The notes below the pieces were generated by a model. That model was not told the DNA's origin. It searched no databases and worked only from the letters and a program-made list of their open reading frames with translations. From contig CM034144.1 in assembly GCA_019914995.1 (NCBI GenBank), positions 2,635,489 through 2,699,488 on the forward strand: 64,000 bases of DNA, written 5' to 3'. The stretch comes from Acanthochlamys bracteata (Eukaryota > Streptophyta > Magnoliopsida > Pandanales > Velloziaceae). Shown here in pieces: positions 1 through 64,000 of this stretch. Position numbers and translations under genes: made by a program. Within the stretch, counting starts at the first letter, position 1. Each line of letters begins with the position of its first letter.

Positions 1-77
1 TTGATTCCTAACATATTATGTTTCTTTTTGAGAAAAATATTTGAAATTGATATTTGTTTTCACTTTCATACTTGATA

Positions 78-161
78 GCTATTGATAGAGACGATGAAGA
101 CAAAAATACAATTGAAGATAAAGACAATGATGATGAAGAGTTAGCTATTCATTTTGAATAG
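78..161 (+). other. Possible acidic C-terminal coding exon cut off by window start
   Basis: A short open stretch reads AIDRDDEDKNTIEDKD and continues acidic to a TAG at 159-161. It is preceded by a pyrimidine-rich run ending in TTGATAG that could be a splice acceptor. Acidic tails like this are common at the ends of plant transposase genes, and the repeat-rich DNA that follows would fit a transposon 3' end. No domain is visible and the upstream part lies outside the window, so this is a weak call. Confidence 0.18.
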
Positions 162-239
162 CTATTACAATTGTATGTAGTATCAACTAGTTATATTATT
201 GCTTTGGTGTTTTTGGATAAGCACTTAGATTTGTATTCA

Positions 240-292
240 AACTTCTTATATTATATTATATTATATTATATTATACATATATATATATAGTC
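240..292. repeat. AT microsatellite
   Basis: A run of TATAT/TATTA units passes into a pure (TA)n tract. It is a simple-sequence repeat with no coding content. Confidence 0.8.
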
Positions 293-449
293 GGTCTGTA
301 TATGAATGTGAAAGTGCTTCCAAGAAACAGTAAATGGGTAGTGACAAAAAAAGTGAAAAAAAAGAGTGTGTTGAAAAACAAAAGAAATAAGCAAACAGGA
401 AAACCAAAAGGTGAAAAAGAGTAACAAAATAGCAAAAAAAAAAAAAAAA

Positions 450-860
450 AAATGCTCACCAGCTGAAGAACAGTGAGTTCACTGGCCGGAAACAAGTGAG
501 CTCATTAGTAGACCAGGGAGCTCACTGGCAGCTAGCTCACTTGTCAGCTGCCAGTAAGCTAGCAAAACTCAATGTTTAAAAAGAAAATAAATTTCTTAAG
601 TTGCATTGTAAATAAAATAAAAAAATAGCATGTTCAATTTGTTTAAACTTCATTACATAATAACTGTTAACAAAACAAATGATGTCTACCAACTCACTGG
701 CTGAAGACCTTCGGCTAACAAGTTCACTGGCAAAAAATAGTCTGCTCGCTTGCCAAGTAGTAGTGAGCTCAGTAGCAGCTCAATGGTATTGGCTAGTTCA
801 CTTGACCCCTGACTAATCAGACAGTGAGCTATGCTAGCTCACAGGTGAAATGCTCTTCTA
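450..860. repeat. Array of AGCTCACT / AGTGAGCT words in both orientations
   Basis: Short words such as GAGCTCACTGGC, GTGAGCTC, AGTTCACTGGC and TAGCTCACTTG recur many times in direct and inverted orientation over about 400 bp. Clusters of short direct and inverted subterminal repeats are typical of CACTA (En/Spm) and some hAT transposon ends. I found no CACTA-type terminus nearby, so the element class is open. The array follows a possible transposase-like C-terminal exon at 78-161. Confidence 0.5.
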
Positions 861-1254
861 TTGGTATTCCCTTCCCAGCTAGATGCACAGATGAGCTTTG
901 CAAGCATAACTTCCACATCTACATTCACAACTACCACATTCACCTAATTATATCTTCAGATGATTCCACATTCACATTCATATAACATTCACATGACATT
1001 CACATTCACATAGTTATCATGTTTATGATTCCACATTAACATGACATTCTTTCGTGCTGGAATTTTTTTTTATTTCATCAACCAAAAAAATAAGATTTGA
1101 TTACAAGTTTGCATAACCAGAAATTCAAAGTTCATTGTAACGTGAAAAGCATTATATTGCATAATCCTACACTACTCAATATAAATTGTATTTGTTGGAA
1201 TGTAATGCAGCAATATTGTGTACATCTCTAGCAAAGTTGGTCTTGCATGCAATC

Positions 1255-1392
1255 CAATTCCTAATTGTTGTCTCTTGTTATTGTCTCTTGCTGGTGTTGT
1301 CTCTTTCTGTTCTTATTGTTGTCTCTTGCTGGTGTGTCAGTTTTTGTTGTTGTCTCATGATGTTCTTGTTGTTGTCTCTTGCTATATTCCCA
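1255..1392 (+). repeat. Tandem TTGTTGTCTCTTGC-type repeat
   Basis: The motif TTGTTGTCTCTTGCTGGTG and shortened forms of it recur about five times. The spurious small ORFs over this stretch are caused by the repeat. The flanks at 900-1180 and 1390-1600 hold low-complexity CATTCACA-rich and AT-rich DNA and no gene. Confidence 0.6.
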
Positions 1393-1589
1393 GCAAGCTC
1401 TAGAACTTAACAATCATTTAAGCATATCAATCAACAAAATTGAAACCAAATGACAATCGTAGTTATTATCAAATTGTTCTAATAGCATCAATCAATTATG
1501 CATAACTAAACTTGTCATTCACATTCACACAACACAGCATGAATTGAAACAAAATACACATACCACATCACTTATAAAGCTCTCCGCTC

Positions 1590-2225
1590 GCAGGCAGAGC
1601 TCTTAGGTTGCAACAATCCATAGTAAATGAAATTGATAATGTTATAAAAAAATTTGAAAACTTTGGAACGGTAAAATCATAACACTGCAACAAAAAGGGG
1701 TCTAAAAGCTACCTGAAATTCAATTTTTAACTAGCGCTCGAACGCTCTGGCCGCAACAAAGGACGGCAAACAAATGGCGGGGAATCCTAAAATTGAACGC
1801 GGTAGAAGACATAGAAGAAGGAGAAGAAAAATTCATGCCTAGTTAGCCCTAATTTCGTTTGTCAGCTGGCGATCGAACGTTGGACCGACGACGAACAAAA
1901 TGCTATGGTTTGAAGCAGGAACAGTTATTATTTTGAGAGTGATTAAAAAAGGGAAAAGAGATGAGGGAGAGCCGAACCTGCAACAGGAGAGAAGAAGGCA
2001 CGGGCGGGAGGGATCAGGCTTGCGGGAGGGAGCAGCGAGCTCGCTCCGAAGAAGAACAGAAAAAATGATGGTGAGAAGAGAGCAGCACAAGCATGAATCA
2101 ATATTTATGAGTGAGATTATGAAAATACACTCGCTACTTGTCTCTGCGATGAGCATCTAGCGAGTGTGCTGTGGACCGTCGAATCAAGATCTGACTGTCC
2201 ACAATGCGATCTGCACAATAAACTC
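1590..2225. other. GC-richer block, possibly a transposon end
   Basis: Base composition rises here, with GCGCTCGAACGC-like and GAGCTCT words and overlapping ORFs on both strands (largest 105 codons on minus). None shows a recognisable domain. At 2128-2169 two 9-bp arms, ACACTCGCT and AGCGAGTGT, could form a hairpin. The block looks like the subterminal or leader region of a transposable element more than a host gene. Confidence 0.3.
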
Positions 2226-2247
2226 GATCTATATATATATATATATA

Positions 2248-2627
2248 GGAGAGGGATAGGGGCACTCCCTCTCCGGTTTATGATCGGTGTGACCTCCAAA
2301 TTCAATCTTCACCGTTGGATATGAAGAACTATGAGTTAGAAACATATCTATAAAATTTCAACTCAATCGGATTACGAATTCACATCCATCCGGTCACTTG
2401 ATCAAGATGACAGAAATGATACAATATATATATTTTTAAATTTTCTTACTTTCTGTCATCTTGATCAAGTGACCGGATGGACGTGAATTCATAGTCCGAT
2501 TGAGCTGAAAATTTATAGATATGTTTCTAACTCACAGTTCTTCATATCCAACGGTGGAGATTGGATTTGGAAGTCACCCCGACCATAAACCGGAGAGGGA
2601 GTACCCGGGAGTGCCCCTATCCTTCCC
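2248..2627. mobile_element. Fold-back MITE in a TA microsatellite (copy 1)
   Basis: The two halves are inverted copies of each other over most of the roughly 380 bp. The left arm begins GGAGAGGGATAGGGGCACTCC and the right arm ends GGAGTGCCCCTATCCTTCCC. Inner arms share CCGGTCACTTGATCAAGATG and its complement around an AT-rich loop near 2420-2450. Both ends abut (TA)n tracts, so the target was probably a TA microsatellite. It has no coding capacity. A relative lies at 33829-34258. Rice Micron-type MITEs have the same target preference; membership of any named family is not shown. Confidence 0.8.
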
Positions 2628-2642
2628 TATATATATATATAT

Positions 2643-3468
2643 ATTAATATTATTGATCTAACTACTTTTTAATATTAGACAATATATGCTACACAAGTAA
2701 TTATACGAATTAAAAAAGTCAATTTTGGGTCAGCCTGATTCCAATCCCACTTTATTTAATTTGTTAGGTCAATTCGAATTGATCCAAAACTGATTCTAAT
2801 ACGACTAAAATCAAAACCAAACCTAACTTAAATGGTTAAGTTTCGAATTCAGTTCGCAGATTGATATATTGCAACCTCTAAATTTCCTTGCGGTTCTTAG
2901 CTGTAGTGTATCATGTTACTTCAAAACTAAATAGCAAACGGTCTACTGTGTAGCAAGCATCCTGTTAATCCCCACAATATGTATCTCAAATCATTTAAAA
3001 CAGTACTTATAATCAAACATGTTTAATTTCAAAAATCATTGAAAAATTGTTAGTATTAATTTTTATAACTCATTGGTTATTAAATATCTGATCTCCATCA
3101 AGATACACTCAAACAATCAGCGCCACGCAATGCTTACACCGTCTTAACTAATACAAAGCGACTCATTCACTTTAATGTAGTAAGTATATCCAAGAGCATA
3201 TAAATTGATAACTAAAATTTTTTCGCCTATAGGAGTAAACACAACCATATACTTATAAATAAACATAGCACGAAATATGATATATGCACATATATAATAG
3301 GGAAGAAATACTTAGTTTTAAGTAAAATATCAGTAATTTCGATATTGCAGTGGATAAATTCTTTATGCATTATTAGATATTTGTAATGAAGATGCTAGTA
3401 GGTTTGAACTCATAAGCAAAGCGAGGCTATCTTCTTTGTTTCTATTATAATCACATTTATGGTCTTAG
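2643..3468. other. Intergenic, nothing recognised
   Basis: AT-rich DNA between the fold-back MITE and the gypsy element. I see no ORF of note, no repeat structure and no splice-bounded exon. Confidence 0.6.
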
Positions 3469-3473
3469 TACTG

Positions 3474-4002
3474 CGATACAACTTAAATTGTTAAGCTAAA
3501 ATTAGAACTACGTTTTATGAATGGACTTGCATGCCCCCTAACTTAGGCTATGCCTTTTTGTTTATAACTTGTAGAGTTTACATATTATTCAAATCTACAG
3601 AATTTTTAATGAATTTAACTAGAGCACTGAAAATCCCTATTGGACTTGGTCTAAAACACTAAGAGTCCATATTGGACTCATATTCTCTAAATGCCAGATC
3701 CAGACGTCGCTGATGCCGCGCCTGGGAAACTTTTTGGCGTCCTGAGTCTCTTTTATCTTGGCGCTAAGGACATCATTCAAATGGTGTCCTTGGTACGCTA
3801 GCTTTGATGGCTGCTGTCCGGGCAGCAGCCAAGCACCGAGGCTAGGTGCCTCCCAGCTCCTCTTTCCAGCTGGCACCCTGGGCAAGTCCGACAGTTGATC
3901 ATCGGCCTCCGGTTCCGACGAGACCGTCTCCTAAGTTCCTTTATTTCTGTCGATCCACCACTCATATCACCTCCTTCCTTGTTCTTCTCGACTCTTGTAT
4001 CA
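3474..4002 (-). repeat. 3' LTR of the gypsy element
   Basis: About 530 bp and homologous to the 5' LTR, with several indels that make it longer. The terminal TATCA has mutated to TATCG. The TACTG duplication abuts it at 3469-3473. ORFs read across it have no protein similarity I recognise beyond the retroelement tail. Confidence 0.85.
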
Positions 4003-4414
4003 TTCCCCTCTCCTTGAAAATTGACTTCGTCCTCGAAGTCAAGTAGACGAAGATCATCACTGAATGGATTAAAATTTTCAAGTGATACTCGACGGCCGTC
4101 CTTGAGTTGCGATACATAGAAAATGAGATGTATCTTAGAAATGGCTGGCAAGACAAGCGGATAAGCAGTTGACCCTACTTCTCTCTCTACCTTGAAAGGC
4201 ATATAGTTTCGAAACCGTAATTTGTGATGCCTACATGCTGCCATAGAGGACTATTGATGACCCCGTACTTTGAGGAAAACCCTATCACCAGAAGCATAAT
4301 GCTTCAATGTTGATTGGCTAGTTGTTTCATGCAATTCTGAGCATGATGCAGATGCAGTTGGGGCTCCCGTAGTATTTCGTCACACTCTCATAGTTGAATC
4401 CTCAACTCATCAGT
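4003..4414 (-). pseudogene. Gypsy integrase C-terminus / chromo-type tail
   Basis: The minus strand reads HKLRFRNYMPFKVEREVGST, then a YPLVLPAISKIH stretch and FYVSQLK. This is the hallmark end of plant Ty3/gypsy integrases (family pattern KLxxRxxGPFxVxxxVGxVAYxLxLPxxxxIHxVFHVSQLK). The upstream part (GDRVFLKVRGHQ followed by a stop) and the LREPQLHLHHAQNCMKQLA segment fit the preceding integrase region. Stops and substitutions show it is dead. Confidence 0.8.
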
Positions 4415-4419
4415 CCTGG

Positions 4420-4929
4420 TGTCACCTACTAGAAAAGCAATTAGTGGGTGGGGGAGGGCGGCCATAGACTTTCACAAAGGGAGTAGTCTACATAGCCGAG
4501 TGTGTGCTTGTATTGGAGGAGAATGTTAGTTAAAACAATAGTAGAAGCGAAAATAATCTTGTAGGAAATTACTAATCTCCAGCCATAGTCAATCCTTCTT
4601 CTTGTTTTAGTTTTTCAACTCAATGAGTTCTTCCAACACAATAACAACTCACTATGATGGAATAGGATATCTCTGTTGAATTGCATGTGTTGGGGACCCA
4701 AATGAATTCTATTTATAAAAAGTGAAGTAGTTTCTCCCATCAAGAAACTACCTCCACAACATGATAACTACCAAATAACTACATGAAATAACTACCCAAT
4801 AACTTCACTCAATAGAATAACTATTAGAACATGGGATAGTTACTATAACTCCCATATTTAATTATTATAATTATGTCACACAAAAATAAAGACCATAAAT
4901 AATGTGTGACATTAAAATAATGTCCAACA
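4420..4929 (-). repeat. LTR of the nested copia remnant
   Basis: About 510 bp, starting TGTTGGACATT and ending GTGACA on the minus strand, directly downstream of the polypurine tract. The adjoining CCTGG at 4415-4419 could be one half of a target duplication. Its partner was not found at the other junction. Confidence 0.65.
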
Positions 4930-5525
4930 TTTTCCCACTTTGTCTGAACTTTTATTTTATCATAATTTTCAAGTAGTTTGGTATTCCATATATCTAAACA
5001 AAAGAATAGAATTACATGAATCATGGCGGTAATTTTCTTTATAAATAAAAATTTTCTTCCATGTATTATAATATAATTTTTCTTCATTTGAATAAACTCA
5101 TATATTTATAAATAAACCTCAGATGTTTATTCTGGGTCCTCAAAATATTTGTCATTCTCAACATAAATGTATATGAATAGAAATGAGAAAACAAATTTAA
5201 TCCAGAGTTTCATTACAGAGAAATTGATATCATATCAACTTAAATAGTAAGCGACAAATTAGGACTAAGTCCTATTTTTATTACATGATCCTTAAACAAC
5301 TGTGGTGGCATGCCTTTTGTTAAAGTATCTGCAATCATCAGCTTAGTACGAATGTACTCAATTTGCACTTCATTTGTTTTAATGTGATCTCTAATTGCTA
5401 AGTACTTAATGTCGATGTGTTTATTTCAACTTCTACTTTTGTTATTCTTAGCAAAGAATACAATAGCTGAATTGTCACAAACATCTTCAATGGCTTAGAG
5501 ATAGACTCAACAACTCGAAGCCCAG
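4420..5525 (-). mobile_element. Copia 3' end (RNase H plus LTR) inside the gypsy element
   Basis: On the minus strand, segments such as GLRVVESISKPLK, SAIVFFAKNNKSRS, NKHIDIKYLAIRDHIKTNE and KLMIADTLTKGMPP are the end of a Ty1/copia RNase H. A frameshift after SKPLK and an in-frame stop after KSRS break it. A purine tract (AAAGTGGGAAAA) leads into an LTR that runs from TGTTGGACATTATT at 4929 to TGACA at 4420. The 5' part of the copia element and its second LTR are absent. The breakpoint against gypsy protease sequence lies near 5525. Either copia inserted and a deletion then removed its 5' end with the gypsy pol, or the elements recombined. Confidence 0.75.
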
Positions 5526-6239
5526 GATACTCGAGGGATACTAGAGGGATTTGCCAATGGATGACTTCTACCGAATGAGGCCTCCCATCTGCAAGTTCTA
5601 CTTTTAGAGGCCGAACCGATTCATGAGCTGGATATAAATTATGTGTGCTCCCTGAATCAATCAACAAGAAGACTTCTTGTCTTTTTATTTGGCCTACAAC
5701 ATACAAAGCATTTGAGAACCTACCAATACATTTGGCGTTAAGGGACAAGCTTGCACCTTCGACTTACTCCTCTTCTTCTGTTGCAGATTCATTCTCTTTT
5801 TCTTCTTCCCTTAAATTCTTGACAAAGATGGAATATAATCTGGTAGCGTGCCCACGTTTGTATTTGTCATCACAGCGAAAGCACAATCCTTTGGTGCGCC
5901 TGCTATTGATGTTTGCTACTGACAGGGATGAAGTCTTGGGTCTAGAAATTTGCATAATGTCAGTAGATGGGCCAACTAGAGTCCTGTTAGCTGAGATAGA
6001 AGTATTGTTTGGCTGCTAGAATGAGCTGAATCGACTACGCTGCTAAGCATAGTCTGTAGAGAACTTGTGTTCGTACATTCAAGCCAGTAAGTATTGTGTC
6101 TAGAGGTCCTCTGGTCTGGAAGTCATAACATCCATGGGCAGCCTTTTTAATAGACCTTTACAGATTCTGCCTATCAAATCTTTCTTAGTAGTGGATGGAA
6201 GTTTTGTCCTAAGTTCTTCGAAGACCGCCTGGTAATCTC
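5526..6239 (-). pseudogene. Gypsy gag zinc knuckle and aspartic protease remnant
   Basis: On the minus strand this part reads a gag tail, then a retroviral-type knuckle (KGLCFRCDDKYKRGH), then a glutamate-rich linker, then a protease with the active-site motif LIDSGSTHN and VELADGRPHS. Stops and frameshifts interrupt it. It continues the gag fragment at about 9000-9600, from which it was separated by the PIF insertion. Confidence 0.75.
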
Positions 6240-6242
6240 TTA

Positions 6243-8971
6243 TGGTTTGTTTGGATATAGGAGTAATAAGTAAGAAAAAATAAGAGTAAGATTAAATAAG
6301 AGTAAATTATTCGAGTGGATATAAGAGTAAAATAATAATTTAATATCGTCTTGTTTGAATATAACAATAAGAGTAATGAAGAGTGAATAATTATTCTTTT
6401 TTAGTAACTGAAGAGTAAATAAGAGTAATTTTAATAGAAAGTCTGAAATATCTTTTTGTATTTGGTATGCATGTTGGAGAAGTAAGTATAGTTTCTTATT
6501 GTTTAGTGTGCTTGGGACAACTTTCAGGAGTCATTTAGGAGTGAGAAATATTGGTGTTGGTGCTGTGTAGCGTGTTGGTTCTCTCTCGGTGCACACGCCT
6601 GAGCTAGATAAGGAGAGCGTAGATAAAAAATTACAGGACATCAACATGTAAACACAACAAGTTGGGACTGATTACATCTACCATGTAATAACATGAACAA
6701 TCTTCAATTGAACAAATAGAAATAATATCAATTCAAATGCTTCAATTGATCTTCAAACAAGCTTTAATTGAACTTATATTCTTTACAAACAGACAACATA
6801 CACTAAGTAAGAGAGAACAAACAATATTTGCTTACTGCAATCAAATTTTCATATCTATGTATCCAGAATACATCATTCATTAGGATGTCAAGCATGATAA
6901 TAACTAATGATTAGACTAAATTAAAGGCATACATACATATTATGTAGGTCTGATTTATAAAGATACATTCCTCTTAATTTTTCTTACGAAGACCTAAATG
7001 TATTTTCTCCACTGTAAGTCATGTAGAGGAAACCGTCTTCATCCTTGTGCTCCTCATAGATGGCAGCATCATAGCAACTACAATGAACAAAATCAATAAT
7101 CAGATATGCAATCTATATAAACAATAATCAGAGAACATGCAAGAAGAGGACAACAACGCAAGTACCAGTATTGGTTCCTTTTTCATATCGGATTCCTAAT
7201 ATATCCCCACCCTTGCTTGTGCTACACACTTCAAAAGCTTCCTACATCACTCACCATCTTAGAGAGCTTAATCAGAAGCACTCAATACCCCCTCATGAAT
7301 GGAAACTTCAACACTTTAAATATGTTCCTAACAGGACAAATCAAATGCCATAACTTTCTCGTTTGTCTAAGATTACTATATAAATATCACTACCAAGAAT
7401 AACAAGCAAGAATTATATGCTGAGCAAATCTAGTAGTCCGACTTCATAGCAGTTGCAGTGAACAAATCAAGTTCCATTCCAATAGGCAGGCAAGTACTAT
7501 CTTGAGCCTCTCAGATAGGTAGGCAAGTACTAGAGGGTACCTACTTCTCAGTTAGGTAGGCAAGCTGAGTGGTAATAAGTATTGTCATATTATTGAGCAA
7601 CTCTACAAGAACTAGAGGGTACCTAAGCAGCAACCATTAACACCTATTGAGCTTTACACAAATTACCTTAGCAATATGTTCACAGTACCTATTTCATTGG
7701 AAAAGCATAACAACATTAACATCTATGACAGACACATAACAGTTATACCAAAAGCAAGCAGAGCTAGTGCAGAAGGCTCCAGAAAGCATATAAAAAGTAC
7801 TAAAAACAATTATCTGTGATAATTAAAAAGAAGTACTAAAAATAAAAAGATATAACAAAAAACATATAAAGAATACTAAACTAGTTATCTGTGATAATTA
7901 AAAAAGACCATTAAGTACTTCAATACAAAATGCAAGTTGTGCAAAAACAAGTCAAGCATTCTGTTTTAATAGGGTCATATTGAATCATATTGTTACTGAA
8001 ACTTTCAAGAATACATCAACTATCTATACATATCAGCCTTCAACGCAACTACACATAAAAAGAACAACTACATGCAGGCTAACAGTCTTAAATAATGATA
8101 ACATTGCTTCCGCCACCCCAAATAACAACAGAGATTAAATAGTTAAGATTTACAATTAGATGGAGCAACTGAGTATCCGCCTCAAAATTTATGGATTAAA
8201 TAAGTAGACTTCAAGCTTTAGCTTCTAGATATAACATTCTATATCAAGAGGACAGAGAAATAGAACTGAAGATACATATGATTCAGACCAACTACAACTA
8301 CAGAAACAATAAAACAACAACAACAATACATCGTTACGTTTAAAAGAAAGACGACAATATCTTCAGCACTCAAAAAAATCCATTGAAGCATAACCTCAGA
8401 ATTTTAACCAGAGAATGGATCATTACAATAAACATCAAACAACTCAAATCAAGATGAATCGCAGACTCAAACTCACATAAGAATAAATCAACAAACATCG
8501 AATCGTTCTACACAAACAACATAAAGTAAAATTGATTAATCGATTGATTGATTTCGGTAAATTGAACGTACGTTGAATAGATTGACGACGAGGTGATCGG
8601 GAGAGAAGAGAGATCTGTGATGTAAGGAAGGAAATACATAGCAGAGTCAATGGTGAGATCAACGAGCGGCGAGAAGCGGCGCGGTAAGATCAGCGGCGGC
8701 GAGTGAGGAAAGAGTGAGAAATGAGAAGAAAGTCAAATGGTATTTTAAATAAGTAAGATGGGAACTTAAAAATTTAGACAGCTGCAAAATTACTCTTACT
8801 CTAGTTTACATCCCACATTTGGGTCTAGCTGATTAATCTTCATATAAGATTAATTGAGAGAATTTTTACTCTCCGTTAATCTTATAAAATCATTGCCAAA
8901 TAAGAGTAATAGAGAGTAATTCGTTCACTTACTCTTTATTGCTCTCATTTACTCTCAATCCAAACAGATTG
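6243..8971 (-). mobile_element. Non-autonomous PIF/Harbinger element carrying an ATG8 exon fragment
   Basis: The terminal inverted repeats are TGGTTTGTTTGGAT (left) and CAATCTGTTTGGAT (complement of the right end). Their inner parts are rich in GAGTAA. The element is flanked by TTA at 6240-6242 and 8972-8974, the standard 3-bp target of PIF/Harbinger and Tourist elements. The right subterminal region, including a GCGGCGAG-rich patch near 8660-8710, resembles the right end of the coding PIF element at about 41050-41404. No transposase is present. The interior contains an ATG8-like exon at 6984-7077, and the rest is AT-rich with no recognised ORF. It sits inside the gag region of the gypsy element, so it is younger than that element. 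Confidence 0.8.
6984..7077 (-). pseudogene. Captured last exon of ATG8 (autophagy ubiquitin-like protein), broken
   Basis: The minus strand reads [20 protein letters not shown] and then TF, which is the conserved C-terminal end of ATG8. A splice-acceptor-like TTCATTGTAG precedes TTGCTATGATG at the upper edge, so the copy includes intron plus exon and came from genomic DNA, not mRNA. Compared with the family's MMSAIYEE, one base is missing in the serine codon, which shifts the frame. The glycine that ATG4 exposes for lipid attachment is replaced by arginine (TFG becomes TFR), followed by SS and a stop at 6984-6986. It cannot give a conjugatable ATG8. No other ATG8 exon was seen in the element. 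Confidence 0.82.
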
Positions 8972-8989
8972 TTAATGACTTGATTTGAC

Positions 8990-9660
8990 GTAGTTGTTGT
9001 AGTAAAAAGTTAGGATTTTCGAATGCCATCGGACTAAATCACATCAAGAGTGTGTCCTTAAGGTCCTCCTAGGTATATTGGGACCTATCATGTTAGAAAT
9101 TTTGGTACCATCTATTCGCTTCCGCTTGCATATACATGTAGCTATTCCTGCTAGATCCCACAAGTTAACATGAAAAGATTTAAAATACTTCTATGCTGAA
9201 TAGATCCACTTGTTTGGCTCAGATCCATTGAAGTAGGAAAATTTGTCTTTCCCTTGGAGCTTGGTAAAAGGTTCATAGTTATAAATTTAGGTGTTCTTGT
9301 GGGGCCTGCGTTCATTGGGTAGCTGTCTTGTAATTGTTCTTGGAAGAGGTTTTGTTGCTGGCTGTTTCTATGCAAAGTTTGATTCCTGTGAAAGCTATCA
9401 TGGTTTCTGGAACTAGTTGGCTAGTAGCAATCTTAACTAAGAAAATCTTTGAAGCTGTTGTGATGGTTCGCGTTGGACAAAGCTTCCTGTTCTTGCTAGC
9501 CGAAGGGTTGTTTTGATAGCTCTCCTTCCATCCTCCGGAATCTTGCTGATGGGGTGATGGTGATCTCATGGTTCTTGATGTGATGGTGGATGATGGTTCA
9601 AGGATCCTAGGGACCCCGGGGCAATGGCTCCGTTGTTCTTCATAAACGGGGACTCTGATA
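8990..9660 (-). pseudogene. Gypsy gag N-terminal remnant
   Basis: Minus-strand frames give LQGKDKFSYFNGSEPNKWI, followed after a stop by KYFKSFHVNLWDLAGIATC. This matches the usual plant gypsy gag pattern (FPxFNGxDPxGWIxRAEQYF). The N-terminal side is rich in Q, N and S. Several stops are present. The coding stretch is cut at 8972-8974 by the PIF element. Confidence 0.6.
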
Positions 9661-9666
9661 CTAAGT

Positions 9667-10156
9667 TGATAGAACTTAAATTGTTAAGCTAAAATCTAAG
9701 AGCTAAACTAGAATTATGTTTTGTCAATGGACTTGCATGCCCCCTAACTTGGGTTATGCCTAATTATTTATTACTCATAGAGTTTACAATTTATTTAAAT
9801 TACAACTCTATAAAATTCCTAATGAATTTAAATAGAATAGTGAAAGTTCCTATTGGACTTAATCCAAAACACTAAGACTCCCTATTTGACTCAAATTCTC
9901 CAAATGCTAGATCAAAGCGCTTGATGTCGCACTTGGGACACTTTTTTGTGTCCCTGGTGCCCTTTTTCATGCAAGGGCACCAAGCATTAAGACTAGGCGC
10001 CTCCCAGCTCCTCCTTCTAGTCGGCACCCTATGCAAGTCCGGTAGTTGATTGCTGACCTCTGATGCTTGCAAGATAGTCTCTTAGCAAATTCTTCAGTTT
10101 TTGCCGATTCACTACTCATATCACTTCCTTCTTTGTTCTTCTCGACTCTTGTATCA
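9667..10156 (-). repeat. 5' LTR of the gypsy element
   Basis: About 490 bp, starting TGATACAAG and ending CTATCA on the minus strand. It is clearly homologous to 3474-4002, for example in the shared GACTTGCATGCCCCCTAACT and CTAGGCGCCTCCCAGCTCCT-like segments. Its outer edge lies 430 bp upstream of the pTAC5-like start codon, with transcription directed away from that gene. Confidence 0.85.
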
Positions 10157-10483
10157 TACTGTTAATTTTACCAATATTTTTTATCGGAGCCGTCCACTCT
10201 ACTAAGGGTGTATTTAATTAAAAAAGATGAACTTCATAAATTATGTTTGAAAAAATTGAACGATAGTTTTGAATAAATGAAAATGTAAATAGTAAATTTA
10301 TATTCAAAATTTGAAAAAGAATACATTTAAATTTGAACTTTGATATAAACTAAATTCGATATAATTTAAACACACTCGGAACTTGAACTATGGAGCTGGT
10401 AAACTTCACTTAAGACTTTCAGTAGTCTGATATTGCAAACAGTTCTGCTGCTAGGTACTGCGTATCTATCTAGTTAATCTCCA
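10157..10483. promoter_or_regulatory. Short promoter and leader region of the pTAC5-like gene
   Basis: Only about 330 bp separate the gypsy 5' LTR target duplication from the upstream ORF of the pTAC5-like gene. The region is AT-rich and has no obvious strong TATA box at a fixed distance. The retroelement insertion therefore sits within normal promoter range. Confidence 0.35.
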
Positions 10484-10579
10484 ATGCAAAAATATCTCCT
10501 TGCGCTTTCCCTCGCTCTCCTCATCTCCACTCGAAATAAATCACTCTCTTCTCCTCCCCACAAAGAACAGAAACGCTAG
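10484..10579 (+). promoter_or_regulatory. Upstream ORF in the pTAC5-like leader
   Basis: An ATG at 10484 opens a 31-codon frame (MQKYLLALSLALLISTRNKS and on) ending with TAG at 10577-10579. That stop lies 7 nt before the main ATG and in a different frame. If the transcript starts upstream of 10484, this uORF could reduce or condition translation of the main protein. The true transcription start is unknown. Confidence 0.35.
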
Positions 10580-10586
10580 ATATCTC

Positions 10587-13500
10587 ATGGCTACATCAAC
10601 ATCTCTCCTTCCAATCCACTTCCCTTCCAAATTCAACAACAACAACAACCACCGTATCAAACACAAACCAATCTCAATTTACCAACACGAATCCCGATAC
10701 CCAACTCTCATTTCTGCGTCATCATCATCGCCATCGCCGTCCAACTCGTCTTGGTGGGAGAAAGAAGAACAGAGATGGATCCGTGAAGAACAACGTTGGA
10801 TTCGCGAAGAACAGCGATGGCTTCGGGAAGAGTCTCGCTGGTCTGCTGAACGCCAAGTGTTGCTTAACGAGATCGCTGCACTCCGTGCCCGTATCGCTGC
10901 CCTTGAACTCTCTACTACCAGTGGTGGAGCTCTTTTGGGTGGTCCTGTTGCTGCGGTGGGACAGTTGCCTCCGGCGGCGGAGGTGGAGGAGAGTGAGGTG
11001 TTGAAGAAAGTTGTTATTGAGGAAGTGTCGGCGGCATCGGGGGTGGTGGCTGTGGAGAAAGAAGAAGAAGGACGAAAGAAGATGAGGAGGACGCTGAGGA
11101 AAGGATCGGAGGGAGAGGACGTGAAAGATATGCAGGTCTGCGCAGCCCCACTGCTCCCATTACTGATGATGCCTTGATTGAAAAAGGCGAGTTTGACTTG
11201 CTGTTGTTGCATATGCTAAATAGTTAGAGATGATGGTGTAGCTTGCATGCATGACCTTTTGATTTTTTATAATACGTAGCTAGGTATTCGACATTTGGTC
11301 TGTTTCGGTCAAAATTTTAGTGTGCCTCGTTGATCATGTTCGACTTCCATGGTACTCATATCCATGTGAATTGATGATGATGTATCTAGTTTGAACCCTG
11401 GTAAGTGAGTTGCAAAGCATGATTGATAATTGATGAGTGGTGGTCGTGACAGATTTAGTTTCATACTTGTCATGACAACTTGATCATGTAGGTGTTGCAT
11501 AGGGGTTAGACTCTAGAAAAACTGCACTTTTCTCATTAGTCAATTTTTGTTATGCCCTAAGTAGTGGGTGGTACTTAACATAACAATGGGACAGATAAGA
11601 TTTTTGGTTAGCCTCAAGCTCAATGCAAGTACATTATAATCAATTGTGTTAACCTTGGTGAATGGCATGGTTAGTGACTATCATTATAATCAATTAGAAC
11701 GGATGTCCTTATCTGATCAAATGAAAAAATGTTAATAACTAGTTCAGTTAGTAGTAAGAAGAGCTTGTACATTTGGTATTTGTTATATACTATATATCTT
11801 CGTTAAATCATTGACAATTCTGCAGACTACAAAATAACGTTTCAAGCACACTGCTATCTTGGCAAGAAAATGTGTACAGATGAGGATTAGATGCAGCAAT
11901 TAGTTACCTAAGCTAGGCCAATAAGGACTGTGAGCTTTAAATTGTGACCCAAAGCATATAGTATATGATCAAAATTAAAGTCTCTTTGTTATGTGTTTTA
12001 CGTTTTCATGATTCTACATGCATTAATTTTTAGTTGTGTGGCTCTAACTATGCCAACTTTTGGCTTACATGTGATGGCAATACCAGCGACGTAGTTCATT
12101 TTGCCTTTGTTAATTTCACTTTAGCAAATTTTTTTTACCTATTTAAAATACCTGTTGATTTTAACAGGTACGCATGCAGTATCTGTTTGAGCAAAGAAAG
12201 CTTATACGATATATGTCCAGACTGTACCTAATTGAAAGCTTTTGTGAACTAAAGTTATATCTGTTGTCCATCTGTGCATGAACGGTCTTTGTTCTGCTTT
12301 CCTTCAGAGGATTCTGCACTGTTGACTGTTTGTTTGAACTTATGATTGCATATCAGCAGACATCTGGTCCTCACTTCATATGAACAGTTAATGCATTGAG
12401 TATTCGACTTCTTATGAGACCTCAGAATTTAAGCTGACTTTAGAGACTTTGTTACTGATTTGTGCTTCTTGTTTTTCAGGAAGCTTTGCTAAGTCTGGGA
12501 TTTTATTCAGGTGAGGAAGATATGGAGTATTCCAGCTTCTCTAGTGGGACAGAACGAGCTGTAAAGACATGGCAAGTTAGTAACTTATATCTTCTAAGTA
12601 AATTCTTTTGTGTGAATAAATACATATTTCTTACTTTTATGAGAACATACTTTTGGTGTTTAATTTACTTTTGAGTTACTTCCTTTGGCATGAGCATTAT
12701 GCATTAAGTTCCTAGGCATAGAGCAAACTTTGTCCATGAGTCCTGATATGCTTGAAACTCCTCACAGGCCTCACTCGGTACCACCCAGGATGGGATCATG
12801 ACGGTAGAGCTTTTTGAGAGATTGTTAAAGGAGATAAACAATCCAGAAGCTAATGTAAATACCGACAAGGTATGCGCTTATTAATTCAGGGGTAATATAC
12901 TACCAAGTTCCATCTTGCTTGTTCTGCTGAGATTCAGTTTTTGCACTCAACTATTTACGTACTTCTGCACATCACTTATACTACACATTTAACATGATTA
13001 TCTTTCCTATGAGTCTTATGTTGATTTAGGTAGACTTCCATGCTTTCAATACATGCTTCTTGAAATCTTGACTATTTGTTGCTGTTTTTCCTTTTTCATT
13101 CTATTCGTATCAGTCCAAAGTGATGAACTCTTTTTGGCTGCAGGCTCATGTGAACGGAGTACCAGTAGCTTCAGTCACTGAAATCACAGAAATAGAGCAA
13201 ACTTTCACAAAAGAAAGCAACGATGCAGAAGTTCAGGTATCTCAGCACAGAGTATTTCTACTTGGAGAGAATAGGTGGGAAGAACCGTCGAGACTGAAAG
13301 ACAAAGATAAACCAATCAGCAAGAGCAAGACTGCCACCAAGTGCTTATCTTGCCGTGGAGAAGGCAGATTAATGTGTACAGGTAGTATCAATACTCTTTG
13401 ATCCTATTAAATTTACAGATCATAACCATAGTGCTACAATGTCCATTGTCGGATACTTGTAGAAGTTAATGCATGCTTCTGCTTTCAAGCCACATACTAG

Positions 13501-14253
13501 CATATATTTAAAGTCATGTACCTCCTTAAAATTTGATGTCTACAACTTAGCTGGTTAGTACACTGTGAATGGCTTGCCAATGGTCGACATGCATTATTGA
13601 TCACATAGTTGACAATACTTATGCATAATCTACAAGCAAGTCTTGCATGTGATTTTTGTTATTTGCGAATGGTCAGAAAGAAGGCCTTTTAGCTGCTTAG
13701 CTAGCTAAAAATGAGCTTTATAAAAAATTTGTAATCAGTAATTCAGCTGAAGTAATTCTCACTTGCATCAGTACATTGCTTAAGCATGATTGGCAATCCA
13801 CAGGGGCACGTCATCCTAATGAACGGAGGGCTCTTATCAGACTAGAATGTCTGCACCATATGCTTCTTATGCATAATGGATGTTGTCGTTTTGCTAACAT
13901 CTTGTTTTACTTTTTTGTAACGTAATTTTTCTTGATACCTATGAGTATGTCATAAAATTCAAACTTGCTAGAATTTCTTTATGCATTTTTTTGTCTTTTC
14001 TTATGCAGAATGTGATGGAACTGGTGAACCAAACATTGAGCCGCAGGTAAGATTTCTCTTCTGCTTTCCCTCTAAACCTTGCAGGTTTTGTACTCATATG
14101 AAAGATATCCTTTCCCTATTAAGTTACAGCTGAAATAATTGGTACCTGCAGTTCTTGGAATGGGTAGATGAAGGAGCAAAATGTCCTTACTGTGAAGGCC
14201 TTGGTTATACCGTCTGCAATGTCTGTGAAGGGAAAACTGTTGTTGAGGCGTAA
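10587..14253 (+). CDS. PTAC5: pTAC5-like plastid nucleoid protein (peptidoglycan-binding-like and DnaJ-type zinc-finger domains)
   Basis: Six coding exons can be joined in frame: 10587-11135, 12480-12575, 12768-12869, 13144-13381, 14009-14046 and 14152-14253, all with GT/AG introns, giving 374 residues. The N-terminus (to about residue 55) is Ser/Asn-rich and basic, like a chloroplast transit peptide. Residues 56-105 hold repeated WxxEEQRWIRE units and a coiled coil. Residues about 176-245 form a peptidoglycan-binding-like domain (ALLSLGFYSGEED, SSGTERAVKTWQ, TTQDGIMT). The C-terminus has four CxxC pairs (C316/C319, C327/C330, C352/C355, C363/C366), a DnaJ-type zinc finger. This order and size match Arabidopsis pTAC5, a component of the plastid transcriptionally active chromosome that binds the heat-shock protein HSP21 and supports plastid-encoded polymerase under heat. 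The ATG at 10587 is chosen because upstream in-frame sequence has no ATG. Nothing looks broken. Confidence 0.9.
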
Positions 14254-15239
14254 ATTTCATGTTTATTTATGTGCAGTCGTTGTAAATCGAGAATAACATG
14301 TATAATCATCCTATTCTTTATAACATGCTTTCATTCACTGTGAAAGCCTTACATATAGTGCAATTTCGAAGCTTGAAATTCTACCGAGATTGAATACTTA
14401 ACCATTGATATGTCAGAATTTGTATTTATTGTACGTCTTGTATATTAACTGCTACAGCAAAATACACTGACAAACTTTCAAGCATGAGAAGTCGTAACTA
14501 GAAAGCAATTGAAGCACCGTCTGGTGTTTAACTGCGTAAGCACTTTGAAGCGTATTCAATAAGAAGTTAGACATGCTACGAAAAAGCAACATCTCATTCG
14601 GAGTATTTGCCTTATAGTAGTGGAGAAATTCCTTTTCATTATTCTCTTATTATGAAGTTGATTTTAATGCAAGAATGTGGCCAATACCTATGTAGTAAAC
14701 TATTTATTTTCGCTTATTTCGCCTAAATAAGCCCTCCATAATAAATAAGCCTGTTTGGTTAGAGCTTATTTAGAATAAGTCCGACAAATTACTTATGATG
14801 GCTTTTAGAATCGGGTACCTTTTCGCCTTATCATAATAAGCCCCAGGCAAGGACAAATCACGATTTTATTTTCGAAAAGTTGAAATATTTACAAAATATT
14901 CCTTGATTTTATTTTTATAAAAAATATTGATATGTTTAAACATTATATAATTGAAAAAAAAATATTGAATTTAGAAACTAACTATTAAATCAAGTATAAT
15001 TGAAAGTTTTTAGTAAACAAATTCTGAAAATTGCGTGTGCTTATGCAAGTAGTTTCGAATATAAATACTTTGGGAGACAAAACATTCCCCATTTAAATGG
15101 GCCTGTGTCTGAGGGCCGGTATCAGTCCTGAAACGAAAACCGACCCTCTGACGGTCTATTAGATTATGGGTAACGATGGAAAATAACGGAATAGTGAAGC
15201 TTTTCTCCAGTGTTGCCTATACTTAGTAATCCTTTCGTA
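14254..15239. other. Intergenic, AATAAGCC-rich repeat fragments
   Basis: After the 3' end of the pTAC5-like gene, 14700-14860 contains several inverted and direct copies of CTTATTTAG / AATAAGCC words. They look like the end of a small DNA element. No complementary far end with a target duplication was identified. The rest is AT-rich and empty. Confidence 0.4.
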
Positions 15240-16250
15240 ACAAGAGGAAGGTGAGCAATTCTTCTTGCTTTCCTATAAGCTATGGAAAAATGCTTACCAC
15301 ACCGAATCGTAAACTAGTGGCGCAAATTTGCTTTCGCTGCTACGCTTTTTCTTTATATCATTTATTTCTCTAAATCTAATATTCGTTTCTTTTCTTTTCT
15401 CTCGCAACGCACTCTAACTTGTTCGTGTCATCTCTCTCCCCTTGCCGTCGGCCGCATCTCCTTCGTCCTACGGCCTTCCTCTCGACCTCCTCCGCTGGTT
15501 TGATCGCTCTCTCTCTCGTTCTTCATTTCATCATGTTTGGACGGATCGGCGATATTTATTTTTGGGTTTTCGAATTTTTGTTTTTCATTTTTTAGTAGTT
15601 TGACCAGAATTTGTTTCTGAATTTTTTTGGGATTTTGTTATTGCTGGTGGTGTTATTGATTATCTACTTTCAAGAAGAAAAAGGAAACAGATCTTATAAT
15701 GGTTTCGCATTCTAAGTGATTCAGTAAGAGCTTACTATGTTTCTCAAGAATGGTGTTACTGTTGGTAGGATTTTGTTTTGGAATTGTTTCCAAGAAGATG
15801 AACTGCTTCAATTCTCCAGAGATCATGAATTGAGTATTTTTTTTTTTTTTTTCCTTCAAGTTTTTGTTTTTCTTTGCCATCGGTAAAGTTCCATCCCTTT
15901 TTTTTTGGGTTAATAGCCTAAGAACTATGGTTTTGATGTCGAAGTTTCAGAGAGTATTCCTCCCCTTCCATAGAAAATTCTACTGGATAGTAGAGCATTC
16001 TCCAACAATGTGCCAGTAGAGAGCAATCTTTTGTGTGTTATTCTTTATGAAGCCTTCCATTTCGCAAACTACATTGCATTTTCCAAATCACTACTTTAGG
16101 CGAGCTTAATAAGTCGTATAATTCTATGTCTTTTCAGAGGCTATCGCTAAAAGCAACTTGCCTGTAATGAACGAGAAGCTTGATGTTTAGAAGCGAAGGT
16201 TAGAGGTGCTAGAAGTTCAAGTGAGCACTGCATCAACTAATTCCTTTGTA
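15240..16250 (+). pseudogene. Gene-like leader and broken coiled-coil exon fragment
   Basis: 15340-15530 is CT-rich like a plant 5' leader. At about 16139-16240, after an AG, the plus strand reads EAIAKSNLPVMNEKLDV, then a TAG, then KRRLEVLEVQVSTASTN. This is a helix/coiled-coil stretch with an in-frame stop. I do not recognise the parent gene. A 60-bp piece at 15637-15695 resembles the peroxidase leader hairpin region at 60930-60990. This is probably a decayed gene fragment or duplicate. Confidence 0.3.
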
Positions 16251-17348
16251 TTCACTTATCGACTTGTGGTCTTTGGTCCTGGTGACCATTTCCTACCTCT
16301 GTAAACAGCCATCTCGAATTTATAAAGAGTATGTTATTCTGTCTGTAATTTCAGATATTTATTTATGAATGTACGTATTGCTGGATATAAAGTCAGAGAT
16401 TTTCACTTAAGTAATCTACAAGTAGCTAACCCTAGTTCATTATTTAGTTCAACGTAACTGTCATGATAGTTATGTGTCGAAAAACACTTGGGATAAGAGT
16501 TCCAAATAGTTATGTTCAGATTTATTCAATTTGAGTATTTATTGCATTCTAACTACTATAGAAAAATTACTTCAATGAACCAATGTTAAAAAGATGATTA
16601 CTAAACCGAAGAGTTGCCTAAAAAATTACTTATTCAAGTGGACTAGATACAAAGGGAGATGATTTATCATTCTAGCATTGTATAAATATGTTCCAAATAT
16701 ATAGAATTTGATATAAGAAAGTAGCAAAACAACATGTAAGAAAACACTTAGTATTTAACAAAGAGTGCTAGTTTATAAGTCAACATTGTAATCTTACAAC
16801 TTAATGATCTTTCTTTTAGTATGACCACACCACCTTAGGATTTTTTTTCCTATGTATCTCTTGTGTGTGTATGATAGTCTTATTCATCTCGAAGATTATA
16901 ATGTGAATTGTAAAATCCTAGTGTGTGCCAAAACTTTACCGTGCTATACGACCATTCGAACACACCGCCATATTTCTAATATATGTATAAGTATATATTG
17001 GTGCTTGTTGGGAATTTTTGTCACCGTTGAGTTTTATTGGATATTTTGGCATGCTTATCATTGCAAATGGTTGTACTTTTGGGATCGTTTATAAACTCTT
17101 TTTTATTCTAATTTTTTATTTTACGTTAAATATTTTATAAAATATTCTATATAATTTTTTTAGAAATTTAAAAAATACAAAAAATTTTTATATCCTGATA
17201 TCTTATTATTATTTAGTAGATAAAAATTCTTAAAATATATTTTGTTTCAAAAAATTTTAAAATATATTTTGCTACAGAAAAGTTCATTTTCAAAAGAATT
17301 AATAATATTTCCTTGTATAGATTTGCAAGCTTAATCAGCGAAATTTTA

Positions 17349-17644
17349 AGGCGTGTTTTAAATGTCCGTAACTGAGTTTCATAAAAATAAAAACTAAGAA
17401 GTAGAGTTTTTTAAAAAATAAAGTGGACGTGGAGTTCAGTATTTGTGTTTTAATAGTTTTTGAAAATATGTTAAAAATTGAAAGATATAATTATATTAGA
17501 AAATGTGCAAATAAAAAAGTTGAAATTAGAATTCTGTATATGAAAGTAAAGTTCTGAATTTCTTATGTAATTAAAATATATGAACTGTTCAAAACTCAAA
17601 ATTTAACGAAAGAAAGTGAAATTACGAGCGTTTAAAACACGCCA
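17349..17644. mobile_element. Tourist-like MITE with TTA target duplication
   Basis: Terminal inverted repeats are AGGCGTGTTTTAAA at the left and TGGCGTGTTTTAAA as the complement of the right. TTA flanks both ends (17346-17348 and 17645-17647). The element is 296 bp, AT-rich and non-coding. The TTA target and length fit PIF/Harbinger-derived Tourist-like MITEs. Confidence 0.75.
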
Positions 17645-19822
17645 TTACTGATGAGAAGTACTATGACAGGGCATTGCATTTTAATTGTTTTGAGTTTCTT
17701 GCTGCCCTAGGTACGTCTGGATTTCTTTCTTAGTCTTTGCTGTATGGTATATGGTACAAGAAGTCAAAAGAGATGACTCAAGGGGATGCTTAGAAATGTT
17801 TTTGAATGTAAGCTTTCTTAAAATAATTTTTTTTAAATAAAACTTTTTGATATAATATTTTTTTATATTTTTAAATTTTTTAAATTTATATATTTTTTAA
17901 ATTTTATTAAAAATATAATATTAAAAATTAAAATGAAAAAATTATAAGTAATGTCAAAACTAGCACTTACCTAAAAGAGAAGGATATAGTTCCACCGTAC
18001 TATCAGCATATAGCCTAGCATAGTTGATCGATCTTACATACAACAACAACACAATGCATGTAAATGAATAGCTAGTTAGCTTTTCTGCTTTCTGAAATTA
18101 AGTAAAAATATGACAACGGACAACCGTGATTTCGCATTCACCCTCTTATAGCACATCCTCGCTCAACATTAATAAATCCCCTCAAGTGGTAGAGAAAGTA
18201 ATTGGTAAAGAAAAAAATAAATTATATGTTCAACTTTTTTATATTATATAATTGATATAATTTTGTTAATTATATCTAATGTCGGTCTAAACTAAAATTA
18301 ATATCAAAGATTATATTAATATTAATTTAAAAATAAATAATATTAAATAAAAGAATATTTAAATATTTTAGTAATTTTTTATTTTATTACTCACTCATTT
18401 ATCTAATTATATAATATGATTAAAATTTATTTTTATTAGCATATTCAAATATAGTAAAACTATATGATTATTTTTTTTCTGTCTATTTTGTTAGTACTCT
18501 TTCTTCTTGTCCACGTGTCTACTAATGGATTGTTTGTATTGTGGTTGTTGATAGTGAATAGTGGTGACGGTGAAACATTTCACCATGTTAATTATGTTTG
18601 TTTTGATTTCATTAATGAAAGGGAAGAGAAATTATTCCCCATTTCTCACTATGTTTTATGGTGAAATTTGTTCCCACCAATTTGGTGGACACACATGATG
18701 ACAAATAGGGAAGCGAATTTGCTTCCCCATTTATCCTTTATGTTTTAATTTTTTTAATTATATAATATTTATTTTAATTAAATATTTTATAATTAAATAT
18801 TTATTTTAATTAAATATTTTGTAATTAAATATTTATTTTAATTAATATGTGTTATTTATTATTATAATAATTTATAATTTTTATATTTATTTAAGTTTAA
18901 TTGATTTTAGTTAGTAGAGAAAATAATAAACCTATATGATCAAATTTTTTTAATCTAAAATTTTATTTAATTTTGTTAAATTATATCAAACATTAATAAA
19001 AAATTAAATTAATCTAAAAAATTAATCTAAAAGTTATATTAATAAAGTTAATTTAAATTATATTAATTAAATTAGTTTAAAGTTAGATTAATATACATAA
19101 AAAAACTATTTGAGTCTTTTATAAAAAATTTACTTTCGTTACTCATTTATTTACCTATCTATCCAAACATAATTAATTTATTATCTTTATCATATATCCA
19201 AATATTGTAAGATCAATTAACTATCCATTTCTATCTGTCCTCTTATTATTTTTTCTATCCGTCCTGTTACTCTTATTTTTTACCTATGAATCCAAACATA
19301 CCCTAAAGGACCAACCAGGGCACCAAGAACAATTACAAATTCTTCTGATTCAACTCACCACCGACCTCCACTGTTAAACGCTAAAGATGTATTTTTTTAA
19401 GTTGGATATGAGTTATTAAAAAAATAATATATAATTAGAATTAAGTTAGATTTTATTATTTTAATAAAAAATGAATTTAATGTGGTTTTTTGTTTTTAAT
19501 AATTGAAAATTAAATTAAAAATAAATGTTTAACAGAAATAATAAGTTGTAAAATAATAACAGTTATCCATTCCAGAGGGTGCTATGACTTACGAACGGCT
19601 GATCTCATCCTTCCCCAGATAGAACAATCCGACTTTCCTATTTGTACCGCTGCTACAATTGTTCTTCCTCCAACTTGCTCTCCTTCTACTCTCCTCTATA
19701 TTTCCGAAATCAGCTGTGCAGTTTTAAAACAACAAGTATCGATCGATCTTGGTTAGCTTCTCTTGTAATCTTCTCGACTGGTTGATTGATATAGTTTAGT
19801 TTAGTGTTTTGGTTTGCTGTCG
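17645..19822. other. AT-rich intergenic with MITE-like debris
   Basis: 18200-19310 is very AT-rich. It has repeated ATTTATCTAATTATA-type segments and a right-end-like sequence at 19280-19312 whose complement reads GGGTATGTTTGGATTCATAGG. That looks like a transposon terminal repeat, but no matching left end was found. 19560-19822 becomes CT-rich and is likely the promoter and leader of the WRC gene. Confidence 0.4.
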
Positions 19823-20431
19823 ATGAATTTCCCGCCGTTCCTTCGATGCACGAGAACGGGCAACGGCGGCTGGCGTTGCACGGAGATGCAAGCGCCTGGA
19901 AGGGCTTACTGCCAGCGCCATTACATCGAGCAGAAACGCCGCAACGAACGAAAGCGCCTCCGCAAGCTCGCGGCTGCCGCTGCTGCTGCTGCATCTTCTA
20001 CTAACAGACGCAAAGTTCATGAATGTGCTTCTGGGTGGAGCTCGGTTAAGCGGAGGATAGAAGCAAGTGAAGATAGTGCTACTGATGAAACTGATAGTGA
20101 AGATGACGAAGAGACGGAGAGCGAATCGGAGTATATATTAAAGCAAGGAATTACCGGCGGTGATAGAAGTGCTGTGAACAATTACGAATCGGAAGAAGAT
20201 CATGAGTCAGAGGAAAATGTGATAGAGGAGGATGAGGTGGTGGGGGTTCCAAACTGGAGGTGGAGGGCTTTCAGAGAGCGAAGGGTGGAGGTGAACGGTT
20301 CTAATGAGCAACTGATAAGGAATGGGAGCTTGTTTGCTGGTAACTTGAAGAGGTCAGTTGTTGGAAAGCGGAGTTCAATGAGCCGGAAACGCCGGGATAT
20401 GTCTAGAGGGATGGCTGGCTCAGGGTTATCA
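19823..20431 (+). CDS. WRC-domain protein, first exon (JMJ25/27-like in its WRC region)
   Basis: This 203-codon exon begins at ATG 19823. It opens with a WRC domain (RCTRTGNGGWRC, then RAYCQRHYIEQKRR) whose C-x9-C-x10-C-x2-H spacing and following basic tract are those of the plant WRC DNA-binding/nuclear-localisation motif. An alanine run, an acidic region (DETDSEDDEETESES) and basic clusters follow. The exon ends in phase 0 at TCA|GTGAGT. The YIEQKRR segment after the motif resembles JMJ25/JMJ27-type H3K9 demethylases more than growth-regulating factors, and there is no QLQ domain. I could not find the expected RING-like or JmjC exons in the 10 kb before the next gene. The gene may have very long introns, be a short WRC protein, or be truncated. 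Confidence 0.6.
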
Positions 20432-23400
20432 GTGAGTAAAATTTGTTTTAGAATATTCATATAATTCTCTATATATGCTAATTGTATGGTTAAAACTTTG
20501 GTGGAAAATTTTGACTAGGAGATGGAACCTTGGCATAATTTCTAGTTATTAAGCCTTCCTTGCGATCAGGATTGCACTAGAATCTTACTTGTCTTTGTTG
20601 GCCTCATATAGTCTGAGTCTCTTGCTAAAGCTAAATCTACAATTTCTCCCATACTTGCCAATTGTTTGGATGGAAAGTGCTTATGGAAGGCACATTAAAG
20701 CTGCTCTAGGCCTTGTAGCATTGCCTTCATCATAGAGGAACACACCAGTTCAAGATTTTTTTTATTTATAATGTATTAAGAACTCAAAACTTACATTAAA
20801 GAAAGAAGCCAGGACATAGCTCCTTGGCTTTCTAACCAATGGAAGGAATTTTAGCCTCATACCTTATCTGACCTCAGTTTCATTAAATACAGCAGTTAGA
20901 AGATTAAAGTGTGATTTTTTGGAAAGTTGTGAAATCGAAGTTGCTTCGATTATCGAAATAAGATAAGTTCACACTTTAAAATGCCTTCGTAGAGTCATTT
21001 GTTAAACCTTCTTCGTTATCATACATGTTGCTTCTAATAGCAAATTAAGGGCAAGTTTTTGACAAGGTGTACATATCTTGCGACCATATACTATGAACAC
21101 CTTATAGATGTATAATATACATTAGATTGTATTACATTTTGGTTATGCACAAAATAATTTGTGACTTAGGAACAATAATAAACTAATGTTGCATATTTGG
21201 AGTTCAATTGTTTGAGTACTTCTACTACTTCTGAGCTGGAAACCTTCTAATATCTTGTAATAGCAGAAATGGTTTTTAAGATCAAAACATTCATAAGATT
21301 TAATTATGCATGGACATTTGGCTGCTAGGAATAATACTTTATTTTTTTTGGTTAGGCAAAAAATACACAAATATTTCTAGTTTTGAATGTGAAGAGATTT
21401 TTGGTGGATAGGGCATGATTACCGTTGGTCCTTACTTTGAACTTATGAAACAGTGATCTTCAACATTGATCCTTATATTCCTAGTTTTTACCCCTGTAAA
21501 AGACTTACAGGGGTAAGTCTTTTACAGTTTTGACAATGTCTTATATTTAAAATATTTGCAGTAAGTTGATGAGAAACTGTTGCATGCAACCCTAGAGATA
21601 TGGGTGCTATAGTTACCCCAGAGATGAGCTATAAGGATTTGGACATTGGAGTATAGGGCATGGATGAACTTGATATTGTTGCACTAGTAGTGGGGTGAGT
21701 AGCAAGATGTGGCTCTAAAGGCTGCAGTACTCAACAATAATTGGATTTTCAACTGCTATAGGATTATTACTTTCTTCAAGCAGGTTTCAGTAAATCTTCA
21801 TGGATGAGCATGCTACTACTAGAACAGTTTGTTATGCACCAGAAATTAGTCCGGAAGAAACTTATAAAAATGTGTAGGACTAGATGTGTTTCTTTACAAT
21901 GATATCCATCTTCATATACATTTTGATGCTTGATTGTTAGTTATATGTTATTTTGTGTTTGGCTGTAATATTCTCCTTTATAATTCAGAAGTTTTGTACA
22001 TGTCACATACAGTGAAAAGCTTCTTCTTGTCAAATGAATGAGTTCTTTTGTTTGGTTCTTGCTAATATTATGTTTTGAAGTGAAGTTAGTACAATTTGAT
22101 TATATACATAAATTTGTGAAACTTCTTTTATGTTATCTAACATTCATTGGTAAGGGTGATAGCACACCTTCACGTATACTATAAAACACATAATAACTTG
22201 AATTGTTTCTGCATAGATGCACTATGGGTAATGAAGTTTCTAAAAAGATTGTATTGCTACTATTAGATCAGTTATTATTTCCATTATGTAGTTACCACTA
22301 AGTTATTCCCTAATAATTCACTAAGTCATAAATGATTAGTTTCAATCTATAACAGGCATTGCTCAGAAGATTGAGTTTAGAACTCTTATCTGCATATGGT
22401 GAAACACATTAACATGTTGGAGAGATCTATATGACAGAGAGTAGAACTTGATCTGTCATATTTGTTGTAGTTTTATCTTAGATAATCTTATTACAACTGA
22501 AGTGTAATTCTCATCATCTATAGAAAGCCGTGAAAAGTTCTTTAACTTACATTTATGCGTATGATCATTTCTCCATCATCACATCTATAATATTGAAAAT
22601 GTAGTAGTTTAAAACACTTTGTAGGATTTAGAAATGCAACTTGATTTCCTTCCTTCACCCTTTTAATACTATATACGTAATAGAAAGGTCTAAAGCTTGT
22701 CCTTATAATACCTTCTCATTTTTTCAAGCTAGGCCTATTTGATCTTGTTCTCACTACATGCTAGCATTCATCTTTTTATTTTACGTATAAAATGTTCTTC
22801 ATAAAAATGACAAAATTTTATTTATCATTTTCTTTCTAAAGCATCTATTTCAACCACCTAAATTTTACATTGATTGTAGTAAGTCTTGCTTTTACTTCAA
22901 ATTTTATGCATTATATTTGTAGATTGTAGAAGTATGATGATCCATGAAAGTCATAGTTATAGATCAATAATCTACAATTTGTGTAATATTTAAATTTCAA
23001 ATTTGCGTAATTGGCCAAGCACTAATAGGTGCGGTGGGTAGGACATTCCCGCTAGAAGAGAATGTTCAAATCTCGACAATGCTGGTTTACTATAAATAAA
23101 TAACTCTTTACTCCTTCATTTCCTTAAAAAGTTGTAATTTGGTTCTATCTAATGGCAATGCAATTAATATAATTGATTTATATGTTTGTTGTCATTCTTT
23201 ATGCATATTTATTTAAATCGAATTTGTTTTTGTTTGACAATGTTTATTTGACATATTGATCAACCTTTGGATGGAAATTGGTATTGGCTTTAGTTCGAAC
23301 TTTTCGTAATAAAATATTTAGAACTTTCATGTGAAAGAACACTAAAGAAGAATGAAACTTTTGAGAATATTTTGATGATGTTTCTTTGAACGGATGTTAC

Positions 23401-25100
23401 ATGGTTGTCATCATTTATGTGAGACGTTGCAAAATATGTGTTTACATGTAGTCTTAGAAGTGTTAGGATAGCAAAGTATCTCGTTTCTTTAAACACTATG
23501 CAGTATGTTACACTACTCTTACATTACAAACTTATAGATGCTAGTATGATGAATTGAAAGAATATTAGGGTTTGGTTTCTTGTTTGGTCGATGCATCACC
23601 CTTCATTATTAAGATGAAAACTCTCTTAATTGCTATAGCATACTGTCAATGTTTTTAATGTTTGTTTTTGACATGCTATATACAATAAATTCAGATGTTG
23701 AAGAAAGGAATGCCATGTGCATGCATGAGTTTCTTTTTGGTCTTTTGGAAAAGCAGCTAGACAGTAGTGTTGGATCTTGAAGACATGAAAATTTCTAAGA
23801 TACATGCATGGGCGAGGTGATGTGAAAGTAGATAAAAGGGCATTGTTTTCCTGTAGATATATGGATGCTTACTTTTGGGATATCATTTTCATAATCATGA
23901 TTGTAGAAGGAATTTATGAGTATTTGGAGAATGAAAATCTGATTGCCATTAGCGTTGTATTTCATCTATAAACTAGCTAAAAAGACCTCAAACAAGAAAA
24001 AATTTTCTTGAAGGACTTATGATGAGGATAAGATAACCTAACAAACTTGGTTTTATTTCATATTTTATACCGCAAATGTATGGTTGTCATTTAATATATA
24101 GCAACAAACGGGTTTGTTCCATAAGATTGTTAACTCTAATTCAAACTAAGCTCTCAAAACTTATTTTTATGAAAGGTTGCTTAATTTAATCAAAGGTGTA
24201 TGAAAATCAAACTACAATAAGCTTTAGGTTTTTTATAGAAAGAATATTTAATTATAATTGGAATCTAGAATCCACCATTAGTATTTTTTGCTTGAATCCT
24301 TAGGTAATATGATGATTGTTGTTGATGATTGCGAGAATCTCGTACACATTACTCCAGTCTTTAGATCAAATTTATAATTATGATTTTTTGGCCTAGTCTA
24401 ATGTCACTTATTTTTAATTTATTTTAGTTTTATTTCAGTCTAGAATTAAACTAGAAATGTATTGAGATCCATAAAATATGAAATCATATAATTGCATTTG
24501 TGTTGGTGCAGAAAATGCTAATCATAATTTTTAATTCTAAGATCTCAAATTATGTTTTGATTAGTTCTTCAAATATAATTAATCATATAATTTAGACATT
24601 AAATTCAATGTTCATCAGATATTCAAATCTAATTATCTAAAATTTTGTTCATATAAGGGTTAACCCACATTAAATCCAACAAAAATCTATCACAAAATAT
24701 TCAAGAATTCAAGTAAATCAAAACAGAATTCATCCAAATTTCAGTACAGAGGACTTAACTACAAATATTCCGATTAAATATATTATTCATTGATATAATA
24801 TAGATAAAAAGATAGAGAAGTAAATTTGGATTGAATCAATTGCTACTCGTCCCATTTCCATCTTCCTATACTTCGGCCGAACTTAACAATTTGTGGTTGT
24901 GGCTCTAGAACTTGGGACAGATGCAGTGATGATTCCCTGGTTGCCCTCCAAGGGATTTATTTGTACAAATTAACTTTTAAAAAATTAGGAAAAAATTCTC
25001 AATTCTTGTAGACTCTTGCTTGATTTCTTCCTAAAAATAAAAAATAAAAAGATAAAGCAAACTGAATTGAAACTCTTAACGGAAAAAATTCTACAAACAA
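20432..25100. other. Long AT-rich stretch: intron or intergenic, no exon recognised
   Basis: If the WRC gene continues, this is its first intron. I see no cysteine-rich, JmjC or other recognisable coding block on either strand. It holds a perfect hairpin at 21494-21527 and a weak tRNA-like SINE-type segment near 23030-23100. ORFs here are short and unsupported. Confidence 0.45.
21494..21527. repeat. Perfect 15-bp inverted repeat (hairpin)
   Basis: CTGTAAAAGACTTAC is followed by a four-base loop (AGGG) and its exact complement GTAAGTCTTTTACAG. It is likely a local replication-slippage palindrome. It would fold into a strong stem if transcribed. Confidence 0.9.
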
Positions 25101-28100
25101 AACTTAGTGCGACACGCCAAAGAGTTAGGTAGATTGCGGAACTCTATCAATCAAGCAAGAGTGACCATCTAAGAGAGATTCGGGTGAGGAAAAGAGATCG
25201 ACGGAAGATTTGGTATAGAGTTATTGGACAAGAGAGAATTAGGCTCGCGAAGGAGCATCAGTTGTGCCGAGGATTTGACGAGGAAGATTATGGTGCTGGA
25301 GACATCAAGAGTGAGAGAAGAAGAAGGAAGTGGTGTAGATTTTTCTTCTTCACTTGCGTCTCGATCCTTTTTTGTGTGGGTTGATTATCTGCCCAGTTCC
25401 AATTGCATCCTAATAGTCTTTCCTTTTTTTTTCTTCTCATTCTTCAATTATTTGATCTTTGCATAAATATTCACAAAAATAAATCAATTTAGCTTATAAT
25501 TTTGAAAAATCAATATTTAACAATGGCAAAAGGATGTTACAAACTCATATAATTATATGCTTATCAACTTAGATTTGGGTCGGGGTCTTAACTATGCACT
25601 TAGGAGTTAGCACTAATATGTATTCCATCCTTTTTTAGCAACCAGCCTGCTTATTTTGTTAGTTTAAATAAAGATCTATGAAATAGAAAGTTTTCATATT
25701 GGAAGGTGTAGACATTTTTATTGTACTGCAATAAAAATTGCAACTCTTTTCCCTTTTTATTTCTTTAGAATTTGTATTTGCCACTTTGAGAACGGAAAAT
25801 GTCCTCTCTCCATGATTCTGTTGTTGGATTCTTCTTTCTGTAAAAGTAAAAATTGAGGCCTTACTATTCTCAAGCATCTTGTTCTTATCTTTGGTTTTAC
25901 TTTACTTGTAAGCCCTTGTCTCCTTTTACTTTCAATTATAGCTAGCATCCCTTGGTTTCTCAGTTATAGCTTTCCAAAACACAGGTAGACTTATTTCCAT
26001 TCAATATTCATGTTCTTGGTTTATGAATTGCTTCATGAACTTCTATATCTGATCACCTGTTGTGGTAAACTCAATTGCTGTCATGATGTCATCTCAAACC
26101 TGAACAAGAGGTACAATAATTGATGTTTCCAGATTGAAAGTTATTTCTACATTTTCGTATTGATGTTATCCATAGGAGTGCTTGGTCTCGCTGTCTAAAG
26201 TGGTAACCTAGCTGTATGAATGTTTATTTTCAGAAGAATATCTTTTGATAATTCTGAGTTGACCTTTGTGAATGGTATGATAGTAAAAAGGATATGACAA
26301 TTCTCAGTCAGATCTTGATGAAATTGCAGGAAACCTTGGGACGTTGATGACTTCTTCTCGCGGTATGCATGGAGTTTTGTACACTTTCCTCTTCTCATGG
26401 TTGGGGCAATTTGAGTATGCAGTCTATTTTAAGGAACCCTAAAGCTGCTCAGGGATGGTGGCTGTTGGTTTGTGACTTTATTGTTATTTTGATTCCTCGG
26501 TTCAGTGCTTCATGGTAAATTTTCTATAGCAATACTGTAATGAGGTCTTTGTGTGTAGGAGCTTTTTGGTTTTTTTATGAGTAAGAAGCTTTTTGGTAAT
26601 TTTTTTGTATTATAAGGTAATTCTGATATGTACAAGGGTACTATTTGACCTCTAATTGATGATGATGAATTCTGAAAATTATCCAGTCCTTTGATTTTAT
26701 TATTTTCAGTTTGAGAGTCTGTGCTTTTATGCATAATCAATCGTTTTTTTCCCTTCATGAAAGTGCACTGCCTAGAATGGACTGTTTTTTAGTATTGCAT
26801 TTGTTCATGATTAGTTGAAATTCTTTGGCCGATTTTGGGAGTGCTTATTAAAAAAAGTTTTTCAAAAAAAAAATATTTTAAAAATGAATTTTTCACTTGA
26901 AAACCATCACATGTCCGTACGCCACTAATTCGGTACTAGCCCACCAAAATAGTTCGTCTTTTATTTTAACCCACCAAGTCCTATACGCTACTTATTCAAA
27001 CTTAGCCTAACTTGAAGACTCAATATTTTAATTTGCAAGCCTTTCACGATGTTTTGACAAATTCTGTTCAGAACAAGATCTATTTCCTTCGGCCCCTTTG
27101 GAACAATCAAATTAAGTTATGGGCATAACAATCAATTACTATGAAACAAAGGCATTTCTTAAAGTTAACTAAGTTCTTAACAACTCAACACAAACATAAC
27201 TTGGAGAAGCATCGTGAAAAGGTAACTGAGCAAGCCATTCGGTCAATCCTCCATTAATTTCAAAAGATTCTATCTGTCCAGCTAATGAATTGTTGTTTAG
27301 GAAGTAGTATCGAACAAAATTCAGAATTCTTCATGCAAATGCGTATCTTCATCAATAATATGAACAGTCAAGCATATGTGTCAACCAGTTTTTATGAAAG
27401 ATACATCAGAAGTCCAAGATACTCTGTATAGTCATTCGTCACACTTCTCTTCTATGCAATCTGCAAAAACTTAAACTTCACTGGATTTTCAGTCACAAGT
27501 TTCGAAGTCATCACGCGAATATGGAAAGAAGGTTTAATTCTATTTAGTAAACTAAAAGGGTAGATCATGTTTAAAAATAGGTACAATTAGTAACTCCCTA
27601 CATTTTGCATGGTTCCTTAATCTGAAGTTAAAATTAGAATATCATAAAATTTGCCTGTGAATTCTCTAGAGTTCATCAGATGTGTAATTTAGACAATATT
27701 TACAGGATAACTAAAGTTTTACTCCAAATACAAATGCATAACGGTAAACAAATTTAGAGTTTATTATATGCTGACAATGTGATGAAATTATGATGCAACT
27801 CATAGGAGAATAAGGGATTGTTCATTTGCATGTATGTGATAGAAGTGTTGAGAAAGTGAATTTCACGAAGAGGAGAAAGTTTTATCATTCACTTTTTTCT
27901 TAAAATTTGATAAAGAGGCGCTATATTTATTTTCAAAAAGTTCAAAATATATATTTTGAAATACATATTAATAAGGTCCCTTGTAATCACAAATTAGCTT
28001 TAAAAGTTCAAAAATTATTTTACTCCAATTTAGTTTCTTTCACTTTGTATAAAATTCACTTTTGAACCCTCAAGGTTCACTTAATTTCAGGGAAGTAAAC

Positions 28101-30700
28101 AATAGAACTTGCTCACTCCATTTTAAAATTTAACATTTGATTGAGCTTTGTGCAAGTAAACAAGCCTTTGACCATAACAAGTGCTCAAGTTTACAAAATA
28201 ATTATGCTAAGCAACTGCAGATTCAATGGCTTAGTTGTTGCATATACATCGTGTTATCCTTATCTATATATAAATTGATATTCAAAATATGTCCTTGTTA
28301 CACTAGCAATGACTAAAACTAATGTAGCTAGCCTAAGGAAGGTAAAACAAATTTCATTATGCTCTTATTGCCTTAGTACATCCAGCAAGGGTTTATTTAT
28401 AGCTACCTGCAAGAACTCTAGCTACGAACAACTAGCCAAGGAATTCCTTCTCTAATATTCTTCCTAATAAATGAATGCATATAAAGTAGAGTTGTATAAG
28501 AACTCAACTACTTCTAAGGCCCCTAATGAGACTGAACCGAGTCCTTTATAAGGATTCAACCACTCTAAGGCACCTATTGGTTGCATCCGGAACATGTTGT
28601 GCAACTAGAAGGAGGATGCCGAGTCCGCCTTGGCCTTCCCAAGCGCGTGTCTTCTTCAAGTGTATCTGTCCTCGTGCAACGCATAGGCAAACTAATAGCT
28701 TTCTTAATGTTTAATGCATATAAGTAGAACTCTAATAAATTTGCAAATCAGAAACGGTTTTTGTTTCTAAATTAACGGTTTTCGGATTGAATTAAATATA
28801 TTTGTAAAATATGTTAAAGTGAAAATTTTGCTTATATATGAAAAAATTCACATTATTAATTACAATATTATTTATTATTTCGTAAACTATTAATTATATA
28901 AATATTTAACAATTTATTATAATCTTTTAATTGTAGGAAAAAATAGTTACGAATTTAAAATTAATGATGAATACTAATTTTGATCATAAAAAGATACTTA
29001 AAATTGAACCTGTTGTAATAAACATGTTAAAGTAAAGAAATAAGCTATACATAAATGGAATCCATAAACTTACCACCGATTATATAATCAAAAACATTTG
29101 AATCATTTATATTTATTTTTCATCTTCTAAACACTTTTTTCACCTATACACCGTTCAAATTAATTTAAAATAAGCGTTTTTTTCCCTCCAAACGCACTTA
29201 AAATAAAAGGTATCTTTAATAATAAGTCTGAATAGCTTATTTAAAAATAAATTATTTACTTCAATAAGTTTGGTTATTTTAAACTCGCTTAAACGGCCCC
29301 ATTGTCAAAATGAGTAGAGGAAATAATTAAGAGCATATTTGGGAGAATTATTCTTCCTCAACTTTTTATTTATATATTTTAATAAAATTTTAAAAATATT
29401 TTATAAAAAATTTAATAAAATTTTAAATATAAAAAAAATTTTCGTCAGTAAAATCTTCTTATAAATTATTTTTATATTTTTTTAAAATAAAAAAATAAAA
29501 TTTATTTAAAAAATTTTTTAGTTACTTTTTTTTTTAATTTTTTTTTTCAATAAATACTCGGCTAAAATCTTTGCGGCAATGTGGACTGGATTGGCCGCAC
29601 TGATATAGAGCTTGTACATCAGTACAATATTAGCCCATCAGTCTCATACGGAAGAAAGACGGCAGCAAATTATTCTGGTTTGTTGGTGAAAGGTTCCTGC
29701 CATGTTCTACAGATTCCGGTTGTCAGATAAAGAGTCCCAGAAAGAAATTTCCACTCATTTGCTTTTGTTTTTCTTCTCTTGGCCCTAAATGACACCGCTG
29801 CATCTGCTTCTTTATTATGACTTTGTTTGAAACGTTGGACCTTTTGCACAAATCCATTCTAGTATACTTCCTCCCACAAGGACATGACCCTATACAGGAA
29901 CGAATCCTTCCCGAAATTGTAGTTGTTTTGCTGCATATTATTAGATAACACAAAACATGAATTTACACAAAATATAACTTTGCAAAGTATCTGTATCTTT
30001 TTGTATTAACTACCACGACGTAAAGAAAGTGCGACGTTTTACCATAATGCTTTAGTTTATCAATATTTTCAATAGCCTATTAAAGACAACGTTAGATAAA
30101 AGATTGTGATTAATTATTTGAAGAAAATTATGCTAGGTCCCTTCATGGAAAAGTGAGCAAATTATTTGAAGACTATTATTTGAACAGAGAACTATTATTT
30201 TCTAACTTGAACAGAAAATTATGCTAGTTTCAAATGTGCTATGCGTGTGATATTTCTGTTCACATCTAGAAAATAAAACCTTCTTTCTGCATGAATTTAA
30301 AGCTTTTCTTTACTACTTTTTATTTTTGTTTTTGCGGTGAAGCATGAACTTAACCTAATAAATTCAAACATAAACAAAAGCACCGCTGATACTTACCTAG
30401 TCACCTGTATTTTTTTCCGTCCAACGAAGAAAAAAGGATGAGTCAAAAAAGCAGCATGGATCCATCGCTACTTGTCCGGGTTCGGTTACCAACGAAGTCT
30501 TCGCGTTCCCATTCAGGAACGCTGCATTCCAAAGTGAAATTTCACTTCTAGATTATTAAAAAATCAGTTTAACTTAACTTAGACCAGCTAATGCGGAAGT
30601 TGTAGAAAAATCATTGAGACTCTTCTCTTGCAGGCTAAGCTAAGCCTTCGTTGCCTCTCTCTCTAAAAAAGTAACCAAGAACGGAAGTTACTCAAAGCCC
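25100..30700. other. Gene-poor stretch with transposon-like debris
   Basis: 25110-25400 is a G/A-rich, LTR-leader-like patch. At 26330-26411 an AG is followed by a short open stretch (KPWDVDDFFSRYAWSF, stopping at TGA) of unknown origin. 28296-28720 looks like a minus-strand LTR. 29300-29560 is an AT-rich MITE-like block similar in composition to 45000-45200 and 45780-45960. 29640-29960 has short ORFs on both strands without a known domain. I cannot assign a functional gene here. Confidence 0.4.
28296..28720 (-). repeat. Possible solo LTR
   Basis: On the minus strand a TATAAATAAA box (28392-28401) precedes a leader-like region that ends ATTGCTAGTGTAACA at 28296. This fits the promoter, R region and CA end of an LTR. 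The other boundary, a second LTR and a target duplication were not established. Confidence 0.25.
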
Positions 30701-30765
30701 TACTGAATATAAAATTAAGAAATAAATTTTAAAGAAAAATTGACAAACCAGAAGAAGAAGAAAGA

Positions 30766-32535
30766 ATGGGTAGCGGCAAGCATCGATGGAAGTTTTCTTT
30801 CCACTCTCACCGTTCATCTCCTTCCTCCTCATCGACCAACTCTCCTCAGACAGCGCCGCCGTCTCCTTTCTCAATACCGCCATTCACATCAGCAGACTTC
30901 CCTCCATCTCCGCCATCAGAGTTCTTATGCCCTATCTCCGGCGAACTCATGTTCGACCCTGTTATAATTCCTTCTGGTCAGACCTTTGAGCGATCTTGTA
31001 TTCAATCTTGTCTCGATCTCAACATCTTGCCACCGATTACTACCTCTTCATCATCTTCTTCTTCGTCTTCTACTTTGCTTTTGATTCCGAACGGTAATCT
31101 TCGATCAGCAATTCTTTCATGGTGCGATCGATCAGGTTTTCCTTACCCTTCCCCTGTACCGTCTGATCGGGCTAAAGAACTCGTTCAACTATTGGTTCAA
31201 AAGAATCAAATCCCGCCAGCGATCGAGGCATTGAAACAGATTACAAACGAGTCGTTCTCTTCTTCTTCTACGGCGACAACGACTACAAGGAACACTTTGT
31301 CGTCGGCTTCGTCTTCGTCTTACTTCTACTCTTCTTCTTCTTCGTGGTCGACAGAGATTGTTTCAGCCGAGTCAGAAGAGAAACAGAAGTCTTCGCAGCC
31401 TCCTGAAGTGACGCAATTGAAAGATGTGATTCAAGTGAAGAATAAAATTTTAAGTCTTTCAGAGGAGGAATCAGGTAATTGTTCTTCTCCTTCTTCGCCA
31501 GCGCCGGTGATTGAATTGTCCTTGGAAGATGAGATTTTGGCAAATCTTAGAGATTCTAATTTTGAATCACAAGAATCGACGTTGTCGTTGCTACTGCAAG
31601 CAACGAGGGAGAGCAAAAACAAACGGATCGAGCTCTGCAAGCCGAGGGTGTTACTTGTTCTTCGCAACCTTCTCCATTCCCGGAACTCATCAGTGCAGGC
31701 CAACGCCGCCGCAGCGCTAGCGAACTTATCGATCGAGCAGTCGAACAAGATCGCCATAGTTCGCGCCGGCGTGGTTCCAGCGGTTGTTCAAACGCTCCGT
31801 ACAGGTACTGCTGAAGTGCGCGACCACGCTGCAGGAGCGCTGTTTAGTCTTTCCGTCGATGCTGAGAACCGTTCTGTTCTCGGCGTGCTCGGAGCCATTC
31901 CGCCGTTACTGGTGCTCTTCTGCCGGCCATCTGAACCTCTCCGCGCTCGCCGTGATTCAGGAATGGCACTGTACTACCTCTCCCTTTCAAGCTCCAACCG
32001 ATCGAAGATTGCTCGTGCACCCGCTTCCGTTAAATCACTCCTCTCCATCACAGCTGAAGAGCGATCCACCGGTCTGCCATGTGTCGCACTCATGGTCCTC
32101 TGCAACGTGGCAGGGAGTGCCGAAGGACGGACGGTGATGATGGATTCCGGTGTTGTCGCCGGCCTCGTATCTCTGATGGGGGATAGTTCGCTGACGCCAG
32201 AGGAAAGATACCGGTGCGTGGCGGCGTTGTACGGTATGAGCCTAGGAAGCTTGAGATTTCGAGGATTGGCGAGAGCAGCCGGTGCCGAGGCGGCGCTGGA
32301 GAAGGCTGCCGGGATGGAAGATTCCAGCAAAGCAACGAAGGAGATGGCGGCGAGAACGTTGGGAGCGGTAAGGGGAGAAGAAAATGTCGATGAAATTATC
32401 TCGTTATCGTCAGCTGGGTCGTCTACGGAAGGGAGCGTTGTGTCGGAAGGAGCGTTATCTTTCCGGCAAAGGGTCAGCGAAGATTTCTCCTCGGCGGTCA
32501 TGGCCGGAGTTGTTGCTAATTCAGCCGAGTTCTGA
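30766..32535 (+). CDS. U-box/ARM-repeat E3 ubiquitin ligase, PUB38/PUB40 type
   Basis: An intronless 589-residue protein starting MGSGKHRWKFSFHSHRSS, the N-terminal signature shared by Arabidopsis PUB38-41. After a Ser/Pro-rich stretch, residues about 51-122 form a U-box (EFLCPISGELMFDPVIIPSG, QTFERSCI, later PNGNLRSAILSWC). This folds like a RING without zinc and recruits the E2. A serine-rich insertion at 93-102 lengthens the usual U-box loop. Residues about 250-520 contain ARM repeats (VQANAAAALANLSIEQSNK, VRDHAAGALFSLSVDAENR, RDSGMALYYLSLSSSNRSK) for substrate binding. The product is presumably cytosolic or nuclear. Relatives act in hormone and stress signalling; the substrate here cannot be inferred. 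The frame is intact and GC content is higher than the surroundings, as usual for intronless PUB genes. Antisense ORFs over it are shadows. Confidence 0.93.
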   Translation: MGSGKHRWKFSFHSHRSSPSSSSTNSPQTAPPSPFSIPPFTSADFPPSPPSEFLCPISGELMFDPVIIPSGQTFERSCIQSCLDLNILPPITTSSSSSSSSSTLLLIPNGNLRSAILSWCDRSGFPYPSPVPSDRAKELVQLLVQKNQIPPAIEALKQITNESFSSSSTATTTTRNTLSSASSSSYFYSSSSSWSTEIVSAESEEKQKSSQPPEVTQLKDVIQVKNKILSLSEEESGNCSSPSSPAPVIELSLEDEILANLRDSNFESQESTLSLLLQATRESKNKRIELCKPRVLLVLRNLLHSRNSSVQANAAAALANLSIEQSNKIAIVRAGVVPAVVQTLRTGTAEVRDHAAGALFSLSVDAENRSVLGVLGAIPPLLVLFCRPSEPLRARRDSGMALYYLSLSSSNRSKIARAPASVKSLLSITAEERSTGLPCVALMVLCNVAGSAEGRTVMMDSGVVAGLVSLMGDSSLTPEERYRCVAALYGMSLGSLRFRGLARAAGAEAALEKAAGMEDSSKATKEMAARTLGAVRGEENVDEIISLSSAGSSTEGSVVSEGALSFRQRVSEDFSSAVMAGVVANSAEF

Positions 32536-33828
32536 AAACTTTTTTCTTTTTAATTTTTTTCTTTTTTTTTTAAATATTTTTTGTCTGATATTAGAGTTCC
32601 GTTTCTCTGGGGGGATTGCTTTTGTAAATTATTATATTAAGCAGGCAATTAAGGTGAAGCCTTCTGTTTTTGTCATAGTTGCAGACACGACCGACCCGCC
32701 CGCGTCAATATAAACGTTGATTCTGAGTCTAAATTAGTATGGATTTATAAAATATCCGTCTACGTAATCGACCCGGATATTTTATATTGACGTTTATTTT
32801 CTTAAAGTTGAATTTGAAGTAAGAAAGTTGAATTTGAAGTTGCATGTATTCATAGAAGCCTGATTGCTCTGCATCTTCAATTGTTTGAGCTCAATAAAAG
32901 AATATTGCAGTTGGTTAATGCTTATAATGTTGCTCCTTAAAGCTTGATTATAAGATATTGTAGAAGTTACTGCATTGCATCTTTCAGCAGGCATGTGTTT
33001 CCATTACAGAAGAAAAGTTAGCCATTCAAACTATCCTTCTCATTTAATTTACTTTCTGGAGTAAACAAGTGCTTAAGTTCTTACGCTATATGTTAGGTAG
33101 ATAGGTTTGGTTAATCGGCTGCTGGAGCTCTGATTTGAAGATGCTGAAGAAACAATGAAACTCTTGTCTACTAAGATGAAGGCTTGTTGCTAGACTACAG
33201 CTGCAATCAGGAAACAAGGTATGCCAGTTATTCCTTTTGCAAGTTTTCCTGTCCGGATGATTCTGGACACTTGCTGCAGGTCTTATATATGTTTTGAAAC
33301 GTGAGTACTTGTTGGAGTTATGCAGAAATATATGTTATTCATCTATGAAAGTTTGGACAGTACTACAAAAATATCTGTAAGGGATGTGTTGAACTTGATC
33401 AAATAAACAAGTAATGTCACATTTTCTTTTCAGTTGAGACAAACTAAACATTTATTAAGTAGCATTGTTTCGTTACTTGCATGCTTCATATTCAAACGAA
33501 GGTAATCAATTATAGGTAGCTTGAAGGACAATGAGTTTTTGTCTGGTTTATGTATTCTAGTGTGTGGTAGCTATTGGATTTGTTTGCAATTATATCAAGC
33601 ATAATTTTAAGCAAGTGATATCCTTTGTTTGAAACTCTCCGGTGCTAGATATAAAAGTTTCAATATGAGAAACAAAATCTTGCCGAAAACTAAATTTTAA
33701 GCAAGTTAGTGTTGTCCTATATGAGTTAGATAGGACTTGACCATAAACAGAGCGCCTATGGATAATATCAACCAAACTTGGAAAAATAAATAAATAAATA
33801 AATAAGTAAATAAATATATATATATATA
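32536..33828. other. 3' flank of the U-box gene and intergenic DNA
   Basis: A T-rich 3' UTR follows the stop. At 32700-32810 two inverted GTCAATATAAACG-type segments and a direct repeat of AAAGTTGAATTTGAAGT occur. At 33140-33195 a short open stretch (EDAEETMKLLSTKMKACC, then stop) could be exon debris; its source is not recognised. Confidence 0.4.
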
Positions 33829-34258
33829 AGAAAGATCAGATATAGACATTCCATGTACTATATGCACTCTATCGGTTTCTCCGGTCATATTTAGCCGGAG
33901 AGATCTCCAAATTCGATCTTCACCGTCGGATAAGTAGAATTATGAGTTGTAAACATGCTTACAAATTTTTCACTTCAATCGTACCACGAATCGACCTCCA
34001 TCCGGCAACTTGATTAACATGACTCAAATAGTAAAAGTTGACAAAATATATATTTTTTATTTTTGAGTTATCTTGATCAAGTGGCCGGATGAAGGTCGAT
34101 TCGTGGTCCGATTGAACTGAAATTTGGTAAGTATGTTTTCAACTCATAGTTTTACATATTCAATAATAAAGATCGGATTTGGAGGTCTCTCCGGCCAAAT
34201 ATGGCCGGAAAAACTGATGGAGTGCATATAGCACATAGAGTATCTATATCCTATCCCA
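33829..34258. mobile_element. Fold-back MITE in a TA microsatellite (copy 2)
   Basis: The halves are inverted copies. The left arm contains TATATGCACTCTATCGGTTT and the right arm the complement of TATATGCACTCCATCAGTTT. The inner arms share the GATCAAG, CCGGATG and CAAATTCGATCTTCACCGT segments with the MITE at 2248-2627. Both ends are embedded in (TA)n tracts. It is about 430 bp and non-coding. Arm divergence suggests it is older than or from another subfamily than copy 1. Confidence 0.75.
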
Positions 34259-36430
34259 TATATATATATATATTATAATAATAAAGTTAGTGTTATTCTA
34301 TATAGGAAACTAGTTTATTTAGATACTTGAAATCCTCCTGCAAGCTACAACCCACATATTTAGATACTTGTTTTTTTTCTTTCTAGTAGCCCACCTTTTA
34401 ATCTCAATATCTAGTGCTGGACATCCTCTGAAAAACCAAAGCCAAATTAGTAAAAGCAAGTAGAACTTTTGAGCTAAATCTTAATTTGGCATAATTTCAT
34501 ATCACAAGTCCATTTAAAGACACTAAACAAGTGTTATATCTGATTATAGTTTAAAGACACTAAGCAAGTGGGGCAACATTGCGAGTTGCTTTATTCAATA
34601 GTGGAATAAGTTTGTTGTTATCTCTTGCATGATTGCAATATTTGTAAACCCATTATTCTACTTCCTTCTTTACTCCTAGCAGGTATTCATTCTTTATTTG
34701 TCTTACTACTTGTTTTAATATATGTTTTTGTTATCTTCTGAGTTTTTTTTTTTTTTTTTTTCTGTTTACATAGCTCACATGCTAATGAATGTGAAGAAGT
34801 AATTCTAGGGTCTAAAACGTAGTGGAAAATCAAGTTAACTATTATTGGAAAAATACTCCACCTTTTTTTTCGTGTGTTAGTACTGAAATATGTTGTTTGC
34901 TTCCTACATATCTCAAACTTATTCGCTTTTTTTTGTTCTTCACTATTTTTTGTCACATTTTTGCTCCTGTTCTATATATTGGGATTGTATGTTATTTTAA
35001 ATTTTATTAATGTAGGACAATGGAGCTGCTAAACAACGGCCCAATATTTTGGATACTCTCTTTGACAATATAAAGGAGTAGAGGAAGGTGATATCGCAGT
35101 AAATAGTAGCACATTAACTGTTATTCGTCAAATAGCCAAAGGCATGGTAATAGAAGGCAGCAATAGCATGGAAGAGGTGCAGGTGATGCATCTAAGGTTG
35201 GTGGTCGTCGGTTCTCCAACTTCATCAGAGAACACAATTGTAGTATTTTTTAGGATCTGTAGTGAAAATGCTTCCTGAAAGATGATAGTTAGTACCAGCA
35301 CAATTTATGTGCGTCAATTGATTGGTTCAGTAGATATCACTACTCAATCTATGTTCGTAATTATTTTTCTTCACCAAGTGACTCTTGTTTTTCATTATTC
35401 AGTTGTGAATGTGCTCTAGAAAGAGATTTTTGTAATAGTATCAAAACGATGTCTTCAGCTGCACATTCTCTGTTTTTAAGAAAAATGTAGATTTATTGTG
35501 TTAAATAGCCTACATTGGTCGATAAACATGTTCATTATAAAGAGATTACTTGCTGTGCTAGGTAGCTGTTGAAGTGTGGTTGATTGAAACACCTTATTTA
35601 TTAGTGGATGAAGAATTTCTAAGCATCTTGTGTTATTCTCGCTCTAATTATTGTCATCTGTTTTATGTTTTGGTTTTGATTGGTAATAGAAAGTTACTTT
35701 TGAGCTAATTTTTGTTCTGATTTATTGTAAATGAATGGAAGAAAGGGAATTGTTCTTGTGACTTTTTAAAAAGTCAATGTATTGATATTGTTATAGATTT
35801 GACGAGTCTCAAATGTACTTTGATTGACTGCAATTTATATATTAGTATGCAACTTATTAGGCAGTGGCATTGTAACATATAATCCTGGAACATGTATATT
35901 CATAAATAAAATTGGACTGCTTCTAATATGCAGACAGTATCAAACAAGCATATGAACCATTTTGAAAAAATTATATGAAAACTATAGAGTACACAATTAT
36001 ATAGATTACAGATATAGAGTACAACTCCAGAAAACTATAGATATACAGAGTACATATTGTATTCAAAAGAACTATTGTTCATTCACATTACATAGCTATT
36101 TAGAAAATAAAACATATCAATTAAATATCCATTGCACTAACATACCAACTACATTCTCATAAATTCTTTAACTGCACACCAGTTGGAATAATACATAACA
36201 TTACAACTACACAACCAACTAGAACAATTCTAGCAACCACAATATAATGTTAAATACATCAGTAGACTTTACATGCATCAATAAATATATCATAAGCAGA
36301 CTAATGTTTACTACATCATTAAGATAACATAGGCGCTAACATTTGCCCAATATAAAAAAAAATATGCATAGATCGGGCTGCCTAGTCTGCAAAAAATAAA
36401 AAATCCCAAACTAATGTTGGCTATCTAATC
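34259..36430. other. Intergenic with unassigned exon-like fragment
   Basis: AT-rich DNA. At 35010-35240, after a TAG that could be an acceptor, the plus strand reads DNGAAKQRPNILDTLFDNIKE before a stop, then other open pieces. This looks like coding debris but I do not recognise a family. No complete gene is supported. Confidence 0.3.
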
Positions 36431-37140
36431 TGCAAAAGAAAGCAGAGAGCATTAAGCATTACAATCCAGAACAAAAAATATATTATGCATTAGGCATTAG
36501 GTAGAACAGAAAGCACATCAAAGAAAAAAAACGCAAGAAGCATGGCAGAGAGCATTAGACAGAACAGAAAAATATGGACAAAAATATTATATATTAGGCA
36601 GAAAAGAAAGCATAAAGAAAAAAGAACAAAAACGAAAAGCTCTTATATTACCAAAACAATCTAGAAAAAAATATTAAGCATTAGACAGAACAGAAAGTAT
36701 AACAGAAAGAAAACAAAAATAGGAAGCATAACTAGCAATGTATAGTCTAAACACAAATAAATAGATCATTCCAGATCTGCACAAGTGAACATTATCTGGA
36801 AGGTGTCACTCTTCAAGCACATCCACTCCAAAAGCTGCAACAATCAGACGATGGCCTTTCAAAACTCTAACAACATCATCATCACAAATCTTGTTCTTGT
36901 GAAGATTTGATGAAACAAATATGTTGTTAGAGTTTTGGAAGGCCCTCGTGAAGCAGGTATCTTTTCCTTCCATAGCTCCCTCTGTGTCCTTAGATGAGTC
37001 ACCCAACTTTGAAGCAGAAAGCATAACAGAAGATATTAGACATTAGGCATTATGCATAACAATCCAGATGAAAAATCATTAGTCATTAGCTAGAACAAAA
37101 AGCATAACAGAAAGGAAAAAAAAGACAGGCAAGTAATACC
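36430..37140. repeat. Degenerate GCATTAGACAGAACAGAAAGCA repeat
   Basis: Words such as GCATTAG, AGACAGAACAGAAAGCATA and ACAGAAAGAAAA recur at roughly 60-100 bp on both sides of a 72-codon minus ORF (36806-37024) of unknown function. The block lies just beyond the 3' side of the PIF ORF1. Confidence 0.5.
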
Positions 37141-37328
37141 AATAGGCAATAAAATAGAAAGACAAAATAAATAAATATGCATACCTTGAATAGGACATCG
37201 CATCATCTTTATTAGAAGATTTTTACGTCATTCTTGTGGATATATAAGTAACACATTCAACTTTTTAGGGTTTTCCATAAGATAAATGGTTGCATCTTCA
37301 TGGAGATCATTATCTTGTCTACGCTCAT

Positions 37329-38260
37329 CTAAAAAACTAATAATGTTATACTCGGGAATGTCATCCTTACCTCTGTTGGCAATTTATATGCAGAATTCAT
37401 CATAGTTGTAGACATATTGTCCATGGCTTGTTTAAGAAGTTCAAGAGCATCACCCTCTTTCGCATTCCCTTTTGCTCTTTTGGAAGGACGCTCCGACTTT
37501 TGAAATTGTCCATCAATAGGAAAACTTGGAGTTGTTGGAGTTGCTGGACTTGAAGTTCGATCATAAGATTGATCAAATTCATCATCCATATGGAACTTCC
37601 AATCCAACACGAATTTCTGAGATCAACTCATTTTGTTTCTTCAATTGTGTTATCATTTGTATCATTTTTTCGAGTCTTCATCATATCAATTCCAGTCCAA
37701 GCTCCACCACCACAAGCTCTATCACTTCCATAGAGTATACATAGCTTATCGTAAGGGAGAGTAAATGCTTTATGCCTCCATTCAGCAACTTCAGGATTTT
37801 GCTGAATTAACATAACACAAAATGAATATGGTTAAGTGCTATTGATGAGAAATCTTAATATCTAAGTAAAACATTAAAATTAAAAATTAGCAAAGAACAT
37901 ATATACCTGGATTAATTGTTCCCACACTTCATTTTCTGCATCAAATTTGTATGTTTGACGATTCTAAGCAAAACCACTCAACCTCCCTTAGATAAGTCCC
38001 AAGCAGGAGCAAACTTTTTCTTAATATATTTAATACGATTGATAACTTTAAGTTTATCTAGTGGTCTATTAGAAAATATTTCTTTCATCTCCTTGACTAT
38101 ATTCTCATAAGCATACGTTGCGAATGTTCCATTGACTCGGTTTCCTAAATTGTGTTGATGTAATAATGCATCAAAAACAGCATCATCCATAGCATAACTT
38201 TTGAAGGTGCTCAGTCTTTATACTTGTACTTGCATTGGGTAACTTTCTTTTAGGTGCCAT
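37329..38260 (-). pseudogene. PIF/Harbinger ORF1, Myb/SANT-like DNA-binding protein (broken)
   Basis: From an ATG at 38260 the minus strand reads MAPKRKLPNASTS. After a frameshift it reads MDDAVFDALLHQHNLGNRVN, a NIVKEMKEIF stretch, and then VINRIKYIKKKFAPAWDL. This is the Myb/SANT-like (Myb_DNA-bind_3) module of plant PIF ORF1 proteins, which bind element ends and help transposase enter the nucleus. Later pieces (PYDKLCILYGSDRACG, then a Ser/Thr/Pro linker and LELLKQAMDNM) are the expected C-terminal half. Stops between pieces mark it as dead, or as containing unmodelled introns plus lesions. Confidence 0.75.
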
Positions 38261-38456
38261 ATTGAAGTCTTGCAATTCGAAAAACATATACATACATAGT
38301 CTAAGTAAAATAACTAGGCAAATAAAGCAATTTGTTAAGTAAAACAAAATGTATTTAAAGAAAGTATGCATAGGCTAAATAAAGCAAATTATCAATTAGA
38401 CCAATAACAATTCAATTACATCAAATTGTTAATTTAAAGAAACAAGTAGTACAAGA

Positions 38457-39760
38457 TTATGCATTATAATCCCTCCATATAGCTTGCGCAATTGCATCCC
38501 TAATTGACTCTCCTCTTCGTGTATCCTCATCATGATCATCATCGTTATATACTCTATCTACTTCAATGGGTTGGTTTGCAAGTTCATCATCTATCTCTCT
38601 AAGAAGGTCCTCATCTAGGTCTTCACTCATTAAAAAGTTATGCATAATACAATATGCTATTATGATTTTTGTTTGTGTCTCAACACGAAAGTAAGATTCA
38701 TCCGAACTTGATATGATGGGAAATCTTTTCTGAAGTACGCCAAATGCTCTTTCAATTGAATTACGTAACGATGCATGTCGATGGTTGAATAATTCTTGAT
38801 AATTTCTTGGTGGATTTAACGAGTACTCTTTTAAATGGTAACGAACCCTCTTATAGGGTGTTATGAGTCCACTCCTTGTCATGAAACTAGCATCCACAAG
38901 GTAGAATTTCACTAGAAAAAATATCTTATGTTATTATAAAGATTATACTTAATTCAGATATTCATTATAGCTCATTATTACCTTGTGGGATTCTTAAAGG
39001 ATGTCGTCTTCTTCATGCCTTTATAATTCTATATTCTGATGCTGAACCTTCCCAACCAGCTAACACATAGGTAAACTTGAGATCAAAAGTACAAGCAGCC
39101 AGTACATTTTGTGTGGGATATTACTTTCTACCACGATATCTAGATGCAACGGTAGGAGAAACTTTAATTCGAATATGTGTTCCGTCAATTGATCCAATAC
39201 AATCCTGATATTATAATTTATTACTTAATAAGTTATATAAAAACATCTATTATAATTAAAGTTTAGGGGATTTCTTTACCTTTTACAAAGGATAATATCT
39301 AGAGCTATTGAATATTTCTGTAGGAATTTGTGATCCATCAAATTGTCGTACGAATTTATCTGCGAACTCTATAATAGCATGTAACACATTATGAAAATGA
39401 CGACTGATAGTTTCTCCGGATTGTTGGAAAACACTGTGTGCTAAACGATCCCTTAGCTTTTGTCCAATAATACACATAAACTTAATTACTTGTTCTTCTA
39501 CGCTAGACCGCTATGTAGGTTTTGAGACCACTAAATATCACTAACAACTCACACCATTTTGCAAATGCCGTCGGACTCATCCGGCAAATGCTACGACATC
39601 TAGCCCCACTAGCAATTGAACTAAGTACTTCACGTCGAATCTTTTCTCTTTCTTTCATAACGTCGGGTCCAACTAAAGTTACATTTATTTTACGTTGGTT
39701 TTGTAATGCCACATAATAAACAATAACACAAGCTGAAAATGCCATAGCCAAACGACACAA
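38457..39760 (-). pseudogene. PIF/Harbinger DDE transposase (ALP1/HARBI1-like), frameshifted
   Basis: Segments in order on the minus strand: CRSICRMSPTAFAKWCELL, CIIGQKLRDRLAHSVFQQSG followed by ETISRHFHNVL, IGSIDGTHI with the first catalytic Asp, KYYLVDASF with the second Asp, and RNSIERAFGVLQKRFPIIS with the Glu. HNFLMSEDLDEDLL and an acidic tail end it. This is a DDE_Tnp_4 transposase. A one-base frameshift near 39507 separates KTYIAV from the VEEQVIKFM that should follow. Further stops or introns lie between 38930 and 39280. It is therefore not expected to be active. Confidence 0.82.
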
Positions 39761-41404
39761 TGCAAATGCTTAATCAATTTATCATCCATAGTGAATATGA
39801 TGTAAAATCTGCACTCAGAAAAAAAAAAGAGAGAAAACAGTTAAAAGCATGCAAAGTTTTTAAGCCAAGGATTATCAACAAAAGAAAAAAGAAGAAAAAA
39901 ACTAGCTTGCAAAGATTCCCTAGAAGCTTAAGGATTGCAAGGAGAACGAAAATTTAAAAACCATTAAAGCATGTTTTAAGAAAAATAACTATTTTGAAAG
40001 TTATTACAAAGTACAATAAAGATAATAATTTAGCATGGCCAAATGAGATTATCATGGTCAAATGAAATCAAGATGATCATTAGCGTCATATTCTTCACCG
40101 GGTAACTACTTATGCATCATAGTCTTCACCAAATAACAACACGAGTAGAATTAAAATACATGAACCAGCAAGCTAAGTGGCAATGCAAAATATCAATTCT
40201 TTAAAATGTGATTTATGTTGAGAAGGTTAACAGTAATAAAGAGTACAAAATTTTTCAACAAGTAGTGAGTGTTTGCTTTATGTTAAGTCGCTGCCCAACG
40301 GAAGCTCAAGTAAAACAGCCTATATGATCAACCACCAAACCTATAATCCATGTATTTTTAGAAGTACCAAATACTGAATTAAATAGCAGAAAATAAAGCA
40401 AAAGAATGTGATCTTTATACACGATGGAAAATACCAATATCAGCAATAAGAATATAGCAAAAGAATGTAGGAAGCAAAAAAAATACTTTTAAAAACATAC
40501 GTTTTTTATCACGAAATGCATGATCAAGATGACAATTATCATGAGCACACCTATATTTCCCAAATATGGATAGCAATCAAAATTTTCTTACAAAACAACT
40601 CAAGTAATGCAACACAAAGAACCCCAAAGGCACAAATTAAAAGCTCAGGAAATGGAAGTTCAAAAATCTACCAAGGTAACACAGAGAACCCCAGAGGCCA
40701 ACGAAATAGGAAAGATGCGTGTGACTGAACCAAAGAAGAAATCAAAGCAATGCGGTTATAATCTTATATTTCAATGATCCATATTTCTCCAGTAAGATGG
40801 CATCAAAATAAATATTAACTTTCAACAGAAACAATTAACAAATATTAACATTTCAATCGAAGAAAAATTGAAGATGAAATCAAAGAAGAAATCAGGCGAA
40901 ATCAGACGAAACTAGACGAAATCTTTTTAAGAAATTTTTTTTTAAAATCTAAGAAAATCGAAGAAATCTCAAGATTCGAAAAATTGAGTTCGACGGAAAT
41001 CTAACAATGATATCAAGATGAGATCAATGAAAAAGCAGTGAAAATAGAATCGAAACCAAAACTGTACCTAAAGACGGCGGCGAGCGGCAACGAGCGGCGC
41101 GGCAAGAGCAGAGGAGCGGCAGGATGAGTGACGAAAGAGTTGAAGAAAAAAATGAGATAGATTCGTTTAACATAATACAGGCGTAAATAAAACGAAATAA
41201 TATGGATAAGAAGGAACTTCATATTTTAAACAATAACAACATTAATCTTACTCTAAGTTACACCCCAATATAGGGTGTAACGAATTACAGGTTAATAAAG
41301 ATTAATGGGGAGACATTTTACTCTCCATTAATCTTATTAATTTATACCAAACTAGACCTAATTACTCTCCATTGCTCCATATTCCTCTCAATTCAAACAA
41401 TACG

Positions 41405-41994
41405 TCAGTGCATAGAGAGAGTAACGTTGTTCTCCCGTTCATGAAAGTTCATGCATGGGTATTTAACATTTACTAGTTAAAGTTTTTTCATTATTGATAT
41501 ACTCTGTCAATATAGTTTAATTTAGACTCTTATTAATATCTTTTTATAATACCAATGATTAGTAGGGTGTATGTAAAAATTGAGAGTAAATGTACATCAA
41601 ATTATATCAATCTTCTTTTCTATTCGTCGACTGAGTTTGTTTCACTAAATAGAATTGGTTTTACATAAATGCTTGGAGAGTTATACAATCAATACTTCAT
41701 TAACTTCATATAGTAATAACAATGTATATTCGGTTGACAACATGAAGTGCAAAGTTCTATACTTTCATATGAATGGATATTGTTTGAGACCACAAGCTGG
41801 TTGACCCGATGGGTATCGGGTCAACCCATTGTCCTGCCTAGTCAACATGCGATCTATCGACCCGTGACCGAAACAGTATTTTGGGTCGACATCTGGGCTG
41901 GTTTCTACAATTATGGCTTTTGTTGTTTAGAGAGAAGAGAATGTGGTCCTTTCTAATGTTTGGAATACGATGTGAGGCTCTGTTTGGGATCTTA
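41405..41994. other. Intergenic, nothing recognised
   Basis: AT-rich sequence with a short ORF at 41747-41956 that has no domain and no splice or promoter context. Confidence 0.4.
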
Positions 41995-42274
41995 TTTGGA
42001 CTTAAAAGTATGTTTCAGTTACTCCGAATGTTTTCATTTTTTAAATTTTGAATTCAGCTATTTTATGTATTTTAGTTATAATTTTAAATTTATTTTTCCG
42101 TTTATATCAAATTCTATTTTCACAAAAATTTTATTTCAAATTTTTTTGCGTATTTTAGTTACCACTTTGTACTCCTCTTTTAATAATTTTACTTTTTATC
42201 GAATTTTACTTTTATAAAATTTGTTTTTGTGAAATTCATTTTTATACGATTGAAACACGCTCACTAAGTCCAAA
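41995..42274. mobile_element. Short MITE-like element
   Basis: Imperfect inverted ends: left TTTGGACTTAAAAGTATGTT and right complement TTTTGGACTTAGTGAGCGTG, both continuing into TTTCA. The interior is AT-rich with no coding. The target duplication is not resolved. A similar ACGTACT / CGTGTTTTA-ended block lies at about 42908-43179. Confidence 0.5.
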
Positions 42275-43308
42275 AAATCTACCGATAAGTAAGCAAAGCA
42301 TTTGAATATCTCTGCTTATTTTTCTGAATAAATTGTTTCTGGTGATTTATAAAAAGGGTTTGCTATCGTTTTAGAAATGAGGGGCCTATTTCTTTAATCG
42401 GGAGAGGTAAAATATTTTTTCATTCTCAAATAAACAACAAAATTTTGAGGGAAATTATTTTAGTTATAAAATTTTATCTATATTTTAACATATTTTATTA
42501 GAATTTTTTAAAATATAGTTATTATATATATTGTATTTTGAAAATATTATTAAAAAACTTAATTTAAAACTTTTGTAAATAAGAATATGTCATCTATTAT
42601 GTTTTAATGATATTTGATCATTTTTTTGGTTTACAAATATTTTTCTGTAATTAAATTGTTAGCTTATCAAAATAAATATTTTTAATTCAAACATTTTTCT
42701 ATAAATATTTAGTAAAATGTATTTAAATTTTATATTTTAATATATCCTTTATTGAGATAGATATTTTTAAAAAATTTTAAACGAGCTTCTATTATTCTAA
42801 GCTGACTATTTTCTAACATAACCGTCAGGAACATGTTAGGTTCATATAGACGCAGATTATAGATCTAACTCGAATAACTTTTTTGTTTTACATTAAACAT
42901 TCATAACGGGCGTGTTTTACGTACTTTTTAAACTCACGTTTTTTTGTCAAAAATTTTATTTTTGATTCATTTTTACAAAAAGAAATTCAAAATTAATATT
43001 AATTTTTTTGCACAAAAAGTTTACTTTCGAAGAATATTATAAAACTAAAATTTTCATTTCTAATTTATCCTTAATAAAAAATAAAAAAAATGAACTCATA
43101 TTTAAACTTTACTCTTTATGTAAGTTTTTTATAAACTTACTTTTAGAAACTCACTGAGCAAAAGAAACGTACTCAAAAAGAGTGTAGAAGGTTACTTGCC
43201 AGGAACCAAGCTTTGTGGCACATCTTTTGTATCACTATTGTTATTCCAGCTTTTAATAGTTAATTGGTGAAGGCCTTTATCCTGTTTCACAGATTTACAA
43301 ACAATTTA
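42275..43308. other. AT-rich intergenic
   Basis: Poly-A/T tracts dominate. A second MITE-like block (about 42908-43179, imperfect inverted ends) is the only structure seen. Confidence 0.4.
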
Positions 43309-43691
43309 AGGTGTACTGGATAAAAAGATACTAAGGAGAAGGAAAGTAATTTAGAGAAGAATAATAAATGGAGAGAAATAGAAGAGTAATTATTTTTTTG
43401 ATCTTGTATGGATATATTAATAAATTAGAGGATAAATAATTCTTCTGTTGTCTATGCTTTTCACGTAAGAGGATTGTTTTGAAAATTTGAATTTTCATAT
43501 CGATTTCATTAATCTTACTTTCCTTACATTCCAAGTGTGTAAGTAATTACTTTTCACATAAGAGTAATTAAGAGAATTATTACAAAAATATTTCTATAGT
43601 TCTTACAAAATTTTTGCCTAGCAAAAACAATGTAGAATAACTTATTGTCTTCTCCTTCTTTACTTTTGGTTATTCTCATACAAACAAATAC
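43309..43691. mobile_element. MITE related to the PIF family at 6.2-9.0 and 36.8-41.4 kb
   Basis: The left end AGGTGTACTGGATA resembles TGGTTTGTTTGGATA of the larger element and follows TTA at 43306-43308. The right subterminal part (TTAATCTTACTTTCCTTACA, then AGAGTAATTAAGAGAATTATT) parallels the right ends near 8780-8880 and 41240-41340. The length is about 380 bp and it is non-coding. The right target copy is imperfect. Confidence 0.5.
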
Positions 43692-44151
43692 ATTCAAATA
43701 CAATGTCATACATAAGAGTAATTTCTTTCTTGATAAGCAATACTATTGCTAATATCTCTTACACATTTTTACAATGTTATGCATATGCTAGAAGTGAGAT
43801 AAACGATGGATAAACGATGTTACCAAAATGCAAATAAGAAGAAGATAACAGAGTTTCATTTTATTTGTAAACTAAGGTTTTAGATTTTCTTTATCTTTTT
43901 TATTAATCGATTATATCTATTTGCTAAGAAGTCACTTTTTTTTGTCAAAAATTCAACTTCAAACTTACTTTCAGATACATTCAAATAGAAAAAGTCACTT
44001 TTGAATCGGTTATGAATTATATATAAAATTCTACTCACTTTTCAAACTCACTTTTAAAAAATCACTTTTTAGGAACTCTTTTTCCAAAAAGTTCAATTCA
44101 CTGCAATTGATACGTGCCCTATACTATGTTGGTTGTTTCTCCTCAATTATC

Positions 44152-44388
44152 TATCACGGTATAATTATTTTGACTTTTCTTTTCATCTTCATTACCTTGA
44201 TAAAGTGCTTTTTAATTAAGTAAAAATACCTTATATATAAAATAGATCTAGAGTACAGTAAAATACTTTAGATCACGGTATAATTATTTTGACTTTTTTT
44301 TCATCTTTATTACCTTAATAAAGTGCTTTTTATTTTAGGTAAAAATACCTTATATATAAAATAGATCTAGATTATAGTAGAATAGTTT
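44152..44388. repeat. Tandem duplication, two copies of about 119 bp
   Basis: Two adjacent near-identical units begin ATCACGGTATAATTATTTTG (TCACGGT at 44154 and 44273) and end in TATATATAAAATAGATCTAG. Small indels separate the copies. The unit has no coding content. Confidence 0.85.
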
Positions 44389-44553
44389 AGACATTTAGAA
44401 TATTTTAGCATAAAGTTAAAGTAGTTTAAAAAAAACTCTAGATAGATTGGATATTTTAGAGATAGAGATTTTTTGTATTAAAATTTTTGAATCAAATATT
44501 CTTCATCGTCCGATCAAAATAATTTTTATCATCTGTTGAGGAAGATGAGTGAA

Positions 44554-44561
44554 TATAAATA
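44554..44561 (+). promoter_or_regulatory. TATA box upstream of a small ORF
   Basis: TATAAATA followed by AGCAGGACAAG and an A/C-rich leader-like stretch (CATCAAACAAATCAAG). The layout matches a plant core promoter, or an LTR promoter of which no other part was proven. The next ATG in good context is at 44727. Confidence 0.4.
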
Positions 44562-44726
44562 GCAGGACAAGATCCTTATTTAGGGCATCAAACAAATCAA
44601 GTAAGAATAGTAAGCAAATCAAGCAAAAAGTTCTTCAAGCAAGGCCCTCTTGAGTAATATACTTATGATATTCATCACTCTCAAATGAATACATGCATTT
44701 TAATCTTGTAAGTCAGCAAAACAGCC

Positions 44727-44888
44727 ATGGATCTTCATCCCCTTCCATATGTTCAACAAGCTTCCCAACGGACAAAGTTGAAACGACTTAAAAAATACTG
44801 CACAGTGCATCCAATGGCTGTTGTTGCTTCACTTCGTCCAGGAACATATGTAGTTACTGCCTATAAGCATCCTGATGATAGTTTGTGA
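44727..44888 (+). CDS. Small ORF of 53 residues, unknown function
   Basis: ATG in a good context (GCCATGG) opens MDLHPLPYVQQASQRTKLKR, then a KKYC-containing basic stretch, then VVASLRPGTYVVTAYKH, ending at TGA 44886-44888. A TATA box lies about 170 bp upstream and a possible donor/acceptor pair (GTAAG to CAG) sits between 44705 and 44726. I do not recognise the sequence. It could be a small gene, a gene fragment, or the first ORF of an LTR element. Confidence 0.25.
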   Translation: MDLHPLPYVQQASQRTKLKRLKKYCTVHPMAVVASLRPGTYVVTAYKHPDDSL

Positions 44889-46370
44889 GACGCTTCTCCA
44901 AGTTAGGCTTTGAGGGGTTATAAATTTGGTTAAGGTTAAGATAATAGCTCGTTATAGTATACAAGCTCAAACTCTTCGTCTTTAATACGTTGCATTTTAG
45001 GCTGTATTTGGGAAGAATTTTCTCTTCCAACTTTTTTATTTACATTTTTTAATAAAATTTTTAAAATATTTTTTTTATAGAAATTTTAATAGTACAAAAA
45101 ATATACGTCATGAAATATTTTTATTAGTTATTATTATTATTTTTTTTTAATATTAAAAAAATAAAATTTATTTTAAGAAATTTCAAAATATCTTTTTTTT
45201 TTAAAAGCTTAAGCTCGTTTAGTCATCTTTTCTGTGCATGTTTCCTTCATCTAACTACTCATTCTTACGATGGTGACTTTTAAAAGTAATTTTTATTTTA
45301 TATTTTAAAAATTTTTTATTTAAAAATATAAAAATAAATTTATATCATTCGCGTATCGCTGCAGCAACATATCTCCACATCATTAACTAGCAATGCAATT
45401 GTTCAATGGGCCTCTGTTCACACCCGACGACTAGCGTGTCTACACCAGCAGATCAGAAGGCCTCTGTTCAATGGCCTACACACTTCAACCCAGTAGTATA
45501 CTATAGATTTATTTACTTTTGCTGAAAATAAATTACGAAATTAGGTAAAACAAAATTATATAAAAAATAATATGAAATAATTTTATATTTTTATATTTAT
45601 TTGTTATTAAAAATAAAGTTAAAAATGAAATTTAGATTTTAAATAAATTATTATAAAAATGAAATTTTAAGGAAAAGTAAATGAATATTCGAAGCTCAAT
45701 TTTTGATAAAAAGAAATTAAATTTTAGTGGAACAGAAAATTCCACTTAAGTGCTGTTTATCGCTTTTCATCCGTCAATTTTTTATTTCATAATTTTTAAT
45801 AAAATTTTAATAAATTATATAAAAATGCATAAAAAAATTATTATATTATAAAATTTTATTAATATTTATTTTTATATTTTAAAATAAAAAATAAAACTTA
45901 TTTTAAAATTTAAAATATTTTTTATTTTAAAATATCTTTTTTGCAAAAGCATTTCTAACCATACTTAAATATAATAAACGCGGAAGTCGCAGCAATCCCA
46001 CCACGTTGTACTACCCTGCACTTTCAAGACCGTGCTCTTGTTACTTTCATAATTCTCATTTGTTAATTGCTCCAATCTTTCATTCTCCGTCTTCAAGATA
46101 TCTTATGTATCAACGAGTCCTCGAATGGACTTCGAAGGTATTCACTATTCGGCACACTAACGCTCTGTTTATATTAGGTTTAATAGAGAGTACTTAAATT
46201 AATCACTTTTTATTACTTTTGTTTGATATTAATGAATAAAATGTCTTTCTATTAATATTTACTAAAAAATAGTCGATTACACTTCAATATAAAATATAAT
46301 CGTAAAGTAAAAAAATTTTGTTATCTGTTAACATCATAAATGTCGTTAGTACGTTTCAAGTTTTTGTATT
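44889..46370. other. AT-rich intergenic with two similar MITE-like blocks
   Basis: 45001-45210 and 45780-45960 share the pattern TTTTTTATTT...TAATAAAATTTTAA and long A/T runs with 29330-29560. This suggests a common AT-rich MITE family. Clear terminal repeats were not resolved. 46006-46197 has a short ORF without support. Confidence 0.35.
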
Positions 46371-46379
46371 ATTTACCGC

Positions 46380-47220
46380 AATCTTTCTTTTTCTGTTTCT
46401 TCTTTGTCTTCGCTTCGGCTCCGCCGCCTCGCTGCTGTCAATCCAGGTAAAGTCTTATATCTTCTTCTTCTGCCGTCGATAACAACTGCCAACAAACCAA
46501 CAAAACTAGAAATCACAGAGCCGATGAAGGTGGATTCCATGCTCGCTGCTTCCGGTCCACCATCCATCAACGAGCAGATTCCAACTACCACCTGCTTCAT
46601 GTTGACGTGAAGCATTTTTGGGTCATGGCAGATTGCTCTCTCCCAAATGACCTAGCTGATCAGGTGATCATCCAGAAACCCAGCACTGGATGTCTTCTTC
46701 TGTTCGCTGTGAGCTTTTCATGCTGCTTGCTTTCGCTTCTTATTCTTTTGACGACACCAGGAGTTGGATCAGTACGAAAAGAGTAGAAAAAAGAACAAGA
46801 AGTTTGACAGAGGATGAATGTTGCTATTTTAGGCTCCCCGGCTGCTTCCGCTTGGCTCCCGCTGCCCTACTTGTCACCTAGGTTCTAGACTATACTTCTA
46901 CGCTGTTTACATTTCAATTCTCTTAGCTCAATGATGATCATCAGTAAGATCATTTTCATTCTGCTTACACGCTGTCTCTGTCTTGCAGATGCACAAGGGC
47001 CACAGCAGAGCCAGCGGAATCATTTATCAGGAAGCCAAACCAAGAGCAAGAGCAAGATTGCGCGCCTTTTCTGCCAGCCGCAAGGAAACAATCAGGCTAC
47101 CCAATAATGTCGATGGTCGTGCCCCACATCGCCACCACCACATTTCTTCTGCTATCACCGCCGGAGACTGCTTCAGCCATCATTGGCGTCCGGGCAATCA
47201 TGAATAGCTGAGCTCTTCAG
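46380..47220 (+). other. GC-richer transcript-like unit
   Basis: The block starts with a CT-rich leader and a donor-like CCAG|GTAAAG at about 46446. At 46625 it contains a small ORF and, after TCTTGCAG at 46988, a further open stretch to 47207 (a basic, Arg/His-rich sequence). Composition and splice-like signals suggest a transcribed unit or captured gene pieces. No known domain was seen. Confidence 0.3.
46625..46786 (+). CDS. Possible small membrane protein (53 residues)
   Basis: ATG at 46625 gives MADCSLPNDLADQVIIQKPS, then TGC and a hydrophobic segment (LLLFAVSFSCCLLSLLILL, residues about 24-42) long enough to cross a membrane, then TTPGVGSVRKE and TAG. A 28-codon upstream ORF starting MKVDSMLAASG ends about 17 bp before it. 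I do not recognise the family. Single-pass small plant proteins exist in several families, so this is only a candidate. Confidence 0.28.
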   Translation: MADCSLPNDLADQVIIQKPSTGCLLLFAVSFSCCLLSLLILLTTPGVGSVRKE

Positions 47221-47429
47221 TCCTTCGAACCACTCCAAGATCCACCCAACACCTACAAGTCTGAGATCACTCACTAATTTCGTGGTCTTCATCACAACCA
47301 ACGCCAGGACAATACATGATACTATTTTTAGCTGATCCATGAAAATTTTACATTATTTGATGCACAGATGCAAGTTGGCTCTGGTCGTTGGTTCTAAGTT
47401 TCAGAACTTAGAACTTTTATGAAAACTTT
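47221..47429. other. Intergenic, nothing recognised
   Basis: Short AT-rich interval between the GC-richer unit and the copia remnant. The lower end of the copia 3' LTR may lie here but was not defined. Confidence 0.3.
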
Positions 47430-50400
47430 TTTAGAAGACTTTTTTTTTACTCATTTGATACAAAATAACATGCCACAAGTTTTCTTATATTGACATTACA
47501 ATCAAATATTAAATTAACTAAGATATTAAAATAAAATAAAATTTATAACTATTACTAATCTTTAACACACCCACTAATTCTTCTAAGTAATTTATATTTT
47601 CACTGCTAGTATTATTTATCCACTTTTTTCATTAATATCTCGAAAAATATCAAAATGAATGCATAAGTTTTAATTTGTTATTCCAACACACTCCTCAAAT
47701 CAAAATGTTTTTCATAGGAAGCATTTTTTTTACCTTTCCGAAATGTTTAATTGACAACCAAGACTTGGTAAAAATATTTGCTATTTATTCCATAGTATAA
47801 TAATACTCCAACTGTACAGTATTTTACTTTATATGTTTTTTGAAAAAGTGGAATCGAGTATCGATGTGTTTGCTCCTTCCATGATGTACTGAATTCTTTG
47901 CAAGTTATATAACTGATTGATTATCAACCAATATTTTTGTTGGTTTTTCTTGTGGATGATGCAGTTCTTTTAGTATATTTTTAGCCAAATTGCTTCACAC
48001 ACTATAAATGCAGTTGCGATATATTTTTCTTCATATGAAGATAAAGCCACAATACTTTGCTTTCTGATATTCATGAAAATGCAGTTAATCCAAAGTAAAA
48101 AACATAGCCTGTGGTGCTTTTTCTTTCATTTTGGTCACCACCCCAATCACTATCTGAATAGCTCACTAGTTCTGCAGGTTCACCATAAGTGTAGAATAGA
48201 CCAAAATTAAGTGAATCTTTGATATACTTTAAAATTCTCTTCGCAAATAGCTAATGAAACTCTTTTGGTGTCTTCATATAGTGACTCATAAGTCCAACTG
48301 TATAAATAATATTTGGCTTTGTGATCGTCAGATATCTCAAACTATCAACAAGACTCTTGAAAAGAGTTGAGTCAACTAGATCTCCATTCTTTTCTTTTGA
48401 TAGCTTTGTTCCTGTGGCAATTGGAATGTTCATCGGATTATAATTGCTCATCTTGAACTTCTCCAATACATTCTTCGTGTACTTTTTTTTAGATATAAAA
48501 ATCCCATTTTGTTGTTATTTTACTTAGATACCAAGGAAGTAAGACATCAAACCATTATACGTCATCTCGAATTCCTTGAACATCATTGCCTTGAATTCTC
48601 CAAGCATTTCAAGGCTATTACCTGTGTACAATAAATCATCAACATAAAGACAAATTATTAGAAACTTGCCTTTATGATTCCTCTTCATATAGATGGTATG
48701 CTCATAAGAAAATTTGGTGAAGTCATTTTGTTGAAGATAGCCATCAATTGGAGCATTTCAGCTCGTGGTGCTTGGTTCTATCCGTACAAAGCTATGTTTA
48801 ATCAATATATTTTGTTTTCTTTCTCTTTCACCTGAAATCCTTCTGTTTGCTGTACGTGTACCTCTTTCTCAAGAATACCATTGAGAAATACTGACTTGAC
48901 ATCTATATGATATATCTTCTATTTATGATGAGCTGCAAGAGATATTATTAATTTTACCGTATCAAGTCGAGCAACAGGTGTAAAGACTTCTTCATATTTG
49001 ATGCCGTCTTTTTGTTTGTACCTTTCGCTACAAGTCTAGCCTTGTATCGACCAACATCGCCATCAGCAGTGCGCTTAATCTTGTATACTCATTTGACACC
49101 TATTGCTTTGTGATTTTGTGGAAGTGTTGTCAATTCCTAGGTGTCATTCTTCTCTATAGCTTGGATATCTTCCTACATTGCTAGTCGTCAACAGTTTTCT
49201 TTTATAAATTGTTGGAATGTGAGAGGTCCATGATCAGTATACAGACTAAAAAAATTAGACCCACTTTCTTCATTTGTCTGTTTATAGATCTTCTTGAGAT
49301 TTCTCATTTTTATACGACTCTGTTGCGTGTAAAATCCGCTACTACTATTATCTCCAAAAGATGGAGAATCTTTAATAGAAGAGTGTTGTATATTGAGGAG
49401 ATAGTGATGTTGTTAGTGGTGGTACCTCATGTGTGGCCTTATCAGATTCATCCACCACTGGATGTTCTTTGGAAGCTCTTCACTCCAGTTCTATGCATCT
49501 TCTTCACTAAACACAACGTCTCTATTAATCACTAATTTTTTGGTTAGTAGATTGTAAAGCTTATATGCTTTTGACTTCTCGCTGTATCCGATGAATATGC
49601 ATTTTTCACCACAATCATCAAGCTTTTTCCTTTTGTCTCAGGTACTTGGGCATAAACAATGCACAAAAAAATTTGTAAGTGTGCAGCACTTAGCTTGTAT
49701 CCGCTCCACGCCTTTTAACGTGTCTTATTTTTCACCATCTTGTGGGGTATCGGTTAAGCAAATAAGCTGAGCACGCCACGGCTTCTGCCCAGAATTACTT
49801 CGACAATCCCTTTTCCTCAAGCATGTTTCTTGTCATGTTGAGGATATTTCTATTTTTTCTTTCTGGGATGCCATTTTGCTATGGTGTGTAGGCAGTAATC
49901 AGCTGCCTTTTTATACCTTGTTCATTGCAATATTTTTGAAAAATATTTGAGGTGTACTCACCACCTTTGTCAGATCGGAGAATTTTTATCTTGTGTCCAC
50001 TCTCCGCTTCAACAAGAGCTCTAAAATACTTGAAAGTGAAAAAAATAGTAGACTTCTCATTAAGAAAGTATACTCATAACTTTCTACTTAAGTCATCAAT
50101 GAATGTAATAAAATATTTATTACCTCCCAAAGAGACAGGGTCGAATGACCAACAAATATCGGTATAAACAAATTACAATAGTGCCTCTTTTCTCCATGAT
50201 TTTTCATTAGGAAAAGAAAGTCATGGTTGTTTGCCAATTACCACATCTTTCGCATATATGATTTTGTGGTTTAATTGTAGGTAGACCTCGAACCATACCA
50301 GTCGTTGATAATAACTTCAATCCATTACAGTTCAAATGGCCAAAACAGATATGCCATCTGAGTGACTCATTCTGCACGAGTCCTTGAAAATATTTGTTAA

Positions 50401-51080
50401 CTCTCGTGTTTAGGTGTAAGAAAAACATACAGTTGTTTGTCATCTTAACACAAGCTCTAAGGCTTCCATCAAGAATTTCCCAAGCTCACGCTTCCATGAA
50501 TATCTTTTATGAGTTTTATGAAAAGTTTTTTCTTTCCACACATATGATTACTAGCACCCGAATTCAAGCACCATGTATCATTGTGAACACTTGAATCATC
50601 ATTAGTAAGAAAAAGAGTAGAGGTATTACCCACATCATTTGTTGCTTCGACAAAATTGGTAATATTTTTATTTTTATACCAGCACTTCGAGGCATAATGT
50701 TCAAATTTATGACAGTCGTAATATTGAACATTTTTATATTTTACAAGGCCAGATGTGGATCTTCCTTGATTATTTCGTCCGCGACTTCTAAAGTTTGAAA
50801 TTTTCGCTTAATTTTGAGCGATTTGTTGTTGGAAACCACGTCCCCTACCTCAACCACTACCACGATCTCTACTATTTGAGCCTCGATCAGTTAGAGTCAA
50901 TTTCGAGTTCAATGCTTGTTTCACAAATATAGAACTAGTTTTCTTTAACATCCGTTATGCATGAAATTGAAGAGATTTTACGAGCTCTTCGATTGAAATC
51001 TCCTCCAAATTTTTTTGACTCTTCAATTGCCGCCACCACGTGCTCGAACTTTGATGTGAGTGATCTGAGCAACTTCTCCA
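47430..51080 (-). mobile_element. Ty1/copia retrotransposon remnant lacking its 5' LTR
   Basis: Reading the minus strand downward from 51080: gag with RGRGRGFQQQ, a CCHC-type knuckle (YYDCHKFEHYASKCW), protease (CLNSGASNHMCG), GAG-pre-integrase (LRWHICFGHLNCNGLKLLS), integrase (ITFIDDLSRK, LRSDKGGEYTSNIF), reverse transcriptase (IICLYVDDLLYTGN, TYNGLMSYFLGI, PMNIPIATGTKLSKE) and RNase H (SIVALSSYEEKYIATA, NQSAI, SKHIDT). The polypurine tract GAGGAGTG precedes an LTR start TGTTGGAATAAC at 47688. Many stops and frameshifts are present, and no 5' LTR was found. The lower LTR boundary is approximate. Confidence 0.85.
48251..50443 (-). pseudogene. Copia pol remnant (integrase to reverse transcriptase)
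   Basis: Longest open pieces are 50207-50443 (GAG-pre-integrase, with HxxxGH-type HICFGHLN and CxxC CERCGNW) and 48251-48466 (reverse transcriptase end, SLRYLTITKPNIIYTVGLMS). Between them integrase and RT motifs are split by stops. It cannot encode a full polyprotein. Confidence 0.8.
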
Positions 51081-51457
51081 TTAAAAAAGTAAACAAAGTA
51101 GGCTAATGCTTAAAAGGTGTCAAGCAGCACAGCACCTTCTTATGTATATGTGATATGCTTGCTTGACTACTGAAGGATTATTCTACTTCCTTTTCTTTCT
51201 GATGTCGTTAATTTTGAAAATGCTTTTACATATTGCAAAACCATAGGAGGGATATATACAAACCATTGCACAGTGTTGAATGGTGATTTTTCTAAAAAAT
51301 TTTTATTCATTTAGGTAGGCTAGCATATAGAAGTTCTTGCTGCAATTTTATGTTAGGATGTGTGCAATGTTAAACAGTTGAATGGACTATCTTTTGTGCT
51401 TTCTTGCTTTGGACAGTTTGTATGTGCCTTAGAATCGGTAAACTTCAGTTATTGGCA

Positions 51458-51670
51458 AACCTAACCTAAATCCTAAACCATTACCTAAAGCCTAGCCTAG
51501 ACCTAAACCTAAAACCCTTACCTAAACCTAAAACTCTTACCTAAAGCCTAACCTAGACATAAACCTAATAACTTTATCTAAACCTAAACTCAAAACCTAA
51601 AACTCTTACCTAAAGTCTAACATAGACCTAAACCCCTTATCGAAACCCTAATCCTAAAGCCTAAGCCAAA
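51458..51670. repeat. Degenerate telomere-like repeat with higher-order structure
   Basis: Many CCTAAA, CCTAAACC and CCTAACC units relate to the plant telomere repeat CCCTAAA. Longer units beginning TTACCTAAAG and containing CTAGACCTAAACCTAA recur about three times at roughly 55-70 bp, so this is not a pure heptamer array. It lies between the copia remnant and a decayed PIF element. Confidence 0.75.
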
Positions 51671-51739
51671 AACTCGATTATTTGTAAGTAGCAATTTAAA
51701 ACTTATTATTGAAAATTTGATTAATTTTATAATGCTTAT

Positions 51740-52673
51740 ATGGAAGATTCTGGAAAGAGAAAGCGCCAATACAAAACCTCTAAAAGTTTCATAAGTACAG
51801 ACTTTGTCTTTTTGAAATTTATTGAGTTTAGTGAACAAAAAATATTGAAAGGTAATAGGCCAACAACACATTTCAATGTGCAAGTGTGGAAAAATATTGA
51901 ACAAACCCTATACGAGGTCACCAGAGAAGTTCTGGATCATAGGCAATTGAAAAACAAATAGGAATCCATGAAAACTGATTGGAAAGATTATAAGTCATTA
52001 ATGCATTGAGTGTTTGGCCTAGGATCGGATCACACTCGTAAAACAATTGTTGCAAATGATGATTGGTAGGATTCTAATATTAAGGTAATTGTTGTTACAT
52101 AGCATTATATTTCTATTTTGTTATGACGCTAACTAACCTAATTGTATATGTATATAGGCAGACCCTAAGTTCAAAAAGTTCGAAGGTAAAAATTTATCTT
52201 TAATCCGTGATCATTTCGAAATGTTTGAGAGCGCTACTGCCAATCGTACGCGAGCTTGAGTAGCATCACAAGTCTAACGGGAGAGTCAAAAAACCCAAGC
52301 TACCATGAATGTGAAAGGTAGTGGAAATAGCCTTGATGAAGGGAATGCTTCCCTGCAGGTATATTCTCGTATTGTGGCTGATAGCAATTTACTTCTGACT
52401 GATAGCTATAGGTCTGAAAGATTTGTTAGAGCAGGAAACATCGATAAGAAGAAAAAATCATCAGCTAAAGCTTCGATGAGGGACGATATTTATGAACTTC
52501 TGTGGATTGCGAAGAAAACTAGTCGAATTGAAGTGGCGGAAGCAATAAGTGCCATACAATGCGTTGAAATATTTGAAAGCTTTGCCTGGTTTACGGACGA
52601 ACTATCCGTTATAAAATTTTGCATCGAGTATGATGTGCAAAGGAGATACTCGAGATATGTTCATGAGCGTTGA
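51740..52673 (+). pseudogene. PIF/Harbinger ORF1, Myb/SANT-like (second element, broken)
   Basis: Plus-strand pieces read NRPTTHFNVQVWKNIEQTLY, then DHRQLKNK, a stop, ESMKTDWKDYKSL, VANDDWWDSN and KADPKFKKFEGK. This is the Myb/SANT-like domain of L10-interacting-MYB/PIF ORF1 proteins (family pattern WKNIxxxFxxxTGKxxxxxQLKNKWDxLKxxWxxWxxL). In-frame stops after KNK and within FESATANRTRA show decay. The tail at 52305-52673 includes an ELLWIAKKTSRIEVAEAIS helix. Confidence 0.75.
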
Positions 52674-53070
52674 TAATGACGATCGTTATAGACGGATGCA
52701 TGTGGCATTATGATACTTATGGTTTTGGTCAAAACAAAAACAATTAGTTCAATGTCTAATGCTGTATTTTAATATTTACTAATTGTTATGCTTAAGAGGT
52801 ACAATGATATTGTAGGTTTATTAGTTTGATTATAATAATAAAATATTGTAATATTTATTGTATGAGTACTTAAATATTCTGATGTTTATTGTATTGTTGG
52901 TTTAAAAGGTTTGTTATATTGTTATTTTATTAGTTGGATAGTTTAAGATTTTGTTTTTAAGTTGACCTTGCAACGGTGTATATATGTTATATTAATCATA
53001 TTATTATCCATTACTTAGATATTTTTGATAGTTCATTTATATTTGAGGGTTACGTATGTAATTGCAGTTA

Positions 53071-54376
53071 AATGGATTCTTGGATTGTTAGTGATGACGA
53101 AAAAGTTACTCGCAACCAACGTAAACAAAAATGGAGAAAATTAATATGTTTATTGGAAGAATTGTTGTAGTATATTGTGACAAGTTTTCACTCAAAGATC
53201 TATGCTATACATCTGTACGTACCGGTGATTTGTTTATATCTGAGATATTATTATAAGGAAACAAAGTTAGATGTTATCAAAATTTTTCAAAGAAAGATGT
53301 CAATTTTTAAAGATTTATGTGAGAGCCTGACACAGAAATACGGATTGGTACCGACACGACATATGTCAGTGCATGAGAAAGTTGCCATATTCCTACTAAC
53401 TTGTGGTCATTGTGTTGAAAATAGATTATGTTAAGACATGTTTAACCATTCGGACGAAACAATTTATAGACACTTTCGTAGAGTGTTATCTGTTGTTACA
53501 AGATTAGTTATAGATATTATCAAAACTCATCTAGATGAATGAAGGCTACGGATTTCATAAACCACAAAATACACGATATTTTTCATTTTTTGAAGTTTGT
53601 GATCAATTCTATCTTTGGCATTAATCTATATACTTAGTTATATTGAACTTATTATTCTAATATAAAAAATTTCTATCGTATGGTTGTATTGGAGCTATCG
53701 ATGACACACATAGCAAAGCGAGAATACTCCTAGTAGAGGTAATTTTTTATATTAGGTGAAAAGGCTTGGCCACAGAATATCATGACGGTTTGTGATTCTA
53801 ACATATGCTTCACATTTGTATGGGCTGGATGGGAAAGATCTGCTCACGACTCCCAAATATTTAATGAAGCATTAAGTAGGCCCGAATTCAGGTTTCCTCA
53901 CCCATAGGAAAATAAATATTATTTGGTGAATGCAAGATAAAGACATATGAAAAAGTACCTGAGCTCATATAAAGGTTGGGATATAAAATATCATCTGAAC
54001 GATTTTCGACATGCTACTACATCTCAATTGCAGCAACCAAGATGGATAAAAAAAAATTTCAACTACTTACATTCTTCGTGTTCGCAATTTTAGTATATTG
54101 AAGGCTCGATTTGTAATATTGGCTAACATGCTAGTATATTTAGTACGAACAAACGGATATTGTACTTGCAACAATGACGATACATAATTACATAAGAAAA
54201 AAAGTATTGCAGATGATGCATTCTATTGGCTGAACATGAGATCTATGTCCCATCAACTAGTGAAGCATCTGGGAGTGCATCAAACATTCAATCCAAAGAT
54301 TTGAACGTTGGTGATAGTGATATAGATTAATTGAGGCGTCGTGATGAAAATACTAATGAAATATTTCAACAATGAT
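53071..54376 (+). pseudogene. PIF/Harbinger transposase (second element, broken)
   Basis: Plus-strand fragments: MDSWIVSDDEKVTRNQRKQK, FKDLCESLTQKYGLVPTRHM followed by SVHEKVAIFLLTCGH, ETIYRHFRRVLSVVTRLV, CIGAIDDTHSKA (first Asp), FTFVWAGWERSAHDSQIFNE, NKYYLVNAR where the second catalytic Asp is replaced by Asn, and KYHLNDFRHA. Many stops interrupt it. It is a DDE_Tnp_4 family transposase clearly different from the one at 38.5-39.8 kb and on the opposite strand. Confidence 0.75.
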
Positions 54377-57300
54377 TGTATAACTATTCTAACTGTATGA
54401 ACATCAATTTGACTATAGTTTTTTATTGAACTTTTGAAATTGTTTAATATACTAATATATTAATGTCTCAATATACTATAAAACTATGCTATTTATTCAT
54501 TATCAATAATTTTTAATTAATAATTAACCATTACATAAGTAAATAATAATGTATTTATATCTTTGAAATTAGCTTAAATAACATATTTATAAACTAATTT
54601 TTTATTTTAAAATATTAATATTATTTTAAAATATAATTATTTAGTACATAAGTAAGTATAATCATGCATTTGTATCTTTAAAGTTAACTTAAAGAACAAA
54701 TTTTCAAACTAATCTTTATTTTAAAAATATTTAGTAATATTTTTGAAGTATAATTAATATAGAAATAAAATATAAGTAAAAATAATAAATATATAATACA
54801 ATATTCATAAATTAAATATATATCACTATTATATTATAAAAGATATTTTACTCTTTCTATACTTTTTTCTAACTTTTCAGCTTTTTTTTGTCAAACACTT
54901 TTTTCAACTTTTTTTCAGAAAGTCAAATTTATCCAAATATATAGCTCTTTTTAAAAAAAAGTTTACAGCTAATTTTGTTTTAAAAAAGTAAAAAAAATAA
55001 TTTTTATCATAAAAGTTGAAACTTTTAAGTTTATTCAAACGGCCACTAAAATTTTTAAAACTTTTCCTGCAGAGAACATTAATCATATGTATGTCTTTAG
55101 TATCATCTTTCATCTTTAGTATGTGTTTCGTTTTACTTCCTACATAGAATTACACTACATGTATGGGAAGGAAACATCCTTCAAATCCGCTTTCTCTTTG
55201 AACATGTTTTTCCTTTTCTTGCATGAAAGCAAGAGTCATTAGATATGGTATTCATAATAATTCCTACAAAGGATATTGATGTGCTAATAGCAAGATGAGC
55301 AATCCATAATCTTATTTAACATATATATTGTAGACCATTCGAAGGGTTCATTCGTTCTAAATGAGAAGCATATCTTATACAAATCATATTCTTTCACGTT
55401 GACTTCAAAAGCTTCTCCCATGGTATGTTTATTTTCATAATGATTCAACATTTGACAATGAACATCAACCATACGAAAAAATCATTCATTATTATTGGCA
55501 TTTACAAAATCAATTTTCAATATCATTTGGACATTCATCAGGATCTCAATATTGATTAACAATAAGTAGTGTTGGTGAATCATAAATAATAAGCTAAAGA
55601 AATGAGTTAGATATCTGGAAGTATTTTTAGAAAAGAGCTTTTCTAAAATGACAGATATTTTTAGAATATTTCAAAAACGAGTTATATTTTTTATCTCTAA
55701 AAAATAATAAAAATAAGAAATAACAAGATCTCATGGCGTAAAATTATTTTATACTTTCTAATTTTTAAAAAAAATCTGTAAATGTATAAAATATTTATTG
55801 GAAAACATGAATGGAAAAAATAGAATGAAAAAGAAAAATAATGAGCAATGACAAACAAGCTCTAATCACCAATATAACACTAATATACATAACTAACCGT
55901 TATGTTTTGCCTTGATTTTCGACCTTTGACGACCATGTTTGAATTCTCTTGTCAACCTATTATCAACCTCAGAGATGTTTTGACCTTGAACGACTCTTTT
56001 GAACCTTGGGCGACCTGCTACAATATTTTCCGACCTACTACAATTTTTTTGACCTTTTATGGTCGCACTGTAACCATTTATCTTTTGAAAGAAAAAAGTT
56101 ATCGACCTGTTTTTGACTTCTACAGTGGCAGTTGTAAACCTCAGGCAGAATTTGGCAGAGTTCCTGTTTTAGCCATTTTTTCCAGTTTTCAGTTTCTTCC
56201 TTTTTCTGCATGGGTTTCTTTTCTTGAAAGTGTGTATTGGTTGTCAAGAGCTTATCTTTTTACCTCTCTTTCTACATAAAGTTCTTTTCACCTTCTCGTT
56301 GGAACTACAAGATTTTTATTATTTTTTGCTACATTCTTTTGTAAGCTTCACAATTTATAGTAAAATTTTTTCTCTCCTATCTGTGGACGTAGATTTCTAT
56401 CTTTAAGCCGAACCATGTTAAATATTGTCTTCACTTATCGTTGTTATTCTCTTATTCTTTATGTCATTTATATTTCTAGTGACTGTTTTAACTAGATCCG
56501 AAGAAATTAATCACTAAATATTTTATATTAAATAGATCTCTTGATTATCTACTTATTAGAAATAATTTTTTTTTTTGGTTCCAAATTATTTAGTTCTACA
56601 ATACTTCCATTACCTCTTCATTCTCTCCGTTCTATTAATAACTGTCAATAATTAACGAAGAATAAGTAACAATAGTTGAATTATTTTATCATTTCGATTA
56701 GAAGTAGCAAATTACATAATTGTTCGTTCTGTATTGTACGATAGTGATTGGTTTATAATCAATTTACTAATCTAACTGTTTGATTAGAAATAGCAAATCA
56801 CATAGTTGAAGCTATTGATTTTCTGCACTTTCGATTTAATTCACTGATGCTCATATAGTACCAAATTTTGAGTGAATCATAAATAAAAAGACAATTGATA
56901 TAACACAAAAAGTTAAACGACGATTAACAAATAAAACCTTTTGCACATGCACCGCAGCTTTGGACGTCTCTAATTTCAAACATAACCAAAAGAAAATTAA
57001 ATAAATAAATAAAATTTTCTTTTTACTGATAATTTAGTTCTATCTCCGGCTCTTCTCTTATTATGATTTTCTTGGTTTTGACTTTGCGAAGACTTGTGCA
57101 TTCGTTCTATTTCTTTTTGTGTTGTTATTAGTTTCCTTAAATCATTCTAAATGCTATTATGTATATTTTTTTCTTGTTCCAGTTTATACTGGATTGCAAC
57201 TTAATCTTTCCTAGAATCATCAAAATTTTATTTCAATTTCTCTTCACATTGACTCGAAATTAGTCCATCCACTATCAATAATTCTAAATGTTTCATTTTG

Positions 57301-57443
57301 ATTCATATTTCAAACAATTGAACAGTTGAATAGTTTTCTTTAGGGCAATTTACAGCTAATAATTAATTGTTGGAAGTAAAAATTTTAACATAGTTAGAAG
57401 AAGAAACGCAAGAATACAAGGGCACCGACAATGAAAACCTTCA
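54377..57443. other. AT-rich intergenic, no gene supported
   Basis: 54480-55060 is extremely AT-rich and ends in a TIR-like complement GTGGCCGTTTGAATAAACTT, without a located partner. 55284-55472 (minus, 62 codons) and 55902-56279 (plus, 125 codons) are open but show no domain. The latter repeats CGACCTNNTAC-type words and looks like a retroelement leader or LTR piece. 56420-57440 holds nothing recognised. Confidence 0.35.
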
Positions 57444-57698
57444 GGTGCGTTTTGGATTGCTTATAAAATTAAAGTTTTTTAGAATGAAAAATATTTTTAT
57501 CCTTTTTAAAAAATGAGCTTTTTTTTTTACTTCTAAAAAAATAATAAAAATATGCAATAAAAAGATCTCATTACGTAAAAATTTTTACACTATCTAAATT
57601 TTTAAATAAAATTTTTAAATACTTATAAAATATGTATTGGAAAAAGTAAAATAAAAAATTGAAAAGGAGTGTTGGAGAAAAACTGAACCAAACGCTCC
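57444..57698. mobile_element. AT-rich MITE-like element
   Basis: Left end GGTGCGTTTTGGATTG and the complement of the right end GGAGCGTTTGGTTCAG form imperfect terminal repeats around an A/T-rich non-coding core. A similar block with less clear ends lies at about 57850-58100 (right complement CGCATTTGGATGCTTTTGCC). The target duplication is not resolved. Confidence 0.45.
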
Positions 57699-59860
57699 GA
57701 AGTGAATGAAGCGTGAAATCTTGCTTTTAAATTACACGAAGCAACATCTATGTTAATATATTCTTTTATGTCAAATTCCTTTTCTTGATGATGAAATTGC
57801 CTTGAGAGGGATTGAATACAACTTTATTGTTCAACCATGAACGGATGAAAGGTGTTTTGAGAGTGATTATGTAAAAAGAAATTTCTGAAAAAAAAAATTT
57901 TTATTTTATTTTAGAAAATAAACTTTATTTTTTATCTAAAAAAATAATAAGTAATAATAAAATTTTAGGATATAAATTTTTCTTATATTTTCTACATTTT
58001 AAAATAAATTTTGTAAAATATTATAAAAATTTATTAAAAAATATAAAATGTTATTAGAGAATTAATTTTTAGAAGAAGCAATGGCAAAAGCATCCAAATG
58101 CGTTAACTATTCAATCATCCAGCTCTGCAAACTGTTTTCTGCTTGAAAGCAAGTTGCATTCTGGAAAGGCTGATTAACTGCAATGCTTCTATAGCCAACA
58201 TCTGACTGATGCATAAATGAAAGACCGCAGCACGAGTTATTCAGACTGCTCTGGTACATAATACACTTTCCCAGATTCGTTTGACCTGATTTACAACCTG
58301 CTTTTATTAATGCCAAGTCCATCTCATATTAGTTTGCTTGTGAATTATCATGCAAATAACCGAAGGTTATGCAGTTGTTGAAGGAACAACAGATAACCAC
58401 AACAGAACCAAGTTTATGAATACACAAAATGTTGTACGGTTGGCCATCTAATATTCAGAAAATCGGACTGTTTAATTCTGGAGCAACAGAAGAAGATAAC
58501 CATATACAGGTAAAATTAACAGCAAGAACAATATCGTATTTGCTAAACAATCTACAGCCATGAATGCTAGTTGCTTGCTTTGAGTAAGAATGATTGCCAG
58601 ATATGCAAGTACAATAAATCAGATCTACATTCTTCACAGTCAATTAGTTCGACTAGTGGACCCATCATGTGACCCACATTTAAGCATGAACAATATCCAG
58701 TTGTCACAGGTAACCGAAGACACTAATGAAGATCAATAAATGGGGAATCCATGGATGTCCCCCCTCATTACTCAGTAGTAGTTGTAAGAGAACTTTCAAT
58801 TGGGAGATAACTGTAAGAATCACCTTTCTCTAAGACAGCTTGTGCATTTTCAGTAGCTCAAGATAATAGACAACCAACAAGGAACTAGTTTCCAAAGAAA
58901 GAAAGAACTTGCACAGACTGTAAATTCAATTGAAAATTTATGCAAGAGAAAAAAAGAATATTTATTGCAAGCTGTTGGATTCTGGTTACATTTTATAAGT
59001 TCCTCATGGCAATCCTTTCAGCACCGAAAAAGAAAAAAAACAAAATTGGATTGAAACATCTTTCAACATCTTTGTAGAGTTTACATTTTAGAACATGCAA
59101 GAAATGCGTAATGTTGGCAGTGCTTACCTCCCAAAAAAGAATCCAAAATCAAAGTATGATGTCGCTGATAATAGGACGGTGCCCAGTATCTTTCCAAGAT
59201 TCACCACCAAAAGGCTATCTGTTTGTCTTAATCAACCAACTACTATTATTATATGCAAGAACAGAGATGCCTAGAAAACACGCCCTAAATAATCCTAGCT
59301 GCTTGCAAAAGATTAATATCTTTTGGAGGCATTTCAAATAAAGAAATACAACTTTGCCTACAAATCTTATAGTTCCTTTCTTGAATTATTGTTATCACAT
59401 CTTTCATAACAAAACTAGAGAGGACTCTTGTTCAATACAGAGAGAGAACCAGATTGTTGATCTGCCAGTATGCTCACAAAACATAGTAAATTTATTTAAA
59501 CATTTATTGATGGAACATATACAAAAGACAGCAAAACATTTGATCCACATAAGCATATGTGAAAAGATTTTGTTATCTTCTTCTTTGTTTCTTTGTGGAT
59601 TACCTCAAAAGAAAAGAAAATTTTCTCGGATCTCTTTCTCTTCCGATTACCACAACCAAAACTAAGAATGAATCAATTGCCACTACTGCTCCTCAATCAA
59701 ACATAAAACTAAGATAGAGCAATGACAACGATAAAGACTATGGTTAAAGTAATAGGTAGAAATAGGATACCATTCTTTTTTTCAAATGAAGAAAACAACA
59801 TATCAATAAAACTGGTACCCACTATAGAGATTCAAGAGGAGATGACGAAGAAACATTTCT
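57699..59860. other. Intergenic and peroxidase 3' flank
   Basis: 57850-58100 is MITE-like. 58100-59650 has short ORFs on both strands with no known domain, and no splice-linked set of exons could be built. 59650-59860 is the likely 3' UTR of the peroxidase gene. Confidence 0.4.
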
Positions 59861-60871
59861 TCAAACACCAATGTTGTTGAATTGGTCGCACCTGCGGCGG
59901 ACCTCACCCTTGCGACCAGTCTTCACACCATACACACTTAACTTCTGAAAAGCCTTAATGAAATCATTGAAGAATAATGTCTGGTTGGCAGCATAAAGGT
60001 TAACAAACGAAGCAGTCCTTGGATCAGCAGTGAGGGCGTGATCAGAGGCGAGCAATGCTAGCCCGCGCTTAATGTTCTGGAAGTACTTGTTGTCGAAAGT
60101 GCCCGGAGTCATGATATCATTGAAAGTCGCAATTGTGTCATCTTTTTTGTAATTTTCACATGCCTTTTGCAATGCAGCAGCATAACGGGGATCCATGGAC
60201 GGATCGAAAGAGTTCGGCACACCTTTCTTGTAGTTGTAAATCCGGTCAGCATATTCGCTGCAGTGTGAGAACCCAACAGTGTGTGCTCCAGTAAGGGCAA
60301 CAACTTCTTGTGCCGTGAACCCTTTAGATGTAAATAAATTCAAAATTTCAGTAACAGAATGGTTACTCCTCGGAAGATTTGCATCAACCGAAGCAGCTGT
60401 CGAAGCTAACGCATCTTTCCTTCCAAGTCTAACAGGCACAAAAGGCCCGCCGAGCATTGAAAGCCCGTCGCGTGTCGCAAGCGTTAGAATATCAGCACAA
60501 GAAACAACACCAGGGCATTCGAGTTCCAACGCAGCCTTGGCACGGTTAACCACATCGAAAGCATCACCAGGGAGTGACAGATTGATGTCCGCGTCACGCT
60601 CAGCGTGGCGGTTGAAATTATTGGAAGTAATAAGCACCGAAGAGTCACATCCGCCAACAAAACAGTCGTGGAAGAAGATTCGAAGAGCGCCTGGAGCCGT
60701 CGTCGGAGTCTCACGTTGTTTCTGGTACACTACCTCACGAACGATTTTAGCTACATTTGGACATGACTTGGCATAATAATTCTGGTTCAGTTTCGCTTCC
60801 GTTGCGAGTGATATTGATAGTATTAGCAAAATCAGTGCTGACATTGCCACGGAAAGCCGCTGAGAACCCAT
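59861..60871 (-). CDS. Class III secretory peroxidase (PRX31/41/65-like)
   Basis: An intronless 336-residue protein. A hydrophobic signal peptide (about residues 1-26) directs secretion to the wall or apoplast. The distal haem site GALRIFFHDCFVGGCDSS carries Arg64 and His68, and the proximal site VALTGAHTVGFSHC carries His197. All eight structural cysteines are present (37, 70, 75, 119, 125, 204, 238, 328), giving the four standard disulfides. Calcium-site residues after Asp69 and around 225-260 look normal. The AERDADINLSLPGDAFD stretch is typical of the Arabidopsis PRX31/41/63/65 group, whose members often lack introns. N-glycosylation sites are at Asn97, Asn170 and Asn296. It oxidises phenolics with hydrogen peroxide; the in vivo substrate is unknown. 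The frame is intact. The start is set by the signal peptide and the leader described at 60955-61177. Confidence 0.95.
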   Translation of the reverse strand: MGSQRLSVAMSALILLILSISLATEAKLNQNYYAKSCPNVAKIVREVVYQKQRETPTTAPGALRIFFHDCFVGGCDSSVLITSNNFNRHAERDADINLSLPGDAFDVVNRAKAALELECPGVVSCADILTLATRDGLSMLGGPFVPVRLGRKDALASTAASVDANLPRSNHSVTEILNLFTSKGFTAQEVVALTGAHTVGFSHCSEYADRIYNYKKGVPNSFDPSMDPRYAAALQKACENYKKDDTIATFNDIMTPGTFDNKYFQNIKRGLALLASDHALTADPRTASFVNLYAANQTLFFNDFIKAFQKLSVYGVKTGRKGEVRRRCDQFNNIGV

Positions 60872-60954
60872 GATTTCTTCACTCCAAGTTATAAAATTTT
60901 TTTTTGGGGGGTGATTTTTTTGGTATTTTTGTTGTCGGTGGTGGTGTTATTGAT

Positions 60955-60987
60955 GATCTGCTTCCAAGAAGAGAATGGAAGCAGATC
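60955..60987 (-). promoter_or_regulatory. Hairpin in the peroxidase 5' leader
   Basis: GATCTGCTTCC and GGAAGCAGATC form a perfect 11-bp stem around an 11-base loop, 84-116 nt upstream of the peroxidase ATG. If transcription starts near 61140 this lies in the 5' UTR. The surrounding 60 bp resemble 15637-15695, where the stem is degraded. Confidence 0.6.
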
Positions 60988-61169
60988 TGAGGGGGGGTAT
61001 GGGGAAAGGAATAGGGAGGGGGCAGGGAGGGGAATGAAGAGAGACGGTGGTGAGGTTTGAGAAAAAAAATAGAAAGAGAATAGATGGTGTGGTGGTGAGA
61101 GGTTTCAGGGAAAAATACAGAGAGAAAGAGAGAGAGAAACGGAGAAATTAGTTTGAAGGGCTAAGAGTG

Positions 61170-61177
61170 ATTTTATA
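61170..61177 (-). promoter_or_regulatory. TATA box of the peroxidase gene
   Basis: TATAAAAT on the minus strand, followed about 30-60 nt downstream by a CT-rich tract (TTTCTCTCTCTCTTTCTCTC) typical of plant transcription start regions. The predicted leader is about 270 nt. Confidence 0.5.
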
Positions 61178-61640
61178 CAATTTATTTAATTTGCAGTGTT
61201 TTAACTTGTTTGTTTCTATTTTTTCTTTCACCTTGTGCGCGGCGACAGCGTTCTTTGCGGAGCACATGCATGAGCTCCCTCCAAGGAAAAAGAAGAAACA
61301 GAAGGTTTGAATTATTTTTAATTACGGAGATGGCTGTGTGCTGTGGGTTTTATGGACACTTTGGTGCCGGTGGTTTTGATTGGTGGGATTTATGTACACG
61401 ACCGATTGCTTGATTTATTTCAGATACATATATTTTTTAGAAAAAATATGTTTAAATTATATTTAGATTATAAATGTCTTTTTAATTGTTGAACTAAGAT
61501 ACAATCAACCATAAAAGACCAAATATAGGTGCGGTTGTTTGATAAAACTTCTCATTTAATTTTAGCATCTCATTTTAATTTTTCATTATTTAATAAACTT
61601 TTACATATCTAAAAATTTTAAAACTGCTAAAAAGTACAAA
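61178..61640. other. Intergenic upstream of the peroxidase
   Basis: The region contains a 67-codon plus-strand ORF (61210-61413) with no domain, then AT-rich DNA. Nothing else recognised. Confidence 0.35.
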
Positions 61641-61859
61641 TGTATTATATATTTAATATATATAGGGATGCACATCCCATCCCTTTGTACATATAATTTC
61701 CTGTAGGCACAGGTTTAGGATCAACGCCTGTGATTGTTTCATTTAATTTTTTAACGGTGCAGATGAACGATGAGGAATAAAACTAGTAAGCAGCGGACGA
61801 GGGTTTTATTCGTTCACTTGATCTTTTTTCTTCATCTGTCTGCAGCGGCGCTCGCGTCT

Positions 61860-62560
61860 TCTCCTTCCCGAGCCGAATCGAGTTCTCGGTAAAGCTCGAT
61901 TTTCGCGATTCAAGTTTTAATCGAATTCTTGGCGGCTCAATTTTGTGATTCCGCTGTTCGCTTTTTTGATCAAGATCTCGGCTCGATTTCGTCTCCGATT
62001 TTGATTCCGGTTCCGGCTTCAAACGAGCAAAAATCGAGTTGTCTCTACCGGGTTACGGCTCGATTTCGGATCCTTGTGTCCATCTCGGCTTCCGATCGAG
62101 ATCTGGGCTCGGGTTCGCCTCCGGCCGACTTCGACTCCGTCTTCGAAACGAACAAAATCGAAGTTGTCTCGGCTCGATTTACGGCTCGATTTCGGATCCT
62201 AGTGTCCATCTCGGCCGATCGAGATCCGAGGCTCGACCGACCGGCCAAACGAGCAAATCGAGTTGTTTCGCTCGATTACGGCTCGATGTCGGATCGCGTG
62301 TCCCTTTCGCCAGGATCGAGATTCGGCTCTATTTCATCTCTCCCGTCGTCCTCGGTGCAGATGTTTTATTGTTGGCACTTGACTCGGTTCAACGGCTGTG
62401 ATTCTTGTAGCACTTATCGGCTTCAACGGTGCAGATGCAGTTACCGTCGAAACAAGCAAAATCGAGTTCACCGCTCGGTTACGGCTCGGTTTCTCTCCGG
62501 CTTCGACTCCGACTCCGGCCAACTTCGAACTTTTAACTTTTTATAATTTGTTTTGATTTT
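61860..62560 (+). repeat. CpG-rich imperfect tandem repeats (TCGA-rich)
   Basis: Segments like AAACGAGCAAAATCGAGTTG recur at 62021, 62145, 62246 and 62449, and GGCTCGATTTCGGATC-like words at about 61980, 62057, 62183, 62280 and 62483. The repeat spacing is roughly 100-125 bp. The block is far richer in CG than its surroundings and stays open in several frames on both strands (205 codons plus, 67 and 62 codons minus). That openness follows from composition and is not proof of coding. It may be a transposon leader, a decayed CpG island or a satellite-like block. The motif ACGGTGCAGATG recurs at 61751, 62427 and near 62354. Confidence 0.6.
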
Positions 62561-62630
62561 CGAGGATTTATTTTAATTTTTGATAATTTGTTTTGGTTTT
62601 GCCGATCTCTTCTAATTTTTACGGATTTGT

Positions 62631-62704
62631 TTTTTACGGTGTATTGGAATTTATTTTTACCGTGTATTGGATTTGATTTTAACGGTGTATTGGATTTGAT
62701 TTTA
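62631..62704. repeat. 23-bp tandem repeat, three copies
   Basis: ACGGTGTATTGGA occurs at 62636, 62659 (with one change) and 62682, each followed by TTTGATTTT-like spacers. Non-coding. Confidence 0.8.
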
Positions 62705-63600
62705 AGGTGCAGTGGTTGGATGGATAGTTGCTCTCGAAATTATATGTTGAATGAATGCATGGTTGCCAAAATTGGGACAGGACATTGGTTTCTCAGACAT
62801 ACCGTTGGAAATTTTCATATGAGGCAATGATGGGTTTGCGCTTTTTTTTGACTCACTCAGATCGCCTCTCTTAAGCACACACAAAGAAGGTCAATGGATG
62901 GCCATGCATGGCAACCATCTGGTGTGACTTTAGAAAAGGGCAAAGTCAGAGAAAAAAAAATGATAGATTATTCATAAGCAGTCGAAAATGAAGTTGTATC
63001 TTTGAATCTCAAAGTGCCTACAAGAAAAAACATGAAACCACCGAGCCTCATTTCCTCCTCCGTCTCTATTGTTTCTTTGTTGTTGATGAATGAATGCAGA
63101 AATCTAGCTCGTGGAGCTCTTGCGAATGTCTCTGTCGTGAAATACTGTAAATGTAATTCCTCATCTGTTGTAAATCTTCTTTTCCGCTGGAAATGTAACA
63201 AGATTTTTCTCCTGTAATTCTCTTACAATAATTTCTTTGTAATTTCTCTACTGTAATTCGATTTGCATTGTAATTTTCTTCGACGCTGTTAATACAAATT
63301 CTTTATAAATTGCTGAGATAATCTGCACTATTATCATCAAATCTAATAAAAATAAAACATAAAAGACAAAAGCAAAAAAATTACATTATCGCTTAAAATT
63401 AACCGAAACATATTAGCTAAAAACTTAATAAAAGCATATCGCAATAAACGTAACAATAATAGACGATTGAAAGTGATCCACGCAATCAACGAACGTATGA
63501 TCCATGCACTGCATAATTATAACTCACAAATTAAAAATTAGTTATATTTTAATCACAGTTCTATGTTTTAATCACAACTCATTTAATCACATTAAACGCT
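62705..63600. other. Intergenic, no gene supported
   Basis: Short overlapping ORFs at 62588-62830, 62968-63201 (minus) and 63002-63217 (plus) have no recognisable domain and no gene-like context. 63200-63600 is AT-rich with TGTAATTCTCTT-type repeats. Confidence 0.4.
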
Positions 63601-63811
63601 AGCACAGTGACCACCTACCTTTCTCCCACGCTGTTTTTCCGTCTTGCTCTCTGTTTCTCGCGCCTCTACTTCAGTTGCTCTTTCATTTCGTTCTTTTTCT
63701 TTCATTATTCGCCAAACGAGCTTAGTTAAATCTCAATACAAATATTTCACTATATTTCTTATTCTTCTGTGTACAATTCGTCACAGCTTCTGAGCTCTTC
63801 TTTTCTTCTCC

Positions 63812-63830
63812 ATGGATCAACACGTTGAAG
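63812..63830 (+). CDS. Possible first coding exon of a gene running out of the window
   Basis: A CT-rich leader (63610-63811) precedes ATGGATCAACACGTTGAAG with a good donor, GTGTGT, directly after it. It would encode MDQHVE and the start of the next codon. The rest would be beyond 64000 or in unseen downstream exons. The call rests only on leader composition and splice context. Confidence 0.3.
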
Positions 63831-64000
63831 GTGTGTACCTAACATATTTTTTAATAATATGATTTTTTGTTTTAATATCGTATTACTGGATTTAAAACAC
63901 GCATAATAAAATACTATCTGAATCTTTGTTACTTTTCTTAATTTTTAAAATATTGAAAGTGGAACAGAACAATGAATGAACGAAGAACAAAATTTTTTTT

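Follow-up and report, generated by a model that had tools for sequence, protein, structure and literature searches.

The window, by which we mean the whole 64,000-nucleotide stretch of Acanthochlamys bracteata DNA that was analysed, carries at 6243-8971 a non-autonomous PIF/Harbinger element of 2,729 bp with TTA at 6240-6242 and at 8972-8974. Inside the element lie the last exon of an ATG8 gene, on the minus strand, and further pieces of host DNA. The features of the locus and the basis on which each was placed are as follows:

6240..6242: target-site duplication TTA, left (six of the seven empty paralogous sites compared show a single TTA)
6243..8971: Pack-PIF, a non-autonomous PIF/Harbinger element of 2,729 bp (empty sites, family ends, second full copy on C6)
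6243..6699, plus strand: left terminal arm with terminal inverted repeat (first ~220 bp widely common; to 6699 with the C18 copy)
6722..7132, minus strand: captured ATG8 segment with 3' flank/UTR, last exon and 3' part of the last intron (comparison with the C10 and C15 genes)
6984..7077, minus strand: ATG8 last exon to the stop codon, with a one-base deletion and Gly-to-Arg at the lipidation site (Pfam, alignment)
7078..7088, minus strand: sequence GTTCATTGTAG, resembling a splice acceptor (its AG is intact in the window and reads AA in the element copies on C6 and C15)
7133..7383: stretch derived from a third locus (C7:3516297-3516551, 82%; sole non-element match to 7133-7240, 8 of 8 scored)
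7558..7738: interior stretch common to copies on C1, C13 and C9 that also bear family sequence (sequence matches)
7883..8571, minus strand: intron 1, captured from a small-plant-protein gene with two exons (source loci at C18:6.164 Mb and C16:6.317 Mb)
8572..8666, minus strand: 3' part of exon 1 of the small-plant-protein gene, GT donor kept, one-base deletion (C18/C16 comparison)
8667..8971, plus strand: right terminal arm with terminal inverted repeat (sequence matches to family copies)
8972..8974: target-site duplication TTA, right (empty-site comparison)

The ends of the element were determined from sites that share its flanks. Seven of the nine non-self matches to the left flank were compared, right flanks included, and all seven were unoccupied, with the flanks joined without the element; a single TTA was found at the join in six of them and TTC in one. 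Since the same flanks occur without the insertion at all seven sites, the element corresponds to 6243-8971 with TTA on each side, and the TTA-flanked PIF element of about 2.7 kb in the original prediction had been placed right to the base. Terminal inverted repeats (GGGTCTGTTTGGAT...) are present in the window copy, where the outermost bases are degenerate. TTA or TAA duplications were detected in all six family copies examined with both ends, and these ends read GGGTCTGTTTGGAT and ATCCAAACAGACCC, give or take single bases. The first ~220 bases of the left arm occur at no fewer than 40 genomic places, the window included (40 of 254 candidates scored), and the match between the left arm and the C18 family copy stops at 6699. 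A comparison of the left arm with a plasmid collection gave no match, a result without weight for a plant element. The flanks (5942-6242 and 8972-9272) are themselves old repeated sequence, with 10 matches to the left and at least 40 to the right, the window counted. Elsewhere in the window, 41213-41340 is a second piece of the right arm of this PIF family and is 75% identical.

The longest stop-to-stop frame within the element comprises 96 codons, and no transposase was found inside it, neither in its frames nor as DDE_Tnp_4 among the matches listed. To assign the class, relatives of the element were considered. The relative at approximately C9:6274349-6281932 has both arms at 74-75% and, between them, a DDE_Tnp_4 domain with four stops. 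In the relative on C2, the right arm (80%) is accompanied by a Myb/SANT domain scoring 30.9 bits (Pfam cut-off 23.6) and by a DDE fragment. Judged from these sequences, the evidence for PIF/Harbinger appears to be good proof, which stays incomplete because the C9 relative is broken with arms only 74-75% alike and the left end of the C2 relative was not found. The window also contains a fragment of a DDE_Tnp_4 (PIF-type) transposase at 38637-38927 (C19:2674125-2674415, minus strand), scoring 42.7 bits.

On the minus strand, 6984-7077 corresponds to the last exon of ATG8, running from 7077 (after ...TTCATTGTAG) to a stop codon that ends at 6984. The Pfam ATG8 model (PF02991) scores 35.1 bits on the 30-residue frame 6996-7085 (E 1.7e-8, cut-off 27), and in an HMM search of the host genome (195.5 Mb, 557 contigs) C19:2642484-2642573 is among the 15 matches for ATG8 (E 1.7e-5). 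At the DNA level, 6960-7240 aligns with the ATG8 gene on C10 with an E value of 3.8e-38. The similarity to ATG8 in these alignments lies far beyond chance, and the ATG8 C-terminus recognized beforehand on this strand proved exact in its coordinates. The splice-acceptor-like sequence proposed just upstream was likewise found in the window copy, while the C6 and C15 elements have AA for AG. In the host genome 6960-7240 has eight matches (8 of 8 candidates scored). Three belong to element copies (the window, C6, and C15 at 4.35 Mb), two to ATG8 genes (1.116 Mb on C10, 1.107 Mb on C15) and two to decayed ATG8 paralogs (C3, C17); the eighth is a locus on C7, where the similarity is confined to the part adjoining the ATG8 piece.

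The ATG8 gene on C10 is 82% identical to the element over 6831-7118 and 89% identical over 6722-6776. About 55-60 bp between 6776 and 6831 are missing in C10 and present in the element and in the ATG8 gene on C15. Because the similarity to C10 is found on both sides of this gap, the captured piece measures ~410 bp (~6722-7132), of which 7119-7132 is counted as ATG8 segment solely through its match to the C15 element. The ATG8 similarity ends well within the element on both sides. Thus the predicted ATG8 capture is real, but its size had to be corrected: ~410 bp of intron, exon and 3' flank were taken up instead of 94 bp, and the element also holds DNA of at least one other host gene. Neither of the findings named in advance as speaking against a capture was made, as the fragment recurs in family copies, the similarity does not run past the element ends and the alignment to ATG8 is significant.

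Among the host genes, the one at C10:1116 kb comes closest to the ATG8 piece (82-89%). A tree built from seven sequences, three element copies and four host sequences, parts the element copies from the host sequences with a support of 92/91, which is below the 95/80 mark of the tool. Measured along this tree, no host gene is closer to the window copy than that on C10 (path 0.20); the C15 element lies at 0.31, on a long branch of 0.22. Both the tree and the sequence of the intron favour a putative C10-type source of the ATG8 piece. In the decayed paralogs on C3 and C17 the glycine codon starts with A, as it does in the elements, so that a source other than the C10 gene is less likely but conceivable; with a CpG at this codon, repeated change would be plausible. 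These two paralogs (C3:6866560 and C17:2585532) form a collinear pair, and both are without the glycine codon at the lipidation site. Near another ATG8 gene, at C10:235 kb, a right-arm fragment of the PIF family of the element lies ~0.2 kb downstream of the last exon (locus L006 2010-2105).

Both lesions ascribed to the fragment from the letters alone, a one-base deletion and the change of the lipidation-site glycine to arginine, are present. The deletion and TTT-AGG (AGG for GGG) occur in all three element copies (window, C6 and C15), and the ATG8 genes on C10 and C15 have neither. As the lesions are common to the three copies, the fragment was broken before these separated. None of the copies has the C-terminal glycine and the intact frame that a functional ATG8 requires. 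With frame and lipidation glycine already lost in the common ancestor, it is very unlikely that selection has kept an ATG8 function. Between the window and C6 there are five changes within 6994-7077, too few for a selection test.

The right half of the interior derives from a gene for a small plant protein, of which intron 1 and the 3' part of exon 1 now stand upstream of the ATG8 piece and in its orientation. The region 7883-8666 is 86% identical to C18:6163876-6164641, and C16 gives 79% over 8129-8666; the two source loci are collinear also outside the captured part. The small protein has two homologs of 91 residues, one 60% identical over 67% of the query and the other 68% over 59%, and it could not be named, since it falls in no Pfam family and of the two homologs one is a hypothetical protein and the other unnamed. 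In the C9 element the captured exon begins at the same place and has a one-base gap identical to that of the window copy. The C20 copy also contains the small-gene piece, with two bases missing at the gap point, and in the parts compared both the C20 and the C9 copy are without the ATG8 piece. A gene for a reversibly glycosylated polypeptide (RGP) was considered as second source and rejected, because the captured sequence falls in the two-exon gene located upstream of the RGP gene. The RGP frame itself, just downstream of the small-protein gene on C16 (locus L034 2-1078), is open for 359 codons to the locus end and may be a retrocopy; its C18 counterpart (locus L033 ~290-1183) is apparently broken into several frames. 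Inside the element, a 27-base direct repeat (7803-7829 and 7878-7904) duplicates the acceptor end of the captured intron.

A third segment of ~250 bp comes from C7 and begins at 7132/7133, where the match to the C15 element ends. At the source locus a SWEET-type exon, which matches Pfam MtN3_slv, follows ~1.1 kb downstream, and no coding identity was found for the segment among its own frames.

The search for other copies, suggested together with the original prediction, located the fragment in two further elements, on C6 and C15. The C6 element is a second full copy, ~90% identical over the full length, with the same cargo, its own TAA/TAA duplication and other flanks. The full-length comparison of the window copy with C6 gives a K2P distance of 0.086 (152 transitions, 65 transversions). 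At a substitution rate of 7e-9 per site per year, which is of uncertain fit to this host, the divergence would amount to about six million years, a value that is only a guide. The C15 element is a mosaic: it has the ATG8 part, is without the small-protein gene or the same interior, and its right end is degenerate. This composition shows that the history was not one capture followed by plain copying. At C15:4347360-4352190 two family elements stand tail to tail with their right ends ~0.1-0.2 kb apart, and one of them bears the ATG8 piece. Among the private changes, 43 of 78 are C-to-T or G-to-A. In the small-gene part (compared with C18) these make up 12 of the 22 changes private to the window and 19 of the 36 private to C6; in the ATG8 part (compared with C10) the counts are 2/4 and 10/16, respectively. 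This pattern would fit what is expected of methylated DNA.

The element very probably is a Pack-PIF: its interior was built up from host DNA in several steps, after which a transposase encoded elsewhere would have moved the whole as one unit. It has no transposase of its own, its interior comes from host genes still present in the genome, and it was mobilised together with its cargo, as is characteristic of Pack-TYPE elements. The pieces may have entered when excision was followed by template switching or faulty repair, or when insertions lying side by side fused, and a PIF transposase would have moved the element. As to the order of arrival, the small-gene piece would have been gained in one lineage, the ATG8 piece would be common with the C15 mosaic, and the C7 piece would have been added in the ancestor of the window and C6 copies. 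Most likely the copies are silent today and the cargo is a silent passenger; the analysis gave no indication that it functions.

Pack-MULEs are known to contain host gene pieces from several loci within one TIR element. The present element is like them in combining pieces of several loci and differs in belonging to another superfamily, with a 3-bp TTA/TAA duplication and PIF-type ends. Pack-MULEs are also mentioned in PMC13317346. For PIF elements, transduplication of exons and introns, some common to several copies, was described in grapevine (Benjak et al., 2008; PMC2528002), and Pack-PIF was named by Gisby and Catoni (2022; PMC8903248), who also report Pack-TYPE elements that combine DNA of several loci. 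The original prediction of an ATG8 capture by a non-autonomous PIF/Harbinger element is supported, but capture by PIF elements is less novel than it implied. The agreement with Pack-PIF is close: non-autonomous elements, PIF-type ends, TTA/TAA duplications, internal host coding DNA and multi-copy families (PMC8903248). The hosts there are maize and rice and the genes are others, ATG8 not appearing in the passages considered. The Pifvine-3 elements of grapevine (PMC2528002) similarly carry host exon and intron sequence partly common to several copies; however, their host DNA is a long 5' region beside canonical PIF coding regions, whereas the element in the window has no transposase frame.

A possible but doubtful route by which the cargo was gained is local hopping, in which family elements flanking a host stretch were moved together with it; this would be a special case of the Pack-PIF explanation and is not exclusive with it. 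PMC8903248 gives such a model for Pack-TYPE elements, and the neighbouring insertions it needs are exemplified by the tail-to-tail pair on C15. However, no family terminal repeat is present within ~1.5 kb on either side of the ATG8 genes on C10 and C15 or of the C18 source gene, and the pieces match loci on three different contigs.

Two proposals give the cargo an activity of its own. By the first, the element would be a source of small RNAs or antisense RNA that lower the expression of host ATG8 genes, which from the sequence comparison we consider improbable. Of perfect 21-mers, 23 are common to the window copy and the C15 gene and 6 to the window copy and the C10 gene, the longest identical runs being 43 and 26 bases; 3 such 21-mers are common to the window copy and the decayed C3 paralog. 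However, a conserved exon alone gives such 21-mers, none is shared with the four other ATG8 loci examined nor with C17, and the ATG8 piece stands in three element copies only. The shared 21-mers thus make a small-RNA link testable, not likely.

By the second proposal, with slightly poorer prospects again, the element would have created a chimeric gene by exon shuffling: an RNA started near the right arm would be spliced from the donor at 8572 to the ATG8 acceptor at 7077 and encode a 53-residue peptide with an altered ATG8 tail. Both pieces do lie on the minus strand in 5'-to-3' order, GT and AG are kept in the window copy, and once spliced they read open for 53 codons, starting with the ATG at 8639 and continuing through the tail of ATG8. 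However, joining in frame has a chance of about one in three, and the other copies do not preserve the arrangement. C6 has no acceptor AG and no frame crosses its junction, the acceptor AG is also missing in the C15 element, and in place of the ATG at 8639 C6 has CTG and C9 has CTC. There are also five more ATGs upstream of it. When the chimera was searched against proteins of 0.55 to 1.75 times its own length only, 255 were matched, and the best 120 of these all have an ATG8 domain; the tested motifs of the other half, or TFRS, were absent from the 122 proteins examined. Carrying the idea further, a nascent exon-shuffled gene restricted to the window copy, whose glycine-less chimeric peptide or ATG8-matching RNA would dampen host autophagy, is more improbable still. 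Finally, that there was no capture and the transposon ends only seem to enclose an old ATG8 pseudogene is next to inconceivable, although decayed ATG8 paralogs do exist on C3 and C17, since it is already refuted by the seven empty sites and by the full C6 copy elsewhere with its own duplication.

We return to the Pack-PIF as the best explanation of the locus. Capture by PIF elements is a known process, and what is new here, and well proven, is an example with ATG8 cargo; within the open-licence literature searched, no published ATG8 capture by a transposon was found. The locus adds one more plant genome with PIF capture and provides a single, closely documented case: its ends are proven, the pieces have source loci, and for each piece there are copies that have it and copies that do not. 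It also offers a clear place to test whether conserved exons, once captured, feed small RNAs against ATG8 and other essential genes. Should the cargo be silent, which the evidence suggests, the finding would mainly be a caution for the automatic annotation of ATG8 genes.
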